From Arthrobacter saudimassiliensis (GTDB taxonomy: Bacteria > Actinomycetota > Actinomycetes > Actinomycetales > Micrococcaceae), in assembly GCA_900016675.1 (NCBI GenBank), contig LN483070.1:1426001-1490000 (forward strand): a stretch of 64,000 nt of DNA, written 5' to 3'. The position numbers were made by a program, and so were the translations under genes. The notes beneath the pieces were generated by a model. The model saw nothing but the letters and a program-made list of their open reading frames with translations, was not told where the DNA came from and ran no database searches. Below, in pieces: positions 1 to 64,000 of this stretch. Position 1 is the stretch's first letter. Every line of letters starts with the position of its first letter.

Positions 1-1
1 C

Positions 2-322
2 AAGCGGCTCGGCAGCCAGGTGCCGCGGGAGGCGATCACCATGCTGCTGGCGGCGGCCGCCCTGGTCCTGGCCGCCACCGGGTTCCTGATGGCCGTGACG
101 GATTTCGGGCTGGACGTCCTGCTGCTCGAAACCACCTCCGCCTTCGGAACGGTCGGACTCAGCGCCGGGATCTCCGCCGCCATCGGGCCGGTCGGGCAAT
201 CCGTGCTGGTGGTCCTGATGTTCGTCGGCAGGCTGGGTCCGCTCCTCCTGGCGGCGGGCCTCGCCCTGCGCAGCCGCAGGTCCCGGGTCGAGCTCCCGGA
301 AGAGAGGCCGATCATTGGCTAG
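2..322 (+). CDS. TrkH/KtrB-family K+ transporter, C-terminal part (5' truncated by window)
   Basis: This is the last 106 residues of a membrane K+ uptake channel; the reading frame is open from the first bases, so the true start lies outside the window. The visible part has a hydrophobic helix (LLAAAALVLAATGFLMAV), a pore-loop-like segment ending SAFGTVGLSAG, and a final helix ending VGRLGPLLLAAGLAL. The T-V-G-L-S-A-G and G-R-L-G-P arrangement is typical of the last repeat of TrkH/KtrB proteins. The next gene starts inside its 3' end with an 8-bp overlap and encodes the cytosolic RCK partner, which supports a Ktr-type two-component K+ uptake system. The family assignment is firm; Ktr versus Trk subtype is inferred from the single-RCK partner. 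Confidence 0.88.
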   Translation, partial: KRLGSQVPREAITMLLAAAALVLAATGFLMAVTDFGLDVLLLETTSAFGTVGLSAGISAAIGPVGQSVLVVLMFVGRLGPLLLAAGLALRSRRSRVELPEERPIIG

Positions 323-1010
323 GCACAGGTTCCTGCCGGGAAACAGGGCCGCAAGGATGGCGGGGACGGACGCGGTCGCCATCATCGGCCTCGGCCGGTT
401 CGGCCGCTCGGTGGCGCTGGAACTGATGGCACACGGCACCGACGTGCTGGGCATCGACCATCGCCCCCAGGTGGTGCAGGCGCTGGACGGCCGGCTGACC
501 TACGTCGTGACGGCCGATGCCACCGACGAACAGGTCCTTCGAGAACTCTCCGTCCCCGACTTCGATCGCGTGGTGGTCGCGATCGGCAGCGACGTCGGCA
601 TGAGCGTGCTCACCACGTCCCTGCTGCTGCGCTTCGGAATCCCGCAGATCTGGGCGGAGGCCGTCAGCGAGGCGCACGGCACCATCCTCGACCAGCTGGG
701 CATCCGGCACGTGGTTTTTCCCGAGGCGGACATGGGGCGGCGGACGGCACACCTGGTCAGCGGAAGCGTCCTGGACTACTCACAGATCGGCGGGGACTTC
801 GCCGTCGTGGAGACCACCCCCCACCGGGCCATCCGCAGTATTCCCCTGCAGCAGGCGGGGATCCTGGACCGCTACGGGGTCCAGGTGGTCGCTGTCCGCA
901 AGGCGACCGGGGCCTGGCACTTCGTCACCCCGCAGACCGTGCTCGAGGCGGACGACACGGTGCTGGTGGCCGGTCCCGCCGCCAGCGTCGAGAGGTTCGA
1001 CAGGCTCTAG
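315..1010 (+). CDS. ktrA: TrkA/KtrA-family K+ uptake regulatory subunit (RCK)
   Basis: This is the cytosolic nucleotide-binding gating subunit of the K+ channel encoded just upstream. It starts with TTG at 315, overlapping the channel gene by 8 bp, so the pair is translationally coupled; a later ATG at 357 (MAGTDAVAIIG) is a possible alternative. Residues about 20-140 form a Rossmann RCK domain with IIGLGRFGRS as the GxGxxG dinucleotide loop and an acidic residue (GIDHR) at the end of strand 2. Residues about 150-231 match a TrkA-C ligand domain. The 231-aa length fits the single-RCK KtrA type rather than the double TrkA. Such subunits bind ATP/ADP or c-di-AMP in relatives; the ligand here is unknown. 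Confidence 0.9.
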   Translation: MARHRFLPGNRAARMAGTDAVAIIGLGRFGRSVALELMAHGTDVLGIDHRPQVVQALDGRLTYVVTADATDEQVLRELSVPDFDRVVVAIGSDVGMSVLTTSLLLRFGIPQIWAEAVSEAHGTILDQLGIRHVVFPEADMGRRTAHLVSGSVLDYSQIGGDFAVVETTPHRAIRSIPLQQAGILDRYGVQVVAVRKATGAWHFVTPQTVLEADDTVLVAGPAASVERFDRL

Positions 1011-1185
1011 GCGCGGCCCGGCCGGGTGATGCACGCAGATGCCCGGGTGGACCCGGGCAGGAGGGCGCCGCGGTAGGCAACGGCGCGGCCGAGGGGCACA
1101 ATACCCACCGGCACCGGAAGCCGTGTCCCCGGCCGGGGGCAGCCCGCCGGCAGGGGACATGGGACACAGGGATACAGGAGACGTC

Positions 1186-1464
1186 ATGGAAAGCAGATCG
1201 GATTTTCTCAGCGGCGTGATGATCGGCGGGCTGGCCGTCAGCGGGGTCGCCCTTGCAGGCCTGGCCGTCGGGGCAGCGGCCATCGGCAACCTGGCGGTCC
1301 GCCGCGCCGCCCTGGGCAACGTCGTCGTCAAACGGCTGCAGATCGGGGAACTCGACATCCGGCGTTCCGTGGGCGTGGGCCTCGCCCCGGAGGCGCTGGA
1401 CCTGGGCTCGGAGCCCGGAAGCGGGCCCGGCTCCGTGGCGCCCCCGCCGGGACCGTCCGTCTGA
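1186..1464 (+). CDS. Small pentad-repeat protein of unknown function
   Basis: This is a 92-aa protein not recognised as a named family. The start ATG at 1186 is chosen because ACAGGAG lies just upstream; upstream in-frame starts lack a ribosome site. From about residue 8 to 57 the sequence falls into ten consecutive five-residue units with a hydrophobic residue at every fifth position and mostly Gly, Asn or Arg after it (SGVMI GGLAV SGVAL AGLAV, then GAAAI GNLAV RRAAL, then GNVVV KRLQI GELDI). This period suggests a pentapeptide-repeat-like beta helix, although a glycine-rich membrane segment is possible for the first half. The tail is Pro/Gly rich. It converges on the GH13 gene, whose stop is 11 bp away. 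Confidence 0.72.
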   Translation: MESRSDFLSGVMIGGLAVSGVALAGLAVGAAAIGNLAVRRAALGNVVVKRLQIGELDIRRSVGVGLAPEALDLGSEPGSGPGSVAPPPGPSV

Positions 1465-1475
1465 GTTCCGCCGGA

Positions 1476-3233
1476 TCAGGGCCCTTCGCCCGCGCCCGTG
1501 GCCGCCGGCCCGCCGTCGGCCCCGGGGGAGGTGGCTGCGGGTGCAAGCTGCTCCACCCGCACCTCCCACGGGCGCAGGACACGGGCATCGCCGGTGTCCA
1601 CATAGTTGCCGAGCACCCTGATCCCCGTGCGCTGGTCGGCGGGAAGCTCCAGGTCCTTCGCCGAGACGTTGCCCAGCACGAGCAGCTCCTCGCCCTGGAG
1701 CGAACGCACATAGGCGAGCAGCCGCGGATGGGCCGCCTGGACGAGCCGGAACTCGCCGAGGGAGACCACCCTGGACTTGTGCCGGAGCCGGATCAGCCGC
1801 CGGTAGTAACGGAAGATCGACTTCTCCGCCGCGCGGTCGGCCGCGACATTGATGTGGCGGTAGTTCGGGTTCACGTCGATCCAGGGCGTGCCGTTCGTGA
1901 ACCCGGCATGGGGCGCATCGGACCACTGCATCGGTGTCCGCGCGTTGTCACGGCTGCTGCGGGCAAGGGTGCGCAGCGCCGACGCGGAACTGATCCCGCT
2001 GCGCAGGGCCTCCTCGTAGTAGCCGATGGACTCCAGGTCCCGGTACTGTCCGATCTCGGTGAAGCCGGCATTGGTCATGCCGATTTCCTCCCCCTGGTAG
2101 ATGAAGGGAGTGCCCCGCTGCAGGTGGAGGAGAGTGGCCCACAGGGTGGCCGACTCGTAGCGGTACCGGCCGTCGTCGCCAAACCGGGAGACCAGGCGCG
2201 GCTGGTCGTGGTTGCCCAGGTACAGGCTGTTCCAGCCCCGTTCGGCAAGGCCGCGCTGCCAGCGGTTCCACACGGCCTTCAGCGCCAGGAGATCCAGTGG
2301 ATGGTACTCCCATTTCCCGCCTGGCCCCTGGTCCACCCGCATGTGCTCGAACTGGAAGACCATGTCCAGTTCGCCCCGCAGGGGATCGGTGAACAGGGCC
2401 GCCTCCTCCACGGTGACGCCCTCCGTTTCGCCCACCGCGAGGTAGCCCTCGTCCCGGAAGGCGAACACCGCCCGGACCATCTCCTGGACGAACTCGTGGA
2501 TCCTGGGCCCGGAGGTGAAGTACGGGGCGCCGTTGGCGTACATTCCGGTGCCCCGAACGGAGCTGTCCGGCAGTCCCGGCACCTTGGAGATGAAGTTGAT
2601 GGCGTCCATGCGGAACCCGTCGACGCCGCGGTCCAGCCACCAGTTCATCATTTCGTAGATGCGCGTCCGCACCCGCGTGCTCTCCCAGTTCAGGTCCGGC
2701 TGGTGGCGGCTGAACAGGTGCAGGTAGTACTGCTCGGTCCGCGCATCGTAGGTCCACGCCGAACCGCCGAAGAACGACCCCCAGTTGTTGGGCTCGGCGC
2801 CGGGCTCGTCGGGGGAGAAGCCCTGCCGGGGCTCCCGCCAGAAGTAGGAGTCCCGGGAGATGTTCTGCCGTGAGGAGGCGGAGACCTGGAAGGCCTGGTG
2901 CTCGTCGGAGGTGTGGTTGACCACCAGGTCCATGATCAGCTTCATGCCCCGGCGATGCACCTGCCTGAGCAGTTCCTCGAACTCCTCCTCGGTGCCGAAC
3001 CGGGAATCGATCCGCCGGTAGTTGCTGATGTCGTACCCGTTGTCCATCTGCGGGGACTGGTGGATCGGCGAGAGCCAGAGCACATCGACGCCCAGGTCGC
3101 TGAGGTGGTCCAAATGGGCGATGATTCCCGGAACGTCGCCCACGCCGTCGTCGGTGGTGTCAGCGAAGCTGCGGGTGTAGATCTGGTAGACCACCGCATT
3201 GGTCCACCATGCCGGGCGGTACGGGTTCCTCAT
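1476..3233 (-). CDS. GH13 alpha-glucosidase (oligo-1,6-glucosidase / MalL-like)
   Basis: This is a 585-aa cytoplasmic glycoside hydrolase predicted to cleave alpha-glucosidic bonds in maltose-, isomaltose- or trehalulose-type sugars. The (beta/alpha)8 motifs are clear: region I DLVVNHT at 102-108, the nucleophile Asp210 in GFRMDAINF, the acid/base Glu269 in AVGETEG, and the transition-state Asp343 in LGNHDQPR. A beta-sandwich C domain ends in a Pro/Gly/Ala-rich tail. No signal peptide is present. A GAAAGGA-type ribosome site precedes the ATG, and a TAGACT -10 box lies about 70 bp upstream. Trehalose synthase and sucrose isomerase are close relatives that cannot be fully excluded. Carbohydrate transport genes are not adjacent. 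Confidence 0.9.
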   Translation of the reverse strand: MRNPYRPAWWTNAVVYQIYTRSFADTTDDGVGDVPGIIAHLDHLSDLGVDVLWLSPIHQSPQMDNGYDISNYRRIDSRFGTEEEFEELLRQVHRRGMKLIMDLVVNHTSDEHQAFQVSASSRQNISRDSYFWREPRQGFSPDEPGAEPNNWGSFFGGSAWTYDARTEQYYLHLFSRHQPDLNWESTRVRTRIYEMMNWWLDRGVDGFRMDAINFISKVPGLPDSSVRGTGMYANGAPYFTSGPRIHEFVQEMVRAVFAFRDEGYLAVGETEGVTVEEAALFTDPLRGELDMVFQFEHMRVDQGPGGKWEYHPLDLLALKAVWNRWQRGLAERGWNSLYLGNHDQPRLVSRFGDDGRYRYESATLWATLLHLQRGTPFIYQGEEIGMTNAGFTEIGQYRDLESIGYYEEALRSGISSASALRTLARSSRDNARTPMQWSDAPHAGFTNGTPWIDVNPNYRHINVAADRAAEKSIFRYYRRLIRLRHKSRVVSLGEFRLVQAAHPRLLAYVRSLQGEELLVLGNVSAKDLELPADQRTGIRVLGNYVDTGDARVLRPWEVRVEQLAPAATSPGADGGPAATGAGEGP

Positions 3234-3301
3234 CTGCCGCCGGTCCTTTCGCTCCTCGTGGGGAGAACGACGCCGGAACCGCCGGGGCGGTGCGTACCGC
3301 C

Positions 3302-3307
3302 AGTCTA
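3302..3307 (-). promoter_or_regulatory. Candidate -10 box of the GH13 gene
   Basis: TAGACT on the minus strand lies about 69 nt before the GH13 start codon. It matches the TAGnnT form recurring in this window. No good -35 is visible at 17-18 bp, so this is a weak call. Confidence 0.35.
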
Positions 3308-3649
3308 GGGACGGGGCCGCGCGGACGGCAGGGGCAGGCCCTGGTCTGCGCCGTCAGCGCAGGCGGTAGGTGGGCTCCCGCAGGGTGCAGGCGCATATCC
3401 GGTGCCGGCGTTCGGGACAGAACGGATCGTAGACGGCCGGTTCCAGCCGCCCGGTCAGCGGCCGGGGAGAACAGATGCAGGTGCACGGTGCGCCCACGCG
3501 GATCAGCCTTTCCTTGCCAGCCTGCCCGTCGGCAGGAACGGGTGGTGCCGGCGCCGCGGCAACACCGGGCGGGCCGGAGCCTGGCCGCAGCCGCCTACCA
3601 GCAATCTACTCCGCTCCGGCGCTGGCTCCGGCCCGCCCGCCCGGCGGCG

Positions 3650-3679
3650 GTGACCGGCACCACATCGGTGCAGTAGCGT
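3650..3679 (+). promoter_or_regulatory. Leaderless promoter of the LigD-like polymerase
   Basis: TAGCGT (3674-3679) ends 6 nt before the ATG at 3686, which puts the expected transcription start at or next to the start codon. GTGACC 18 bp upstream is a plausible -35. No Shine-Dalgarno sequence is present. Confidence 0.55.
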
Positions 3680-3685
3680 GGACGC

Positions 3686-4714
3686 ATGCCGCGCGAAGCC
3701 ACCACCCTGACCGTTCCCGGACCCGCAGGAGACCGCGAGGTCCGCATCTCCAGTCCCGGGCGCGTCGTGTTCCCTGCCGTCGGGCTCACCAAGCTGGACC
3801 TGGCGCGCTACGTGATGGAGGTCAGCGGCGCCTTCCTCGCCGCGAACGGCGACAGGCCGGTGTCGCTGCAGCGGTTTCCGGGCGACATCGACGGGGAGAT
3901 GTTCTTCTCCAAGAACCCGCCCCGCGGCGCCCCGGACTATGTCCAGGCCGTCACCGTGGTCTATCCCAGCGCGCGCTCGCATCCGCAGGTGGTGCTGACC
4001 GAGCCGGCCGCCGTCGTCTGGGCGGTCCAGATGAACACCGTGGTGTTCCATCCGTGGCCGTCCCGGACGGCCAATACGGACAACCCGGACCAGCTCCGGA
4101 TCGACCTGGATCCGCAGCCGGGCACCGGCTTCGACGACGCGGTGCCCGCCGCCCTGGAGCTGCGGAACGTCCTGGCTGAAGCCGGGCTCCAGGCCTGGAT
4201 CAAGACCTCCGGAAACCGGGGGCTGCACGTCTTCGCGCCGATCGAGCCGCGCTGGGAATTCCTCGATGTCCGGCACGCAGTGATCGCCGCCGCCCGGGAG
4301 CTGGAACGGCGGATGCCGGGCCGGGTCACCACCGCGTGGTGGAAGGAGGAACGCGGGGAACGGGTCTTCGTGGACTTCAACCAGGCCAACCGGGACCGCA
4401 CCATGGCCGGGGCCTACAGTCCCCGCGCCCTGCCGCACGCCCCGGTGTCCTGCCCGCTGGCGTGGGAGGAGCTCGAACACGTGCAGCCGGCGCAGTTCAC
4501 GGTCCTGACCGTTCCGGACCGGCTCCGCACAGTCGGAGACCCGTGGGCGGAGTTCGGCCGGTCTCCGGGGCGGATCGACACCCTGCTGCAGTGGTGGGAG
4601 CGGGACCTGGCCGACGGGCTGGGCGAGGAGCCCTTCCCCCCGGACTATCCGAAAATGCCGGGCGAGCCGCCCCGGGTGCAGCCGAGCCGGGCGCGCCGGC
4701 CCGACCCGGCATAG
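3686..4714 (+). CDS. LigD-type DNA polymerase/primase domain protein (stand-alone)
   Basis: This 342-aa protein is equivalent to the polymerase (PolDom) module of bacterial NHEJ ligase D, an archaeo-eukaryotic-primase-fold enzyme that adds NTPs or dNTPs at double-strand-break ends. Visible motifs are FPGDIDGEMFFSKNPP near 64-79, the metal-binding pair D140/D142 in LRIDLDPQPG, KTSGNRGLHVF at 173-183, and the third acidic residue D230 in RVFVDFNQANRDRT. No ligase or nuclease domain is fused, and no ku gene lies in the window. The start is the ATG 6 nt after a -10 box, so the mRNA is probably leaderless. The product could support NHEJ with partners elsewhere or act as a repair primase-polymerase. 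Confidence 0.9.
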   Translation: MPREATTLTVPGPAGDREVRISSPGRVVFPAVGLTKLDLARYVMEVSGAFLAANGDRPVSLQRFPGDIDGEMFFSKNPPRGAPDYVQAVTVVYPSARSHPQVVLTEPAAVVWAVQMNTVVFHPWPSRTANTDNPDQLRIDLDPQPGTGFDDAVPAALELRNVLAEAGLQAWIKTSGNRGLHVFAPIEPRWEFLDVRHAVIAAARELERRMPGRVTTAWWKEERGERVFVDFNQANRDRTMAGAYSPRALPHAPVSCPLAWEELEHVQPAQFTVLTVPDRLRTVGDPWAEFGRSPGRIDTLLQWWERDLADGLGEEPFPPDYPKMPGEPPRVQPSRARRPDPA

Positions 4715-4776
4715 GCTGGCAGGAACAGAGGCTGCCTGCGGGGGAGGGCAGCCATCACCGGACAAAGGAGCACAGA

Positions 4777-5040
4777 ATGATCGGATTCATCGTCGCCGGC
4801 CTCGTGATCGGCGCCCTGGCCCGCCTGATCAAACCCGGCAAACAGAACCTGGGCATCCTGGCCACCCTGCTGCTCGGCCTGGCCGGCTCCGTGATCGGCG
4901 GCAGCATTGCCTCGCTGTTGCGCACCGGTGACATTTTCGAGCTGAACATCCTGGGGTTCATCGTCTCCGTGATCTGCGCCGTCCTGCTGATCGGCGTCGC
5001 CGAATCCCTCTCCGGCCGCAACCGCAGCGGGCGGGCCTAG
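4777..5040 (+). CDS. GlsB/YeaQ/YmgE-family stress membrane protein
   Basis: This 87-aa protein has three hydrophobic segments (FIVAGLVIGALARLI; LGILATLLLGLAGSVIGGSI; ILGFIVSVICAVLLIGVA) separated by short polar turns, with the family-typical GALARLIKPG after the first helix. YeaQ/YmgE proteins are small inner-membrane proteins linked to general stress responses; the molecular function is unknown. AAAGGAG (4764-4770) lies 6 nt before the ATG. A TAGGCT starting at 4712 overlaps the stop codon of the preceding gene and could be its -10. A short inverted repeat (GGCTGCC ... GGCAGCC, 4730-4753) lies in the 5' leader. Confidence 0.88.
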   Translation: MIGFIVAGLVIGALARLIKPGKQNLGILATLLLGLAGSVIGGSIASLLRTGDIFELNILGFIVSVICAVLLIGVAESLSGRNRSGRA

Positions 5041-5122
5041 GCCCCGGCCGCCGCGGGGGCCCGGTTTCGACCTGCGGCGGCCATACCGCGGCCGGGCCGT
5101 GTGCCTGCACGCCGGCGGCGGC

Positions 5123-5128
5123 TAGAGT
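5123..5128 (+). promoter_or_regulatory. Candidate -10 box of the GT2 gene
   Basis: TAGAGT ends 9 nt before the ATG at 5138, giving a transcript with almost no leader. No ribosome-binding site is visible in between. Confidence 0.4.
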
Positions 5129-5137
5129 CGGTGGATC

Positions 5138-5911
5138 ATGGCAGCCATCTCCGTGGTCATCCCGTCCCGCAACGACGCCGAACTGCTGGCCGTGTGCCTG
5201 GCGGCCCTCGCCGCCCAGACCCGGCCGGCGGACGAGATCCTGGTCGTGGACAACGCCAGCACCGACGCCACGGCGCAGGTCTGCGAGGCCGCGGGCGTGC
5301 GTCGGCTGCCCGAGCTGGTTCCCGGCGTCACCGCCGCAACCGCGGCCGGCCTGGATGCGGCCGGCGGGACCCTGCTCGCCCGGCTTGATGCGGATTCCGT
5401 TCCGCCGCGCCGATGGCTGGAGCAGCTGGAACGCCGCTTCGACGCCGAGCCCGGGCTGGCCGCCGTGACCGGTCCCGGGGATTTCTACGGCGGCGGGCCC
5501 CTGGCTGCCTGGGTCGGACGGACCGTCTACATCGGCGGCTACCACCGCGTGGTGGGCCTGCTGCTGGGCCACCCGCCGCTCTTCGGATCCAACTTCGCCA
5601 TCCGCGCCGAAGCCTGGCGCCGGATCAGCGGACGCGTGGACCGGACCGACCCGCGCGTCCACGACGACCTGCACATCTCCTACCTGATCGAGCCGGACAT
5701 GGAGGTCCGCTGGGATCCGGACCTGCGCGTCGGCGTCTCGGCCCGCCCCCTGCAGAGCTGGGCGGGACTGCGCCGCCGCCTCGCCATGGCGTATGCGACG
5801 TTCCGGTTCGACTTCCGCCGGCAGCCTCCGCTGGCCCGGCGGCGGGAACGGGTCCGCCGTCGCCGGATCCCCCGCGCAGGAACGGCCAATCCACCGCGGC
5901 GCCGCACGTAG
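5138..5911 (+). CDS. Family 2 glycosyltransferase
   Basis: This 257-aa GT-A fold enzyme should transfer a sugar from a nucleotide donor to an unknown acceptor. It opens with AAISVVIPSRNDAE, has VVDNASTD at about 36-43, and the metal-binding D84/D86 pair in ARLDADSVPP. The later VHDDLHISYLIE segment resembles the region carrying the catalytic acidic residue. No transmembrane helix follows, and the last 40 residues are very Arg-rich, suggesting a soluble or peripherally membrane-bound enzyme. The gene stands alone between the YeaQ-like gene and a convergent hydrolase; no polysaccharide cluster surrounds it. Confidence 0.85.
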   Translation: MAAISVVIPSRNDAELLAVCLAALAAQTRPADEILVVDNASTDATAQVCEAAGVRRLPELVPGVTAATAAGLDAAGGTLLARLDADSVPPRRWLEQLERRFDAEPGLAAVTGPGDFYGGGPLAAWVGRTVYIGGYHRVVGLLLGHPPLFGSNFAIRAEAWRRISGRVDRTDPRVHDDLHISYLIEPDMEVRWDPDLRVGVSARPLQSWAGLRRRLAMAYATFRFDFRRQPPLARRRERVRRRRIPRAGTANPPRRRT

Positions 5912-5952
5912 CCGGCAGCCGGGCGGCCGCCCCGGGGCCCGGTGTTCAGGAG

Positions 5953-7023
5953 TCAGGACTCAGGGCATGAGGGATGAGGCCCAGGCGCCGACGCCGACGC
6001 CGCAAAGAGGCGCAGCAGGTCCAGTGAGAGCAGGTTGGGAGAGTTCTCGCAGGGGCTGTGCCCGGTGCGGTAGATGCCTATCCGCGCACCGATGGAGCGC
6101 GCGAACCCGCGGTGCAGCGCCAACGGCCAGACATCGCTTCCGCCCACGGCCACGAACAGGGGCACCGGAGCATTCCGGAGGGCGCGGCGGAGGTCGGGCA
6201 CGGCTTTCATCAGTCCCACGATGTCGGCGATGGAGCTGCGCCTCGTCCGGGCAAAACGCCGTTCGACGAACGCCAGCCGGTCCGGCGGCGCCGGCACGAA
6301 GTTCCGCCGGACGCCCCAGACGATCAGGGCTGCACTGAGCCGCCTGCCGACCAGCGGGCTGAGCCAGCCGATCCACCGGACCCGTGCCAGGCTCTGCCCG
6401 GGCACGGGCGGGCAGCTCAGCAACGTCAGGCTCCGGAACAGGTCCGGCCGCAGGACCAGCGCCGCCTGTGCCACCACCCCGGCAAAGGAATAGCCGGTGA
6501 CATGCGCGGGGCCGGTTCGTTCCAGGACGGCCAGCAGGTCGTCCACGAACAGGCGCAGGTCATAGCGCCGTCCCGGCGGGTCCAACCGCTCCGGGCCCGC
6601 CGCCGCGGACTCATATTGCCCGGCCATGTCGAAGGAGAGCGCCCGGTAACCGGCCGCGGCCAGCCGCGGCAGCACGAGGGCGAAGTCCTCCTTGGAGCCC
6701 ATGACTCCCGGGACCAGCACCACCGGCACGCCGTCGGCCGGGCCGAGCTCCAGCGCAGCGAGGCGTCCGCTGGGAACCTCGAACGCCAGCCTGCAGGAGC
6801 CCTCCGGCGGCCGGGCCCAGTTCACGGGGCCCAGGGCGGCATCCCTGGCGGCGGCCGCCTTCCGCGCGCTGCCGCGGACGCCGTATCCGGCAGGAGCAGC
6901 TGCGACCGCAGCGCGGCCCGGCACGGCGGAGGCAGCGGCGGGGCCCGCGGGCGCATCCCCGCGGGTCCCCGCCGCGTGGGCCCCTTCCCGCCGGGCCGCC
7001 GTGGTCTCCGCCTTATCCGGCAT
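5953..7023 (-). CDS. Alpha/beta-hydrolase fold protein
   Basis: This 356-aa hydrolase is of unassigned substrate. The start is the ATG at 7023, preceded by GGGAAGGG; an upstream in-frame TTG at 7044 has no comparable site. The first 60 residues are Ala/Gly/Pro rich and probably disordered. The hydrolase domain follows: oxyanion segment VLVPGVMGSKEDF, nucleophile elbow GYSFAG with Ser179, and a terminal His in RTGHSPCENSPN. The GYSFAG elbow and the final His-Ser-Pro context resemble esterases and haloperoxidase-like hydrolases. No cap-domain signature gives a substrate. It diverges from the CoA-hydrolase pair about 240 bp away. Confidence 0.82.
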   Translation of the reverse strand: MPDKAETTAARREGAHAAGTRGDAPAGPAAASAVPGRAAVAAAPAGYGVRGSARKAAAARDAALGPVNWARPPEGSCRLAFEVPSGRLAALELGPADGVPVVLVPGVMGSKEDFALVLPRLAAAGYRALSFDMAGQYESAAAGPERLDPPGRRYDLRLFVDDLLAVLERTGPAHVTGYSFAGVVAQAALVLRPDLFRSLTLLSCPPVPGQSLARVRWIGWLSPLVGRRLSAALIVWGVRRNFVPAPPDRLAFVERRFARTRRSSIADIVGLMKAVPDLRRALRNAPVPLFVAVGGSDVWPLALHRGFARSIGARIGIYRTGHSPCENSPNLLSLDLLRLFAASASAPGPHPSCPES

Positions 7024-7261
7024 CTTCACCCTTCCCTCTGCCAAGGCACTGACCTCTACGGTGTCCCCGCCGCACCGCCGGTGTCCATGCCCGAAGCCCG
7101 CCGGCCGGGTCCGGAGGGCCGTACACCGGGAGGCCTCCGCCGCCCGGATGCGTCATTGGACCGCCGCCGCGCACCGTGGTTTAGTGGAGCCCGGCGGCAC
7201 TGTGTCCGGCGGCACATGCCGGAGCGGGCCGCAGCCCAGAGCGACGACCAACGGGGGGAAC

Positions 7262-8344
7262 GTGCAGCAGGCACCCGGGCAGGACGCCCAGGACGACAGC
7301 CAGGTGCTCACCGAGGTGCGCGGACGGCTGGGGCATATCCTCCTGAACCGGCCCCGCGCCCTGAACGCGCTCACCCACGGCATGGTGCTGCGCATCGCCG
7401 CGGCGCTGGACGAGTGGGCCGCCGACGACGCCGTTGCCTCCGTCCTGATCAGCGGTGCCGGGGAACGGGGCCTGTGCGCCGGCGGCGACATCACGGCGCT
7501 GTACCGGGACCGGGCGGACGGAGCGGCGTCGGCCGCCTTCTGGCGTGATGAGTACCTGCTCAACGCCCGGCTGGCCCGCTATCCGAAACCGGTCACCGCG
7601 TTCATGGACGGCATCGTCCTCGGCGGCGGGGTCGGAGTCTCCGCGCACGTCGGGCACCGGATCGTCACCGAGCGCAGCCGGGTCGGCATGCCGGAGACCG
7701 GCATCGGTTTCGTGCCCGACGTCGGCGGCACCTGGCTGCTCGCGGGTGCGCCGGGGGAGCTGGGCACCTACGCTGCGCTGACCGGCGGGCAGTTCGGTCC
7801 GGAAGACGCCATTCTCCTGGGCCTGGCGGATATCTGCGCAGCCTCCGCCGATCTGCCGGCAATCGCAGCGAAGCTCGAGGACACGGACCCGGGCACGGTC
7901 CTCGCCGAGGCCGCACGGCCCGTGCCCGAAGCTCCCCTCGCCGCACAGCGGGCCTGGATCGACGCCTGCTTCAGCGCGGACAGCGTCGAGGAAATCCTGG
8001 CCCGCCTCCGCTCCCGTCCGGAACCCCAAGCCGCCGCCGCGGCAGCGGAGCTGGGCGCCAGGTCGCCCACGGCGCTGAAAGTGACGCTGGCCGCCCTGCG
8101 GCGGGCACGCCGCCTGCCCGACCTTGAGGCGGCGTTGTCGCAGGAGTACCGGGTGTCGCTTCACGCGCTGCACACCCCCGACTTCGCCGAGGGCGTGCGC
8201 GCCCAGGTCATCGATAAGGACCGGCGTCCGCAATGGTCTCCCGCCGATCCCGGACAGGTTCCCGACGCCGACGTCGAAGCCTATTTTGCCCCCGCACCGC
8301 ACGGCGACCTGTTCGCCGCCCCCGCAGAGAACGGACACGTATGA
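7262..8344 (+). CDS. 3-hydroxyisobutyryl-CoA hydrolase-like (enoyl-CoA hydratase/isomerase family)
   Basis: This 360-aa crotonase-fold protein is predicted to hydrolyse 3-hydroxyisobutyryl-CoA in valine catabolism. GTG at 7262 is chosen as the start because a G-rich ribosome site lies just before it. The crotonase core is clear: [14 protein letters not shown], the oxyanion-hole segment [13 protein letters not shown], and [14 protein letters not shown]. The [13 protein letters not shown] signature and the extra C-terminal region are typical of HIBYL-CoA hydrolases rather than true hydratases, which are about 260 aa. The stop overlaps the ATG of the next crotonase gene (ATGA), so the two are co-translated and probably act in one branched-chain or fatty acyl-CoA route. 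Confidence 0.88.
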
Positions 8345-9117
8345 GCCAGTACGAGAACATCCTTGTCGACCGCCGCGGACGCGTCGGCGTGATCACGCTG
8401 AACCGGCCCAAGGCGCTGAACGCCCTGAACCTGGGCACCATGCAGGAGGTCGTCGCCGCCGCGGCAGACCTCGACGGCAGTTCGGACATCGGCGCGATCG
8501 TCATCACCGGGTCCGACCGCGCCTTCGCCGCGGGCGCCGACATCAAGGAGATGTCGGCGCGGAGCTACATCAACATGTACCAGGCCGACTGGTTCGCCGG
8601 ATGGGACGCGCTGGCCCGGGTCCGCACCCCGGTGATCGCCGCCGTCGCCGGCCATGCCCTGGGCGGCGGCTGCGAACTGGCGCTGATCTGCGACTTCATC
8701 ATCGCCGCCGACACCGCGAAGTTCGGCCAGCCGGAAATCCGCCTCGGTGTCATTCCCGGCATGGGCGGATCCCAGCGGCTCACCCGCGCTGTCGGCAAGG
8801 CGAAGGCCATGGACCTGATCCTGACCGGACGAACCATCGGCGCCGAGGAAGCGGAACGCTGCGGCCTGGTCTCCCGGGTGGTTCCCGCGGGCGAGCTGAT
8901 GGAGGAGGCGCTGGCCGCCGCGGAACAGATCGCCGGATACTCCAAGCCCGTCACGATGCTCGCCAAGGAGGCGGTCAACGCCGCCTTCGACACCACCCTG
9001 GAGCAGGGCGTGCGGTTCGAACGGCGGATCTTCCACTCGCTGTTCGCCCTCGAGGACCAAAAAGAGGGCATGGCGGCCTTCATCGACAAGCGCAGCCCCG
9101 GGTTCAGCCACCGCTGA
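8341..9117 (+). CDS. Enoyl-CoA hydratase
   Basis: This 258-aa crotonase-superfamily enzyme should hydrate trans-2-enoyl-CoA to 3-hydroxyacyl-CoA. It carries [11 protein letters not shown], the oxyanion-hole residues in [26 protein letters not shown] with one catalytic Glu, and [16 protein letters not shown] with the second. The canonical 258-aa length and both Glu residues support a genuine hydratase of the short-chain (EchA8/PaaF) type. Its ATG overlaps the upstream stop by 4 bp. With the preceding 3-hydroxyisobutyryl-CoA hydrolase-like gene it would provide two consecutive steps of valine degradation (methacrylyl-CoA hydration, then thioester hydrolysis). That pathway role is an inference. 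Confidence 0.93.
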
Positions 9118-9129
9118 ACCGGATCCGCT

Positions 9130-9852
9130 TCAGGCCAGCAGCCGACGAAGCCGGCGCGCGTCCTCGACGGCCGCGCCGCCGGCGTCGTTGTTGAAGTACA
9201 CCCAGGCCGGCACCCCGGCGTCGTTCCAGCCGCGGATCCGCTCCGCGCAGGCAGCCAGCTGCCGATCGGAGTAGGAGCCGACGTAGAGCTGTCCGGGGTC
9301 CGGGCCGTGCAGCCGGACATACGCGAAGTCCGCGGTGAGGGTGGGAATCTCCGGCAGCCCGGCGCCGCTCATGACGCAGTAGGCGGCGCCGTGGCGCCGC
9401 AGCACCTGGAAGGACTGCTCCTGCTGCCAGGAGGAATGGCGGAACTCGACGGCGGCCCGCAGGCCCTGCGGCAGCCGGGACAGGAAATCGTCAAGCAGCG
9501 CGTCGTCCCGTTCCAGATCCGGCGGAAGCTGCAGCAGCAGGATCCCGGCGCGGTCCCCGAGCACCTGCCAGCACCGGCCGATCCGTTCAATCCACTCATC
9601 TGCGCGCCGGAGCTTCCGGGCGTGGGTCAGTCCGCGCGGGGCCTTGACCGTCAGGCGGAAACCGTCGGGGACACGGTCGCGGTACGCGGCGAAGTTCTCC
9701 TCGCGCGGCCAGCGGTAGAAGCTGCCGTTCAGCTCCACCGTGTCGAACTCCTGCGCGTAATGCTCCAGCCAGCGGCCCGACGGCACGCCGCGCGGGTACA
9801 GCACGGTGCGCCAGTGGGGGTAGCTGAAGCCGGAGGTGCCGATGTGGTTCAT
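9130..9852 (-). CDS. DUF72 family protein
   Basis: This 240-aa TIM-barrel-like protein belongs to DUF72, whose function is not established. Family hallmarks are the start MNHIGTSGFSYPHW, the segment LEHYAQEFDTVELNGSFYRWP, and VYFNNDAGG near the end. It converges on the enoyl-CoA hydratase with a 12-bp gap and diverges from adenine deaminase. A minus-strand TAGTGT ends 6 nt before the ATG and there is no Shine-Dalgarno sequence, so the mRNA is probably leaderless. Confidence 0.88.
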   Translation of the reverse strand: MNHIGTSGFSYPHWRTVLYPRGVPSGRWLEHYAQEFDTVELNGSFYRWPREENFAAYRDRVPDGFRLTVKAPRGLTHARKLRRADEWIERIGRCWQVLGDRAGILLLQLPPDLERDDALLDDFLSRLPQGLRAAVEFRHSSWQQEQSFQVLRRHGAAYCVMSGAGLPEIPTLTADFAYVRLHGPDPGQLYVGSYSDRQLAACAERIRGWNDAGVPAWVYFNNDAGGAAVEDARRLRRLLA

Positions 9853-9858
9853 GGCACC

Positions 9859-9864
9859 ACACTA
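9859..9864 (-). promoter_or_regulatory. Leaderless -10 box of the DUF72 gene
   Basis: TAGTGT on the minus strand lies exactly 6 nt before the ATG at 9852, the spacing expected if transcription starts at the start codon. Confidence 0.5.
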
Positions 9865-9953
9865 GGGCTCCGGGCGCGGCGCGCGGATATGGTGGATTCA
9901 GAGCCGGCCGACGGCCGGCGGCCGCGCCGGTCCATCCCTGAAGGAGCCTCATC

Positions 9954-10958
9954 GTGAACCTGCCGCCCCTGGCAGAACTGCACCTGCACATCGAGGGCAC
10001 CCTCGAACCGGAACTGATCATGGAACTGGCGGCCCGCAACGGCGTCGACCTTCCCTGGGGCGGGCTCGAGGAGCTGCGGGAGCAGTACCGGTTCGAGGAC
10101 CTGCAGTCCTTCCTGGACCTTTACTACGCGAACATGGCGGTGCTGCAGCGCAGGGAGGACTTCGCCGAGATGACCCGCGCCTATCTGGAGCGGGCCCGGC
10201 AGGCCGGCGTCCGGCACGCCGAAATCATGGTGGACCCGCAGGCGCACCTGCACCGCGGAGTGGACCTGGCCACCAGCATCGGCGGCGTGGCGGACGTGTT
10301 GGCCCGCTCCGAGCAGGATTACGGCATCTCCACCGTCCTGATCGCCGCCTTCCTCCGGGACCACCCGGTCGAGGAAGCCCAACAGGTGCTGGAGGACCTG
10401 CTGGCCATGGGCGCTCCCATCGACGCCGTCGGGCTGGACTCGGCGGAAGTGGACAATCCGCCGGAAAAGTTCGTGGCCCTCTATGACCGCGCGCGTGCCG
10501 CCGGGCTGCGGCTGGTGGCCCACGCCGGGGAGGAGGGGCCCTGCAGCTACGTCAGCCAGGCCCTGGACCTGCTGCGCGTGGACCGGGTGGACCACGGAGT
10601 GCGCTGCCTTGAGGACGACGCCCTCGTCCGGCGCCTCGTGGCGGAACAGGTGCCGCTCACCGTCTGCCCGCTCTCGAACGTCAGGCTGAGGGGCGTGGCC
10701 TCCCTGGAGGAGCACCCGATCACCGAAATGCTGCGGCTGGGCCTGAACGTCTCGGTGAACTCGGATGACCCCGCATATTTCGGAGGGTACGTCGACGAGA
10801 ACTTCCGCTGCCTCGCCGAGGAGTTCGACCTGACCCGGGCGGACATCGCCGCACTTGCCGCCAACTCGTTCCGGGGATCCTTCGCCGAGCCCCGACGGCG
10901 GGAGGAGATGCTAGCCCTGATCCGCCGCTGGGAGGAAGGCGAAGCGCCGACGCCGTAG
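9954..10958 (+). CDS. Adenine deaminase (adenosine-deaminase superfamily, type 2)
   Basis: This 334-aa zinc hydrolase is predicted to convert adenine to hypoxanthine plus ammonia for purine salvage. Zinc ligands H10 and H12 lie in ELHLHIEGTLEPEL. VAHAGEEGP carries the next His and the catalytic Glu, and VNSDDPAYFGGY carries the Asp ligands. The EGTLEPEL and SDDPAYFGGY strings are those I associate with the Aah1/PA0148-type adenine deaminases rather than with classical adenosine deaminase, so I prefer adenine as substrate. GTG at 9954 is preceded by AAGGAG. A palindrome brackets the stop codon. Adenosine deaminase activity cannot be ruled out from sequence alone. Confidence 0.86.
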   Translation: MNLPPLAELHLHIEGTLEPELIMELAARNGVDLPWGGLEELREQYRFEDLQSFLDLYYANMAVLQRREDFAEMTRAYLERARQAGVRHAEIMVDPQAHLHRGVDLATSIGGVADVLARSEQDYGISTVLIAAFLRDHPVEEAQQVLEDLLAMGAPIDAVGLDSAEVDNPPEKFVALYDRARAAGLRLVAHAGEEGPCSYVSQALDLLRVDRVDHGVRCLEDDALVRRLVAEQVPLTVCPLSNVRLRGVASLEEHPITEMLRLGLNVSVNSDDPAYFGGYVDENFRCLAEEFDLTRADIAALAANSFRGSFAEPRRREEMLALIRRWEEGEAPTP

Positions 10959-10966
10959 CGGCGTCG
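10948..10966 (+). terminator. Short hairpin with the adenine deaminase stop codon as its loop
   Basis: CGACGCCG and CGGCGTCG form a perfect 8-bp stem whose 3-nt loop is the TAG stop codon. There is no T-run, so a termination role is uncertain. Confidence 0.35.
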
Positions 10967-11021
10967 CCGGGCGGCGGCTATGATCGCTGCCGCGGCAGCC
11001 GGCCGCCCGGGAGGAGACACC

Positions 11022-12557
11022 GTGACCATGACGCCCGCCACCGAAAGCCTGGTAGTCCACACCGCGGAGGGTCCGGTGCGCGGCAGCGCGGCCGACGGCG
11101 TGCGCTCCTGGCGTGGTATCCCCTACGCGCAGCCCCCGGTCGGCCGGCTGCGCCTTCGGGACCCCCAGCCGGCGGAGCCCTGGAGCCAGGTCCGCGACGC
11201 GACGGCCGACGGTCCGGTGCCCCCGCAGCGTCGCGTATCGGTGCACCTCGGCGCGGGACGCCGGACCCCGGTCAGCGAAGACTGCCTCACCCTGAATGTC
11301 AGCGCGCCGGACAGGCCGGAAACGCCGGTCGGGCTGCCGGTGGTGGTATGGCTCTACGGAGGTGCCTTCACCGCCGGCGCCGGCTCCGTGCCGGGCTACC
11401 GCGGGGATGCGCTGGTCCGGCGGGGCGATGTGGTCTTCGTGACCCTGAACTACCGGCTGGGTGCCCTGGGGTTCTTCGACTTCCGGCACCTCGGCGCTGC
11501 TGAGCGGCCGTTCGACGCCAACGTGGGGCTCAAGGACCAGGTCGCCGCACTGCAATGGATCCAGCGGAACATCGCCGCCTTCGGCGGGGACCCGGGCAAC
11601 GTCACCCTCGCCGGGGAATCGGCCGGCGGCGTCAGCATCACCACGCTCATGTGCGTCCCCGCCGCGGCCGGCCTGTTCCACCGCGGCTTCGCGCTCAGCT
11701 CCGCTCCGGCGGCCGCGCTTGACGAGGTCCGGGCCAGGTGGCGGGCGGACCGGCTCCTGGCGTTGCTGGACGTGGCCCCCCGGGACGCCGACGCGGCACG
11801 CCGGGCGCTGGAGGAGCTGTCGTGGAGGGCGCTGGTCGCTGCGGCCGCCAGGCTGTCCGACGACATCGTGCCCGATGAGGACCCGGGTACCCTCGCCGCC
11901 GCTCCCGTGGTGGACGGCAGCTGGCTGCCGGAGGACCCGGTCTCCGCCTTCCGCGCCGGCCGCCAGCATCCGGTTCCCCTGGTCCTCGGAACCATGGCTG
12001 CCGAGGGCACCCTGTTCGACAAGCTGCACGACATCCTTCCCACGTCCGCCGCACGCATCGACAAGATGCTGGGCGGCGCCGACCCGGCCGCCCGGCAGCG
12101 CCTGCTCGACGCCTACCCGGGCTACCCGGGCAAGCCGGCCGCCGTCGCGCTGGGAGCGGATTCGGTGTTCTGGCACCCGAGCCTGCAGCTGGCGGAGGCC
12201 CACTCCGCCCGGGCCGGAACCTGGATGTACCGCTTCGACTACGCCCCGCGGCTGCTGCGGCTGCTGGGCTTCGGAGCGACGCACGGCAGCGAGCTGCCCG
12301 CCTTCTTCGACACCTACGACTCCGGGCTGGGCCGGTTCCTGACATCGGCAGGAGGACGCGCCTCCGCGCGCAACGTCGCCGTGTCCTTCCAGGGGGCGCT
12401 GCTGCGTTTCGTTCGCACGGACGACCCGGGCCCGATGTGGCCGCGCTACACCGCCGTGGAGCGGCGCACCCGCATCTTCAATGTGCGCGGGGAACTGGAA
12501 ATGGACCCGCGGCGGGTGCAGCGGCAGGCCTGGCAGGCCCTCTCGGACGAGGACTGA
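11022..12557 (+). CDS. Type-B carboxylesterase (paralogue 1)
   Basis: This 511-aa alpha/beta hydrolase of the cholinesterase/carboxylesterase type has no signal peptide. GTG at 11022 is chosen because GGGAGGAG lies 5-6 nt upstream; ATG at 11028 is the alternative. It has GIPYAQPPVGRLRLR near the N-terminus, DCLTLNVSAP, the oxyanion hole YGGAFTAGAG, the nucleophile Ser (about 200) in LAGESAGGVS, and a His in FGATHGSELPAFF. The chain is closely similar to the esterase at 13292 along its whole length, so the two are tandem duplicates separated by about 0.7 kb. Substrate unknown; para-nitrobenzyl-esterase-like carboxylic esters or carbamates are typical of the family. Confidence 0.9.
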   Translation: MTMTPATESLVVHTAEGPVRGSAADGVRSWRGIPYAQPPVGRLRLRDPQPAEPWSQVRDATADGPVPPQRRVSVHLGAGRRTPVSEDCLTLNVSAPDRPETPVGLPVVVWLYGGAFTAGAGSVPGYRGDALVRRGDVVFVTLNYRLGALGFFDFRHLGAAERPFDANVGLKDQVAALQWIQRNIAAFGGDPGNVTLAGESAGGVSITTLMCVPAAAGLFHRGFALSSAPAAALDEVRARWRADRLLALLDVAPRDADAARRALEELSWRALVAAAARLSDDIVPDEDPGTLAAAPVVDGSWLPEDPVSAFRAGRQHPVPLVLGTMAAEGTLFDKLHDILPTSAARIDKMLGGADPAARQRLLDAYPGYPGKPAAVALGADSVFWHPSLQLAEAHSARAGTWMYRFDYAPRLLRLLGFGATHGSELPAFFDTYDSGLGRFLTSAGGRASARNVAVSFQGALLRFVRTDDPGPMWPRYTAVERRTRIFNVRGELEMDPRRVQRQAWQALSDED

Positions 12558-12653
12558 GCCCGGGCCGGGGGCCCCGGGTTCCGGGCCGCCCGCCTGCCGG
12601 CGGAAACGGGGTCGACGCCGCCTCGCCGCTCCTCCGGGGCGCGACCACCATTT

Positions 12654-12677
12654 CCGTGTCCTGTCATGCCGACACGG
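12654..12677. repeat. Inverted repeat CCGTGTC-N10-GACACGG
   Basis: Two perfect 7-bp arms are separated by 10 bp in the spacer between the first esterase and the leader ORF. The sequence lies upstream of a locally less GC-rich stretch (12715-12785) that probably carries the promoter. It could be a regulator site or a small hairpin; no family is recognised. Confidence 0.3.
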
Positions 12678-12831
12678 GCGCCATGCGCTGATCTTGAGGT
12701 GATCCTGCCCGTCGCTTTGGTTTTCCTTACGTAACAGGCCGCCCTGCCGATATCCCTTGAGGTAACTGCTGTGGTAAGTGTGACGGACGGGTGCAGGGGA
12801 GCGTCCTGATCCGGGGGAAGGGAGTTCCACC

Positions 12832-12900
12832 ATGCCTGAACAGATGAGCGTAGCCGGCGCCGGGCGCGGGCGTGCCCGTACGGAACGGATCGTCCGGTGA
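12832..12900 (+). CDS. 22-aa leader peptide, translationally coupled
   Basis: A strong purine-rich ribosome site (GGGGGAAGGGAG, 12813-12824) lies 7 nt before an ATG that opens a 22-codon frame rich in Arg and Gly (five Arg in the last ten residues). Its TGA overlaps the GTG of the next frame as GTGA, so ribosomes finishing here could reinitiate directly. No upstream gene explains such a strong site. It could be a regulatory leader peptide or a genuine microprotein. The evidence is the ribosome site and the overlap only. Confidence 0.45.
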   Translation: MPEQMSVAGAGRGRARTERIVR

Positions 12901-13112
12901 AGGCGCTGCGGAGGCTGGACCTCGCGGTGCTGGGAACCGTGTGGATGCTGTGCGTGCTGACGGACTGGTCCACCGGCGCAAAGGTGGCCCTGAACGTCGC
13001 GGCCGTCGCGCTGCTCTGCGCCAAGGAAGCGGCAGTGCACCGGCGGCTGGTGCGCGGGCAGGTGCCCGCGCCGTCGCCGCGCCTGACCCTGGTCGGAGCA
13101 GCCGCAGGCTGA
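12897..13112 (+). CDS. Small hypothetical membrane protein
   Basis: This 71-aa predicted protein has one or two hydrophobic segments (LAVLGTVWMLCVLTDW and VALNVAAVALLCA) joined by a short charged linker and followed by a basic tail. It is not recognised. The GTG start overlaps the stop of the preceding 22-codon frame, and no independent ribosome site is visible, so expression probably depends on coupling. It sits between the two esterase paralogues on the same strand; a functional link is possible but unproven. Confidence 0.5.
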   Translation: MKALRRLDLAVLGTVWMLCVLTDWSTGAKVALNVAAVALLCAKEAAVHRRLVRGQVPAPSPRLTLVGAAAG

Positions 13113-13291
13113 GCACGCCTGCGGCGGCGGCCGGCGTCCGGGCGGTACTGCGGGCCTGATCCGCAGCTGCGCTGCCGTTATCCGGGCCGGATCCTTACCG
13201 GGCTGCCGTTCCGGGTCCTATGGTGGACGGGCGTCCGCTGACCGGGTCCCTTGAGGGATCGGCGCGGCGCGCCGACGGAAGCGAGGCCACC

Positions 13292-14809
13292 ATGTCAGTC
13301 GATCTTTCCTCGCTCGTGGTGGAGACCGCCGACGGCGCTGTCCGCGGAATCGTGGACGGCGGCGTGCGGACGTGGCGGGGCATTCCGTATGCCGCCCCGC
13401 CGAAGGGGGAACTGCGGCTTCGTGCGCCCCGCCCTCCGGCACCGTGGGCCGGCGTCCGCGACGCGGACCGGTTCGGGGCGGTGCCTCCGCAGAGCAGGGG
13501 GCTGGCGCTGACCGGGTCCCGGCGGCGGCAGCCCATGGACGAGGACTGCCTGACGATCAATGTGTCCGCGCCCCTGGACCCGCCGGGGCACGCCCTGCCG
13601 GTCCTGGTCTACTTCTACGGCGGAGCCTTCAGCTCCGGCTCATCGGCCGTCCGCACCTACCGCGGAGCCAACCTGGTTCGGACGGGTGACGTCGTTTATG
13701 TGGCAATGAACTACCGGATCGGTGCGCTGGGGTTCATGGACTTCACCGGCTGGTCGACACCCGGGCGGCCCTTCGAGGCCAACCTCGGCCTGCGCGACCA
13801 GGTGGCGGCCCTCGAGTGGGTGCAGGCGAACATCGCCGCCTTCGGCGGAGACCCGGGGAACGTCACCGTCTTCGGTGAATCGGCCGGCGGTATTTCGGTC
13901 ACCGCCCTCATGTGCATCCCCGCCGCCCGGGGCCTGTTCCACCGCGCCTTCGCCCAGAGCCCGGCGCCGTCCGGTGCCTACTATCCCGATATGCATGCAG
14001 CCTGGGCGCGGGACCTGCTGCAGATCCTGGGCATCGACGAAACGGAAGCCGCCGCCGCCCTGACCGGCCTGCCCGCCCGGAAGCTCGTCGAGGCGACAAC
14101 CCGGCTGACCACCAAGATCGGGCCGGCCAGATATCCCGGGACACTGAGCGTCTCACCCGTCATCGACGGCGACTTCCTGCCGCGCCACCCGATCGACACC
14201 TTCCGGGACGGCGGGGCCGCCCCGATCCCGTTCGTCATCGGCACGATGGCCAACGAGGGCGCCCTGTTCGCGAAGGTCGACGACATCCTCCCGTCGACCC
14301 CCGACCGCCTGGACCGGATGTTCGCGGCAACGGACCCCGGCGCACTGGAGCGGATCGCGGCTGCCTATCCGGGCTATCCGAGCCGCGCCCGGTCGGTGGA
14401 GATCAGCGGCGACCTGGTGTTCTGGTATCCAAGCCAGATGGTCGCCGAGGGCCATTCCAGGATTGCGCCGACCTGGTCCTACCGTTACGACTACGCGACG
14501 CCGCTGATGAACCGGCTCGGTTTCGGGGCGACCCACGCCTTCGACGTACCGGTGATGTTCGGGGAAACCGGGGACCCCGCCACCCGGGCACTGACGCTCC
14601 TGGGCGGCGCCGGGGAACTGCGGGACCTGTCCCGGCGCTTCCAGGGCAGCCTGCTCAACCTCGCCCGGCACGGGCATCCCGGCCCGGACTGGCCCCGGTT
14701 CGATGCGGAGCTGCGGCGTACCCGGGTGTTCGACAAGAGCGACCGGATCGAGTCCGATCCCTTTCCGGAGCGGCGCAGGGCGTGGGAGGGCTACCGGGGC
14801 TGGATCTGA
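13292..14809 (+). CDS. Type-B carboxylesterase (paralogue 2)
   Basis: This is a 505-aa type-B carboxylesterase. ATG at 13292 aligns with the start of the upstream paralogue; an ATG at 13220 would add 24 unmatched residues. The same architecture is visible: GIPYAAPPKGELRLRAP, DEDCLTINVSAP, oxyanion hole YGGAFSSGSS, nucleophile Ser (about 197) in VFGESAGGIS, and a His in GFGATHAFDVP. Residue-by-residue similarity to the gene at 11022 is high throughout. Differences cluster in the mid-protein cap region (about 220-290), where substrate selectivity usually resides, so the pair may have diverged in substrate. No signal peptide. Confidence 0.9.
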   Translation: MSVDLSSLVVETADGAVRGIVDGGVRTWRGIPYAAPPKGELRLRAPRPPAPWAGVRDADRFGAVPPQSRGLALTGSRRRQPMDEDCLTINVSAPLDPPGHALPVLVYFYGGAFSSGSSAVRTYRGANLVRTGDVVYVAMNYRIGALGFMDFTGWSTPGRPFEANLGLRDQVAALEWVQANIAAFGGDPGNVTVFGESAGGISVTALMCIPAARGLFHRAFAQSPAPSGAYYPDMHAAWARDLLQILGIDETEAAAALTGLPARKLVEATTRLTTKIGPARYPGTLSVSPVIDGDFLPRHPIDTFRDGGAAPIPFVIGTMANEGALFAKVDDILPSTPDRLDRMFAATDPGALERIAAAYPGYPSRARSVEISGDLVFWYPSQMVAEGHSRIAPTWSYRYDYATPLMNRLGFGATHAFDVPVMFGETGDPATRALTLLGGAGELRDLSRRFQGSLLNLARHGHPGPDWPRFDAELRRTRVFDKSDRIESDPFPERRRAWEGYRGWI

Positions 14810-14929
14810 GACGCCGGCGGCATCGCTGCCGCACCGGGTGCCGTGGAAAAGAAATCGTGGAGTCCTGGCAGCGGCCGTGAGAGTCTTAAGCAGGCTTACG
14901 AACCACCGATGAAGGAGACAGCAGAAAGC

Positions 14930-16330
14930 ATGAGCGCACATTTCGACGTCGTCGTCCTCGGTGCCGGACCCGGCGGGTACGTAGCCGCGATCCGCGCCGC
15001 CCAGCTGGGCCTGAGCGTGGCCGTGGTCGAGGAGAAATACTGGGGAGGGGTGTGCCTGAACGTCGGCTGCATCCCGTCGAAGGCGCTGCTCCGCAACGCC
15101 GAGCTCGCCCAGCTCTTCACCCGCCAGGCCGATACGTTCGGCATCTCCGGCGAGGTGTCGTTCGATTTCGGGGCGGCTTACGACCGCAGCCGGCAGGTGG
15201 CCGACGGCCGGGTCAAGGGGGTGCACTTCCTGATGAAGAAGAACGGCATCACCGAGTTCGACGGCCGGGGCACCTTCGTGGACGACCATTCGCTCGACGT
15301 CGAGCTCTCCTCCGGGGGCACCGAGCGGATCACCTTCGAGAATGCCATCATCGCCGTCGGCGCCGTGGTGAAGCTCCTGCCCGGAGTGGAACTGAGCAGG
15401 AACGTGGTCACCTACGAAGACCAGATCCTCGACCGGGACCTGCCCGGGTCGATCGTGATCGTCGGTGCCGGTGCCATCGGCATGGAGTTCGGTTATGTCC
15501 TGCGCAGCTACGGCGTCGACGTGACGATCATCGAGTTCCTGGACCGGGCGTTGCCGAACGAAGACGCGGACGTTTCCAAGGAACTGGCCAAGCAGTACAA
15601 GAAGCTCGGAATTCCGATCCTCACCTCGACCAAGGTGGAATCCATCACCGACCATGGAGACTCCGTGACCGTGAAGTACACGGACAAGGACGGGCGGGAA
15701 GGCACGGCGGAGGCCGACCGGGTGATGATGTCGATCGGTTTCGCTCCCCGGCTCGAGGGCTACGGCCTGGACCGGACGGGTGTCGAAGTCACCGACCGCG
15801 GTGCAATCGCCATTGACGACTACATGCGGACCAACGTGCCGAACATCTTCGCCATCGGCGACGTCACCGGCAAGCTTCAGCTCGCCCACGTTGCCGAGGC
15901 GCAGGGCGTCGTGGCCGCGGAGACCATCGGCAGGGCCGAGACGATGCCCCTCGGCGACTACCGCATGATGCCGCGGGCCACCTTCTGCCAGCCGCAGGTG
16001 GCCAGTTTCGGCCTCACCGAGCAGCAGGCGCGGGACGAGGGGTACGACGTGATCGTCAGCATGTTCCCCTTCACCGCCAACGGAAAGGCCCACGGCCTGG
16101 GCGAACCCGTCGGTTTCGTGAAGCTGGTCGCCGATGCGAAGTACGGTGAGCTGCTTGGCGGACACCTGATCGGCCCCGATGTCTCCGAGCTGCTGCCGGA
16201 ACTCACCCTGGCGCAGAAGTGGGACCTGACCGCCGCCGAACTGGCCCGGAACGTCCACACCCACCCGACGTTGAGCGAGGCGCTGCAGGAGGCGTTCCAC
16301 GGACTCACCGGCCACATGATCAACTTCTAG
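14930..16330 (+). CDS. lpdA: Dihydrolipoyl dehydrogenase (E3)
   Basis: This 466-aa flavoprotein reoxidises dihydrolipoamide of 2-oxo-acid dehydrogenase complexes with NAD+. FAD-binding GAGPGGY is at 11-17 and the redox disulphide C42/C47 lies in [15 protein letters not shown] second Rossmann loop is [12 protein letters not shown], and [20 protein letters not shown] binds the FAD tail. The active-site His is in [10 protein letters not shown] near the C-terminus. The start MSAHFDVVV is chosen over an in-frame ATG at 14909 because FAD-binding begins at once; GAAGGAGA lies 12 nt upstream. No E1/E2 genes are adjacent. A GC-rich hairpin follows the stop. Confidence 0.94.
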
Positions 16331-16335
16331 GGGCA

Positions 16336-16368
16336 GGCCGGCCGTCGGTACCGGTCCGGCGGCCGGCC
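16336..16368 (+). terminator. Hairpin downstream of lpdA
   Basis: GGCCGGCCG (16336-16344) pairs with CGGCCGGCC (16360-16368), with a further small CCGG/CCGG helix possible in the loop. There is no T-run. It lies 6 bp after the lpdA stop and is a probable terminator or 3' stabilising hairpin. Confidence 0.4.
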
Positions 16369-16378
16369 CTCCGCCTGC

Positions 16379-16384
16379 GCTAGC
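16379..16384. repeat. Target-site duplication GCTAGC, left copy
   Basis: GCTAGC is identical to 17653-17658. It contributes the transposase stop codon (TAG on the minus strand, 16382-16380). Confidence 0.85.
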
Positions 16385-17372
16385 TGTACTGCCCAGCGAG
16401 GTTAGTTAAGCGGCTGATGGGTGGCTGGTTCCCGATTGCAGTGTGGGGTCTGTGGTGATTGTACTCATGGACCCAACCCGATAATGCTTCGCGGCGGGCG
16501 GGTTCATTGGCATAGAAACGGGCGTAGGCCCATCCGTCGTTCAGGGTGCGGTGGAACCGCTCGATCTTGCCGTTGGTCTGGGGCCGATAGGGTCGGGTGC
16601 GCTTGGGCGTGATGCCCAGTTCGGCGCATTTGTCGCGCCATGCATGTGAGCGGTAGGCAGACCCGTTGTCCGATAAGACCCGCTCCACGGTGACGCCGCG
16701 GTCGGCGAACCAGGCCGCGGCCCGTTCGAGCACTCCGATGGCCGTGACTGATTTCTCGTCGTCGTGGATCTCGGCGTAGGCGATCCTTGAGTGGTCATCG
16801 ATGACGGTGTGCACGAAAGCGGTACCCATTTTCGGGTTGCGGTGGGCATTGCGCGGCTTATCAGGCGTTGCCGAACGGTTCTTCCTGCCTTGCACCCTTC
16901 CCACCAGTCGGTGCCCGCCACCGTCGGGGATGTTGCCGAACTTCGTGACGTCCACATGGATCATCGCGCCGGGGTGTGAGTGTTCGTACCGGCGGATCGG
17001 TTCCCGGGTAACCCTGTCGATATGGCGCAACCGGTTGATCCGGCATCGGACCAGCACGGCGTGCACGGTTGAGGCGGCCAAACCCAGCCGGTGGGCGATC
17101 TGAACCGGGCCCAAACGCTTGCGCCAGCGCAGCGCCACGATCTTCTTGACCACAGCCTGCGGGGTGCGGTTCGGGCTTGTCCGGGGCCGGCTGGGCTTGT
17201 CAATCATCCCGTCCTTGCCGTGGACGCGATAGCGGTCAGACCAGCGATTGGCCGTCGGCCACGAGACCATGTACATCTTTGCCGCAGCGGCCACGCTCCA
17301 CCCCTCATCGACGATGAGCTTGGCGAGGCTCAGACGTGCTTTAGGCGTCAGTGCTGCACTAGCGTGGGACAT
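16380..17372 (-). CDS. IS481-family transposase
   Basis: This 330-aa DDE transposase starts at an ATG preceded by ACAGGAGG with 6-nt spacing; an in-frame ATG at 17438 would add 22 residues inside the IS end. An N-terminal helix-turn-helix region (about 10-60, SLAKLIVDEGWSVAAAAKMY) is followed by a second HTH (QIAHRLGLAASTVHAVL). The rve catalytic core follows: D141 in IHVDVTKFG, D235 in VLSDNGSAYRS, and E271 in PQTNGKIERFHR, which is the DD(35)E spacing. The chain is intact. Its last codon and stop (AGC TAG) run into the target duplication, so the element supplies no stop of its own. Confidence 0.95.
   Translation of the reverse strand: MSHASAALTPKARLSLAKLIVDEGWSVAAAAKMYMVSWPTANRWSDRYRVHGKDGMIDKPSRPRTSPNRTPQAVVKKIVALRWRKRLGPVQIAHRLGLAASTVHAVLVRCRINRLRHIDRVTREPIRRYEHSHPGAMIHVDVTKFGNIPDGGGHRLVGRVQGRKNRSATPDKPRNAHRNPKMGTAFVHTVIDDHSRIAYAEIHDDEKSVTAIGVLERAAAWFADRGVTVERVLSDNGSAYRSHAWRDKCAELGITPKRTRPYRPQTNGKIERFHRTLNDGWAYARFYANEPARREALSGWVHEYNHHRPHTAIGNQPPISRLTNLAGQYS
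16385..16407. repeat. IS481 terminal inverted repeat, transposase 3' side
   Basis: The first 12 bases TGTACTGCCCAG are identical to the reverse complement of the other end; 20 of 23 positions match overall. Confidence 0.9.
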
Positions 17373-17622
17373 GAAGGCCTCCTGTTTGTGAAGCGGTTTC
17401 TTAGACAGCTCCACTCCACATCGGGAGGCCTTCGTCATCCCTTCAATTCAGTTCGTGTCGTCACACGACGATGAGCTTGGCGAGGCTCAGACGTGCTTTA
17501 GGCGTCAGTGCTGCACTAGCGTGGGACATGAAGGCCTCCTGTTTGTGAAGCGGTTTCTTAGACAGCTCCACTCCACATCGGGAGGCCTTCGTCATCCCTT
17601 CAATTCAGTTCGTGTCGTCACA
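17309..17622. repeat. 157-bp tandem duplication in the IS end
   Basis: 17309-17465 and 17466-17622 are identical, with 3 further matching bases after the second copy. Each unit holds the transposase ribosome site, the start codon and the first 21 codons. The outer copy opens a 22-codon frame (ATG at 17529) that stops at a TGA created at the junction, so only the inner copy yields transposase. Confidence 0.95.
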
Positions 17623-17629
17623 CGAACTC

Positions 17630-17652
17630 AACCAACCTGCCTGGGCAGTACA
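17630..17652. repeat. IS481 terminal inverted repeat, transposase 5' side
   Basis: The reverse complement begins TGTACTGCCCAG, matching the other end; it is followed outward by the second GCTAGC. Confidence 0.9.
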
Positions 17653-17658
17653 GCTAGC
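17653..17658. repeat. Target-site duplication GCTAGC, right copy
   Basis: GCTAGC directly follows the right inverted repeat. On the minus strand it provides TAG (17656-17654) as the stop of the glycosyltransferase remnant. Confidence 0.85.
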
Positions 17659-18567
17659 CCTCCGCCCTGGCCGCTGCCAGTTGAACGCCGCCCCCGGCCC
17701 CGGACTCCTGCACCCGCCGCGACGGACTGGTCCAGGTGCCGCCGGTCCGGCGCGTCCAGGCCTGCCACACCGTGGCCAGGCAGATGCAGCCGTCCACCAC
17801 CCGCACCAGGGGGAAGGCCAGCCCGAGCAGGAGCACGCCCGGCCGCCGAAGGACCAGTGCGGTATGGCCGTCAGCAGGAAATCCGGCAGGAGCACTCCCA
17901 GCAGCAGGTGTTCGGGGCGCAGGAAGGAACTCCCCGTGGCCATCGACAGGGCAGCGAGGGGCAGCGTGAGCACCAGGAGCAGGGAGGAGGCAATCAGTTC
18001 CACGATGTGCAGCAGCAGGGCCATCCAGAACCGGCCCGGGTGCAGGCCGTGACGACGCACCGTCTGCCAGAAGCCCAGGCTCCACCGGCGCACCTGCCGG
18101 GTGTAATCGCGGATGGTGTTGGGGTCCTGGGTGAACGCATTGGCGGCGGAGGGGTGGAACTCGATGCGGCCCAGCTGCTTGGCGTGCACTTCAAACGTCA
18201 TGTTGAAGTCCTCGATGAGCAGCCCCGGTGCGGTCATGTCGATATGCGGCAGCACCCGGGCGCGGTACATGCTCGCGAACCCGGGGACGATGCTGACCAC
18301 GTTCGCCGGCCGGGAGGCCTGCCCGTACTTCATCAGCAGCTGCACCACGGGTCGCCGCCAGGACCAGCTCTTCGTTGCCTGCCGCAATAGCACGGCCACA
18401 TGGTAGGGGCGGAGGATGGACTCGCGCCGCGCGGCCCGCTGGCTGGAGCGTGTACGCCCGGCCCTTCCCGACGGTCCGCGCATCGGCAGCTCGGCCGATG
18501 CAGCAGGCCGGGAAACGCCGGACCGGGTAATCGAGAAGAGGCTAGGAACCGGGGAACGGCATGGCAT
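17654..18567 (-). pseudogene. Decayed processive GT2 (cellulose/hyaluronan-synthase-like) glycosyltransferase
   Basis: This is a remnant of a membrane GT2 enzyme. Recognisable sequence starts near 18415 and includes the acidic GLLIEDFNMTFE segment, the QVRRW signature of processive GT2 synthases, and a membrane helix (HIVELIASSLLLVLTLPLAAL). Two lesions are visible. The N-terminal half of the catalytic domain, with the first Asp motifs, is absent. Near 17845 the frame shifts: membrane-like sequence (VLLLGLAFPLVRVVDGC) continues in another frame to a TAG at 17656-17654. The uninterrupted frame past that point is low-complexity Cys/Trp/Ser/Pro sequence. The IS481 copy abuts its stop. A sequencing error could explain the frameshift but not the missing half. 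Confidence 0.75.
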
Positions 18568-18795
18568 ACGTAGGACCTACGGGCGGGACCCTGCCCGCGT
18601 CGGCCTCAGGGACGTCTCATTACCGGTGGGCTGCGCGTTTATTCGCTGCCGCTACGCGGACCAGGGCGCGGGCCCGCGGCAGCCGAAGGGCCCCTGGGAG
18701 CCATCCCACAAGGGACGATGGGCAGGCGGGAGACCTTCGGCGCACTCCCTGTGGACCTGCCTCACATTGGCCCCAAACAGCCGTATTGCCGCAGC

Positions 18796-18801
18796 TACGC
18801 T
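18796..18801 (+). promoter_or_regulatory. Leaderless -10 box of the thioesterase gene
   Basis: TACGCT ends 6 nt before the ATG at 18808 and no ribosome site is present. The 240 bp upstream to the glycosyltransferase remnant show no other feature. Confidence 0.5.
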
Positions 18802-18807
18802 GGACAT

Positions 18808-19248
18808 ATGGAGCCAGAGAGCATCAATTTCCACACCCGCAAATGGGTGCGCCCCGAAGACCTGAACGCGAACGGAACCCTGTTCGGTGGAAGCCTGCTC
18901 CGATGGATCGACGAGGAAGCCACCATCTACGCGATCCTGCAGATGGGCAACGGGCGGGTCGTGACAAAGTTCATGTCCGAGATCAACTTCGTCAGTTCGG
19001 CCGAGCAGGGCGATCTGATCGAGATGGGCCTGCGCGCCACCCGGTTCGGACGGACCTCGCTGACCATGCGGGCCGAGGTGCGCAACATGGTCACCCGGAG
19101 CAGCATCCTGACCATCGACCGGATTGTCTTCGTCAGCCTGGACGAGTCCGGCAACCCCACGCCCCACGGCTACACCGACATCACCTACGACCGCGACCGG
19201 CTGCCCTCCACGCATACTCCGGCCGCGTTCCGTCCCGCCGTCGGCTGA
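18808..19248 (+). CDS. Acyl-CoA thioesterase (hotdog fold)
   Basis: This 146-aa hotdog-fold thioesterase of the YciA/BACH type should hydrolyse acyl-CoA to free acid and CoA in the cytoplasm. The diagnostic stretch DLNANGTLFGGSLLRWIDEE (residues about 15-34) has the conserved Asn, Gly-Gly and catalytic Asp. A second family motif is ATRFGRTSLTMRAEV. ATG at 18808 is preceded by a -10 box at leaderless spacing; in-frame starts further upstream add unconserved sequence. It stands alone; acyl chain preference cannot be read from sequence. Confidence 0.9.
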   Translation: MEPESINFHTRKWVRPEDLNANGTLFGGSLLRWIDEEATIYAILQMGNGRVVTKFMSEINFVSSAEQGDLIEMGLRATRFGRTSLTMRAEVRNMVTRSSILTIDRIVFVSLDESGNPTPHGYTDITYDRDRLPSTHTPAAFRPAVG

Positions 19249-19330
19249 GATCCTGTCCGAAGCCGCAGGTCACCGCTAGGCTGGGGGCGCGCCCCGGAGC
19301 CGGGGACGCCCAGGCACGTGGACAGGACAG

Positions 19331-20998
19331 GTGATGATCCGAAACCAGCTGGACCGGTACCGCCAGATCGGGGAAATCCTGTCCCGGAACGGGCTGGGCT
19401 GGCTGGTCACCGCCTCCGGAGTCCAGGACCGCCTCCCGTTCCTTGCCCGGGCAGCGCCGAAGGCTGAGGGAAAGCGGCCAAAGACCAGCCCGGAGTATGT
19501 CAGGGCGGCCCTGGAGGAGCTCGGCCCCACCTTCGTCAAGCTGGGCCAGCTGCTCTCCACGCGGCCGGACCTGCTGCCGCCCGCCTACCGGGACGAACTG
19601 GCCAAGCTGCAGGACGCCGCGCCGCCGGTGCCGTGGAGCCAGGTCCGCGAGGTGCTGGTGCACGAGCTGGGCCATCAGTGGGAAGGCATGTTTGTCTCCT
19701 TCGAGCATGCGCCCCTGGCCAGTGCGTCCATCGGCCAGGCCCACGCCGCGACGCTCGCCGACGGCACCGATGTGGTGGTCAAGGTGCGCCGGCCGGGGGT
19801 GGTGGAGCAGGTCGATGAGGACCTGGAGATCCTCAGGAACATCGCCCACACCCTGGACCGCCACTGGGAAGCCGCATCCGACTACGACCTTGCCGGCATC
19901 GCCGACGAGTTCGCAGATACCCTGCGCCGGGAGCTGGACTACCTGGAAGAGGGAAAGAACGCCGAGCAGTTCGCCCGCAACTTCGCGGACGATCCCGGCA
20001 TCCGGATTCCCAAGGTGTACTGGGACGCCACCACCTCCCGGGTGCTGACCCTGCAGCGCCTGGGCGGGCTGAAGGTCACGGATACGGCCGCGCTCGACGC
20101 CGCCGGCATCGACCGCCGCGCGCTGGCCGAACGGGCGGCGGGCGCCGAGGTCAAGATGGTGTTCGAGGACGGGTTCTTCCACGCGGATCCGCACCCGGGC
20201 AACCTCTTCATCGAGCCCGGCGGCACGATCGGGCTGATCGATTTCGGCATGGTGGGCAAGGTCGACGAACGGCTGCGTGAACAGCTGTCGGCGTTGTTCG
20301 TGGCGGTCATCCGCCGGGACCCGGAGCGCATGGCCACGGCCCTGATGAGGGTGTCGGTCTCGCCGACGAGGGTGGACCGCGCCCGGCTGGTCACCGACCT
20401 GCGTCCCTTCATCCGCCTGTATCAGGGCAGGGACCTGGCGCATGTGCAGGTCGGCAGGCTGATTACCCAGGCACTTGGCATCCTGCGCCGCCACCACCTC
20501 CAGCTGCCGCGGGAAATGGCGCTGCTGCTGAAGATGCTGGTCATGACCGAAGGGATGGGGGAGGTGCTCGATCCCGGTTTCAGCCTGGGACAGACGCTGG
20601 CACCCTATGCGCGTCGGATGGCGGCCGGACACCTGTTTCCCGCCGGTTATGCCAAGCGCCTGGCCCGGGCAGGAATGGAGGCGCTGGAGCTGGGCACGGA
20701 GCTGCCGGACCAGATCCGCCGGCTGGTCAACACCCTCGATATCGAAGGGCTCGAAGTGCATCTGCGGGCCTCTGAACTGGCTCCGCTCGTGGAACGGCTG
20801 GAAAAGGTGGGCAACCGGATGGTGGCGGCCATCTTCGCGGCCGCATTCATCCGCGGCATCGGAGAGCTCACCCTGGGCGACGTCGACCGCTGGAAGAGCT
20901 GGCAGGCGCCGCTGATGACCGCCGGCCTGGCCTCGACCGGCGTGCTGGGGGGCTACCTGGCGTGGACCACGCGGCGGGCGGCCCGTGGGCGCATCTGA
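19331..20998 (+). CDS. ABC1/UbiB-family atypical kinase, membrane-anchored
   Basis: This 555-aa protein belongs to the UbiB/COQ8/ABC1 family of atypical kinases or ATPases, often tied to isoprenoid-quinone or membrane lipid homeostasis. Visible signatures are LGPTFVKLGQLLSTRPDLLP (about 65-84), the Ala-rich nucleotide loop APLASASIGQAH, the lysine in VVVKVRRPG, ELDYLEEG, FHADPHPGN and the metal-binding DFGMVG. One or two hydrophobic segments lie at the C-terminus (MVAAIFAAAFIRG; LMTAGLASTGVLGGYLAW). GTG at 19331 and ATG at 19334 are both possible starts; AGGACAGG precedes them. A TAGGCT at 19277-19282 may be the -10. The substrate is not established. Confidence 0.92.
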   Translation: MMIRNQLDRYRQIGEILSRNGLGWLVTASGVQDRLPFLARAAPKAEGKRPKTSPEYVRAALEELGPTFVKLGQLLSTRPDLLPPAYRDELAKLQDAAPPVPWSQVREVLVHELGHQWEGMFVSFEHAPLASASIGQAHAATLADGTDVVVKVRRPGVVEQVDEDLEILRNIAHTLDRHWEAASDYDLAGIADEFADTLRRELDYLEEGKNAEQFARNFADDPGIRIPKVYWDATTSRVLTLQRLGGLKVTDTAALDAAGIDRRALAERAAGAEVKMVFEDGFFHADPHPGNLFIEPGGTIGLIDFGMVGKVDERLREQLSALFVAVIRRDPERMATALMRVSVSPTRVDRARLVTDLRPFIRLYQGRDLAHVQVGRLITQALGILRRHHLQLPREMALLLKMLVMTEGMGEVLDPGFSLGQTLAPYARRMAAGHLFPAGYAKRLARAGMEALELGTELPDQIRRLVNTLDIEGLEVHLRASELAPLVERLEKVGNRMVAAIFAAAFIRGIGELTLGDVDRWKSWQAPLMTAGLASTGVLGGYLAWTTRRAARGRI

Positions 20999-21008
20999 TC
21001 CCGGGACG

Positions 21009-21048
21009 CAGCGGGCCCGGTCGGCTTCCCTGCCGGCCGGGCCCGCTG
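21009..21048 (+). terminator. Strong hairpin between UbiB-like and MFS genes
   Basis: CAGCGGGCCCGGTCGGC pairs with GCCGGCCGGGCCCGCTG (17 bp, one G-T pair) around a TTCCCT loop. There is no T-run. The position between convergent genes suggests a bidirectional terminator. Confidence 0.7.
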
Positions 21049-21061
21049 TCGGGGGAACGGA

Positions 21062-22369
21062 TCAGCGCAGGCCGAGCTCCGCCGTCGGGGTGCGGAAGCT
21101 CTCCCGTGCAGTCAGGGCCGAGACCGAGGCGACCAGGCAGATGGCAGCGGTAAACCAGCTGATGGTCACCCAGCCGCCGGGCTCCAGGCCGCCCAGGGCC
21201 GCCACGATGGACGGCGCGAACCCGGCCATGAGGAAGCCGAGCTGGGTGCCGATGGCCAGGCCGGAGAAGCGCACCTTGGCGCTGAACATCTCCGCGTAGA
21301 AGGACGGCCAGACGGCGTTGGCGGCGGCGTACCCGCAGCCGAAGACCACCACGGAGAGGGTGAACTGCAGCAGGGAGTTCCCCGATTCCATGGAGCGCAG
21401 GTAGAAGGGCATCACGACGGCGCTGGCAACGGCGCCGTAGATGAACACCGGCTTGCGGCCGAACCGGTCCGCCGCGAGGCCGAACAGCGGCTGGGTGAAC
21501 AGCGCCGCGATGTTGCCGGCGACCACCAGCCAGAGCGTGATGGCGGCGTCCACGCCGCCGACGGATTCGCCGTACTTGATGGCCAGGGTGCCGTACACGG
21601 TGGACACCGCCGCAATGAAGGCGCAGCAGATCACGCGCAGCACGTCGCGCCAGTGGTGCTTGAGCAGGACGCCCACCGGCAGCTTGGCGATCTCGTTCTT
21701 CGCCTTGGCCTCCTGGAAGGTGGGGGTCTCCTCCAGGGTGCGGCGGATGAAGAACGTGACCACCACGACGACGGCGCTCAGCCAGAACGGAATCCGCCAG
21801 CCGATGCCGAACTTGATCTCATCCGGCAGGGCCATGACGGGGATGAAGACGAGGGCGGCGAGGATCTGGCCGCCCTGGGTGCCGGTCAGCGTCCAGGAGG
21901 TGAAGAAGGCGCGGCGGCCGTCGGGGGCGTGCTCCAGGGTCATGGAGCTGGCGCCGGCCTGCTCGCCCGCGGCGGAAAGGCCCTGGGCCAGGCGGCAGAG
22001 CACCAGCAGCGCGGGGGCCCACCAGCCGATGGTGTCGAAGGTCGGCAGGCAGCCGATCAGGAAGGTGGAGGCGCCCATCAGGACCAGGGTGAACATGAGG
22101 ATCTTCTGCCGGCCCACCCGGTCCCCGAAATGGCCGAGGATGACGGCGCCCACGGGACGGGCAATGTAGGCAAACCCGAAGGTGGCCAGCGACATGATGC
22201 TGGCCTGGGCGTCGGCGTCGGGGAAGAAGACGCGCGGGAAGATCAGCGCCGCGGCGGTGCCGAAGATGAAGAAGTCGTAGTACTCGACCGCGCTGCCCAT
22301 GAAGCTCGCCGCGGCGGCCTTCTTGGGGGTCTTGGCGGTGGCTGAGCCGGCGTGTGCCGGTGCGCTCAT
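21062..22369 (-). CDS. MFS transporter, metabolite:H+ symporter type (probable shikimate/quinate uptake)
   Basis: This 435-aa, 12-helix major-facilitator protein is of the metabolite:H+ symporter (ShiA/ProP/KgtP) type. The start is the ATG at 22369, preceded by GGAGG. Hallmarks are SFMGSAVEYYDFFIFGTAAA in helix 1, GHFGDRVGRQKIL between helices 2 and 3, and LFGLAADRFGRKPVF in the second half. It is divergent from the QsuD-like dehydrogenase across a control region with two TGTGCG-N5-CGCACA palindromes, which strongly suggests it imports quinate, shikimate or a related hydroaromatic acid. The substrate is inferred from context. Confidence 0.9.
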   Translation of the reverse strand: MSAPAHAGSATAKTPKKAAAASFMGSAVEYYDFFIFGTAAALIFPRVFFPDADAQASIMSLATFGFAYIARPVGAVILGHFGDRVGRQKILMFTLVLMGASTFLIGCLPTFDTIGWWAPALLVLCRLAQGLSAAGEQAGASSMTLEHAPDGRRAFFTSWTLTGTQGGQILAALVFIPVMALPDEIKFGIGWRIPFWLSAVVVVVTFFIRRTLEETPTFQEAKAKNEIAKLPVGVLLKHHWRDVLRVICCAFIAAVSTVYGTLAIKYGESVGGVDAAITLWLVVAGNIAALFTQPLFGLAADRFGRKPVFIYGAVASAVVMPFYLRSMESGNSLLQFTLSVVVFGCGYAAANAVWPSFYAEMFSAKVRFSGLAIGTQLGFLMAGFAPSIVAALGGLEPGGWVTISWFTAAICLVASVSALTARESFRTPTAELGLR

Positions 22370-22390
22370 GGGGGCCTCCAGTGGGGGTTC

Positions 22391-22407
22391 TGTGCGAAAT
22401 ACGCACA
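22391..22407. promoter_or_regulatory. Operator 1: TGTGCG-N5-CGCACA
   Basis: This is a perfect inverted repeat with 6-bp arms and a 5-bp AAATA spacer. It lies between the predicted MFS transcription start and its start codon, where a bound regulator would block elongation or translation. The identical arms and spacing recur at 22467. Confidence 0.75.
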
Positions 22408-22430
22408 GAAGTGCTTCATGCGAACACCAC

Positions 22431-22460
22431 AATGTAACCCGCGCCATGTGACGGCCGCAA
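22431..22460 (-). promoter_or_regulatory. Promoter of the MFS transporter gene
   Basis: The minus-strand -35 TTGCGG (22460-22455) and -10 TACATT (22436-22431) are separated by 18 bp. Transcription would start near 22424. Confidence 0.5.
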
Positions 22461-22466
22461 CAGCGT

Positions 22467-22483
22467 TGTGCGTAAAGCGCACA
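22467..22483. promoter_or_regulatory. Operator 2: TGTGCG-N5-CGCACA
   Basis: The arms are the same as operator 1, with spacer TAAAG. The centre is about 45-50 bp upstream of both predicted divergent starts, an activator-like position. A second perfect palindrome, GCACAATTGTGC (22479-22490), overlaps its right arm and the qsuD -35. Confidence 0.75.
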
Positions 22484-22484
22484 A

Positions 22485-22513
22485 TTGTGCAGTTTGTGAA
22501 CACCCGGTAGCGT
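22485..22513 (+). promoter_or_regulatory. Promoter of the qsuD-qsuB operon
   Basis: The -35 TTGTGC (22485-22490) is followed after 17 bp by the -10 TAGCGT (22508-22513). The start would fall near 22520, about 30 nt before the GTG at 22550, leaving room for the AAGGAG ribosome site. Confidence 0.6.
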
Positions 22514-22549
22514 GGGCGGTGCCCGTCACCCGGGCCTGGAAGGAGAACC

Positions 22550-23422
22550 GTGAGCACCACCACCGAGTCCTGGCTCGTCGGACTGATCGGCGAGGGCATC
22601 ACCGCGTCGCTGACCCCGCCCATGCACGAGCGCGAGGCCGCGGAGCAGGGCCTGCACTACCTGTACCGTCCCGTGGACCTCACGGTGTCCGGCCGGGCCG
22701 GCACGGACGTCGGCGACCTGCTGCGCTGGGGGCGGGACCTGGGCTTCAACGCCTTCAACGTCACCCACCCGTGCAAGCAGCTGGTCCTGGAGCACCTCGA
22801 CGAGGTATCCGACGACGCCGCGGCCCTGGGCGCCGTCAACACGGTGCTGATCCGCGACGGCCGGTTCGTCGGCCACAACACCGACCACTCCGGGTTTGGA
22901 ACCGCGCTGTCCACCGGCCTTCCCGGCGCGCCCCTGGACCGGGTGGTCCAGCTCGGCGCCGGCGGTGCCGGTGCCGCCGTGGCCTACGCACTGCTCAAGG
23001 CCGGTGCGGGCACGCTGTCCCTGGTGGACCTCGACTACGACCGGGTCCGGGAACGTGCCGCCGCGCTGGCCGGGCTGTTCCCCGAGGCCGTGGTCCGCGC
23101 GGTGCGGCCGGAGGACCTTCCCGCGGCCCTGGCCTCGGCCGACGGTTTCGTCCAGGCGACGCCGGTGGGAATGCACTCGCACCCTGGCACGCCGGTGGAT
23201 CCGGCCCTGCTGCGGCCCGGGCTCTGGGTGGCCGACGTGATCTACCGCCCGGTCCGCACGCAGCTGATCGAGGCGGCCGAGGCCCTCGGCTGCCGCGTCC
23301 TCGACGGCGGCCACATGGCGGTGGGCCAGGCGGTCGACGCCTTCGAGCTCATCACCGGCATCCGCCCCGATGCCGCACGGATGCGTGCCCACTTCCTCGA
23401 CATGATCGGCCGCGGGCTCTAG
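22550..23422 (+). CDS. qsuD: Quinate/shikimate dehydrogenase (NAD-type, QsuD-like)
   Basis: This 290-aa SDH-family oxidoreductase is predicted to oxidise quinate and/or shikimate with NAD+ for catabolism. Substrate-loop residues are S20 and T22 in ITASLTPPMHE; biosynthetic AroE usually has two Ser here, while Ser/Thr is what I recall for corynebacterial quinate dehydrogenase. Catalytic K76 lies in NVTHPCKQLV and D112 in GHNTDHSGFG. The nucleotide loop is QLGAGGAGAA, and the acidic SLVDLD after strand 2 favours NAD over NADP. GTG at 22550 has AAGGAG upstream. The next gene encodes the dehydroshikimate dehydratase, 22 bp away. Confidence 0.88.
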   Translation: MSTTTESWLVGLIGEGITASLTPPMHEREAAEQGLHYLYRPVDLTVSGRAGTDVGDLLRWGRDLGFNAFNVTHPCKQLVLEHLDEVSDDAAALGAVNTVLIRDGRFVGHNTDHSGFGTALSTGLPGAPLDRVVQLGAGGAGAAVAYALLKAGAGTLSLVDLDYDRVRERAAALAGLFPEAVVRAVRPEDLPAALASADGFVQATPVGMHSHPGTPVDPALLRPGLWVADVIYRPVRTQLIEAAEALGCRVLDGGHMAVGQAVDAFELITGIRPDAARMRAHFLDMIGRGL

Positions 23423-23444
23423 GCCCGGAACGGAAAGCGAAACG

Positions 23445-25313
23445 ATGCGCACCTCCATTGCCACGGTCTGCCTCAGCGGCACGCTGGAAGAGAAGCTGCA
23501 TGCCTGCGCCGCCGCGGGCTTTGACGGAGTGGAGATCTTCGAGCAGGACCTGCTTGTCTGTCCCCTCAGTCCGGAGGAGATCCGGGACCTGGCCGCCGGG
23601 CTGGGCCTGAGCCTGGACCTGTACCAGCCCTTCCGGGACTTCGAGGGCGTGGACGGGCAGCTCCTCGAGGGCAACCTGCGCCGTGCCGAGGCCAAGTTCG
23701 CGCTCATGAACCGGCTGGGCATCGACACCATGCTCGTGTGCAGCAACGTGGCCACGGCCACCATCGACGACGACGCCGTGGCCGCCGCCCAGCTGCGCCG
23801 CCTCGGCGAGCTGGCGGCCGGATACGGGATCCGCCTGGCCTACGAGGCGCTGGCCTGGGGTCGGTTCGTCAACGACTTTGAGCACGCCTGGCGCATCGTG
23901 GAGCTCGCGGACCACCCCAACGTGGGCACCTGCCTGGACAGTTTCCATATCCTCTCCCGCGGCTGGGACCCGGCCGGTATCGAGCGGATTCCCGCCGCAA
24001 AGATCTTCTTCGTCCAGCTGGCCGATGCCCCGGAGCTGTCCCTGGACGTGCTCTCCTGGAGCCGGCACTACCGGGTCTTCCCCGGTGAGGGCGCCTTCGA
24101 CCTGGCGGGCTTCGTGGGCCACCTGGTCCGCAGCGGCTACGACGGTCCGGTCTCCCTGGAGGTGTTCAACGACGTCTTCCGGCAGGCCGCCGTCGACCGC
24201 ACCGCAGTCGATGCGATGCGGTCGCTGACCTGGCTCTCGGAACGGACCTCCCTGCACCTTGCCGGCCGGGACGACGCCGTCGGCGCGGGCCGGATGAGCC
24301 TGGCCACGCTGCCGGGCGTCGAGGAACCGCACGCCGTGAGCTTCGCCGAAGTCACCGCCGGAGATCCGGAACCCATCCGCACCCTGCTGTACCAGCTCGG
24401 CTTCACCTCCCGCGGCCGCCACCGCAGCAAACAGGTGGAGCTGATGACCCAGAACCAGGCCCGGGTGGTGATCAGCACCGGCCGGGAGCCGGACCGCGAG
24501 GCCGGGCTCTCGGCGCTCGGGCTGGACGTCGCCGACGCCGCAGCTGCGGCCTCCCGGGCCCTGCAGCTGCAGGCGGTTCCCGTTCCGCGCCGCAGCCAGG
24601 CCGGCGAGCAGGTGCTGCAGGCCTTTTCCGCCCCGGACGGCACCGAGATCTTCCTGTGCCCGGCGACGGCGGGCGAGCCGGCCTGGGCCCGTGAGTTCGG
24701 CTCCTCCGCCCCGGAGACGGCGCCGGGGACGATCACCGGCATCGACCACGTGAACCTCTCCCAGCCCTGGCAGCACTTCGACGAGGCCGTCCTGTTCTAC
24801 GAGTCCACCCTGTCGCTGGCCCCGCGCCCCAGCGAGGAGGTGCCCAGCCCCATGGGGCTGGTGCGCAGCCAGGTGATGCGCAGCCGCAGCGGAGCAGTCC
24901 GCCTGGCCCTGAACATCGCCCCTCCGGTCTTCGACGGCGCCGGCGACGGCTCCGGATACCCGCAGCACGTCGCCTTCGGCTGCACCGACATCGTGGCGGT
25001 GGCCCGCACCGCCGTCGAGCGCGGCCTGGAGTTCCTGCCCATTCCGGAGAACTACTACGAAGACCTCGCCGCCCGGTTCGACCTGGATCCCGCGCTGCTG
25101 CAGACCCTGCGGGAACTCAACCTGCTCTACGACCGCGACGCCGACGGCGAGTTCCTGCACTTCTATACCTCCACCGTCGGGAACCTGTTCTTCGAGGTGG
25201 TCGAACGCCGTCCCGCCTACGAGGGCTACGGCGCCCCCAACGCGGCCGTCCGGCTGGCCTCCCAGTACCGGCGTTCACGCGCCCGGAAGGCCGCCGGGAG
25301 CCCGGTTCGGTAA
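23445..25313 (+). CDS. qsuB: 3-dehydroshikimate dehydratase, two-domain QsuB type
   Basis: This 622-aa fusion protein converts 3-dehydroshikimate to protocatechuate. Residues 1 to about 275 form an AP-endonuclease-2-like TIM barrel with metal-site segments LAYEALAWGRF, GTCLDSFH and VSLEVFNDVFR. Residues about 290-600 are a VOC / 4-hydroxyphenylpyruvate-dioxygenase-like half with GITGIDHVNLSQP, HVAFGCTDI and NLFFEVVERRP. The length and order match the characterised two-domain QsuB of corynebacteria, in which dehydratase activity resides in the N-terminal barrel. It probably forms an operon with qsuD. No protocatechuate ring-cleavage genes are in the window, so the product is presumably fed to a pca pathway encoded elsewhere. 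Confidence 0.92.
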   Translation: MRTSIATVCLSGTLEEKLHACAAAGFDGVEIFEQDLLVCPLSPEEIRDLAAGLGLSLDLYQPFRDFEGVDGQLLEGNLRRAEAKFALMNRLGIDTMLVCSNVATATIDDDAVAAAQLRRLGELAAGYGIRLAYEALAWGRFVNDFEHAWRIVELADHPNVGTCLDSFHILSRGWDPAGIERIPAAKIFFVQLADAPELSLDVLSWSRHYRVFPGEGAFDLAGFVGHLVRSGYDGPVSLEVFNDVFRQAAVDRTAVDAMRSLTWLSERTSLHLAGRDDAVGAGRMSLATLPGVEEPHAVSFAEVTAGDPEPIRTLLYQLGFTSRGRHRSKQVELMTQNQARVVISTGREPDREAGLSALGLDVADAAAAASRALQLQAVPVPRRSQAGEQVLQAFSAPDGTEIFLCPATAGEPAWAREFGSSAPETAPGTITGIDHVNLSQPWQHFDEAVLFYESTLSLAPRPSEEVPSPMGLVRSQVMRSRSGAVRLALNIAPPVFDGAGDGSGYPQHVAFGCTDIVAVARTAVERGLEFLPIPENYYEDLAARFDLDPALLQTLRELNLLYDRDADGEFLHFYTSTVGNLFFEVVERRPAYEGYGAPNAAVRLASQYRRSRARKAAGSPVR

Positions 25314-25365
25314 CATCACCTTCGACGGGGCCGCGCCGGTGCCCGGGAAGCAGCAGGGGGAATGC

Positions 25366-26145
25366 ATGGCCGGGGACCGGGGGAGCTGGTACGTCAAGAG
25401 CGTCGAAAAGACGTTCGCCGTGCTGGACGCCTTCACGGCCGAATCCCCGAGGCTGAGCGTGAGCGACGTCGCGGCGGCCGCCGACCTCAGCCGGGCCGCG
25501 GCGCGCCGGTTCCTGATGACGCTCACGGAGCTGGGCTACGTGAGCCTGCACGAGGGACGGTACCAGCTGGCTCCCCGGTCGCTGAGCATCGGATCGTCCT
25601 TCCTCTCCGGCCTGACCCTCCCGGCGGTGGCCGAACCGCACCTGCGCGCGCTGGCCGCCGACCTGATGGAAACGACGTCCCTGTGCGTTTTGGACGATAC
25701 CCGGATCGTGTACGTCTCCCGGGTGATTTCGCCGCGGCTGGTGAGCGTCTCCGTGAACGTCGGCACCTCCTTCCCGGCCTGGGCCACGTCCATGGGCCGG
25801 GTGCTGCTGGCCGGTCTTGAGCCCGCGGACCTGCAGGACAGGCTGGCCCGCAGCGACATCCGCCCGTACACCGCCCGCACCGTGTCCTCCGCGGAGCAGC
25901 TGCGCGCCGAGCTCGACGTCGTCCGCCGGCAGGGATGGTCCGTGGTCCGCGCCGAACTGGAGGAGGGCCTCAGCGGCGTCGCCGTTCCGGTGCGGCTCGG
26001 CAGCCGGGTGGTGGCTGCCGCAAACGTCTCACTGCACAGGCACCGGGGCGCCGAGGCCGTGGAGCAGGTGGTGCTGCCCCGGCTGCGCGACGCCGCCGGG
26101 AAAATCAGCGCCGACTACGGTATCCGGCCCCCGGCGCTGGAATAG
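25366..26145 (+). CDS. IclR-family transcriptional regulator (PcaR/PobR-like)
   Basis: This 259-aa regulator has an N-terminal winged helix (residues about 10-65, VKSVEKTFAVLDAF then DVAAAADLSRAAARRFL as the recognition HTH) and a C-terminal IclR effector domain (about 80-250; SLCVLDDTRIVYV, PAWATSMGRVLLAG, EEGLSGVAVPV). These are features of the PcaR/PcaU/PobR subgroup that responds to aromatic acids. ATG at 25366 follows AGCAGGGGGAA. It lies 52 bp after qsuB and probably controls the cluster through the two palindromes at 22391 and 22467. Effector and activator/repressor mode are inferred. Corynebacterial qsu clusters use a LysR regulator, so the regulator type differs here. Confidence 0.92.
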   Translation: MAGDRGSWYVKSVEKTFAVLDAFTAESPRLSVSDVAAAADLSRAAARRFLMTLTELGYVSLHEGRYQLAPRSLSIGSSFLSGLTLPAVAEPHLRALAADLMETTSLCVLDDTRIVYVSRVISPRLVSVSVNVGTSFPAWATSMGRVLLAGLEPADLQDRLARSDIRPYTARTVSSAEQLRAELDVVRRQGWSVVRAELEEGLSGVAVPVRLGSRVVAAANVSLHRHRGAEAVEQVVLPRLRDAAGKISADYGIRPPALE

Positions 26146-26169
26146 GGCTGACCGGTCCCGCAGACGGAA

Positions 26170-26211
26170 GGTGCCCTGCGGGGCGGGGAACGCCCCGCCC
26201 CGCAGGGCACC
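26170..26211. terminator. Bidirectional terminator-like hairpin
   Basis: A perfect 19-bp GC-rich stem (arms 26170-26188 and 26193-26211) has an AACG loop and sits between the convergent IclR and glutaminase genes. No T-run follows on either strand. Confidence 0.75.
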
Positions 26212-26217
26212 GGCCCG

Positions 26218-27171
26218 TCAGGACGCGTAGTCGCTGGCGTTGTACAGGTTCAGCTTCAGCGCCGCCGCCACCTGCGCGACGGCGTGCCGGGCCCGGACGC
26301 TGTTGCCGGCCGGATCCAGCGGAGGCGAGAAGCCCGCTATCGCGAGGACTCCCGGCATGACGGCAAGCACGCCGCCGCCGACGCCGGACTTGCCCGGCAG
26401 CCCCACTTTGTAGGCCCAGTCGCCCGAGGCGGTGTAGAGGCCCTCCATGGTCATCTCCGCAAGCATGGGCGGCACGAAGGACGGATTGCTGATGACCTTC
26501 TTGCCGGTGACCGGATTGGTGCCCCTTGCAGCGATGGTCGCTCCCATGGTGGCAAGGTCCACGGCGGTGACCAGCGTGGAGCACTGGCGGGTGTAGACCT
26601 CGCAGGCCTCCATCGGATCGGAGTACATCGTCCCGGCCGAGTACATCAGCCAGGCGATCGCCCGGTTGTGGAAGTTGGTCGACTGCTCCGAATCATTGAC
26701 TGCGTCGCTCAGGGAGATCTGCCGTCCCGCGAAGTCGCTTTGGGTCTGCAGGATCCTGTGCCACCGTTCCCCGGGTGAGTCCGCCTGGATCAGGGAAACC
26801 GTTGCCATGGCGCCGGCGTTGACCAGCGGCGACTGGGGCTTGCCCTGGTGCAGCGTCAGGGCGACGACCGAGTTGAACGGTTCGCCCGTGGGGTCCGCTC
26901 CGATCTTGTCGTGGAACGCCTGCAAGCCCACGTCCTCCATGCAGCGTGCCATGGAGAACACCTTGGAGATGGATTCCAGCGCGAATTCGAACCGGGTGTC
27001 GCCGGCCTCGTACACATCGCCGTCGACCGTCACCACCGCCACCCCGAACAGCGAGGGATCAACGGAGGCCAGGTACGGGATGTAGCTGGCGTTCGCTCCG
27101 CCGGTGTCGTTCACGTGGTCGGCATGGGCTGTCCGGACGGCGTTCTCGATGTCCTGTCTGGCTGGCATCAT
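26218..27171 (-). CDS. glsA: Glutaminase A
   Basis: This 317-aa serine-dependent beta-lactamase-like glutaminase hydrolyses L-glutamine to glutamate plus ammonia in the cytoplasm. The catalytic Ser67-x-x-Lys70 is in FALESISKVF. Other family segments are TGEPFNSVVALTLHQGKPQSPLVNAGAM (Asn region), NFHNRAIAWLM and GKSGVGGGVLAVMPG. The first ATG overlaps the gadC stop by 4 bp (ATGA), so it is the third gene of the gad operon. In acid resistance, ammonia release by glutaminase consumes protons and supplies glutamate to the decarboxylase; that role is inferred from the operon. Confidence 0.95.
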   Translation of the reverse strand: MMPARQDIENAVRTAHADHVNDTGGANASYIPYLASVDPSLFGVAVVTVDGDVYEAGDTRFEFALESISKVFSMARCMEDVGLQAFHDKIGADPTGEPFNSVVALTLHQGKPQSPLVNAGAMATVSLIQADSPGERWHRILQTQSDFAGRQISLSDAVNDSEQSTNFHNRAIAWLMYSAGTMYSDPMEACEVYTRQCSTLVTAVDLATMGATIAARGTNPVTGKKVISNPSFVPPMLAEMTMEGLYTASGDWAYKVGLPGKSGVGGGVLAVMPGVLAIAGFSPPLDPAGNSVRARHAVAQVAAALKLNLYNASDYAS

Positions 27172-28877
27172 GTCGCTGAGCTCCCTCCTGCCGCCGGGCC
27201 GGGCCGTCGCCTCAGCCGCGGCCGCTGCCGCCCGCCCGGGGCCGCGGGTGTCCGCCCGCCGCTGTCGGCGGTCGACGCCGGTGCGTCGGTGCCGGAGGTG
27301 GCCTTTGGTCCGGTCTCGGTGCGTTCTCCGCTGAGGAACTCATCGGAGAGGGTGCTGGTGGGGACCGAGGAGTCATTCACGGTGCCCGGGTGCTTGCCCT
27401 CCAGCTGCCAGGTGAACGGCACGAACTCGCTGTCCGGGTCCCGCCAGTGCGGCTTGCGGAACGCATAAATCACGAAGGCGAGGGCCACCATGACCGCGGC
27501 GGCGCCGACCAGGATGCCGACGTAGAGTTCCGGGGAACCGACGGCGATCTGGTCCGGCGGTATGAAGCTGAAGGTGAAGGCCATCAGCGAGCCCAGGAAA
27601 CCGACGCCGCCCACGATCCACATGCCGACGTCGCCGCCCGGCACCTTGTAGGGCCGGGGCCGGTTCGGCTGGCTGTACCGGAGGTAGATCGCCGCGGCGA
27701 ACATCAGCAGGTACATGATCAGGTAGAGGATGACGGTCAGCTGGCTGAGGATCTGGTAGGCCGCCTGGACCGAGGGCAGGACGACGTACACCACGCCCAG
27801 CGCGGTCACGAGCAGTGCCTGGAAGAGCAGGATGTGCGTGCCCATGCCGTGCTGGTTGGTGTGCTGCCAGAACCGGGGCAGGTATCCGGCCTTGGCGACG
27901 GCGAGCAGGCCGCTGGACGGACCGGCCACCCAGGTCACCACGCCCGCCAGCACGCCGAGCAGGAGCATCGCGGCGATGATGGGCCCGGCCCAGCCGATGC
28001 CGGCCCACTCGAACATGTCGTTGTAGCTGGTCAGCAGGCTCTGGGTGAGATTGATGTCGGCCTGCGGCACGACGAAGGCGATGGCCAGGGTGCCGAGGAC
28101 GAAGATCACGACCGTTCCGGCAGCGGCTATCAGCACCGCCAGCGGGTAGCTTCGGGTGGGGTTCTTCACGTCCTTCACGTGGATGGCGTTCATTTCCATG
28201 CCCGCGTAGAACAGGAAGATGCTGGCCGCCAGCACCACGTTGGAGAAGTTGGTGAAGTCCGGAATGAGTTCATTCCAGCCGGTCTGGATCTGCAGCCGGT
28301 TTCCGGAGAACAGATAGGCGAAGCCGAGCACGATCAGGATGCCGGCGGGAATCAGGGTACCGACGATGCCGCCCCACTTGGCGACCCGGGAAAAGGCGCC
28401 CGCGCCGCGGAAGGCAATGAACGTGGCCGCCCAGTAGACCACCAGCACCACCGCCAGGACGAAGGCCTTGTTGCCGGAGAGCTGGGCGTCCAGGTTCGCG
28501 TTGGTGCCGGTATAGGCCAGCGAGACGGCGCCGAAGGTCAGGACGGTCGGAAACCAGATGGACACCTCTATGAAGAGCATGAACATCGCGAGGAACGCCC
28601 AGCGTGCGCCGAACGCCTCGCCGACCCATCGGAACACGCCGCCCGTTTCGGGCCATCCCGTGGCCAGCTCCGCCGCGACGATGGACACCGGAATCAGGAA
28701 CACGACGGCGGCCAGGACGTAGTAGAAGATGGAACTCAGCCCGTATTCGGCTTCTGCCGGCAGGCCGCGCAGGGAGACGATGGCGACGATGTTCATCACG
28801 GCGAGCGCGCCGATCGAGATGGTCGCCGTTCGTTTGGCCCGTGCCTGCCGGTCAGTCGATGCAGCGGAATCGCTCAT
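27168..28877 (-). CDS. gadC: Glutamate:GABA antiporter
   Basis: This 569-aa APC-superfamily antiporter should exchange external glutamate (or glutamine) for cytoplasmic GABA. ATG at 28877 is chosen because GGAGG lies 8 nt upstream; an in-frame GTG at 28886 would sit directly on that site. About 12 hydrophobic helices are seen, including the GadC-like SLRGLPAEAEYGLSSIFYY after helix 1, ELATGWPETGGVFRWVGEAFG, and FYAGMEMNAIHVKDVKNP. A hydrophilic C-terminal tail of about 100 residues follows; in E. coli GadC such a tail acts as a pH-sensitive plug, though this one is a different Pro/Arg/Ser-rich sequence. It begins 18 bp after gadB and overlaps glsA by 4 bp. Confidence 0.93.
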   Translation of the reverse strand: MSDSAASTDRQARAKRTATISIGALAVMNIVAIVSLRGLPAEAEYGLSSIFYYVLAAVVFLIPVSIVAAELATGWPETGGVFRWVGEAFGARWAFLAMFMLFIEVSIWFPTVLTFGAVSLAYTGTNANLDAQLSGNKAFVLAVVLVVYWAATFIAFRGAGAFSRVAKWGGIVGTLIPAGILIVLGFAYLFSGNRLQIQTGWNELIPDFTNFSNVVLAASIFLFYAGMEMNAIHVKDVKNPTRSYPLAVLIAAAGTVVIFVLGTLAIAFVVPQADINLTQSLLTSYNDMFEWAGIGWAGPIIAAMLLLGVLAGVVTWVAGPSSGLLAVAKAGYLPRFWQHTNQHGMGTHILLFQALLVTALGVVYVVLPSVQAAYQILSQLTVILYLIMYLLMFAAAIYLRYSQPNRPRPYKVPGGDVGMWIVGGVGFLGSLMAFTFSFIPPDQIAVGSPELYVGILVGAAAVMVALAFVIYAFRKPHWRDPDSEFVPFTWQLEGKHPGTVNDSSVPTSTLSDEFLSGERTETGPKATSGTDAPASTADSGGRTPAAPGGRQRPRLRRRPGPAAGGSSAT

Positions 28878-28895
28878 TCCACTCACCTCCAGGGT

Positions 28896-30293
28896 TTAGT
28901 GGTGGAAGCCGGGGTGGGCCGCTTCCGTGGGCATGGGCGCCGAGAGGTTCTCCAGGTATTCGGTTTCGGTGCGGATGTCCTCCAGCAGGCTCGAGGCCAG
29001 GTCCATGCTGAGTCCGTTGCGCACCACGATCCGCTCGACCGTGAGGTTGGAGAGGTCATCCGGCATCGGATAGGCGGGCACGAGCCAGCCCTTTGAACGC
29101 AGGCGCTCGGCCAGGTCGTAGAGCGTCCATTTGTCCGTGTGGCCCTGCTTCAGCCGCCAGGCGAAGACGGGAATGTCGGAGCCGTCGTTCCACAGTTCGA
29201 AGGGACCGATCTCCGCGATTCCGTGCGAGAGGAACAGCGCCACGTCCTGCGAGGCCTGCTGCACCTGGCGGTAGCCGTCACGGCCCAGCCGCAGGAACAG
29301 GTAGAACTGCAGCACCACCTGGGCGCCGGGCCGGGAGAAATTCAGGGCGAAGGTCGGCATGTCGCCGCCGAGGTAGCTGACGTAGAAGATCAGGTCCTCG
29401 GGCAGCCACTGCCGCTCCCGCCAGACCACCCAGCCGAGGCCCGGATAGACCAGCCCGTACTTATGGCCGGAGGTGCTGATCGAGTGCACCCGCTCGAGCT
29501 GGAAATCCCAGGTGAGGTCCGGCTGCAGGAACGGCGCGATCATTCCGCCGGAGGCTCCATCCACGTGGATGGGAATGTCCAGCCCGGTCGAGGCCTGGAT
29601 CTCGTCGAGCTTCGCGGCGATCTGCTGCACGGGCTCATACATGCCGGTATAGGTCACGCCCATGATCGCGACGACGCCGATCGTGTTCTCGTCGACGTAG
29701 TTCTCCAGCCCGTGCCCGTCGAGGCACTTGTGCTCCTCGGTGATGGGCACCAGCCGGGGCTCGATGTCGAAGTAGTTGCAGAACTTCTCCCAGCACACCT
29801 GCACCGCCGAACTCATGACGAGGTTCGGTTTCTCGGTGGACTTCCCCTCGGAACGGCGCTTGTGCTGCCAGAGCCGCTTGAAGGCCAGGCCGCCCAGCAT
29901 GCAGGCCTCGGAGGAGCCGACCGTCGAGGTGCCGATCGTGCCCTGCGGATCCGGGGAGTGCCAGAGATCGGCGAGGATCTTCCAGCAGTACTGCTCAATG
30001 GCAGCGGTCTGCGGGTACTCGTCCTTGTCGATCATGTTCTTGTCGTAGGTTTCGGAGTACAGCCGGTCGGCGTGGTCGTCCATCCAGGTGCTGACGAACG
30101 TGGCGAGGTTCAGCCGGGCGTTGCCGTCCAGCATGGTCTCGTCATGGACGATCTGATAGGCGGTTTCGGGCAGCATCTGCCCGTCCCGCAGTGAGAACTT
30201 CGGTGCGACGGTTTCCTCGCCCGGACGGGCGAAGATGGGGTTGACGGTGAGGAATTCCCTCTGTCCGTTCTGGGATTCTCCGGCTTGCGGCAT
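28896..30293 (-). CDS. gadB: Glutamate decarboxylase
   Basis: This 465-aa PLP enzyme converts glutamate to GABA with proton consumption; the length matches E. coli GadB (466). The start MPQAGESQ has GGAGG 9 nt upstream. Motifs are GTSTVGSSEACMLGGLA (120-136, substrate/PLP phosphate region), HVDGASGGMIAPF (243-255, PLP ring Asp) and the Schiff-base K278 in SISTSGHKYGL. The protein ends in two His residues; a C-terminal His closes the active site at neutral pH in E. coli GadB. First gene of gadB-gadC-glsA. A minus-strand TATAGT about 95 bp upstream is a possible -10. Confidence 0.95.
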   Translation of the reverse strand: MPQAGESQNGQREFLTVNPIFARPGEETVAPKFSLRDGQMLPETAYQIVHDETMLDGNARLNLATFVSTWMDDHADRLYSETYDKNMIDKDEYPQTAAIEQYCWKILADLWHSPDPQGTIGTSTVGSSEACMLGGLAFKRLWQHKRRSEGKSTEKPNLVMSSAVQVCWEKFCNYFDIEPRLVPITEEHKCLDGHGLENYVDENTIGVVAIMGVTYTGMYEPVQQIAAKLDEIQASTGLDIPIHVDGASGGMIAPFLQPDLTWDFQLERVHSISTSGHKYGLVYPGLGWVVWRERQWLPEDLIFYVSYLGGDMPTFALNFSRPGAQVVLQFYLFLRLGRDGYRQVQQASQDVALFLSHGIAEIGPFELWNDGSDIPVFAWRLKQGHTDKWTLYDLAERLRSKGWLVPAYPMPDDLSNLTVERIVVRNGLSMDLASSLLEDIRTETEYLENLSAPMPTEAAHPGFHH

Positions 30294-30616
30294 GGTCTTT
30301 GACCTCCAGTTCAGTGTCCCCAACTGACACCTCGCCGCGGTGCGCGGCGGCGGTCCTAGATTCCCCAAGGGCAGCGCGCAGTGCCGACTATACGCGCGGC
30401 TGAAAGGCCAATACCAGACAACGCAGCGGTTCCGGCGGCGGGTGCCGCGAGACGGTACGGGACCTGCCGGCCCGGCCCCGGGAACCTGCCGGGGAGGCGG
30501 GCGCCGACCGTGCCGGACCCGTTGAGGTCCGCCCGCGGGCGGGCGTAGCCTGAACGGCAATACCGGCTCAGGCCCCGCCGCAGCAGGGGCTGCTTCAGCT
30601 TCTCCAGGAGGAACTC
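30294..30616. other. Divergent intergenic region, 323 bp
   Basis: This is the control region between the gad operon and hsp20. It has GTGTC-N7-GACAC (30316-30332) just before the gadB ribosome site, a minus-strand -10 candidate TATAGT (30392-30387), and a small GC-rich stem around 30335-30350. The right half is GC rich with no clear signal other than the hsp20 ribosome site. No gene is supported. Confidence 0.45.
30387..30392 (-). promoter_or_regulatory. Candidate -10 of the gad operon
   Basis: TATAGT on the minus strand is close to the consensus. The -35 region is weak (GGTATT at 17 bp), which would suit an activated or alternative-sigma promoter. The transcript would have about 90 nt of leader. 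Confidence 0.4.
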
Positions 30617-31030
30617 ATGGCTGGACTTTCACGGCGCGACCGATTCGAGCTTCCGGAGCCCGTGCGGCGCTTCTTCGAGGGGGACTGGGACGTCGCTTCC
30701 GGCTTTCCCATCGAGGAGTACCGGGACGGGCAGGCGCTCGTTGTCCGGGCCGACCTGCCGGACATTGATCCGGAAACGGACCTGGACGTCACCGTGGCGG
30801 ACGGCATGCTGCGCATCCATGCCGAGCGCCGGGAGGAGAGCAGCCGCCGGGGCAGGGAGGGCTACCGGTCCGAATTCCGGTATGGCTCCATGACCCGCGA
30901 GATCCGGCTGCCGCAGGGCGCGTCCGCGGACGACGTCGCCGCCTCCTACCGCGACGGTGTCCTCGAGGTGCGGGTACCGCTGCCCCCGACCGGGGACACC
31001 GGGCGGAAGGTGCCGATCACCAGGACCTGA
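30617..31030 (+). CDS. Hsp20/alpha-crystallin family small heat-shock protein
   Basis: This 137-aa small heat-shock protein is predicted to be an ATP-independent holdase in the cytoplasm. AGGAGGAAC precedes the ATG. The alpha-crystallin domain spans about 35-125: YRDGQALVVRADLPDIDPET (strand 2-3), ERREES, and the near-C-terminal GVLEVRVPLPP, which carries the G-V-L motif. The short C-terminal tail PITRT resembles the I-x-I/V oligomerisation motif only weakly. It is divergent from the gad operon and precedes an MFS gene by 22 bp, so the two may be co-transcribed. No HspR or CIRCE operator was seen. Confidence 0.92.
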   Translation: MAGLSRRDRFELPEPVRRFFEGDWDVASGFPIEEYRDGQALVVRADLPDIDPETDLDVTVADGMLRIHAERREESSRRGREGYRSEFRYGSMTREIRLPQGASADDVAASYRDGVLEVRVPLPPTGDTGRKVPITRT

Positions 31031-31052
31031 CCTTCGACGCCGGGAGGCGCGC

Positions 31053-33119
31053 ATGACGCAGGGCACCGGGCCCCGGAGCGCCCGAGGCGGCGGCCCGCCG
31101 TCGGGCGCCGGCCGGGACGGCGGAACGGACCGGTCGGGCCCTCCCGGGCGCGGAGCCGGCAGTCCCGCCTGGCTGGTGACGGCGGTCCTCGCCTGCGGCG
31201 GCATCGTGGTGTCGCTGGAGAAGACCGCCGTGGTCCCGCTGCTGCCGGAGTACCCGCGGGTCTTCGGCGTCAGCAGCGACGACGTGTCCTGGCTGGTGAC
31301 GGTGACGCTGCTCAGTGCCGCGGTGGCCACGCCGATTGTGTCCAGGCTCGCCGACATGTTCGGCAAGAAGCGCATGCTGCTCATCAGCATGGTGGCCATG
31401 GTGGCCGGGGGATATGCCGCCGCGATCGGGCACTCCTTTGAATGGGTGCTGGCCGGGCGGACCCTGCAGGGCTTCGCCGGAGCGGTGATCCCGGTCGGGA
31501 TCAGCATCCTGCGCGATGCCCTCCCACAGCGCCGCATCGCCGCCGCGGTGTCCCTGATGAGCGCCAGCTTCGGCATCGGCAGCGCCCTGGGGCTGCCGAT
31601 GGCCGGGCTGATCTATGAGCGGCTGGGCTGGGAGGCCACGTTCTGGGTGGTGGCGACCATCGCCGCGGTGCTGGTCGCGGCGGTCTTTTTCTGCGTGCCG
31701 GAGTCACGGGTCCGCACGCCGGGACGGTTTGACTGGACCGGAGCCGTCCTGCTGTCAGCCGCCATGACGGCCCTGCTGCTGGCCATCACGAAGGGCGGGG
31801 TCTGGGGATGGGGGAGCGGGCCGATCCTCGGGCTGTTCACCGCGGCGGCCGTCCTGCTGGCGCTGTGGTTTCCGCTGGAGCTGCGGATCGGCGAGCCCCT
31901 GGTGGATCTGCGGACCTCGGCCCGGCGGCCCGTGCTGCTCACCAATGCCGCCACGATCCTCGTCGGATTCTCCATGTACGCGAACATGCTGGTGACCACC
32001 CAGCAGCTGCAGCTGTCGCCGGAGACCGGGTACGGGTTCGGGCTGAGCGTGCTGGCGGCGGGGCTGACCATGATCCCCTCGGGCCTGGCGATGGTCGCCG
32101 CCGCTCCGCTGTCGGCACGGATCACCAACCGGCACGGGGCGCGCCTGACGCTGGTGGTGGGCTGCGCGGTCATGGCCGCGGGGTATCTCTCCAGGGTGGT
32201 GCTGCTGCACTCCGTGCCCGGCATCATCACCGGCGCCGTCGTGGTCTCCGTCGGCACGGCGATCGCCATGTCCGCCATGCCGACGCTGATCATGTCCAAC
32301 GTGCCGCTGACCGATACGGCAGCCGCCAACGGCGTGAACACGCTGCTGCGCTCGGTCGGCACCTCCACCTGCAGCGCCACCGTCGCCACCGTGCTGGCAG
32401 CCCTGACGGTACGCATCGACGGCGCCGTCTTCCCCGGCGTCGACGCCTTCCGGCTGATCTTCCTTCTGGCCGGGGCGGCGGCGCTGGCGGCCACCGGAAT
32501 CTCCTGCCTGGTGCCCGGGCCGGCGCGCCGCGAGGCAACCCATCCGGCCCTGCATGCAGCTCCCGGCGCCGAACCGCCGGCCGCCAAGCGGGAGGTCATG
32601 GTCACCGGGGTCCTGCGCGCATCCGATGGAACCTCCGTGTCCGGCGGCACCGTCTCCGTCCTGTCCATGGACGGCACGCAGGTGGACTGGGACCGCGCCG
32701 ACGACGGCGGACGGTATGCCGTCGTCCTGCCGGGGGAGGGGCGCTACCTGTTCGTGGCCGGCCAGCACGGCTGGCGGCCCGTGTCCGAGGTCGTCACCGT
32801 TCCCGGCAGCGATACGGAACGGGACATCCGTTTCCAGCAGCGGCTGATGCTCAGCGGAACGGTGGCCCACGCCGGCCGGCCGCTGGCGGACTGCCTGGTG
32901 GTGCTCGGCCGTCCCACCGAGGCCGTCACCGCCTCGGCCCGCTCCGACCGGGAGGGCCGCTACGAACTGCCGCTGCCGCGTCCCGGGACCTACATCCTCG
33001 CGGTGGTGGAGCCGGACGGGGCGACCACGCACACCAGGCGGGTGGTGTTGCCCACATCCGATCCCGTGATCGACGTGGAGTTCGCAGCCGAAACCCCGGA
33101 GACCGGGCTGCAGATCTAG
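31053..33119 (+). CDS. MFS (DHA2-type) exporter with C-terminal carboxypeptidase-regulatory-like repeats
   Basis: This 688-aa protein starts at ATG 31053 (CGGGAGG upstream). Residues about 40-490 form a 14-helix DHA2 drug:H+ antiporter: VVSLEKTAVVPLLPEY in helix 1, SRLADMFGKKRMLL, and the motif-C-like FGIGSALGLPMAG in helix 5. Residues about 510-680 are a hydrophilic extension made of two beta-sandwich units, each opening with a V-x-G/L-S-G-x-V segment and containing D-x-x-G-R-Y (DDGGRYAVVLPGEGRYLFVAG; DREGRYELPLPRPGTYILAV). These resemble carboxypeptidase-regulatory-like/CnaB folds. With 14 helices and a cytoplasmic N-terminus the domains would be cytoplasmic. Most DHA2 exporters end after helix 14, at about 480-530 aa. 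Substrate unknown. Confidence 0.88.
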   Translation: MTQGTGPRSARGGGPPSGAGRDGGTDRSGPPGRGAGSPAWLVTAVLACGGIVVSLEKTAVVPLLPEYPRVFGVSSDDVSWLVTVTLLSAAVATPIVSRLADMFGKKRMLLISMVAMVAGGYAAAIGHSFEWVLAGRTLQGFAGAVIPVGISILRDALPQRRIAAAVSLMSASFGIGSALGLPMAGLIYERLGWEATFWVVATIAAVLVAAVFFCVPESRVRTPGRFDWTGAVLLSAAMTALLLAITKGGVWGWGSGPILGLFTAAAVLLALWFPLELRIGEPLVDLRTSARRPVLLTNAATILVGFSMYANMLVTTQQLQLSPETGYGFGLSVLAAGLTMIPSGLAMVAAAPLSARITNRHGARLTLVVGCAVMAAGYLSRVVLLHSVPGIITGAVVVSVGTAIAMSAMPTLIMSNVPLTDTAAANGVNTLLRSVGTSTCSATVATVLAALTVRIDGAVFPGVDAFRLIFLLAGAAALAATGISCLVPGPARREATHPALHAAPGAEPPAAKREVMVTGVLRASDGTSVSGGTVSVLSMDGTQVDWDRADDGGRYAVVLPGEGRYLFVAGQHGWRPVSEVVTVPGSDTERDIRFQQRLMLSGTVAHAGRPLADCLVVLGRPTEAVTASARSDREGRYELPLPRPGTYILAVVEPDGATTHTRRVVLPTSDPVIDVEFAAETPETGLQI

Positions 33120-33182
33120 GCAGGCGCGGCGTTCGCTGCGGTCCGCAGCCCGGCGCGCGCGCCTGGACGGGCGGTGCCCGCT

Positions 33183-33211
33183 TTGGTCGATGAAGGCCCA
33201 GGGCATAGGAT
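33183..33211 (+). promoter_or_regulatory. Promoter of the PiT gene
   Basis: TTGGTC (33183-33188) and TAGGAT (33206-33211) are separated by 17 bp, giving a leader of about 160 nt that contains a small GTCCCG/CGGGAC stem. A second TAGGTA at 33371-33376 lies 4 nt before the start codon and could give a near-leaderless transcript. Confidence 0.5.
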
Positions 33212-33380
33212 TTCGACTGCGCCGAGCCGCCTGCAGTCACGCTGCCAGGTCTCTTCCGACCGCCCCGTCCCGCCCGCGGGACCCGGGCCCGGAGCGCGGC
33301 GGCGCATGAGCCCTCCGGAGCATCCACGCCTGGGCCGGCGCATGCCCGCGGAATCGTATCCCTCTTGAGTTAGGTATCTG

Positions 33381-34684
<1,304 letters not shown>

Positions 34685-34688
<4 letters not shown>

Positions 34689-34927
34689 ACATCGACTGGC
34701 TGTCTTTCCTGATCGTCGCCGTCGCGACGCTGCTGGCCTCGCTGACCGTCGTCGGGCTGTTCTCCCTGGGGGTGCGGCTGAGCGCGGTCGCCACCGACCC
34801 CGAGGACCCGGCGACGCCGCAGCGCACCCTGGCCCTGGCCCGCGCCGGCTCCTACGCCTGCTTCGCCGTGTCGGGCGCGGCGGTGCTGGCCGGGATCTAC
34901 CTCATCGTTCCCGCCCTGCACGGCTGA
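34685..34927 (+). CDS. Small membrane protein coupled to PiT
   Basis: This 80-aa protein has two hydrophobic helices (WLSFLIVAVATLLASLTVVGLFSLG and YACFAVSGAAVLAGIYLIV) separated by a short polar loop. Not recognised by name; small two-helix proteins directly following pit genes are common in actinobacteria, so it may be a transporter accessory subunit (inference). Its GTG overlaps the PiT stop (GTGA), indicating coupled translation. A strong terminator follows. Confidence 0.8.
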
Positions 34928-34955
34928 GCTCCGCTTAGCCCGGCGCCGACAGCAT

Positions 34956-35001
34956 AAAGGCAGGGGACCTGCTCCGCGAAGGAGCGGGTCCCCTGCCTTT
35001 T
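34956..35001. terminator. Rho-independent terminator, bidirectional
   Basis: AAAGGCAGGGGACC and GGTCCCCTGCCTTT form a long stem, continued by GCTCC/GGAGC around a GCGAA loop. TTTT follows on the plus strand and an A-run at the left gives T's on the minus strand. It serves both the PiT pair and the convergent flavin oxidoreductase. Confidence 0.9.
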
Positions 35002-35031
35002 GCCCAGGGTCCCGGCAGCGTCCGGGCAGCG

Positions 35032-36111
35032 TCAGTTCTGCCCGGCGTACTCGGGGTAGTCGGTGTACCCCTCGGGGCCGAAGGCGTAGAAGGTGCTCCG
35101 GTCCGGGGCGTTCAGCGGCAGGTCATCGCGCCAGCGCCGGACCAGGTCGGGGTTGGCGAGCGCCGGACGGCCGACGACGACCGCGTCGCACAGGCCCCGG
35201 TCCATCATTTCGAGGGCCTCGTCCCGGGTGGTCTCGACGCCGAAGCCCGAGTTCAGCAGGACCGGGCCGTCGAACCGGCGGCGCAGCTCCTGGACCAGAT
35301 GGCCGGCGGGGTCGTTGTGCAGGATGCTCAGGTACGCGGGCTTCAGCGGCGCGATGGCGTCCACCAGGGTGCCGTAGGTGGCCAGCAGGTCCTCCGGATC
35401 GGTTTCCAGCGCGTCCTGGACGTTGTGCTCGGGAGAGATGCGCAGGCCGGTGCGCTCAGCGCCGATCTCCGCGGCGACGGCCCGGTAGAGCTCGATGACG
35501 AAGCGGGCCCGGTTCTCCGGCGAGCCGCCGTAACCGTCCGTGCGCAGGTTGGCGGCGGGGGAGAGGAATTCGTGCAGCAGGTAGCCGTTGGCGCCGTGCA
35601 GCTCGACCCCGTCAAACCCGGCGTCCACCGCGTTGCGGCAGGCGGCCACGAACTCCGCGATGACCTGCGGGATTTCGTCGGCGGCCAGGGCCCGCGGCAC
35701 CGGATAAGGCTGCTTGCCCTCATAGGTGTGGGTCAGGCCGTTGATGGCGACGGCGCTGGGCGCCAGCACCTCGCGTCCGCCGTTGATGCCCGGGTGCGTG
35801 ACCCGGCCGGAATGCATCACCTGGGCGTAGATCCGTCCGCCGGCCGCATGCACGGCGTCCGTGACCTTCCGCCAGCCGGCCACCTGCTCCTCCGTCACCA
35901 GGCCGGGCTGGCCGGTAAAGGCCTGGCCCGCGAAGCTCGGGTACGTTCCCTCGCTGATGATCAGGCCGAGGGATGCGCGCTGGCGGTAGTGCTCGGCCAC
36001 CATGGGGCCGGGGACGCCGTCGCGGCCGCTGCGCATCCGGGTCAGCGGGGCCATCACCAGCCGGTTGGACAGCTCCACGGAGCCGACGGTGAGCGGGGAG
36101 AACAGGTTCAT
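35032..36111 (-). CDS. Old Yellow Enzyme family NADH:flavin oxidoreductase
   Basis: This 359-aa FMN-dependent ene-reductase-type enzyme reduces activated C=C bonds with NAD(P)H. The start MNLFSPLTVG has AGGAAGG upstream. Conserved segments are LSNRLVMAPLTRMRS, the FMN/substrate strip YAQVMHSGRV, ELHGANGYLLHEFLSP with the phenol-binding His/Asn pair, DGYGGSPENRARF, and DAVVVGRPALANPDL for the FMN phosphate. The size and ending (TDYPEY) match the NemA/xenobiotic-reductase class. The physiological substrate is unknown. It lies upstream of a shared terminator and 107 bp after the thioesterase gene on the same strand. Confidence 0.92.
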   Translation of the reverse strand: MNLFSPLTVGSVELSNRLVMAPLTRMRSGRDGVPGPMVAEHYRQRASLGLIISEGTYPSFAGQAFTGQPGLVTEEQVAGWRKVTDAVHAAGGRIYAQVMHSGRVTHPGINGGREVLAPSAVAINGLTHTYEGKQPYPVPRALAADEIPQVIAEFVAACRNAVDAGFDGVELHGANGYLLHEFLSPAANLRTDGYGGSPENRARFVIELYRAVAAEIGAERTGLRISPEHNVQDALETDPEDLLATYGTLVDAIAPLKPAYLSILHNDPAGHLVQELRRRFDGPVLLNSGFGVETTRDEALEMMDRGLCDAVVVGRPALANPDLVRRWRDDLPLNAPDRSTFYAFGPEGYTDYPEYAGQN

Positions 36112-36218
36112 GCAGGGCCTTCCTTTCGGACGGCACGCCGATGGGCGCGGCCGTCGTGGGTACCTCGGTGGCAACCACGGAAGGGCCCCGCTCTATTCCG
36201 GTGCCGTTTGTCGCCCGG

Positions 36219-36707
36219 CTACCGGTTCCCGCGCAGCATGTTCGTGATCCGGGCGGTGGACAGCCGCCGGCCCTGCTCGTCGGTCATGACCACCTCGTGG
36301 GTGGTCAGGGTGCGGCCCAGGTGCAGCGCCGTCGCCGTTCCGGTCACCAGGCCGGAGGAGACCGAGCGGTGGTGGGTGGCGCTGATCTCGATCCCTACGG
36401 CGTGGCGGCCCGGGCCGGCGTGCAGCCCGGCGCCGAAGGACCCCAGGGTTTCGGCCAGCACCAGGTGGGCGCCGCCGTGCAGGATGCCGGCGACCTGCTC
36501 GTTGCCCTCCACCGGCATGGTGGCCACCAGCCGCTCCGGGGACATCTCCAGGAAGCGGATGCCCATCCGCTCGACCAGGTTGCCCACGCCGTGGGCAGCC
36601 AGCCCGGCGTGCAGTTCGGGGGGAACGCCGGCTTCGGTCAGCTGCCTCACGTAGGGGTTCTCGGGCGTGCCGGAGGCCTCATCGGCCGGCGTGAAAATGT
36701 CCTTCAT
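36219..36707 (-). CDS. PaaI-type hotdog thioesterase
   Basis: This 162-aa protein is a hotdog-fold thioesterase of the PaaI/YbdB type. The core motif is VAGILHGGAHLVLAETLGSFG, with the H-G-G turn and the catalytic acidic residue at the start of the long helix. ATHHRSVSSGLVTGTATALH is the second half. ATG at 36707 is chosen over further upstream starts because conserved sequence begins there and the longer frame would cover the polA promoter. It is divergent from polA with only 19 bp between the start codons, so the two must share a promoter region. The acyl substrate is not predictable. Confidence 0.87.
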   Translation of the reverse strand: MKDIFTPADEASGTPENPYVRQLTEAGVPPELHAGLAAHGVGNLVERMGIRFLEMSPERLVATMPVEGNEQVAGILHGGAHLVLAETLGSFGAGLHAGPGRHAVGIEISATHHRSVSSGLVTGTATALHLGRTLTTHEVVMTDEQGRRLSTARITNMLRGNR

Positions 36708-36713
36708 GGCCAC

Positions 36714-36719
36714 TAGGCT
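36714..36719 (+). promoter_or_regulatory. Leaderless -10 box of polA
   Basis: TAGGCT ends 7 nt before the GTG start at 36727; GTGAAA 17 bp upstream is a weak -35 and lies inside the divergent thioesterase gene. Confidence 0.5.
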
Positions 36720-36726
36720 TGCAGTT

Positions 36727-39489
36727 GTGAGTGAAACAACCAAACCGGCCGCAGTAACCGTTCCGGACAGCAGCACCGAGTCCGCCCAGGCCCTGGGGAC
36801 GGTGTCCGACGGCGGACGGAACCGCCTGCTCGTCATCGACGGCCATTCCATGGCGTTCCGGGCCTTCTACGCCCTTCCCGCCGAGAACTTCTCCACCGAC
36901 ACCGGCCAGCACACCAACGCCGTCTACGGCTTCACGTCCATGCTGATCAACCTGGTCAAGCAGGAGCAGCCCACGCACCTGGCCGTGGCGTTCGACCTGG
37001 ACACCCCCACGTTCCGCTCCGAGGAATACACCGAGTACAAGGCCGGCCGGAACAAGACGCCGGAAGAGTTCCACGGCCAGGTGGACCTGATCATCAAGGT
37101 CCTCGAAGCCATGAACATCCCCACGCTCACTGTCGACGGCTTCGAGGCCGACGACATCCTGGCGACCCTCGCCGAGCAGGCCGCCGCCAAGGACTGGGAC
37201 GTCATGGTGGTCTCCGGAGACCGCGACGCCTTCCAGCTGGTGAACGACCGGGTGACCGTCTTCTACCCGAAGAAGGGCGTGTCCGACCTGCCCCGGATGG
37301 ACGCCGCCGCCGTCGAGGCCAAGTACCTGGTGCCGCCGCACCAGTACTCCGACCTCGCCGCCCTCGTCGGCGAGACGGCCGACAACCTGCCGGGCGTGCC
37401 CGGCGTCGGGCCCAAGACCGCCGCGAAATGGATCAAGCTCTACGGCGGGCTCGAAGGCATCATCGAGAACCTCGACAGCATCAAGGGCAAGGTCGGCGAC
37501 TCGCTGCGGGCCAACATCGAGGGCGTCAAGCGCAACCGGCGGCTCAACCACCTGCTGCGCGACGTCGACCTGCCGGTGGACCTCGACGCCATGACCGCGC
37601 GCCGGCCCGACCGCGACGCCGTCGAGGAGCTGTTCGACGCGCTGCAGTTCAACGCGCTCCGCAAGCGCCTTTTCGACATGTACGGCGAGGAGGAACAGGC
37701 CCAGCAGCCGGGCTTCGAACCGCCGGCCCACCAGGTGATCACCGGCGCCGCCGAGCTCACCGCCTGGATCAATGCCACCAACCAGGCCAAGACGGCCCTG
37801 CAGCTGATCGTCGAGGGGGCCGGTGCCGCGGCCGACACCGTCGCCCTGGCCCTGGTCACCGACCAGGCCTCGGCGCTCGTGCCGCTGACCCGCCTCGACG
37901 CCGACACGGAGAAGGTCCTCGCCGCCTGGCTCGAGGACCTCGATGCGCCCAAGGTGGTGCACGACTTCAAGGCCGCCTACAAGGCGCTGGCGGCCCGCGG
38001 CCTGCGGCTGGCCGGCGTCGTCGACGACACCATGATCTCCGGGTACCTCATCCAGCCCGACCGGCGCAGCTACGACCTGGCCGGCCTGGCCCAGCACCAC
38101 CTGAAGGTGGCCCTGGGCGCCGCCCCTGAGGCGGACAACCAGCTTGCGCTTCCCCTCGGAGATGAAGCCGAGGATGAGGCGGCAGCCTCGGCGGCCGTCC
38201 TGAACGGATACGCCGCCCTCCAGCTGAGCGACCACTTCGGCGGGCAGCTGCTCCAGCGCGGCGCCAACCAGCTGCTCGGCGGTCTCGAGCTGCCGCTGGC
38301 GCGGGTGCTCGGCGACATGGAGATGGCCGGCATCGCCGTCTCCCGGGAAAAGCTGGAGCGGCTGCTGGACGACTTCAGCGCCACGATCAGCAACGCCAGC
38401 TCCGAGGCGTTCCGGATCATCGGCAAGGAAATCAACCTCGGCTCGCCCAAGCAGCTGCAGGCCGTCCTGTTCGACGAGCTGGGCCTGCCCAAGACCAAGA
38501 AGATCAAGACCGGCTACTCCACCGACGCCGACGCGCTGGCGGACCTGATCGTGAAGACCGGGCACCCGTTCCTGGAGCAGCTGCTCGCGTTCCGCGACGC
38601 CTCCAAGCTCCGCTCCACCGTCGAGGGCCTGTACAAGTCCGTGGCCGACGACGGCCGGATCCACACCACCTACACGCAGACCATTGCCGCCACCGGCCGG
38701 CTGTCCTCCGTGAACCCGAACCTGCAGAACATTCCGATCCGCTCCGAGGAGGGCCGGCGGATCCGCGAGGTCTTCGTGGTCGGCGAGGGCTACGAGCAGC
38801 TGCTCACCGCCGACTACTCGCAGATCGAAATGCGGATCATGGCGCACCTGTCCGGCGACGAGGGGCTGATCGAGGCCTTCCGCAACGGCGAGGACCTGCA
38901 CCGCTTCGTCGGCTCGCACATCTTCAACGTGGCGCCGGAGGAAGTCACCAGCGCCATGCGCTCCAAGGTCAAGGCCATGTCCTACGGCCTGGTCTACGGA
39001 CTGAGCTCCTTCGGCCTCTCCAAGCAGCTGGGCATCCCGGTGGACGAGGCCCGGACCCTGATGCGGGACTACTTCACCCGGTTCGGCGCGGTGCGGGACT
39101 ACCTGCGCGGCGTCGTCGAGCAGGCCCGCAAGGACGGCTTCACCTCGACGATCGAAGGCCGGCGCCGGTACCTGCCGGACCTGTCCAGCGACAACCGGCA
39201 GCTGCGGGAGATGGCTGAGCGCGCCGCGCTGAACGCGCCCATCCAGGGCTCCGCCGCGGACATCATCAAGCGTGCCATGCTGGGCGTGGACACCGAGCTG
39301 CGCGCGCAGGGCCTGAAGTCCCGCATGCTGCTGCAGGTGCACGACGAACTGGTGCTCGAAGTCGCGGCCGGCGAACGCGAGGCCGTCGAGGCCCTGGTGC
39401 GCGAACAGATGGCCGGGGCGGCCGACCTGTCCGTGCCGCTGGACGTCTCGGTCGGCGCGGGCATCAGCTGGCACGAAGCCGGGCACTAG
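36727..39489 (+). CDS. polA: DNA polymerase I
   Basis: This 920-aa family A polymerase for Okazaki maturation and repair starts at GTG 36727, 7 nt after a -10 box. Residues about 35-310 are the 5'-3' exonuclease (VIDGHSMAFRAFYALP, VDGFEADDILATLA, GETADNLPGVPGVGPKTA). The middle 3'-5' exonuclease domain (about 330-520) is present but lacks the catalytic D-x-E signature (VALALVTDQASALVPL instead), as in other actinobacterial PolA. The polymerase domain has motif A TADYSQIEMRIMAHLS, motif B RSKVKAMSYGLVYG and motif C LLQVHDELVLEV. No SOS box was seen upstream. Confidence 0.97.
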   Translation: MSETTKPAAVTVPDSSTESAQALGTVSDGGRNRLLVIDGHSMAFRAFYALPAENFSTDTGQHTNAVYGFTSMLINLVKQEQPTHLAVAFDLDTPTFRSEEYTEYKAGRNKTPEEFHGQVDLIIKVLEAMNIPTLTVDGFEADDILATLAEQAAAKDWDVMVVSGDRDAFQLVNDRVTVFYPKKGVSDLPRMDAAAVEAKYLVPPHQYSDLAALVGETADNLPGVPGVGPKTAAKWIKLYGGLEGIIENLDSIKGKVGDSLRANIEGVKRNRRLNHLLRDVDLPVDLDAMTARRPDRDAVEELFDALQFNALRKRLFDMYGEEEQAQQPGFEPPAHQVITGAAELTAWINATNQAKTALQLIVEGAGAAADTVALALVTDQASALVPLTRLDADTEKVLAAWLEDLDAPKVVHDFKAAYKALAARGLRLAGVVDDTMISGYLIQPDRRSYDLAGLAQHHLKVALGAAPEADNQLALPLGDEAEDEAAASAAVLNGYAALQLSDHFGGQLLQRGANQLLGGLELPLARVLGDMEMAGIAVSREKLERLLDDFSATISNASSEAFRIIGKEINLGSPKQLQAVLFDELGLPKTKKIKTGYSTDADALADLIVKTGHPFLEQLLAFRDASKLRSTVEGLYKSVADDGRIHTTYTQTIAATGRLSSVNPNLQNIPIRSEEGRRIREVFVVGEGYEQLLTADYSQIEMRIMAHLSGDEGLIEAFRNGEDLHRFVGSHIFNVAPEEVTSAMRSKVKAMSYGLVYGLSSFGLSKQLGIPVDEARTLMRDYFTRFGAVRDYLRGVVEQARKDGFTSTIEGRRRYLPDLSSDNRQLREMAERAALNAPIQGSAADIIKRAMLGVDTELRAQGLKSRMLLQVHDELVLEVAAGEREAVEALVREQMAGAADLSVPLDVSVGAGISWHEAGH

Positions 39490-39524
39490 CCGGATCCGGC
39501 GCCCACACGGAGAGGAAACGGCAT

Positions 39525-40859
39525 ATGGGGGAGACCACCGCGGCTCCGGCAGGCAGCGGCGCACCTGACGGGCTGCGGCTCGTATCGTTCGCGCCGGGGC
39601 TGGACGACGCCGGCCAGGCGGCCGATGCGCGTACCCGGAACTGGTTCGACGCCGTCGACTTGGGGTTCCATGAGGAGCGCACCGATGAGTCACGGCTGCC
39701 CGCCCTGGTCCGGGCCTTTCAGCGCGACGGGCGGACCCTGACCGCGGTCTACGACGACGCTGCCCCCGAGCACGCGTGGGATCCGGCCGTTCCGGTCGCC
39801 ACGTACGCCTCGATGGTGAATGACCTGAACGTGGGCGGAACGCTGCTGCCCGCGCACCTGGTCACGGCGGTGACCGTGCGGCCCACCCACCGCCGCCGCG
39901 GCATCCTGCGCCGGATGATCACCACCGACCTGGCAGCGGCGAAGGCCGCCGGCCTGCCGGTGGCCGCGCTGACCGCGTCGGAGGCAACCATTTACGGCCG
40001 CTTCGGCTTCGGCGCGGCGACGTCCTCGGCGGAGATCCAGGTCGACACCCGCGGCGGCCTGGACTTCAATGCGCCTCCGGCGGGCACCGTGGCGGTGGCC
40101 GATGCCGCGAAGCTGCAGGCCCTGGCGCCCGGGATCTTCCGGGCCCACCTGCAGCGGACCTTCGGTGCCCTGGGCCGGCAGCACAGCTACGCACTGCGCG
40201 CCTCCGGGGCCTGGGGGCAGGAAAGCACCGAGCCGGACAAGGGCGTGCGCGGCGTGATCCGCTACGACAGCAACGGCGTTCCCGACGGGTACGCCGCCTA
40301 CAAGTCGCTCGGCTGGCAGACCGAGCCGCACACCCTGAAGGTGATCGACCTGGTGGCGGCCGGCGACGAGGCCTACCGGGAGCTGTGGCGCTACCTGGGT
40401 GCCGTCGACCTCGTCGAGCGGGTGACTTTCGGCGTGGCTCCGGTGGAGGACCCGCTGCCGTGGATGCTCGCCAACCGACGCCGCTACCGGGTCACCGGGA
40501 TTGACGACGTGCTGTGGCTGCGCGTGCTGGATGTCGGGGCCGCGCTTCAGGCGCGGGGATACTTCGCCGACGGCGCGGTGGTCCTGGATGTCACCGATCC
40601 TTTGGATCACGCCGCCGGCAGCTGGCTCCTCGAGGCCCGCGGCGGAGCCGCAGCCGTCACCCCGGCCGCCGACGGCGACCGCCCGGACGTTCCCCGGGCC
40701 GCACTGGGCGTCTCGGCCCTCGGCTCCCTCTACCTCGGTGCCGTCAGTGCCCGCACCCTGGCCTCCGCGGGCGGCATCCGGGCCGGGGAAGACGCGCTGG
40801 ACATGCTGGACGCCATGTTCAGCGCCGGCCCGGCGCCGTACTGCAGCACGCACTTCTAG
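39525..40859 (+). CDS. Eis-like GNAT N-acetyltransferase
   Basis: This 444-aa protein has the Eis layout: two GNAT folds and a C-terminal sterol-carrier-like domain. The acetyl-CoA loop is VTVRPTHRRRGILRRMI, followed by ALTASEATIYGRFGFGAA, typical of Eis proteins. The second GNAT half starts near 200 and the SCP2-like domain near 300. The chain ends in Phe, whose free carboxylate is catalytic in Eis enzymes. Family members acetylate aminoglycosides and protein lysines at several positions; the natural substrate here is unknown. It follows polA by 35 bp and may be read through from it; AGAGGAAACGG precedes the ATG. Confidence 0.9.
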   Translation: MGETTAAPAGSGAPDGLRLVSFAPGLDDAGQAADARTRNWFDAVDLGFHEERTDESRLPALVRAFQRDGRTLTAVYDDAAPEHAWDPAVPVATYASMVNDLNVGGTLLPAHLVTAVTVRPTHRRRGILRRMITTDLAAAKAAGLPVAALTASEATIYGRFGFGAATSSAEIQVDTRGGLDFNAPPAGTVAVADAAKLQALAPGIFRAHLQRTFGALGRQHSYALRASGAWGQESTEPDKGVRGVIRYDSNGVPDGYAAYKSLGWQTEPHTLKVIDLVAAGDEAYRELWRYLGAVDLVERVTFGVAPVEDPLPWMLANRRRYRVTGIDDVLWLRVLDVGAALQARGYFADGAVVLDVTDPLDHAAGSWLLEARGGAAAVTPAADGDRPDVPRAALGVSALGSLYLGAVSARTLASAGGIRAGEDALDMLDAMFSAGPAPYCSTHF

Positions 40860-40898
40860 CCGGCGTGGGGCGAACGGGCAGCGCTTTGCCCGGCGCCT

Positions 40899-40928
40899 TT
40901 GACCTGAGTTGGAGGCTGCGGCTAGACT
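40899..40928 (+). promoter_or_regulatory. rpsA promoter
   Basis: TTGACC (40899-40904) and TAGACT (40923-40928) are separated by 18 bp, the strongest plus-strand promoter match noted. It gives a leader of about 150 nt before the ATG at 41087; within it a TGTCC/GGACA stem (40967-40983) is visible. Confidence 0.7.
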
Positions 40929-41086
40929 GAACGCGCGCTTTATTAGGCGCATGTCAGTTCCATTCCTGTCCATCTTCCGGACAAGCACACCCGTCCTGGC
41001 GTTTTTGAAGGTACTACGTGCCGTTCGGAGCCGCTGGATGGTTGCCCGGAAAATATTCATAACTTCCACATCGGAGTCCCAACTAC

Positions 41087-42553
41087 ATGACCATCACCAC
41101 CACCGAGAAGTCCGGCACCCCGCAGGTCGCCATCAACGACATCGGATCTGCCGAAGACTTCCTCGCCGCCATTGACGCGACCATCAAGTACTTCAACGAC
41201 GGCGATCTCGTCGAGGGTACTGTCGTCAAGGTTGACCGCGACGAAGTCCTGCTCGACATCGGTTACAAGACCGAAGGTGTCATCCCCTCCCGCGAGCTTT
41301 CCATCAAGCACGACGTTGATCCCGGCGAAGTTGTTTCCGTCGGCGACCAGGTCGAGGCCCTGGTGCTCACCAAGGAGGACAAGGAAGGCCGCCTGATCCT
41401 CTCCAAGAAGCGCGCGCAGTACGAGCGTGCCTGGGGCGACATCGAGAAGATCAAGGAAGAGGACGGCGTCGTCACCGGCACCGTCATCGAGGTTGTCAAG
41501 GGTGGCCTCATCCTCGACATCGGGCTGCGCGGCTTCCTGCCGGCATCCCTGGTGGAGATGCGTCGTGTGCGTGACCTGGCTCCGTACATCGGTCAGCAGA
41601 TCGAAGCCAAGATCATCGAGCTGGACAAGAACCGCAACAACGTTGTGCTGTCCCGCCGCGCCTGGCTCGAGCAGACCCAGTCCGAGGTCCGCTCCACCTT
41701 CCTCAACAAGCTCGAGAAGGGCCAGGTCCGCCCGGGCGTTGTCTCCTCGATCGTCAACTTCGGTGCCTTCGTGGACCTGGGCGGCGTCGACGGCCTCGTG
41801 CACGTCTCCGAGCTGTCCTGGAAGCACATCGACCACCCGTCCGAGGTCGTCGAGGTTGGCCAGGAAGTCACCGTCGAGGTCCTGGAAGTCGACCTGGACC
41901 GCGAGCGTGTCTCCCTGTCGCTGAAGGCCACCCAGGAAGATCCCTGGCAGACCTTCGCCCGCACCCACGCCCTGGGCCAGGTTGTTCCGGGCAAGGTCAC
42001 CAAGCTCGTTCCGTTCGGTGCGTTCGTTCGCGTCGAAGACGGCATCGAGGGCCTGGTGCACATCTCCGAGCTGGCCGTCCGCCACGTGGAGCTGGCCGAG
42101 CAGGTTGTCTCCGTGGGCGACGAGCTGTTCGTCAAGGTCATCGACATCGACCTCGAGCGTCGCCGGATCTCCCTGTCGCTGAAGCAGGCGAACGAGGGCG
42201 TCGATCCCGAGGGCACCGAGTTCGACCCGGCTCTGTACGGCATGGCCGCGGAGTACGACGAGGCCGGCAACTACAAGTACCCGGAGGGCTTCGATCCGGA
42301 GTCCAACGAGTGGCTCGAAGGCTACGAGGCACAGCGTGCCGCTTGGGAGCAGCAGTACGCTGACGCCCAGGCCCGCTGGGAGGCTCACAAGAAGCAGGTT
42401 GCGCAGCACGCCTCCGAGGACATGGGCGGCGCCGCTGACGCTGTCGAGGGTGGCACCAGCTACTCCTCCGAGCCCGTCTCCGAGTCGAACGCCGGCACCC
42501 TGGCTTCCGATGAAGCCCTGGCTGCTCTGCGTGAGAAGCTGACCGGAAACTAG
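41087..42553 (+). CDS. rpsA: 30S ribosomal protein S1
   Basis: This 488-aa ribosomal protein brings structured mRNAs to the 30S subunit. Four S1 RNA-binding repeats are visible at about 38-105 (GDLVEGTVVKVDRDEVLLDI), 120-185 (GVVTGTVIEVVKGGLILDI), 207-277 (GQVRPGVVSSIVNFGAFVDL) and 293-363 (GQVVPGKVTKLVPFGAFVRV). They are followed by an acidic, low-complexity tail. Codon use shifts to more GTT/GAA/AAG than its neighbours, as expected for a highly expressed gene. Only a weak CGGAG precedes the ATG. A terminator follows. Confidence 0.98.
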   Translation: MTITTTEKSGTPQVAINDIGSAEDFLAAIDATIKYFNDGDLVEGTVVKVDRDEVLLDIGYKTEGVIPSRELSIKHDVDPGEVVSVGDQVEALVLTKEDKEGRLILSKKRAQYERAWGDIEKIKEEDGVVTGTVIEVVKGGLILDIGLRGFLPASLVEMRRVRDLAPYIGQQIEAKIIELDKNRNNVVLSRRAWLEQTQSEVRSTFLNKLEKGQVRPGVVSSIVNFGAFVDLGGVDGLVHVSELSWKHIDHPSEVVEVGQEVTVEVLEVDLDRERVSLSLKATQEDPWQTFARTHALGQVVPGKVTKLVPFGAFVRVEDGIEGLVHISELAVRHVELAEQVVSVGDELFVKVIDIDLERRRISLSLKQANEGVDPEGTEFDPALYGMAAEYDEAGNYKYPEGFDPESNEWLEGYEAQRAAWEQQYADAQARWEAHKKQVAQHASEDMGGAADAVEGGTSYSSEPVSESNAGTLASDEALAALREKLTGN

Positions 42554-42585
42554 TTTTCCGCCTTCCGGCCCGGCCGGAACCGCAG

Positions 42586-42619
42586 AGGCGGGTTCCCACT
42601 TCGGTGGGGACCCGCCTTT
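42586..42619 (+). terminator. rpsA terminator
   Basis: GGCGGGTTCCCAC and GTGGGGACCCGCC pair around a TTCG tetraloop and are followed by TTT, starting 33 bp after the rpsA stop. Confidence 0.85.
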
Positions 42620-42703
42620 GTCATGTCCTGCCCCACCGGGCACCGGGGAGACCGGCGCCGGTAGACTCCCGGGGGAAGGCACAACGAGGGGCAGGAGAAC
42701 GCA

Positions 42704-43267
42704 GTGGGGGAGCCGCAGTATCCAACGGGACCGGCGCAGCAGCCGTCGGCGGAACGGAACGGGCTCGTCGGCGACCCGGCATCCCGCCCGTCTCCCTCGA
42801 TGTCTTTCCATCCTGTCCCGCCGCCCCACGGCCCTGCGGCATACCCGGGACTTCCCTTCCCGCCGTATCCCGTTCCGCCCGCGGGCCCCGGTGCCTGGAC
42901 CGCCCACCCCGCCGGCCGGCCACAGCCTCGGGGCAGGGCCCGCCGCCTGCGCGGCGCCCTGCTGTGGAACCTGGTGGCTGCCCACCTCGTCTGGTTCGCG
43001 GTGCTGGCCCTGAACTGGGGCTGCGCGGCGTTCCTTGGCTTCAGCGCGCTCCTGAGCAATCCCAACGAGGACTATTCCGCTGTCATGGACTACGTCCGCT
43101 TGTCCTTTTGGGGGCCCCTGGCGGCCGTGGCGGCCGGCTGGGCGGTCGCCGGTCCTGCCCTTGCGCTGCGGCGGTCCCGGCTGGCGGTCTGGGCCCTGTG
43201 CATCTGTGTGTACGGCTGGACGCTGCTCTGGCTGGGCGTCACCGTACGTGCGTTGATGCTGCTCTGA
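42704..43267 (+). CDS. Proline-rich small membrane protein of unknown function
   Basis: This 187-aa protein is not recognised. The first 75 residues are Pro/Gly/Ala rich and probably disordered (PPPHGPAAYPGLPFPPYPVP). After a basic stretch (RPQPRGRARRLRG) come three to four hydrophobic helices (LWNLVAAHLVWFAVLALNW; FWGPLAAVAAGWAVAGPALAL; LAVWALCICVYGWTLLWLGV). The GTG start has AGGAGAAC upstream, and TAGACT at 42662-42667 is a plausible -10. Proline-rich N-terminal tails before small membrane domains are common in actinobacterial proteins of the cell envelope. It lies between the rpsA terminator and the ceb-like operon. Confidence 0.75.
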   Translation: MGEPQYPTGPAQQPSAERNGLVGDPASRPSPSMSFHPVPPPHGPAAYPGLPFPPYPVPPAGPGAWTAHPAGRPQPRGRARRLRGALLWNLVAAHLVWFAVLALNWGCAAFLGFSALLSNPNEDYSAVMDYVRLSFWGPLAAVAAGWAVAGPALALRRSRLAVWALCICVYGWTLLWLGVTVRALMLL

Positions 43268-43345
43268 CAGGGCCGTAGGGGACCCGCTGATGGCTGGCAG
43301 GGGTCCGAACGGCTGCTGCCGCCGGTTGGCCGCCGGTTAAGTGGA

Positions 43346-43381
43346 GCGTGGGACGCCCCGGTGTTCCGGGACGTCCCACGC
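43346..43381. terminator. Hairpin between convergent membrane-protein and LacI genes
   Basis: GCGTGGGACG pairs with CGTCCCACGC, extended after a C-A mismatch by CCCGG/CCGGG around a TGTT loop. It probably terminates the LacI end of the ceb-like operon and the opposing gene. No T-run. Confidence 0.65.
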
Positions 43382-43398
43382 GGCTTGGGGCCCTGGCG

Positions 43399-44418
43399 CT
43401 AGGCGGATTCCCTCACGACCAGGGAGATGGGGAGCCGGCTGACGCGCTGGGCCGGCCGGCCCTCGATGAGGTCGACCAGGACCTCCGCCATTTTCTCGCC
43501 CAGGGTGGAAATGGGATGGTGGACGGTGGTCAGCGCCGGCGTCACGCTCGTGGCGAAGTAGTCGTCGTCGAACCCGACCACAGCGATGTCCTCGGGAATG
43601 CGCAGCCCGTGTTCCTTGATGACCTCCAGTGCCCCGGCCGCCATCTGGTCGTTCGCGGCGAACAGGCCGTCCAGCGGTTTCCCGCGGGCCAGCAGGCGTC
43701 GCATGGCCGCCGCCCCTGAAGCCACGGTGAAGTCGCCGTACTCCACCAGGGCGTCGTCGAGCCCCGCATCCTGCAGCACCGTCTGCCACCCGGCCAGCCG
43801 GTCGACGCCGGGCGGCATGTCCTGCGGCCCGGCGATCGTGGCGATGGCCTTCCGTCCCGTCTCGACCAGGCGCCGCGTGGCGGCCTGTGCGCCCTCCTCG
43901 TTGTCGACCTCCACGTAACAGCTGTCGCGGTGGTTGACGAGCGGTCGTCCGGCGAAAACGATCGGCAGCGAGTCATTCAGGTGTTCCCACGAATGGTCCC
44001 CGCTGTGGTGGGAGACCACCAGCACCCCGTCGACGTTGCCGCCCATCAGGTAGCGCCGGGTCTTTTCCGGGTTCGCCTCGGAGGACGTCACCATGTTCAG
44101 CATGTAGTCGGTGGTGTTGAGGTACTTCGCGACCCCCTCCACCACGGTGGCGAAGAAGGGGTCGGCGAAAACCTTGGACGTGGATTCCGGCACCAGCAGC
44201 GTCACGGTGTACGTCCTGCGGCTGGCGAGCGTCCGTGCCGCCCGGTTCGGCACATAGTTCAGTGTCTTGACCGCCTGCTGGACGGTACGGACCAGCTCCG
44301 GCGCCACGGAGGGAGAGCCGTTGACCACGCGGGAGACGGTGGCACGGGACACTCCGGCCAGGGCAGCCACCATCTCCAGTGTCGGGGCCGGCCGCGCCTG
44401 GCCGGTGTCAGCAGCCAT
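43399..44418 (-). CDS. LacI-family transcriptional regulator (CebR-like)
   Basis: This 339-aa repressor starts at ATG 44418 with GGAGG 5 nt upstream. The N-terminal HTH and hinge (about 13-60) read TLEMVAALAGVSRATVSRVVNG then NYVPNRAARTLASRRT. A periplasmic-binding-like effector domain follows (VTLLVPESTSKVFADPFF, DGVLVVSHHSGDHSW, FAANDQMAAGALEVI, VVGFDDDYFATSVTPALTTV). It sits 70 bp after the GH1 gene on the same strand, so it is probably the last gene of the operon and autoregulated. The two identical palindromes at 49375 and 49429 resemble the CebR operator (TGGGAGCGCTCCCA) in the central GAGCGCTC. Effector, probably cellobiose, is inferred. Confidence 0.9.
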   Translation of the reverse strand: MAADTGQARPAPTLEMVAALAGVSRATVSRVVNGSPSVAPELVRTVQQAVKTLNYVPNRAARTLASRRTYTVTLLVPESTSKVFADPFFATVVEGVAKYLNTTDYMLNMVTSSEANPEKTRRYLMGGNVDGVLVVSHHSGDHSWEHLNDSLPIVFAGRPLVNHRDSCYVEVDNEEGAQAATRRLVETGRKAIATIAGPQDMPPGVDRLAGWQTVLQDAGLDDALVEYGDFTVASGAAAMRRLLARGKPLDGLFAANDQMAAGALEVIKEHGLRIPEDIAVVGFDDDYFATSVTPALTTVHHPISTLGEKMAEVLVDLIEGRPAQRVSRLPISLVVRESA

Positions 44419-44488
44419 TGTGGCCTCCATCCTGCGTAGGGTATCGGTGCCGGCCCGCGGGGCGTCCCGGCATCCAGTCCGGTTTCAC

Positions 44489-45958
44489 TCAGCCGACCGG
44501 CGCCGGGGCCGCCGCGCGCCCCTCGCTGTCGGTGTCCCCGGCGGTGCCGCTGCGGGCGGCGGCGGCGAGCCGGCTGTAGGCGAGCCCGCTGTCCTTGACG
44601 GTACGGACCTGCGTCTCATAGTCCACGTGCACGATGCCGAACCGCCGGCTGTAGCCCCAGGACCACTCGAAGTTGTCCATCAGCGACCAGACGAAGTAGC
44701 CCCGGACGTCGGCTCCCGCCTCGATGGCCCGTCCCACCGCATCGATATGGTCGAGGATGTAGGCGGTCCGTTCCGGATCATGCACCGCCCCGTCTTCACT
44801 CACAGCGTCCTCATAGGCCGCCCCGTTCTCCGTCACGTACAGCGGAGGCAGCGACGGGTATTCCTCGCCAAGCCGGACCAGGAGCTTCCGCAGCCCGTCC
44901 GGGTTCACTTCCCAGTCCATCGCCGTCCTGGGCAGGCCGCGGCTGGGGAAGGTGATGTGCTCGGCGCCGATCCAGGGCGAGGCCGTCGGGCGACCGGAGC
45001 CGCCGCCGTGCCCGTCGGCGCCGCTGGTGTCCGGGTGGCCGCTGATCTGGTCGTCGTGGTAGTGGTTGACGCCCAGGAAGTCGATGGGCGCGCCGATGAT
45101 CTGCATGTCGCCGGGCTGGATGACCTCGTGCAGGCCGAACGGCTCAAGGTCGTGCAGGGTGTCCTCGGGGTAGGCTCCGCGCAGGATCGGATCGAGGAAG
45201 ATCCGGTTCTGGAGCGAGTCGAAGAGGCGGGCCGCCTCCAGGTCCACCGGGTCCTCGGGATCGCGCGGAATGGAGTTGCTCAGGTTCAGCGTGATGCCGA
45301 CCTGCTCGGCGCCGAGGGCGCGCAGCTCGGTGACGGCCATGCCGTGGGCGAGATGCTGGTGGTGCACGGCGGCGACGGCGGCGCGGGGTTCCTGCCGTCC
45401 CGGGGCGTGCACGCCTGAACCGTAGCCCAGCAGGGAAGAGCAGAAAGGCTCGTTGAAGGTGGTCCAGTGCCGCACCCGGTCGCCCAGGGCGGCGTACACA
45501 TCCTGCGCGTATTCGACGTACCGGTAGGCGGTGTCCCGGCTGGCCCAGCCGCCGGCCTCCTCCACGGCCTGGGGCAGGTCCCAGTGGTACAGGGTCAGCC
45601 AGGGGAGGATTCCGGCGTCGAGCAGTTCGTCAACCAGGCGCGAGTAGAAGTCCAGGCCCTTCGGGTTGACCGGGCCGCCGCCGGGACGGATCCGGGCCCA
45701 GCTGGTGGAGAACCGGTAGGAGTCCAGGCCCAGCTCCTTCATGAGGGCCACGTCCTGGGGCATGCGGTGGTAGTGGTCCGCCGCCGTCGCCAGGGTATCG
45801 CCGTTCATGACGTTGCCGGGCGTGCGGGCGAAGGCGTCCCAGACGGAGTCCTCCTTTCCGTCCTCCCAGGCGGCGCCTTCGACCTGGGCGGCCGCCGTGG
45901 CGGAGCCCCAGATGAAGCCGGCCGGGAAGTTCTTCGTCTCGGGGGTGTTGTTCGTCAT
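44489..45958 (-). CDS. GH1 beta-glucosidase (BglC-like)
   Basis: This 489-aa cytoplasmic family 1 glycosidase would split imported cellobiose or other beta-glucosides to glucose. FPAGFIWGSATAAAQVEG is at 11-28, the acid/base is E170 in TTFNEPFCSSLLGYG, and the nucleophile is E376 in LYVTENGAAYED. The aglycone-site segment GYFVWSLMDNFEWSWGYSRR is near the end. Its ATG shares one base with the stop of the upstream permease gene (TAATG). No signal peptide. Order permease-permease-GH1 matches the streptomycete cebF-cebG-bglC arrangement. Beta-galactosidase or beta-fucosidase side activities are possible. Confidence 0.94.
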   Translation of the reverse strand: MTNNTPETKNFPAGFIWGSATAAAQVEGAAWEDGKEDSVWDAFARTPGNVMNGDTLATAADHYHRMPQDVALMKELGLDSYRFSTSWARIRPGGGPVNPKGLDFYSRLVDELLDAGILPWLTLYHWDLPQAVEEAGGWASRDTAYRYVEYAQDVYAALGDRVRHWTTFNEPFCSSLLGYGSGVHAPGRQEPRAAVAAVHHQHLAHGMAVTELRALGAEQVGITLNLSNSIPRDPEDPVDLEAARLFDSLQNRIFLDPILRGAYPEDTLHDLEPFGLHEVIQPGDMQIIGAPIDFLGVNHYHDDQISGHPDTSGADGHGGGSGRPTASPWIGAEHITFPSRGLPRTAMDWEVNPDGLRKLLVRLGEEYPSLPPLYVTENGAAYEDAVSEDGAVHDPERTAYILDHIDAVGRAIEAGADVRGYFVWSLMDNFEWSWGYSRRFGIVHVDYETQVRTVKDSGLAYSRLAAAARSGTAGDTDSEGRAAAPAPVG

Positions 45959-46872
45959 TAGCCCTTCACTGCTCCCTGCATGATTCCGGATATAAGTTGT
46001 TTGCCTGCCAGCACGAAGAGCACGAGCAGGGGAATGGTGGCCAGGACCGCGCCGGCCAGCACGATGGAGAAGTCCACATAGTGCGAGGACTGCAGCTGGC
46101 TGAGCGCCACCTGGAGGGTTGGGTTGTTCGGCAGCACCAGCAGCGGCCACATGAAGTCCGTCCACGCGGTCATGAACGTGAACAGGCCCAGGATCGCCAT
46201 GGCCGGCCGGGCCGCGGGCAGCGCGACGTGCCGGAACGTGCCGAACATGGTGGCACCGTCCATCCGGGCGGATTCGATCAGCTCATCGGGGATGACGTCC
46301 ACCAGGTACTGCCGCATGAAGAAGACCCCGAAGGCCGTCACGAGGCCGGGCACGATGACCGCGCCCAGCTCGCCCGTCCAGCCGAGCTTCTGCATGACCA
46401 TGAACAGCGGGATGATGCCCAGCTGGGTGGGGATGGCCATGGTGGCGATCACCGCGACCATCAGCACGCCGTTGCCTTTGAAGCGCAGCTTCGCGAAGGC
46501 GTACCCGGCCAGGGTGGAGAAGATGACCACCGAGAGGGTAACGGTGCCGGAGATGATGACGCTGTTGGCCAGCGCCTTCCAGAACGGCACCGAGTCGAAG
46601 ACCTCGGCGGCGTTCTTCCAGAAGTTGCCGCCGGGCCACAGGGGCGGCCAGTCCGACCCCAGCGCGGCGTTGGAACGGCTGGCGATGACGGTGGACCACC
46701 ACAGGGGATAGGCGGAGCCGAAGAGGAAGGCCAGCAGGATCCCGTAGGTGAGGAAGCCCGGCCGGCGGGCCGAGCCGAAGGAACGGCCCCTGCGCCGCTC
46801 GCGGACCGGCTTTCCCGACCCCGAGCCGACACCGGTGCCGGGGACGGCGCGGGCCTTTTGCAGGACAGTCAT
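45958..46872 (-). CDS. Sugar ABC transporter permease (MalG/CebG-like)
   Basis: This 304-aa inner-membrane permease has six predicted helices. The cytoplasmic EAA loop ESARMDGATMFGTFRHVALP contacts the ATPase. FGVFFMRQYLVDVIPDELIE precedes it, as in CUT1 family members. The N-terminus has a basic, Gly-rich extension of about 40 residues. ATG at 46872 overlaps the upstream permease stop by 4 bp (ATGA). No ATP-binding subunit gene is in the operon; like many actinobacterial CUT1 systems it probably uses a shared MsiK-type ATPase encoded elsewhere. Confidence 0.93.
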   Translation of the reverse strand: MTVLQKARAVPGTGVGSGSGKPVRERRRGRSFGSARRPGFLTYGILLAFLFGSAYPLWWSTVIASRSNAALGSDWPPLWPGGNFWKNAAEVFDSVPFWKALANSVIISGTVTLSVVIFSTLAGYAFAKLRFKGNGVLMVAVIATMAIPTQLGIIPLFMVMQKLGWTGELGAVIVPGLVTAFGVFFMRQYLVDVIPDELIESARMDGATMFGTFRHVALPAARPAMAILGLFTFMTAWTDFMWPLLVLPNNPTLQVALSQLQSSHYVDFSIVLAGAVLATIPLLVLFVLAGKQLISGIMQGAVKG

Positions 46873-47855
46873 CGTGGGCTCCTTGCCGGACGGGGTTTCC
46901 TGGAGTCGGTGGTCGCGATCTTCTTGGAAATCAGGAAGTTCACGATTCCCACCAGGATGATGATCAGGAACAGCAGCCAGGCCACCGCAGAGGCCTTGCC
47001 GAAGTTCGACCGCTGGAAGCCCATCTCCCAGAGGAAGAGGACCGTGGTCATGAACTGGCCCTGCGTGCCGCCGGCGTTGGCGGGGTCGAACAGGCGCGGT
47101 TCGGCAAAGATCTGCAGCCCGCCGATGGTGGAGGTGATGACCACGAAGATCATCGTGGGACGGATGCTGGGCAGCGTGATGCTGAAGAAGCGCCGGAAGG
47201 AGCCGGCCCCGTCCAGCGCGGCGGACTCGTACAGGTCGCGGGGCACGGCCTGCATTGCGGCGAGCAGGATCAGGGCGTTGTAGCCGGTCCAGCGCCAGTT
47301 GACCATGGTGGCGATGGCGACATGGCTGGCAAAGGTGTCGTTCAGCCAGCGGACGGGCTCCATGCCGAAGTTGTCCAGGAGGTTGTTGATCAGCCCGTTC
47401 TGCTCGTTGAACATGTTCGTGAAGATGAGGGCGACGGCGACCGGTGTCACCACGTAGGGCAGCAGCACCGACATCCGCCAGAACGTCTTCGCCCGCAGGT
47501 GCTGATCCAGGATCGCGGCGAGGAAAACGGCGACGATCAGCTGGGGGATGGCCGACAGCAGGAAGATCGAGAACGTGTTGAACAGGGAATTCCAGAAGTA
47601 GCTGTCGGCCAGGACCTCGGTGAAGTTCCGTAGGCCGACGAAGTCGCCCTGTCCTTTGAGCAGGTGCCAGTCGTGCAGCGACACCCAGAAGGTGTAAAGG
47701 AGCGGAAACAGTCCGGTGACTGCAAACAGCAGGAAGAACGGGGAGATGTAGAGGTAGGGAGATGCTTTCATGTCCCACCGGGACAGCCGCTGCCGAAAGG
47801 TCGGCGCCTGCTTGACCGGTGGCCGCGGAACGGTTCGGTTCAGTGTTGTCGTCAT
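46869..47855 (-). CDS. Sugar ABC transporter permease (MalF/CebF-like)
   Basis: This 328-aa CUT1 permease has an N-terminal cytoplasmic stretch and six helices (YLYISPFFLLFAVTGLFPLLY first). The EAA-type loop is YESAALDGAGSFRRFFSITL, followed by PSIRPTMIFVVITSTIGGLQ. The segment RLFDPANAGGTQGQFMTTVLF is characteristic of beta-glucoside/cellobiose-type MalF homologues. It lies 65 bp after the substrate-binding protein gene with an intercistronic hairpin between, and overlaps the second permease by 4 bp. Confidence 0.93.
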   Translation of the reverse strand: MTTTLNRTVPRPPVKQAPTFRQRLSRWDMKASPYLYISPFFLLFAVTGLFPLLYTFWVSLHDWHLLKGQGDFVGLRNFTEVLADSYFWNSLFNTFSIFLLSAIPQLIVAVFLAAILDQHLRAKTFWRMSVLLPYVVTPVAVALIFTNMFNEQNGLINNLLDNFGMEPVRWLNDTFASHVAIATMVNWRWTGYNALILLAAMQAVPRDLYESAALDGAGSFRRFFSITLPSIRPTMIFVVITSTIGGLQIFAEPRLFDPANAGGTQGQFMTTVLFLWEMGFQRSNFGKASAVAWLLFLIIILVGIVNFLISKKIATTDSRKPRPARSPR

Positions 47856-47875
47856 GGCAGACTCTTCTGCTCCAG

Positions 47876-47909
47876 GCGGGGGCCTTCGGCCGTGGCCGAA
47901 GGCCCCCGC
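47876..47909 (-). other. Intercistronic hairpin between binding-protein and permease genes
   Basis: A perfect 15-bp stem (arms 47876-47890 and 47895-47909) with a 4-nt loop lies 11 bp after the binding-protein stop. There is no T-run, so it may act as a partial terminator or 3' stabiliser that keeps binding protein in excess over permeases, as known for malE-malF-type operons. Confidence 0.65.
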
Positions 47910-47920
47910 AGCCGGTGCCG

Positions 47921-49234
47921 CTAGTTGTTGATCACCAGGTCGTCGAGGAGCTTGAGTGCCTTGGACCAGGCCTGGTCTGCGTCGGCCGAGCCGGTCTCGA
48001 GATCATCGATGGCCGGACCGAAGACATCCTCCTGGATGACCGAGTCGTCCGGGCCCTTGAACTGGGCCACGACGCCCTCGGCCCGGGTGGCGAGGATTGC
48101 CCCGGTGGGGGCCCCGTTGAACCACTCGTTGGGCGTCGCTTCGCTGGCAAGCTGCTCCTGCGCCTCAAGGGTGCTGGGGAAGTTGCCGGCCGCGGCCGAC
48201 TGCTTGATCTGCTGCTCCGGGGCGGTCAGCCAGGCGGCCAGCTTCGCGGCCTCTTCCTTGTGCTCGGAGGTTTCGGGGACGGACAGGAAGGCCCCGCCCC
48301 AGTTGGAGGCGCCGCCGGGGAAGACGTCGGCGAAGTCCCAGCCGCTGTCGGTGCCGCCGCCGGCGGACTCCACCTTGCCCTGGATGTTGCCGAGCATCCA
48401 GCCGGGGCAGACCATGGTGGCGAAGGAGCCGTCCAGGAAGGCCTGGCCGTTGGCCCAGTCCCATTCCTTCTGGTTCGAGGACAGGCCGTCGTCGATGGCG
48501 CCGGCAAGCTGCTCGAAGCGGGCGGTCATGTCTTCGTTGCCCTCGATGTTGAGCTCGCCGTCCTTGGTGTAATAGCCCTCGTCCATCTGGTTCACCATGG
48601 AGTTCCAGACGAAGCCGGCCTGGTCGAAGAACGGCTTCCCGGTGGCTTCACGGTACTGGTTGCCGACTTCGAAGTAGCGCTCCCAGGTGGCGTCGTCGCC
48701 GCCGAAGAGCTCGGCCACGGCTTCGCGGTCGCTGGGCAGGCCGGCGGCTTCGAAGAGCTTTCCGTTGAAGCACAGGCCCTGCGGGCCGATGTCGGTGCCG
48801 TAGCCGATGACGCGGCCCTCGGGGTCGGTGCCCTGGTCGAACTTCCATTCGAGCCAGTTGTCCTTGATGTCGGCGGCGCCGTAGTCGTTCAGGTCGACGA
48901 ACTTGTCCGAGACCTCCATGATGGCTCCCAGCCAGCCCTCTTCGATGGCGACGACGTCGCTGACGCCGGAGCCCGCCGCCAGCTTCGTGAACAGGTCGGT
49001 CCGCGCGTTGCCGCCGGTGTCGATGTTGCTGTCCTTGATCTTGATGCCGGGGTTGGCCTCTTCGTACTCGTCGTAGAGTTCGTCGTAGCCGAACGTGCCG
49101 AAGGTGGTCACGGTCAGTTCGATGGGGTTGTCGGCGGTGCCGGCTTCGCTGTCGCCGCCGCCGCAGCCGACGGCGAGCAGGGCAATGGCGGCGGCGCCTG
49201 CCACTGCCGCTGCCGGATTTCGGAACTTCTTCAC
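47921..49234 (-). CDS. Extracellular sugar-binding lipoprotein (CebE-like)
   Basis: This 437-aa solute-binding protein has a type II signal peptide. After MKKFRNP come a hydrophobic core and the lipobox LAVGC, with C24 as the lipid-modified residue, then an acidic linker. The mature part is a family 1 sugar-binding fold (LTVTTFGTFGYDELYDEYEE, DIGPQGLCFNGKLFEAAGLP, FATMVCPGWMLGNI). The start GTG at 49234 is 5 nt after AAAGGAG. It is the first gene of the operon, transcribed from a strong promoter flanked by LacI-type operators. Cellobiose or cello-oligosaccharide specificity is inferred from the operon and general resemblance to CebE. Confidence 0.93.
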   Translation of the reverse strand: MKKFRNPAAAVAGAAAIALLAVGCGGGDSEAGTADNPIELTVTTFGTFGYDELYDEYEEANPGIKIKDSNIDTGGNARTDLFTKLAAGSGVSDVVAIEEGWLGAIMEVSDKFVDLNDYGAADIKDNWLEWKFDQGTDPEGRVIGYGTDIGPQGLCFNGKLFEAAGLPSDREAVAELFGGDDATWERYFEVGNQYREATGKPFFDQAGFVWNSMVNQMDEGYYTKDGELNIEGNEDMTARFEQLAGAIDDGLSSNQKEWDWANGQAFLDGSFATMVCPGWMLGNIQGKVESAGGGTDSGWDFADVFPGGASNWGGAFLSVPETSEHKEEAAKLAAWLTAPEQQIKQSAAAGNFPSTLEAQEQLASEATPNEWFNGAPTGAILATRAEGVVAQFKGPDDSVIQEDVFGPAIDDLETGSADADQAWSKALKLLDDLVINN

Positions 49235-49374
49235 GGTCACTCCTTTGTGTGTGGGTCTAGCCGAGGGGTTTCCCGACGCGGGCCGGGCCGGACGCGTGCC
49301 GGGCCGGCCTTGGACGGGACTGGAGCTGTGGGTATCGACAGGGAGCCAGCCCGTACAAAGGAACCGCAGGGGCG

Positions 49375-49388
49375 AGAGAGCGCTCTCT
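49375..49388. promoter_or_regulatory. LacI-type operator O2, AGAGAGCGCTCTCT
   Basis: This perfect 14-bp palindrome lies just downstream of the predicted transcription start (about 49394). Identical to the copy at 49429; the two lie 54 bp apart. Confidence 0.85.
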
Positions 49389-49400
49389 GATCTTGCTGAG

Positions 49401-49429
49401 AGCCTAGGTGTGACACGTCTCACTGTCAA
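49401..49429 (-). promoter_or_regulatory. Promoter of the ceb-like operon
   Basis: The minus-strand TTGACA (49429-49424) and TAGGCT (49406-49401) are separated by 17 bp. It is the best sigma-70-type promoter in the window, placed between two identical operators. Confidence 0.85.
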
Positions 49430-49442
49430 GAGAGCGCTCTCT
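49429..49442. promoter_or_regulatory. LacI-type operator O1, AGAGAGCGCTCTCT
   Basis: This perfect palindrome abuts the -35 box and shares one base with it. A repressor bound here and at O2 would cover the whole promoter. Confidence 0.85.
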
Positions 49443-49521
49443 CGTGTTTCATCCCGCGGCGCGTGCCGCCTTCTGTTGGCAGTGGAGCCTCCGACCCGGA
49501 CCCCGCGGACGGAGCCCGGCT

Positions 49522-50688
49522 CTACCGCCGGGTGCTGACCGTGACCGTGAACTTGGGGTTGCGTGCCGCCTGTCGGGTGGACCCGACCAGCCGGTTCAGG
49601 GCGGGTTTGTAGGCCAGATGGCTGTTCCACACCGCCCAGAGCTCGCCGCCGGGCCGCAGCACCCGCCCGACGTCGGCGAAGAGCTTATGGGCGATGCCCG
49701 CGTGGACGCTGGCCCCGATGTGGAACGGGGGATTGAGGACCACCAGGTCCTGCGAGGCGTCCGGCAGCCAGCTCAGCGCATCGGCACGGCGGATCACGGC
49801 CCGGTCGGCGACCCCGTTGGCCTGGAGCGTCAGGGATGTCGAGGCCGCCGCGGCCTCCGACTGGTCCGAGGCAAGGACCCGCATCCCAGGGCGTGTGAGG
49901 GCCAGGTACGCCGCGATCGCGCCGTTGCCGCAGCCGAGGTCCACCGCCTGGTCCGCGGAGCGGGCCTGGTGGAGGTGGGACAGCAGGAACCGGGTGCCGA
50001 TGTCCAGGCCCGCACCGCCGAACGTCGCACCGCGGGCCCGCAGCTGCAGCGGTGCCTTGAGGCCGACGTCGTGCGCCTCCGCGAGGGGAAAGCGGGTGGC
50101 GGGGCGCCGGTCGGCCGGCAGGGGACCGCTGACGGTGAGGACCCTTGACTTCTGGCGGGCCAGGCCGGCGGAAACCGTCCCGAAGTGCCGCATCAGCACG
50201 GAGTTCATTGCGGTGGTCATGTGCTTGAGGCGGCCTCCGGCGTAGATCGTGACGTCAGGGGCGGCGTGGGCGGCAACCAGCTCGGCGATTTCCTCGAGCG
50301 CGTCCAGGGAGCGGGGCAGCCGCAGCAGCACCAGCCGGGCACCGGCCACCAGGTCCGGGCCCAGCGCGTGGTGGGCATAGGTGTCCGCCAGCTGCAGGGC
50401 TGCGGCGTTGCGGTCCAGGGCGAGTTCGCCGGACAGCGGATCCTGGTGCACCCGCAGTCCGCGCAGCCCCTGGGCGGCGGCACCGAGGGTGAGCGCTCCG
50501 TAGCCGTCGCCGATGACGACGACGTCGCTCCCGCCGTCGGCCTCCGCCGCCGTGGCGCGGCGGGAAAGCCGGTCTGCGGCGGTGTCCAGGAGCAGCCGGT
50601 CGGCGGCGTCGAAGGCCTGCAGGTTCTCCGCCTCCACGTCCGGGGCCCGGCGCAGCGACTCGAAGGGGAAGGAGGGCGCAGGGCTCAC
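49522..50688 (-). CDS. RlmG/RsmC-like rRNA (guanine-N2) methyltransferase
   Basis: This 388-aa class I SAM methyltransferase has the two-domain RsmC/RlmG layout: an N-terminal pseudo-methyltransferase half (about 1-190, VVVIGDGYGALTLGA) and a C-terminal catalytic half. SAM motif I is DLGCGNGAIAAYLA, and the catalytic VVLNPPFHIGA has the NPPF signature of base N-methyltransferases. It probably methylates a guanine of 23S or 16S rRNA; the site is not predictable. GTG at 50688 overlaps the upstream stop (GTGA); an ATG at 50700 is the alternative. It is co-transcribed with the YigZ-type gene. Confidence 0.87.
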   Translation of the reverse strand: MSPAPSFPFESLRRAPDVEAENLQAFDAADRLLLDTAADRLSRRATAAEADGGSDVVVIGDGYGALTLGAAAQGLRGLRVHQDPLSGELALDRNAAALQLADTYAHHALGPDLVAGARLVLLRLPRSLDALEEIAELVAAHAAPDVTIYAGGRLKHMTTAMNSVLMRHFGTVSAGLARQKSRVLTVSGPLPADRRPATRFPLAEAHDVGLKAPLQLRARGATFGGAGLDIGTRFLLSHLHQARSADQAVDLGCGNGAIAAYLALTRPGMRVLASDQSEAAAASTSLTLQANGVADRAVIRRADALSWLPDASQDLVVLNPPFHIGASVHAGIAHKLFADVGRVLRPGGELWAVWNSHLAYKPALNRLVGSTRQAARNPKFTVTVSTRR

Positions 50689-51359
50689 AGGTCGATCCAT
50701 TCGGTGGTCAGCGGTTCGGCTTCGGCTCCGCCGGCGGTCAGGGCGGCGAGCCGGTCCTGGAAGGACCCGGCGGCTCCCGGCAGGTCCGGCAGCGCGACGA
50801 CGATCCTCGCCCCGGCCGACCCGTACTCTGTGCGGGGGACCGCATAACCGGCGGCCCGAAGATCGTTCTCCAGCCGGCCGGCAGCGGCGTGCTCCGCCGG
50901 GACGGCGAACAGGCGCATGCGCTGCCGCCGGATCAGGGCCGCGCTGTCCAGGGCCGAGGACACGGACTCCGAGTAGGCGCGGACCAGCCCGCCGGCGCCG
51001 AGCAGGATGCCGCCGAAGTACCGCACGGTGACGGCGGTGACGTCGCTGAGGTCGGCGGCGCCGTCGAAGGTCTCCCGTTTGGTGAGCGCCTCGAGCATCG
51101 GCAGGCCTGCGGTTCCGGACGGCTCGCCGTCGTCGTTGGAACGCTGAACGCCGCGGTCGGGCCCCAGGACGAACGCGCTGCAGTGGTGGCGGGCGTCGTG
51201 GAACTCCCGGCGCAGCTCGGCGACCAGGGCGCGCGCGTCCTCTTCGGTTTCGGTGCGGCGCAGGACGGTGATGAAGCGTGAGCGCTTGATCTCGAGTTCG
51301 CTGCGGTGTTCGCCTGCGAGGGTGGTGTAGCGCCCCGCCGCCGCGTCGATGTCACTCAC
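50685..51359 (-). CDS. YigZ/IMPACT family protein
   Basis: This 224-aa protein belongs to UPF0029, the YigZ/IMPACT family. Residues about 20-130 are the IMPACT domain with ELEIKRSRFI, HHCSAFVLG, DDGEPSGTAGLPML and VRYFGGILLGAGGLVRAY. A C-terminal ferredoxin-like domain of about 70 residues follows. Eukaryotic IMPACT modulates Gcn2; the bacterial role is unclear. GTG at 51359 is 6 nt after TAGACT with no ribosome site, so leaderless. It overlaps the methyltransferase gene by 4 bp, and the two face coaE across a 89-bp spacer with three direct repeats. Confidence 0.92.
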   Translation of the reverse strand: MSDIDAAAGRYTTLAGEHRSELEIKRSRFITVLRRTETEEDARALVAELRREFHDARHHCSAFVLGPDRGVQRSNDDGEPSGTAGLPMLEALTKRETFDGAADLSDVTAVTVRYFGGILLGAGGLVRAYSESVSSALDSAALIRRQRMRLFAVPAEHAAAGRLENDLRAAGYAVPRTEYGSAGARIVVALPDLPGAAGSFQDRLAALTAGGAEAEPLTTEWIDL

Positions 51360-51365
51360 CCTGCC

Positions 51366-51371
51366 AGTCTA
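51366..51371 (-). promoter_or_regulatory. Leaderless -10 box of the YigZ-type gene
   Basis: Minus-strand TAGACT lies 6 nt before the GTG at 51359. Confidence 0.5.
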
Positions 51372-51389
51372 GTTGCCGGGGGCAGCCCA

Positions 51390-51420
51390 ACGACTCACCA
51401 AACGACTCAGGGACGACTCA
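51390..51420. repeat. Three direct repeats of ACGACTCA
   Basis: Identical 8-bp copies start at 51390, 51402 and 51413, i.e. at 12- and 11-bp intervals, about one helical turn. They lie between two divergent leaderless promoters. No known regulator is recognised. Confidence 0.7.
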
Positions 51421-51435
51421 CGGATGCCTTACACG

Positions 51436-51441
51436 TAGGCT
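51436..51441 (+). promoter_or_regulatory. Leaderless -10 box of coaE
   Basis: TAGGCT ends 7 nt before the ATG at 51449. Confidence 0.5.
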
Positions 51442-51448
51442 GGTGCCC

Positions 51449-52069
51449 ATGTTGAAGGTAGGCCTCACCGGCGGCATCGCGGCCGGCAAATCCCTGGTTG
51501 CCCGGACCCTCGTCGACTGCGGGGCGGTGCTGATCGACGCCGACGCCCTGGCCCGGGAGGTGGTGGCCCCCGGCACCGGGGGACTCGCCGCCGTCGTCGA
51601 CGCGTTCGGTCCCGAGGTGCTCGCCGCCGACGGCAGCCTGGACCGCCCCGCGCTGGCCGCCGTGGTGTTCGGCAGCGATGAGCGGCGCGAGCTGCTCAAC
51701 GGGATCATCCACCCCCTGGTCCGGGCCCGCGCCGCGGAGCTCGCCGCCGAAGTCCCCGCGGACGGGATCCTCGTCCAGGACATCCCGCTGCTGGTGGAGA
51801 CGGGGCAGGCCGGCAGCTTCGATTTCGTGCTGGTGATCGAGGCTCCCGAGGAGGTCCGGCTGATGCGCATGGTGCATGACCGGGGCATGGACTTCGACGC
51901 CGCACGCGCCCGCATCGCCGCCCAGGCGACGGCGGAGCAGCGGGCGGAGGTGGCCGACGTCGTGCTGGAGAACACCGGCACCCCGGAGGAACTGGTGGCT
52001 GCCGTCCGCGACCTGTGGCACACGCGCCTGGTGCCGCTCAACGAGGAACGGCTGCGCTCCGGCGCCTGA
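51449..52069 (+). CDS. coaE: Dephospho-CoA kinase
   Basis: This 206-aa P-loop kinase catalyses the last step of CoA synthesis, phosphorylating the 3'-hydroxyl of dephospho-CoA. Walker A GGIAAGKS is at 8-15, DADALAREVV carries the catalytic Asp region, and the DIPLLVETG and RMVHDRGMDFDAARARI segments match the CoA and lid regions. The length is that of the single-domain enzyme; mycobacterial CoaE carries an extra C-terminal UPF0157 domain that is absent here. ATG at 51449 is leaderless. A hairpin follows, then uvrB. Confidence 0.95.
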   Translation: MLKVGLTGGIAAGKSLVARTLVDCGAVLIDADALAREVVAPGTGGLAAVVDAFGPEVLAADGSLDRPALAAVVFGSDERRELLNGIIHPLVRARAAELAAEVPADGILVQDIPLLVETGQAGSFDFVLVIEAPEEVRLMRMVHDRGMDFDAARARIAAQATAEQRAEVADVVLENTGTPEELVAAVRDLWHTRLVPLNEERLRSGA

Positions 52070-52117
52070 ACCGCGGGGGCGGGCCGGGGCACCTCCGTCT
52101 CCGCCGCCCGCTCCACA

Positions 52118-52151
52118 GCGGGACTGCCCCGGGAATCCGGGGCAGTTCCGC
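52118..52151 (+). terminator. Hairpin downstream of coaE
   Basis: GCGGGACTGCCCCGG pairs with CCGGGGCAGTTCCGC (15 bp, one G-T) around GAAT. There is no T-run; it lies about 50 bp after the coaE stop. Confidence 0.65.
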
Positions 52152-52189
52152 CGTGAGCAATACGGACAGCGGGCGTCCGCATCCCGGAG

Positions 52190-52195
52190 TAGCGT
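52190..52195 (+). promoter_or_regulatory. Leaderless -10 box of uvrB
   Basis: TAGCGT ends 6 nt before the ATG at 52202. No LexA/SOS-type palindrome is seen nearby. Confidence 0.5.
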
Positions 52196-52201
52196 TGAAC
52201 C

Positions 52202-54286
52202 ATGAGTCTTGCGCAGGACATCAATCGAGTAGTGGCGCCCTTCGAGGTCATCAGCGAATACAGCCCCGCCGGCGACCAGCCGACGGCCATCAAGGAGCTC
52301 GCCGAGCGGATCCAGGCGGGGGAGAAGGACGTCGTGCTGATGGGTGCCACCGGCACCGGCAAGTCGGCGACGACGGCGTGGCTGGTGGAGCAGGTGCAGC
52401 GCCCCACCCTGGTGCTGGTGCAGAACAAGACGCTCGCCGCGCAGCTGGCCAATGAGTTCCGCGAGCTGCTGCCGAACAACGCCGTCGAGTACTTCGTCTC
52501 GTACTACGACTACTACCAGCCCGAAGCGTACGTTCCGCAGACGGACACCTACATCGAGAAGGACTCCTCCATCAATGAGGAGGTGGAGCGGCTGCGCCAC
52601 TCCGCGACCAACGCCCTGCTCACCCGCCGCGACGTGCTCGTCGTCGCCACCGTCTCCTGCATCTACGGCCTCGGCACGCCCGAGGAGTACATCAAGGCGA
52701 TGGTGACCCTGCGCCGCGGCCAGGAGATGAACCGCGACGACCTGCTGCGCCAGTTCGTGGCCATGCAGTACACCCGCAACGACATGGACTTCCACCGCGG
52801 GACCTTCCGGGTGCGCGGCGACACCGTGGAGATCATCCCGATGTACGAGGAGCTCGCCATCCGGGTGGAGTTCTTCGGCGACGAGATCGAGTCGATCCAC
52901 ACCCTGCACCCGCTGACCGGCGAGATCATCCGCGAAGAGGAGGAGATGTACGTCTTCCCCGCCTCGCACTACGTCGCCGGTCCGGACCGGATGAACCGCG
53001 CCATCCGCGCCATCGAGGACGAGCTGCAGCAGCGCCTGGCCGAGCTGGAGTCGCAGAACAAGCTGGTCGAGGCGCAGCGGCTGCGCATGCGCACCACCTA
53101 CGACCTCGAGATGATGCAGCAGATGGGCTTCTGCAACGGCATCGAGAACTACTCGCGCTTCATCGACGGGCGCGGCCCGGGCACCGCCCCGCACTGCCTG
53201 CTGGACTATTTCCCGGACGACTTCCTGCTGGTGGTCGACGAGTCGCACGTGACCATCCCGCAGATCGGCGCCATGTACGAGGGCGACATGTCCCGCAAGC
53301 GCACCCTGGTCGAGCACGGCTTCCGCCTGCCGTCGGCCATGGACAACCGGCCGCTGAAGTGGGACGAGTTCCTCGAGCGGATCGGGCAGACGGTGTACCT
53401 GTCCGCCACGCCGGGCAAGTACGAGCTGAGCAAGTCCGACGGCGTGGTGCAGCAGATCATCCGACCCACCGGGCTGGTGGACCCGGAGGTCGTGGTCAAG
53501 CCCAGCAAGGGCCAGATCGACGACCTGCTGGGCGAGATCCGCACCCGCGTCGAGCGGGACGAGCGGGTGCTGGTCACCACGCTGACCAAGCGGATGGCGG
53601 AGGACCTCACGGGCTACCTCCTGGAGCACGGGGTCAAGGTCGAGTACCTGCACTCCGACGTCGACACCCTGCGCCGCGTGGAACTGCTGCGCGAGCTGCG
53701 CATGGGCACGTTCGACGTGCTGGTGGGCATCAACCTGCTCCGCGAGGGCCTGGACCTGCCCGAGGTGTCGCTGGTGAGCATCCTCGACGCCGACAAGGAG
53801 GGCTTCCTGCGCTCCTCGACCTCGCTGATCCAGACCATCGGCCGTGCGGCGCGAAACGTCTCCGGCCAGGTGCACATGTACGCCGACCGGATCACCGATT
53901 CGATGGCCCACGCCATCGACGAGACCAACCGCCGTCGGGAAATCCAGATCGCCTACAACAAGGAACACGGCGTCGACCCGCAGCCGCTGCGCAAGCGGAT
54001 CGCCGACATCACCGACCAGCTGGCCCGCGAGGACGCCGACACCAAGGCGCTGCTCGAGGAGGCCGCGAAGAAGGGCAAGGGCGCCAAGGGCAAGGGCAAG
54101 GGGGTCCGGAAGGACGGGCTGGCCGCGGCGCCGGCCGAGGACCTCACCGCCCTGATTGCGCAGATGACCGAGCAGATGCACGCTGCGGCGGCCGAACTGC
54201 AGTTCGAGGTGGCCGCCCGGATCCGCGACGAGGTGGGCGAGCTGAAGAAGGAACTGCGGCAGATGCAGTCCGCCGGACACGCCTGA
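52202..54286 (+). CDS. uvrB: UvrABC excinuclease subunit B
   Basis: This 694-aa damage-verification helicase of nucleotide excision repair has Walker [11 protein letters not shown] (47-56). The beta-hairpin that inserts into DNA lies in [20 protein letters not shown]. Other motifs are the DEAD-type [34 protein letters not shown] and the motif [11 protein letters not shown] Lys/Gly-rich linker (about 617-635) leads to the C-terminal UVR motif ([20 protein letters not shown]) that binds UvrC. It partners with UvrA and UvrC encoded elsewhere. It directly follows coaE, a conserved actinobacterial neighbour. Confidence 0.98.
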
Positions 54287-54291
54287 CGGGT

Positions 54292-54325
54292 TCCCGACGG
54301 CGGGGGCGGACTTCCGCCGTCGGGA
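54292..54325 (+). terminator. uvrB terminator-like hairpin
   Basis: TCCCGACGGCGG pairs with CCGCCGTCGGGA (12 bp) a few bases after the uvrB stop. No T-run. Confidence 0.6.
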
Positions 54326-54400
54326 CCCCTCCGGCGGCTTCGGGTATATGCTGCTGGGCGGCGGAGAACCGGTTTCCGCATGAAAGGTAATCCAGAACAT

Positions 54401-55630
54401 ATGCCCGCTTTACCCGTCGCCTTCGAGGTCGGCACCTTCATCGTCCTGGGGCTAGTGCTCCTCTTCGACCTGCTGCTGGTCGTCAAGCGGCCCCACGAGC
54501 CTTCCATGAAGGAGGCCGGGCTGTGGGTCGCGTTCTATGTGGGGCTGGCACTGGTCTTCGCCCTGATGATGTTCATCTTCACCGGCGCCGAGTACGGCAG
54601 CCAGTTCATTGCCGGCTGGGTCACCGAGTACAGCCTGAGCATCGACAACCTGTTCGTGTTCATCATCATCATGGCCCGCTTCTCGGTACCCCGGAAGTTC
54701 CAGCAGGAAGTGCTGATGTTCGGCATCATCATTGCGCTGATCCTGCGCGGCATCTTCATCCTCATCGGTGCCGCCGTGATCGAGAACTTCAGCTGGGTGT
54801 TCTACATCTTCGGCGCGTTCCTGCTCTGGACCGCGTGGAAGCAGGCGCGCGACGAAGGTGAGGACGAGGAAGAGGGCAGCAACCCGCTGGTCAGCCGCCT
54901 GCAGCGCGTGCTGCCGATGACCGAGAAGTTCGACGAGGGAAAGATCCGCACCGTGGTCGACGGGCGCAAGGTCTTCACCCCGATGCTGATCGTCTTCATC
55001 ACCATCGGCATGACCGACCTGCTGTTCGCCGTCGACTCCATTCCGGCCATCTTCGGCCTCACCCAGAGCGCCTTCATCGTCTTCACCGCGAACATCTTCG
55101 CCCTGATGGGCCTCCGCCAGCTCTACTTCCTGCTCGGCGGCATGATGAACCGTCTGATCTACCTCAAGCACGGCCTGTCGGTGATCCTGGCGTTCATCGG
55201 CGTCAAGCTCATCCTGCACGCCATGCACGTGAACGAGCTGCCCTTCATCAACGGCGGTGAGCACATCGAGTGGGCGCCGGAGATCCCGACCTTCGTCTCC
55301 CTCGGCGTGATTGTCGGCACCATCGTCATCGCCACCCTCGCCAGCCTGCTCAGCCCCAAGGCCAAGGCGATGCACGCCGTCGCTTCCCTCGAGGAGGCCC
55401 TGGCGGTGTACCGGACGCTTGGCGAGGACGCCTCCAAGGAGGAGAAGGTCCAGGCGTACGACGCCGTGACCGACACCTACCGGGCCGCCGCCGCCGCGAC
55501 CGACGGGCAGGCCGACGTCGAGATGCCCGAGATCACCCAGGAAGCCCGGGCACGGTTCCGCGCCAACGACCCGCGCTCCGATGAGCCGCGCGGGGACGCC
55601 GCCGGCGCCGAGGGCGAGGCCCGGCAGTAG
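54401..55630 (+). CDS. TerC family membrane protein
   Basis: This 409-aa integral membrane protein of the TerC/Alx family is associated with tellurite resistance and, in relatives, Mn2+ efflux. Signature segments are EYSLSIDNLFVFIIIMARF in the third helix and TDLLFAVDSIPAIFGLTQ in the seventh, each with the conserved Asp near membrane centre. The segment WKQARDEGEDEEEGSNPLV is a cytoplasmic acidic loop. The last 80 residues form a charged, Ala-rich tail. ATG at 54401 is used; an ATG at 54380 would add seven residues. The final 98 bp overlap, on the opposite strand, the glycosyltransferase at 55533. Confidence 0.93.
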   Translation: MPALPVAFEVGTFIVLGLVLLFDLLLVVKRPHEPSMKEAGLWVAFYVGLALVFALMMFIFTGAEYGSQFIAGWVTEYSLSIDNLFVFIIIMARFSVPRKFQQEVLMFGIIIALILRGIFILIGAAVIENFSWVFYIFGAFLLWTAWKQARDEGEDEEEGSNPLVSRLQRVLPMTEKFDEGKIRTVVDGRKVFTPMLIVFITIGMTDLLFAVDSIPAIFGLTQSAFIVFTANIFALMGLRQLYFLLGGMMNRLIYLKHGLSVILAFIGVKLILHAMHVNELPFINGGEHIEWAPEIPTFVSLGVIVGTIVIATLASLLSPKAKAMHAVASLEEALAVYRTLGEDASKEEKVQAYDAVTDTYRAAAAATDGQADVEMPEITQEARARFRANDPRSDEPRGDAAGAEGEARQ

Positions 55631-56642
55631 CGGGTGCCGGCGCCGCGGCACCCGCGCGTATTCCATAGCGCCGGCGTGCGTACCCGCCGTAGAGCATCCC
55701 GTACAGCCGCGGTGACGCCTTCAGGAGCAGCCCTGCTGCCCCGATGACGGGCGCAGCACGGACAGCGGGGATAACCGTCCGCCAGGGCAGGAGCCGGGCC
55801 GCATCTGCGGCCCGGCTCCGTTCGTATGGATCGGCCGCCACCGACGCCGTCTGCGCGGTGAGCAGGCGCATCAGGGTCAGCACGGCGCAGTAGGGGCCGG
55901 TGAACGGCCCGGACCGGAATTCCTCCGCGAGGTGGGCTTCAAGGTGCCGCAGGGCGGCCTGGAAATCCGCCTCGGACCCCGCCGAGGCCCAGGTGAGGCC
56001 GCCGGGGGAAATCCGATACCGCACCAACGCCTCGGGCACGAGGCTCACCTGCGCGGAACGGGCATAGACGGCCAGCAGCAGCGCAAGGTCCTCGAACCGT
56101 CGCGGGCCCTCGGGGAACCGCAGGTCCTCCAGCAGGGGAAGCGGCACCAGCTTGTCCCACGGAAAAAGGGTCAGCCGGCCCCGCATTGCGTCCCGCACCG
56201 CGCCCGCCCCGGGCAGGAGAGTGGCGGGAGGCGTGCGGGCGGCCGTGCCGCCGTCGGGCAAGACCACCTGGTGGCCGCAGACCGCCACCGTCCCCGGGGC
56301 GGCGGCCGCGGCGTCGTGCAGGGTCGCCAGGAAGCCCGGCAGGTATTCATCGTCGGCGTCCAGGAAGGCTGCATAGCTGCCCCGGGCGGCGTCGATGCCG
56401 TGATTGCGGGCCGCCCCGACGCCGACGTTCCGGGCCAGCGGAAGGACCCGCAGCCTCCCGTCGGAGGCCGCCAGGCGGCGGGCGCAGGCGAGGCTGCCGT
56501 CCGTCGACGCGTCATCCACGATGAGCAGTTCGAAGTCTGCGAACGTCTGGGCCTGCACGCTCGCGACGGCCCGTTCCAGGCTGGCAGCCGCGTTATGACA
56601 GGGCAGGATAATGGTGATTTCCGGGTTCCGGCTCGCCTCCAT
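55533..56642 (-). CDS. Family 2 glycosyltransferase (surface glycosylation cluster)
   Basis: This 369-aa GT2 enzyme has an N-terminal GT-A domain: ITIILPCHNAAASLERAV, LLIVDDASTDGSLA, and the metal-binding AAFLDADDEYLPGF at about 91-104. The remaining part lacks clear membrane helices. After YGGYARRRYGIR near residue 328 the last 40 residues are Ala/Pro/Arg-rich low-complexity sequence. They run through the terC terminator and antisense to terC, so they are probably a late extension rather than conserved fold. It starts inside the 3' end of the GT-C gene (50-bp overlap), so it is the last gene of the gtrB-gtrA-GT-C operon. Acceptor unknown. Confidence 0.83.
   Translation of the reverse strand: MEASRNPEITIILPCHNAAASLERAVASVQAQTFADFELLIVDDASTDGSLACARRLAASDGRLRVLPLARNVGVGAARNHGIDAARGSYAAFLDADDEYLPGFLATLHDAAAAAPGTVAVCGHQVVLPDGGTAARTPPATLLPGAGAVRDAMRGRLTLFPWDKLVPLPLLEDLRFPEGPRRFEDLALLLAVYARSAQVSLVPEALVRYRISPGGLTWASAGSEADFQAALRHLEAHLAEEFRSGPFTGPYCAVLTLMRLLTAQTASVAADPYERSRAADAARLLPWRTVIPAVRAAPVIGAAGLLLKASPRLYGMLYGGYARRRYGIRAGAAAPAPATAGPRPRRRRRPRAAHRSAGRWRGTVPGLPG
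55630..55655 (+). terminator. terC terminator-like hairpin inside the opposing GT2 frame
   Basis: GCGGGTGCCG pairs with CGGCACCCGC (10 bp) around GCGCCG, beginning at the last base of the terC stop codon. It encodes the Ala/Pro-rich tail of the convergent GT2. Confidence 0.55.
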
Positions 56643-58539
56643 ACTCCATGGAAACCGGATCCTGCTGCCGCCTCCAGCGATTGGAGCCGGCGGTGCCGGG
56701 GGAGTGACGCATGAGTCCGCTGTGTCTGCGGGGCGCGCGGCCCTGGGGTGCTCCGAAGGCTCCTCCGACTGTGGCCGCGGCCAGGACGATGATCAGAGGA
56801 AGATAGAGGTACAGGTACCGTGACCTTCCTTCAAAGAGCAGCAGGAAGACGAGGAGCCCCAGCAACGCCACGCGCATCACGATGAGCGGGGTGGCGTACA
56901 GCCTGGGACTGCGCAGGAATAACGGTGCCGCCAGCAGCACCAGCAGGACCAGCCAGGCGGCCTGCCAGAACCCCACCAGCAGCCCGTAATGCTCCTGCTC
57001 GAATCCGTAGTAGGACTGGATGTACCGGCTGAAGTCGTCCTCGGCGACAAAGGGCCAGTCCTTGGCCAGACCCTCTCCCCAGAGGAAGAAGGAGCCGTCG
57101 CCCACAATCCACGTGAGCTTCTCGCTCAGGAAGGTGACGTAGCCGGGCAGGCCCATGGCCTGCACCCGGTCGGCGTAGGCGTCGAGCCCCTGTTCGAACC
57201 GGTCTTCGGGTGCCGTCGCGCTGGTCTCGTGCAGATCGGCGTCGTTGTAGGCCCCGTACCAGGTGTTGTAGGGACCCTCCTGCGTCTGGGCCCCGAGCTT
57301 CAGGTAGTGGGTGGGAGGGAAGGCATCCTTGTTGTCGGCCAGGTCAAAGGCGAACAGGTCGGAGGAGTCCACGGCGGTGGTGTAGGCGTACGAGGACCCG
57401 AGGAAGGCGCCTCCGGCGACGGCGGCGGCGGCGAGCGCCCGCAGCCAGGTGCGGGGTGGGCGCTTCCGCATCAGGAGGACGGCGCCGACGGCGGCCACCG
57501 GGACGAAGATGACGGTCGGCTTGATGCTGTAACCGACAAAGGACGTCAGGCCGATCGCTGCCCAGACACAGACAGCCCCCACGGGGCTGCGGAGCTGCCT
57601 CTGGAGGAGCCAGAGGTATACCAGGAGGATCGGAAAGACGAGTCCCAGCGTGTCCGAGTAAGGGACCATGATCCACGGCGAGAGCACCAGGAAGGCGAAC
57701 GAGAAAGGCAGCGTCATCACTGCCACGGTCTCATTGGCGGCCCGGCTGGCCACCAGGTACGTCAATAGGGCGCCCAATGAGAGGGCGAGGCAGTTCAGCA
57801 CGACGCCGGCAAGCAGCAGGTCGCTCACTCCGCAGAGCATCACGAGTTTGAACCAGCCGGCCAGCAGCAGAGTGGTGAGGATGTTGTTGGGGAAGGACGG
57901 GAAGTAGGGCTCGGTGAGTACGTCGACGGATCCCGTTGCCAGGCGCTGGGCCGAATCCAGGATGAACCCGGCATCCCACCCCGGGGGAATCCTGACGGCG
58001 GAAGCGATGCGGACCTGGACGGTGAGGAACAGCGCGAGGGTCCCGGCCAGGAACAACGCCCTGCGGAACCTCCCCATGGCGAGGAACGCAGCCAGCCGTC
58101 CCGCCGCCCCGCGGAGCGCCGGCAGGAGAAACAGCAGCACTGCAGCGCCGGCCAGGACCGGGCCGTAGGCGTAGCGAAAGACACCGTACAGGGGTTCGAC
58201 CAGGTTCGCCGCCAAACCCCACAGCACCAGGACAGAGCAGACCATGGACACCGCGACGAGCGCAGGGCCCTGGCCCCGCCGGGCTGCTCCCGCGGCGGCG
58301 CGGGCCCGCATGCCCCGGAGGCACCGCACCAGGTCCGCCCACTGCGCGACGGCGAGGGCGGCCGCAAGTGAGCACAGCAGCTGGGCGGGGCGGTCCTGGC
58401 CCAGCCTGCCCAGCAGCAGGAACACGGCGGCCGCTGCGGCTGCCGCCGCGAGCAGCAGCACCGGTCGGCGCAGCTTCGGGTTCAGGCCGGTCGGCCGTAG
58501 CGCTGCGGCTGTGCGCGCCCCGTTTATCCGGTCTGTCAT
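56593..58539 (-). CDS. Polytopic GT-C-type glycosyltransferase
   Basis: This 648-aa membrane protein has about 12 hydrophobic helices, predicted to be a GT39/GT83-like lipid-linked-sugar glycosyltransferase. An extracytoplasmic acidic loop follows helix 4-5 (RIPPGWDAGFILDSAQRLATG, with the Asp typical of GT-C catalytic loops). A long soluble loop is at about 410-510 (NKDAFPPTHYLKLGAQTQEG) and FEGRSRYLYLYLPL comes before the last helix; R-x-R-Y-x-x-x-x-x-P resembles a GT39 signature. ATG at 58539 overlaps the GtrA stop (ATGA). It presumably uses the undecaprenyl-phosphate sugar made by the GtrB-like enzyme to decorate a wall polymer or protein. Confidence 0.82.
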   Translation of the reverse strand: MTDRINGARTAAALRPTGLNPKLRRPVLLLAAAAAAAAVFLLLGRLGQDRPAQLLCSLAAALAVAQWADLVRCLRGMRARAAAGAARRGQGPALVAVSMVCSVLVLWGLAANLVEPLYGVFRYAYGPVLAGAAVLLFLLPALRGAAGRLAAFLAMGRFRRALFLAGTLALFLTVQVRIASAVRIPPGWDAGFILDSAQRLATGSVDVLTEPYFPSFPNNILTTLLLAGWFKLVMLCGVSDLLLAGVVLNCLALSLGALLTYLVASRAANETVAVMTLPFSFAFLVLSPWIMVPYSDTLGLVFPILLVYLWLLQRQLRSPVGAVCVWAAIGLTSFVGYSIKPTVIFVPVAAVGAVLLMRKRPPRTWLRALAAAAVAGGAFLGSSYAYTTAVDSSDLFAFDLADNKDAFPPTHYLKLGAQTQEGPYNTWYGAYNDADLHETSATAPEDRFEQGLDAYADRVQAMGLPGYVTFLSEKLTWIVGDGSFFLWGEGLAKDWPFVAEDDFSRYIQSYYGFEQEHYGLLVGFWQAAWLVLLVLLAAPLFLRSPRLYATPLIVMRVALLGLLVFLLLFEGRSRYLYLYLPLIIVLAAATVGGAFGAPQGRAPRRHSGLMRHSPGTAGSNRWRRQQDPVSMEYGGEPEPGNHHYPALS

Positions 58540-58952
58540 GCTCTCCGCTCCCTGAACACCCAGGTCCGAAGCGCGGTGAAGGTGAAAAAGGCGACGAGGG
58601 TGACGGCGGCCAGCTGGGCCGGGATCGGGCCCAGCCCGGTCCCGGCCAGCAGCGCCTGCAGGATGGCCAGGTTCAGCAGATAGCCCGTCAGGGACACGGC
58701 AAGGAAACGAAGCAGCGCCGGCCCCCTGCCCTGGCGGTGCCGGAACGTCCACCGGCGGTTGACCGAGAAGGTGATGCCCAATCCGGTGAGGTAGGCGGCC
58801 GTCACGGCAAGCGACGGCTCCACGCCCCACACCGTGAGGACCGTGTACTCGGCAAACGTGACGACGTTGTTTCCGATTCCGGCTGCCAGGAAGACGAACG
58901 CCGACCACCGCAGCCCCGGGGCGCCCTGGCGGGCAGCCTGCCCCGTCGTCAC
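58536..58952 (-). CDS. GtrA-family membrane protein (putative lipid-linked sugar flippase)
   Basis: This 138-aa GtrA-like protein has four helices: FVFLAAGIGNNVVTFAEYTVL, SLAVTAAYLTGLGITFSVNRRWTF (with the family F-x-x-N-R-x-W-T-F motif), LRFLAVSLTGYLLNLAILQALL, and AAVTLVAFFTFTALRTWVFR. GtrA proteins are thought to flip undecaprenyl-phosphate-glucose across the membrane. The GTG start overlaps the GtrB-like stop by 4 bp, and its own stop overlaps the GT-C start by 4 bp, so three genes are tightly coupled. Confidence 0.92.
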   Translation of the reverse strand: MTTGQAARQGAPGLRWSAFVFLAAGIGNNVVTFAEYTVLTVWGVEPSLAVTAAYLTGLGITFSVNRRWTFRHRQGRGPALLRFLAVSLTGYLLNLAILQALLAGTGLGPIPAQLAAVTLVAFFTFTALRTWVFRERRA

Positions 58953-59986
58953 CGGCCCTCCGGCGTTCCTGCCGGGTGGTGCCCCTTCAGGCAGTACAGG
59001 GGCCGGTTCTGCACCTGTCTGTAGATCCTGCCGGTATAGCTGCCCAACAGGCCGAGCATGATGAGCTGAAGCCCGCCCACGAAGAGCACGCTGATGACGA
59101 TAAAGGCCCAGCCCGCGACCAGCAGCTGTGGAAAGAACAGTTTCTGGACGAGGACGTAGAGCACGCCCACCACGCTGAGCAGGGCTACGGCGTAGCCCAC
59201 GCGGCTGATGAGCGTGAGCGGGAAAGTGGAAAAGCCCAGGAAGCCGTCAGAGGCGACCTTGACCAGCTTGCGGAGCGAATAGTGCGATGTGCCCGCGTAC
59301 CGCTCGGGGCGGTCGAAGGGTACTGCGGTCTGGCTGAACCCCACGTAGCTGACCATGCCCCGCAGGAACCGGTCCTTTTCCTCAAACTTTTTCAGCTCCT
59401 CGACGACGCGACGGTCGAGGATGCGGAAGTCGCCGGTGTTTCGGGGAATGTCGACATCGGCCAACCGGTGCAGGAGCCGGTAGAAGATGTTGGCCGTGGC
59501 CTTCTTGAACCAGTTGTCCTGCCGTGTCCGCCGCTGGGCATAGGCCACATCGTATCCCTGCCGCCATTTGTCGATGAGCTGGACGCTCACTGCCGGCGGG
59601 TCCTGCAGATCGGCGTCCATGACGATGACCGCGTTGCCGGTTGCGGCGTCGAGCCCGGCGGTGATCGCGACCTGCTGTCCGTAGTTGCGGGCCAGATCCA
59701 GCACCACGATGCGCCGGTCCAGGTCCCTCAGCGCCAGGAGCCGGGGCAGGGAGTCGTCAGTGCTTCCGTCATTGACGAAGATCAGCTCGAGGTCGCAGTC
59801 GACCGGATCCATGGCGGTGCACAGCTCGGCGTGGAGCTTCGAAAGGTTGTCTGCCTCATTGAAGACCGGCAGGACGAAGGAGATTTTCGGCCTCCCGGTG
59901 CCCACCGGCCGTAGGGCTGCTGCCGGCTTCCCGAGGCGTGCGGGCTTCTGTTGATGGGCGGGAAGCTCGTGTTCGGAAACACTCAT
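58949..59986 (-). CDS. GtrB/DPM1-like polyprenyl-phosphate glycosyltransferase
   Basis: This 345-aa GT2 enzyme makes undecaprenyl-phosphate-linked sugar on the cytoplasmic side. The N-terminal 35 residues are polar. The catalytic domain follows with KISFVLPVFNEADNLSKL, ELIFVNDGSTDDSLP, LARNYGQQVAITAGLDAATG and the DxD motif VIVMDADLQDPP. Two helices near the C-terminus (VGYAVALLSVVGVLYVLV; WAFIVISVLFVGGLQLIMLGLLG) end in GRIYRQVQNRPLY, all standard for GtrB. AAAGGG precedes the ATG. First gene of the four-gene cluster; the 290 bp upstream show no clear promoter or other signal. Confidence 0.94.
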   Translation of the reverse strand: MSVSEHELPAHQQKPARLGKPAAALRPVGTGRPKISFVLPVFNEADNLSKLHAELCTAMDPVDCDLELIFVNDGSTDDSLPRLLALRDLDRRIVVLDLARNYGQQVAITAGLDAATGNAVIVMDADLQDPPAVSVQLIDKWRQGYDVAYAQRRTRQDNWFKKATANIFYRLLHRLADVDIPRNTGDFRILDRRVVEELKKFEEKDRFLRGMVSYVGFSQTAVPFDRPERYAGTSHYSLRKLVKVASDGFLGFSTFPLTLISRVGYAVALLSVVGVLYVLVQKLFFPQLLVAGWAFIVISVLFVGGLQLIMLGLLGSYTGRIYRQVQNRPLYCLKGHHPAGTPEGR

Positions 59987-60278
59987 ATCGGCCCTTTCCC
60001 TGAGCTCGGCACGGCTGCTGCCGAGGATGCTCGTTCAGGTGTTCCCCGCGGCTGGGCGGGGCCCGGTGCTGCTGCGGAAGGCAGCTGTGGGATGACTGCA
60101 CCGAGAGTGAAGCATCCCGGGCGGAGGGCACGCCAGCGGAAAGGCGCAGCACGCTGGTCTGCGGGCCAAGATTGCCCGGCAGCGGCGGCGACCGGGCATC
60201 CCTGAAGCTTGTGGCCGTCGTCCCGGGCGGCGGGGCCCGCCACGGACTGACCGCAGGGACCTGACCGGCAGGGGAGGC

Positions 60279-61589
60279 TCAGGCGCCGCCGCGCACCATC
60301 GACAGCAGCCGGGTGAAGATCGCCTCCCCGTCGTCGGCAATGCCGTCGTGGTGAAAGTCGGCGGTCTCCCAGACCTGGAGCCCGCGCACCGTCTCCGCGG
60401 TTTCCAGGGACAGGTCCCGGTCCACGTAGATGTCATCGCTGTAGACCGCCGCGGCCACCGGGACCTCGTTGCGCGTCAGCTGCGCCAGATCGTACAGCGG
60501 GGGCCAGTCATTCTTGTCGGCCAGCAGCCGGGCGGTCTCGGCCAGAGGCCGCAGCGCCGGATCCTCCTCGAAGTACCAGGGGTAGACCATTTCCCCCGTG
60601 AACAGCGGTTCGGCGGCATCGGGGCGGAACTGGGGATACGACTCCAGTACCCGCCAGGCGGCCCAGCCGGTGGCCCGGCCCTGGCCGTAGATGGACTCGT
60701 GCATGAGGGCGTAGAGCGGGTTGTCGGCCCGCTGCACCAGGGCGTGCACGGCGGTGAGGAAGGTGTCGGAGAGCCGGTCGCCGTCGGGGGTCGGCACGAA
60801 CGCCTCCTGGAGCAGGTAGTGCAGCCCGTCGATCCGGGTGTTGCCGCCCAGGAAGGAGCCGATCATCTGGAACCGGCGCACGGTCAGGCGTTCTCCGGAC
60901 GGCAGGTGTTCGGGCACCTGCTCCAGGTGCCGGGCAATGCGGGTGGTCAGGGCCCGGTCTTCGGGGTACTTCGCGAAATACTCGGCGTTGCGGGCCTCGA
61001 CCCGGCGGAAGGTGGCGTCATACACCCGGTCCGCCGCCCCCTCCAACGGCGCGAGTCCGCCGGTGATCAGCGACTCCTTCAGGCCCTCGGGGGCGAAGGA
61101 GAGGTAGGTGAGGGAACAGAACCCGCCGTAGCTCTGCCCGTAGATGGTCCACGGGTCCGAGCCCAGGGCTGCGCGGATCAGCTCGGCGTCGGCCACGATG
61201 GAGTCCGCGCGGAAGTGTGCCAGGTACTCCGCCTGGGCGCGGGCATCACCGCGCAGGGCCAGGGTCTGCCGGTTGGCGGGGGTGGAGAGCCCGGTGCCGC
61301 GCTGGTCCAGCATCAGGATGCGGAAGCTGCCGGCCGCGGCCTTGGTCCAGCCGCCGAACTGCAGCAGCCGGTTTCCCTTCCCGCCGGGGCCGCCCTGCAG
61401 ATACAGGAGCCACGGCAGCTTGTCCGCTTCAGCTTCGGTCAGGGCCGCATCGGAATACTCGCGGGCGAACACCGTGATGGTCTCGCCGTCGGGACTCCTG
61501 TGGTCCAGTGGCACGGTGAACCGGTGGTCCCGGACCCGCATGCCGCGGACCACGTACGGTGCGGAGGCGTCGTGCGGAACCGGGCTCAC
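60279..61589 (-). CDS. S33 peptidase / proline iminopeptidase-like alpha/beta hydrolase
   Basis: This 436-aa cytoplasmic hydrolase of the prolyl aminopeptidase family should release N-terminal proline from small peptides. It has YLQGGPGGKGN as the oxyanion-hole loop, MLDQRGTGLSTP, and the nucleophile S153 in IYGQSYGGFCSL. The size and cap domain (about 175-330) match the larger prolyl aminopeptidases found in actinobacteria. The late DFHHDGI segment carries a candidate catalytic His. GTG at 61589 overlaps the GNAT stop (GTGA), so the two genes are coupled. Confidence 0.9.
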   Translation of the reverse strand: MSPVPHDASAPYVVRGMRVRDHRFTVPLDHRSPDGETITVFAREYSDAALTEAEADKLPWLLYLQGGPGGKGNRLLQFGGWTKAAAGSFRILMLDQRGTGLSTPANRQTLALRGDARAQAEYLAHFRADSIVADAELIRAALGSDPWTIYGQSYGGFCSLTYLSFAPEGLKESLITGGLAPLEGAADRVYDATFRRVEARNAEYFAKYPEDRALTTRIARHLEQVPEHLPSGERLTVRRFQMIGSFLGGNTRIDGLHYLLQEAFVPTPDGDRLSDTFLTAVHALVQRADNPLYALMHESIYGQGRATGWAAWRVLESYPQFRPDAAEPLFTGEMVYPWYFEEDPALRPLAETARLLADKNDWPPLYDLAQLTRNEVPVAAAVYSDDIYVDRDLSLETAETVRGLQVWETADFHHDGIADDGEAIFTRLLSMVRGGA

Positions 61590-62098
61590 GCCGTCGCCCC
61601 CGCCTGTCCGGCCGGCTCCGGCTGCGTGCTGCCGAAGGCGGCGAGCGCCTGGCCGGTCAGCCGGTAGGTGGTCCACTCGTCCTGCGGCCGGGCGCCGAGG
61701 GACTCATAGAAGCGGATGGATGGTTCGTTCCAGTTCAGCACGCACCATTCCACCCTGCGGTAGCCGCGCTCGACGGCGAGGCCTGCCAGGGTCTGCAGCA
61801 GTGCCTTGCCGTAGCCCTTCCCGCGGGCTTCGGGGCGGACGTAGAGGTCCTCGAGCCAGATCCCGTGCGTGCCCTCCCAGGTGGAGTAGTTCAGGAACCA
61901 GAGCGCGAAGCCCTGCACCCCGCCGTCGTCCTCCGCGACGTGCGCGAAGATCGCCGGATGCTCGCCGAACAGGTTGGCCCGCAGCGCCTCCTCCGTATTG
62001 GCGACGGCGTCCGGCTCCTTCTCGTAGACGGCCAGATCGTGGATGAGCTGGAGGATAACGGGGACGTCGCGGGGTTCGGCGGGGCGGATCGAAGTCAT
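61586..62098 (-). CDS. GNAT N-acetyltransferase (diamine/spermidine acetyltransferase-like)
   Basis: This 170-aa single GNAT domain resembles the SAT1-like group: SIRPAEPRDVPVILQLIHDL, FALWFLNYSTWEGTHGIWLE (motif typical of diamine/thialysine acetyltransferases), DLYVRPEARGKGYGKALLQ (acetyl-CoA binding R-x-x-G-x-G), and EWCVLNWNEPSIRFYESLGA. Likely substrate a polyamine, thialysine or similar amine; unproven. The minus-strand TAGTCT 6 nt upstream contains the helicase stop codon and suggests a leaderless mRNA. Coupled to the S33 peptidase gene by a 4-bp overlap. Confidence 0.9.
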   Translation of the reverse strand: MTSIRPAEPRDVPVILQLIHDLAVYEKEPDAVANTEEALRANLFGEHPAIFAHVAEDDGGVQGFALWFLNYSTWEGTHGIWLEDLYVRPEARGKGYGKALLQTLAGLAVERGYRRVEWCVLNWNEPSIRFYESLGARPQDEWTTYRLTGQALAAFGSTQPEPAGQAGATA

Positions 62099-62104
62099 GC
62101 CTCC

Positions 62105-62110
62105 AGACTA
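62105..62110 (-). promoter_or_regulatory. Leaderless -10 box of the GNAT gene, overlapping the helicase stop
   Basis: Minus-strand TAGTCT lies 6 nt before the ATG at 62098; its first three bases are the helicase TAG stop. Confidence 0.45.
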
Positions 62111-64000
62111 GTCGAGCCGCCCGGCGGAGGTGATGCGGATGACGGGCTCGCCGGCGTCGTCGGAGGCGGCGAGGTCCACCTCCGCGCTGATGCCCCAGTC
62201 CAGGTGTCCGGCCGGGTCCTTGAAGACCTGCCGGACCTCCCATTTGCCGGGCAGTTCGGTGATGATCAGCAGGTCGGGGCCGCGTCCGCCGGGTCCGTCG
62301 TCGATGTCTTCGTGTTCCTCGAAGTAGTCGTCCATCAGCGCGGCCCAGCGGTCGGCATCCCAGCCGCTGCCGCCGTCGAGCTCTCCGAGGGCGGCGTCGT
62401 TCTCATCGGCGAAGTACTTGACCCGCTGGAACATCTCGTTGCGCACCATCACGCGGAAGGCGCGCTTGTTGGCGGTGACCCGCGCCGGTTCCGGGGGCAG
62501 GACGGGTTCGGTGGACGCGTTCGGATCGGTCCCGGAAGTCAGTTCCTCCCATTCGTCCAGCAGCGAGGAGTCGGTCTGGCGGACCAGTTCGCCGAGCCAT
62601 TCGATGATGTCGGAAAGGTCCTCGCGCAGCGCTTCGGGCGGCACGGTGTGCAGCAGCGCCTTGTAGCAGTCGGCGAGGTAGCGCAGGACGATGCCCTCGG
62701 AACGGGCCAGCCCGTAGAAGGCGACGTACTCGCCGAAGCCCATGGCCCGTTCGTACATGTCCCGGACGATCGACTTGGGGCTCAGCTCGAAGTCGCCGAG
62801 CCAGGGCGCGCCGGAGCGGTAGACGTCGAAGGACTGGTGCAGCAGCTCGCCCAGCGGTTGGGGATAGGTGACTTCCTCGAGGGCGGCCATCCGCGCCTCG
62901 TATTCGACGCCGTCGGCCTTCATCGCCGCGATCGCCTCGCCGCGGGCCTTCTTCTCCTGGGCGGAGAGGATCTGGCGCGGTTTCTCGAGCGTGGATTCGA
63001 TGACGGAGACGACGTCGAGGGCGTAGGACGCGCTCTCCGGGTCCAGCAGCTCCAGGGCGGCCATGGCGAAGGGGGAGAGCGGCTGGTTGAGCGCGAAGTT
63101 GGGCTGCAGCTGCACCTTCAGCCGGACGGTGCGGCCATCGGCCTGCGGGGTGTCCAGCTTTTCGACGATGCCGGCGGTCTTCAGCTCCCGGTAGATGCCC
63201 AGCGCGCTGCGCATCAGCTTGAGCTGGCTGGCCCGCGTCTCGTGGTTGCGTTCCAGCAGGCTGCGGGCGGCCTTGAACGGATCCCCGGGGCGCTCCAGCA
63301 GGTTCAGCAGCATGGAGTGGCTGACCGTGAAGCTGGAGGACAGCGGTTCCGGAGTGCCGTCAACGAGCTTCTGGTAGGTCGCCTCGCCCCAGGACACGAA
63401 CCCGGTGGGCGGCTTCTTCTTCACCACCTGGCGCAGTTTCTTCTGGTCGTCACCGAACTTGGCCTTGGCCTTGGCCATCGCCTTGTTGTTCTCCACGACG
63501 TGTTCGGGGGCCTGCACGACGACGGTGCCGGCGGTGTCGTAGCCGGCCCGCCCGGCGCGTCCGGCGATCTGGTGGAATTCGCGGACGTTCAGGAGCCGGG
63601 TGCGGGTGCCGTCGTACTTGCTGAGGGCGGTGATCAGCACCGTGCGGATGGGCACGTTGATGCCGACGCCGAGGGTGTCGGTGCCGCAGATGACCTTCAG
63701 CAGGCCGGCCTGGGCCAGCTGTTCGACGAGGCGACGGTACTTGGGCAGCATCCCGGCGTGGTGGACGCCGATGCCGTGCCGGACCAGCCGGTTCAGGGTC
63801 TTGCCGAAGCCGGGGGCGAAGCGGAACCCGGCGATCAGCTCGTTGATCCGGTCCTTTTCCTCGCGGGTGCAGACGTTGATGCTCATCAGCGCCTGGGCGC
63901 GGTCGATCGCTTCGAGCTGGGAGAAGTGCACCACGTAGACGGGCACCTGCTTGGTGGCGAGCAGCTCTTCCAGCGACTCCTGGACCGGGGTCTCGACGTA
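62108..64000 (-). CDS. Ski2-like DEAD/DEAH-box RNA helicase with C-terminal DUF3516 (5' part outside window)
   Basis: The last 630 residues of a large helicase are present; the frame is open to the window end, so the DEAD-box half is missing. The visible second RecA domain has HHAGMLPKYRRLVEQL, motif V CGTDTLGVGINVPIRTV, and motif VI REFHQIAGRAGRAGYDTAG. After about residue 190 follows a long helical region with acidic stretches and no known motif, fitting the DUF3516 extension of actinobacterial Ski2-type helicases. These are presumed to unwind structured RNA or DNA, but the substrate is not established. It ends 9 bp before the GNAT start. Confidence 0.9.
   Translation of the reverse strand, partial: YVETPVQESLEELLATKQVPVYVVHFSQLEAIDRAQALMSINVCTREEKDRINELIAGFRFAPGFGKTLNRLVRHGIGVHHAGMLPKYRRLVEQLAQAGLLKVICGTDTLGVGINVPIRTVLITALSKYDGTRTRLLNVREFHQIAGRAGRAGYDTAGTVVVQAPEHVVENNKAMAKAKAKFGDDQKKLRQVVKKKPPTGFVSWGEATYQKLVDGTPEPLSSSFTVSHSMLLNLLERPGDPFKAARSLLERNHETRASQLKLMRSALGIYRELKTAGIVEKLDTPQADGRTVRLKVQLQPNFALNQPLSPFAMAALELLDPESASYALDVVSVIESTLEKPRQILSAQEKKARGEAIAAMKADGVEYEARMAALEEVTYPQPLGELLHQSFDVYRSGAPWLGDFELSPKSIVRDMYERAMGFGEYVAFYGLARSEGIVLRYLADCYKALLHTVPPEALREDLSDIIEWLGELVRQTDSSLLDEWEELTSGTDPNASTEPVLPPEPARVTANKRAFRVMVRNEMFQRVKYFADENDAALGELDGGSGWDADRWAALMDDYFEEHEDIDDGPGGRGPDLLIITELPGKWEVRQVFKDPAGHLDWGISAEVDLAASDDAGEPVIRITSAGRLD

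Follow-up and report, generated by a model that had tools for sequence, protein, structure and literature searches.

The window, a stretch of 64,000 nucleotides from Arthrobacter saudimassiliensis, contains a gene for a putative exporter of the major facilitator superfamily (MFS) with a long C-terminal extension. The features of the locus are the following.

30617–31030, plus strand: hsp20-like gene, 22 bp upstream of the exporter gene (sequence; gene order kept in all 15 named loci of the genus)
31053–33119, plus strand: putative exporter gene, 688 amino acids plus stop (open frame; full-length matches in the genus)
31167–32507, plus strand: 14-helix MFS domain, residues 39–485 (MFS_1 at 46–437; AlphaFold2 model md21769b90098)
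32406–32435, plus strand: predicted short beta-hairpin between TM13 and TM14, residues 452–461, on the outer side by helix count (AlphaFold2)
32508–32591, plus strand: linker, residues 486–513, partly of low confidence and variable outside the genus (AlphaFold2, alignment)
32592–32843, plus strand: beta-sandwich D1, residues 514–597 (Pfam, AlphaFold2, fold comparison)
32685–32690, plus strand: Asp545-Trp546 in D1, invariant in 45 of 45 rows of alignment A1 and in 42 of 42 tailed rows of alignment A2
32844–33086, plus strand: beta-sandwich D2, residues 598–678 (Pfam, AlphaFold2, fold comparison)

The exporter frame is free of internal stops, and Pfam recognizes in its product the MFS_1 domain (E 2.7e-55) and two stretches of CarboxypepD_reg (PF13620, E 1.6e-15). 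The CarboxypepD_reg score of the whole protein, 57.6 bits, lies above the gathering cut-off of 32.3; taken singly, D2 scores 36.4 bits and D1 31.4 bits, D1 alone being slightly below the cut-off. The repeat motifs described in the initial annotation are present as TGVL and DDGGRY in D1 and as SGTV and DREGRY in D2. That annotation had proposed a fusion of a transporter to beta-sandwich domains and had named a frameshift joining two separate genes as the alternative. Matches reaching residue 687 or 688 were found in 27 of the 28 other genomes of the genus; in the remaining one (G023) there is no match to the exporter at E 1e-60. Among 74 homologues scored in a scan of named genomes, 44 carry a tail of at least 116 residues and 30 do not. 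The scan fetched 77 loci, three of which were omitted: L106 gave no match at the threshold, and L094 and L105 were short or cut. L074 was counted as short though the end of the contig cuts the gene. The stop-free frame, the full-length matches and the tailed homologues rule out a frameshift or a split gene and show that the fusion is genuine. Tailed members are found in Arthrobacter, Paenarthrobacter, Psychromicrobium, Specibacter, Nocardioides, Knoellia, Nocardia, Dactylosporangium, Phytohabitans and Georgenia, among others.

The hsp20 frame ends at 31030 and the exporter begins at 31053, which agrees with the spacing noted before; the two genes are likely to be co-transcribed. The genes gadC and gadB of a glutamate decarboxylase system (27168–30560, minus strand) diverge from this pair, and the order gadC–gadB–hsp20–exporter is kept in all 15 named loci of the genus. 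No hsp20 gene was detected near the exporter in loci L045–L106 at E 1e-8, and hsp20 is therefore unsupported as a family-wide partner outside the genus. A single hsp20-like frame lies about 0.8 kb upstream in L152, which has another genus code (E 5.6e-9). The linkage to hsp20 looks genus-specific. The 15 named loci of the genus gave no match to MarR or TetR genes, and no YceI, START-like or TetR neighbour of the window gene was found in the stretch compared.

The conservation of the transporter was read from alignment A2, which comprises 65 of 75 sequences, near-copies and some short ones having been removed by hand. A full-length AlphaFold2 model built on an alignment of 65 sequences (pLDDT 88.6, pTM 0.85) predicts 14 long helices in the span of residues 39–485. 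This is the number claimed in the initial annotation and the number expected of the DHA2 family (14-TMS drug:H+ antiporters). The DHA2 label itself holds only in part. The score against TIGR00711 is 148.5 bits, below the curated cut-off of 230.2. Motif E in TM7, D-x2-G-x2-L, is retained, with D227 nearly invariant, G230 invariant and L233 in the window protein, and so is the arginine of TM4 (R136 in 65 of 65). The antiporter motif C in TM5 lacks its Gly-Pro and reads Gly180-Leu181-Pro182, with each residue conserved at 90% or more; the motif was read in 17 of the 65 rows. Motif D1 (L d X t, with Asp in TM1), as defined in PMC10604125, is missing its aspartate: column 56 contains Gln in 32, Glu in 14, Met in 9, Leu in 6 and Thr in 4 of the 65 rows, and Asp in none. 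The role of acidic residues in DHA2 transporters is treated in PMC10425836; in the present family the only mostly acidic column within the helices is 66, close to the outer end of TM1 (49 of 65). The TM13 arginine is invariant, and the TM7 lysine is present in 54 of 65 homologues. Judged by its sequence, the transporter appears DHA2-like but atypical. Because the family lacks motifs that proton-coupled DHA2 pumps possess, drug:proton antiport, its direction and its coupling are uncertain.

The solved transporters nearest to the family profile are EfpA (177 bits), EmrB (153 bits), the antiseptic resistance protein 7y58 (143 bits), which we take to be QacA, and the drug transporter 7d5q (127 bits), presumably NorC. 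The DHA2 drug:H+ antiporters EmrB, QacA and NorC share with the window protein the 14-helix MFS architecture, the TM4 arginine and the motif E aspartate. They differ from the window family in possessing the motif D1 aspartate and the motif C Gly-Pro. Extracellular loop EL7 of QacA is described as a helical hairpin (PMC10425836), whereas a short beta-hairpin is predicted for the window protein. EfpA of Mycobacterium tuberculosis, a proposed lipid transporter (PMC10802681), also has 14 helices and is the top-scoring solved relative, the resemblance being a profile match. Unlike the window family, it has Asp at the aligned TM1 position of motif D1, and past the aligned helices no sandwich tail is present in its 569-residue chain or in the shorter chains. 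Orthology with EfpA was dropped, as EfpA also leads the list for a distant branch and carries the TM1 aspartate.

Structure prediction of the tail, which had been suggested as a check, gave the expected fold. The AlphaFold2 model of the tail alone (m555ec1c262fc, 45 sequences, pLDDT 89.3, pTM 0.73) contains two beta sandwiches. D1 corresponds to the transthyretin-like domains of carboxypeptidases N and D (2nsm, 5aq0, 1qmu) with VIA Z of 12.1–12.3 and rmsd of 1.7–1.8 over 78–79 residues, which identifies it as a predicted transthyretin-like sandwich; a domain of SleC matches D1 with an equally high score. For D2 the matches are UafA, transthyretin and related proteins (Z of about 9–11). The top Foldseek match is SdrD. 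Surface or secreted proteins are numerous among the highest-ranking fold matches, and the fold is frequent in pilins and adhesin stalks. Besides the Asp-Trp pair, which has no counterpart in D2, D1 contains a conserved Trp574 (41 of 42 tailed rows) and Pro576 (42 of 42). Pairwise dN/dS values for eight close pairs are 0–0.23 for D1, 0.09–0.25 for D2 and 0.02–0.13 for the helices. By these estimates the tail is a maintained part of the protein, under purifying selection. It evolves faster than the helices, with an identity within the genus of 0.54–0.57 against 0.78. The linker contains the sequence EATHP shortly after TM14 in the window and in 15 of 15 named loci of the genus, and in none of the other tailed loci listed. 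In the Asanoa homologue (L083, 4944–6737) the tail is shortened to D1 and only the beginning of D2.

A survey of MFS proteins with the same extension, likewise proposed earlier, was carried out with a tail profile built from the close group, eight candidates per genome being scored. At E of 1e-8 or lower, at least 75 of the 394 genomes of the class contain a match, a figure that is a lower bound. Thirteen of these score at 6.1e-40 or lower, and the next at 4.3e-27. Among the other 62, 33 share the family code f37, which we infer to be Streptomyces-like, and the frames are mostly of 750–1000 amino acids. Down the score list, 54 distant loci (L137–L150 and L157–L196) were chosen; they are not independent, as 40 of the 54 belong to f37 and some genomes occur twice, and they include L144, L145 and L196 although the MFS domains of these three resemble that of the window closely. 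Exporter and tail are encoded in one frame in 51 of the 54 loci, the exceptions being L180, L187 and L188. The number of repeats is one to three and differs between branches. L138 contains MFS_1 and three CarboxypepD_reg stretches and scores 231.7 bits against TIGR00711, just above the cut-off; L142 has the same domains and scores 226.1 bits, L143 scores 228.7 bits, and L144, with a single CarboxypepD_reg stretch, 127.6 bits. L144 (4338–6182) and L145 (2667–4484) belong to another family, have MFS domains close to that of the window and a single CarboxypepD_reg, and the Asp-Trp pair is kept in L144. Asp-Trp occurs in only two of the 51 tails, and in a matching context only in L144. This speaks against one Asp-Trp site common to all tails and implies that the partner or ligand of the window branch is probably its own.

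A quick tree of 104 MFS domains (52 tailed) requires at least 12 changes of the tail label, at least nine of them forced by starred branches; the mean for shuffled labels is 34.9 changes. Its rows were chosen by hand with tailed rows over-represented, L194 was dropped as too short, the stars are less safe for long rows, and long branches join (L143 with L009). These label changes cannot separate gain from loss. The simplest reading of the tree is repeated acquisition of the tail across exporter branches, losses also being possible. MFS and CarboxypepD_reg are each known already; new here are the recurrence of the tails across exporter branches and, as described below, the neighbouring genes and the link to a studied operon. 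No paper on an MFS/CarboxypepD_reg fusion was found in the open-licence literature, judged from search listings. Five plasmid records cover most of the query; it is annotated as an MFS transporter in three of them and is without annotation there in two.

The sister branches differ from Arthrobacter in the genes beside the exporter. A YceI gene adjoins the exporter in 17 of the 54 loci (Pfam on two examples), and a START-like (Polyketide_cyc2) gene lies beside it in 26 (Pfam on four examples). The START-like loci include L140, L141, L146–L148 and L157–L168, and their exporter group differs from the YceI-linked one. Both kinds of exporter come from remote branches of the MFS, and no Asp-Trp pair is present in their tails. 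In 16 of the 17 YceI loci a MarR gene is present, upstream of the exporter in 13 (L138, L139, L169, L173, L174, L177, L178, L181–L184, L186 and L190) and beyond YceI in three (L192, L193 and L195). All the YceI proteins read, that is all except the L192 fragment, carry a CarboxypepD_reg-like domain at the N-terminus (16 of 16, E 2.5e-11 to 4.3e-7 in a search of 16 sequences; in Pfam, L138 just reaches the cut-off and L139 falls slightly short of it). No hydrophobic stretch resembling a signal peptide is evident in any of the 16 by hydropathy at script-chosen starts. In the window genome, the tail profile matches the exporter itself and no second protein, four weak PF13620 matches elsewhere are all below the cut-off, and one YceI gene occurs, in a 196-residue frame. 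No tail-bearing YceI partner was found in this genome.

The association of these neighbours with the tail was compared with tailless homologues. Within a 1.5-kb flank, neither YceI nor START-like genes were found in 34 tailless rows, compared with YceI in three of five tailed rows from that set; this control is weak, as the tailed rows form one clade and L003 equals L219, so that the 34 rows represent 33 genes. A START-like gene is present about 1.7–2 kb upstream in six of 33 close tailless loci (L078, L079, L081, L082, L101 and L104). Of 35 tailed loci outside the genus, 24 have a TetR gene immediately downstream, as do three of 33 tailless ones (Pfam on examples). Since START-like and TetR genes also occur near tailless homologues, neither kind of neighbour is exclusive to tailed exporters. 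YceI relatives with solved structures include polyisoprenoid-binding proteins, and BcnA, a secreted YceI lipocalin, binds hydrophobic antibiotics (PMC5350466). BcnA belongs to the same family as the soluble neighbour in the sister branch; it is released outside the cell, and the window exporter has no YceI neighbour.

One of the distant groups can be connected with a studied operon. In Streptomyces avermitilis, the MarR regulator SAV4189 (171 amino acids) is encoded 22 nt before the efflux gene sav_4190, and SAV4190, like SCO4031 of S. coelicolor, is an MFS efflux protein under such control (PMC6036246). The deletion of sav_4190 described there spanned +104 to +2446 (PMC6036246), which suggests that the gene is at least about 2.4 kb long. 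The SAV4189 operator consensus is given in the same source as TTGCCYKHRSCAA. According to that paper, transcription of sav_4190 rises about 75-fold with hygromycin B and about 71-fold with thiostrepton, and avermectin yield rose when sav_4190 was deleted; its authors argue against avermectin as the substrate. The main text of PMC6036246 does not contain the word YceI. We searched the 54 distant loci for the operator, those without it serving as control. It occurs near the MarR gene, in one to three copies, in 12 loci. These are 12 of the 13 loci with MarR upstream and YceI; it is absent from all three loci with MarR beyond YceI and from the other 38 (0 of 41 outside the 13-locus group). One group of tailed exporters is thus very probably the SAV4190 group: twelve loci agree with that operon in the MarR gene, the operator and the size of the exporter, and they encode a CarboxypepD_reg-tailed exporter. 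They differ from the window in belonging to a distant MFS branch and in having three repeats where read, YceI beside the exporter and MarR control. In the window the upstream gene is hsp20, so that the MarR gene beside the exporter of a SAV4190-type operon is not found.

The side of the membrane on which the tail lies can be predicted with high confidence. Averaged across 65 homologues, lysines plus arginines number 2.0–4.0 in five of the six inner loops and 0.0–0.8 in the seven outer loops, with 4.4 at the N-terminus and 2.3 in the stretch following TM14. Inner loop 12–13 is the exception with 0.7. Taken with the 14 helices, this charge pattern places both ends inside and would make the tail cytoplasmic, as the initial annotation expected. 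The inverted topology that it raised as another option, with the tail outside the cell, would suit the many surface and secreted proteins among the top fold matches and the low charge of loop 12–13. It is nevertheless extremely improbable and was dropped, because the charges of the other loops and of the termini, the helix count and the related domain on YceI proteins without an evident signal peptide all stand against it.

We propose that the window protein is a 14-helix DHA2-like MFS exporter carrying two transthyretin-like domains on a flexible cytoplasmic linker. Its role would be to expel a small, perhaps hydrophobic, molecule. The tail would act as a cytoplasmic docking or regulatory module that meets a soluble partner or the substrate prior to transport. 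As a whole, this is our best explanation, held with slightly less than even confidence. An export role by itself is probable in view of the TetR genes downstream of tailed exporters, the SAV4189 operator with antibiotic induction, and the nearest solved transporters. Hygromycin B is hydrophilic, and the inducers therefore do not indicate a hydrophobic substrate. The docking or regulatory role is suggested by analogy with sister branches, in which tailed exporters adjoin YceI or START-like proteins of hydrophobic-ligand-binding families and YceI shares the tail domain. As those exporters are distant and their tails lack Asp-Trp, the function may not carry over to the window gene, and docking is conceivable though somewhat doubtful.

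Sensing of the substrate and binding of a partner, both named as possible roles of the tail at the outset, are live options. A tail that gates transport allosterically on sensing the substrate or some other ligand in the cytoplasm, with no protein partner, would fit the linker of low model confidence, the invariant Asp-Trp with the near-invariant Trp574-x-Pro576, and the purifying selection; this reading seems unlikely, as the searches made found no ligand of such a tail and the fold matches reveal no function. The tail might instead be a self-association or folding module that holds subunits together or stabilises the protein, without ligand or partner. The frequency of the fold in pilins and adhesin stalks, a repeat number that differs by branch and the lack of a second tail-profile match in the window genome would agree with such a module. 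It is somewhat unlikely, for an Asp-Trp pair invariant in D1 and absent from D2 points to a specific site, and a soluble protein of the sister branch carries the same domain. On the docking reading, CarboxypepD_reg tails could mark a capture-and-hand-off mode of export in actinobacteria: a cytoplasmic YceI or START-like protein would pick up a drug or lipid and deliver it to the exporter by pairing with its sandwiches, and the Arthrobacter branch would have retained the receptor half, its Asp-Trp site being read by another partner encoded elsewhere. This wider scheme is speculative and distinctly unlikely.

Sandwiches of this type are mostly known from surface or secreted proteins; here they are very probably on the cytoplasmic side of several MFS exporter branches. 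The exporter genes of one branch have beside them a gene for a soluble YceI protein that bears the same domain and shows no obvious signal peptide. Should the tail serve for docking, single-component MFS pumps would turn out to have capture partners in the cytoplasm. This idea is open to genetics in the SAV4189-type operon, which has already been studied with regard to antibiotic induction and avermectin yield. A carboxypeptidase-D-regulatory-like domain is also attached to a transporter in SusC, as its N-terminal extension (PF13715), and the best DALI match of that extension is 5aq0 (PMC7782687), a structure also among the matches of D1. SusC differs from the window protein in being an outer-membrane importer and in the N-terminal position and the Pfam family of the domain (PMC7782687). 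Deletion of the SusC extension strongly impairs growth on levan (PMC7782687).
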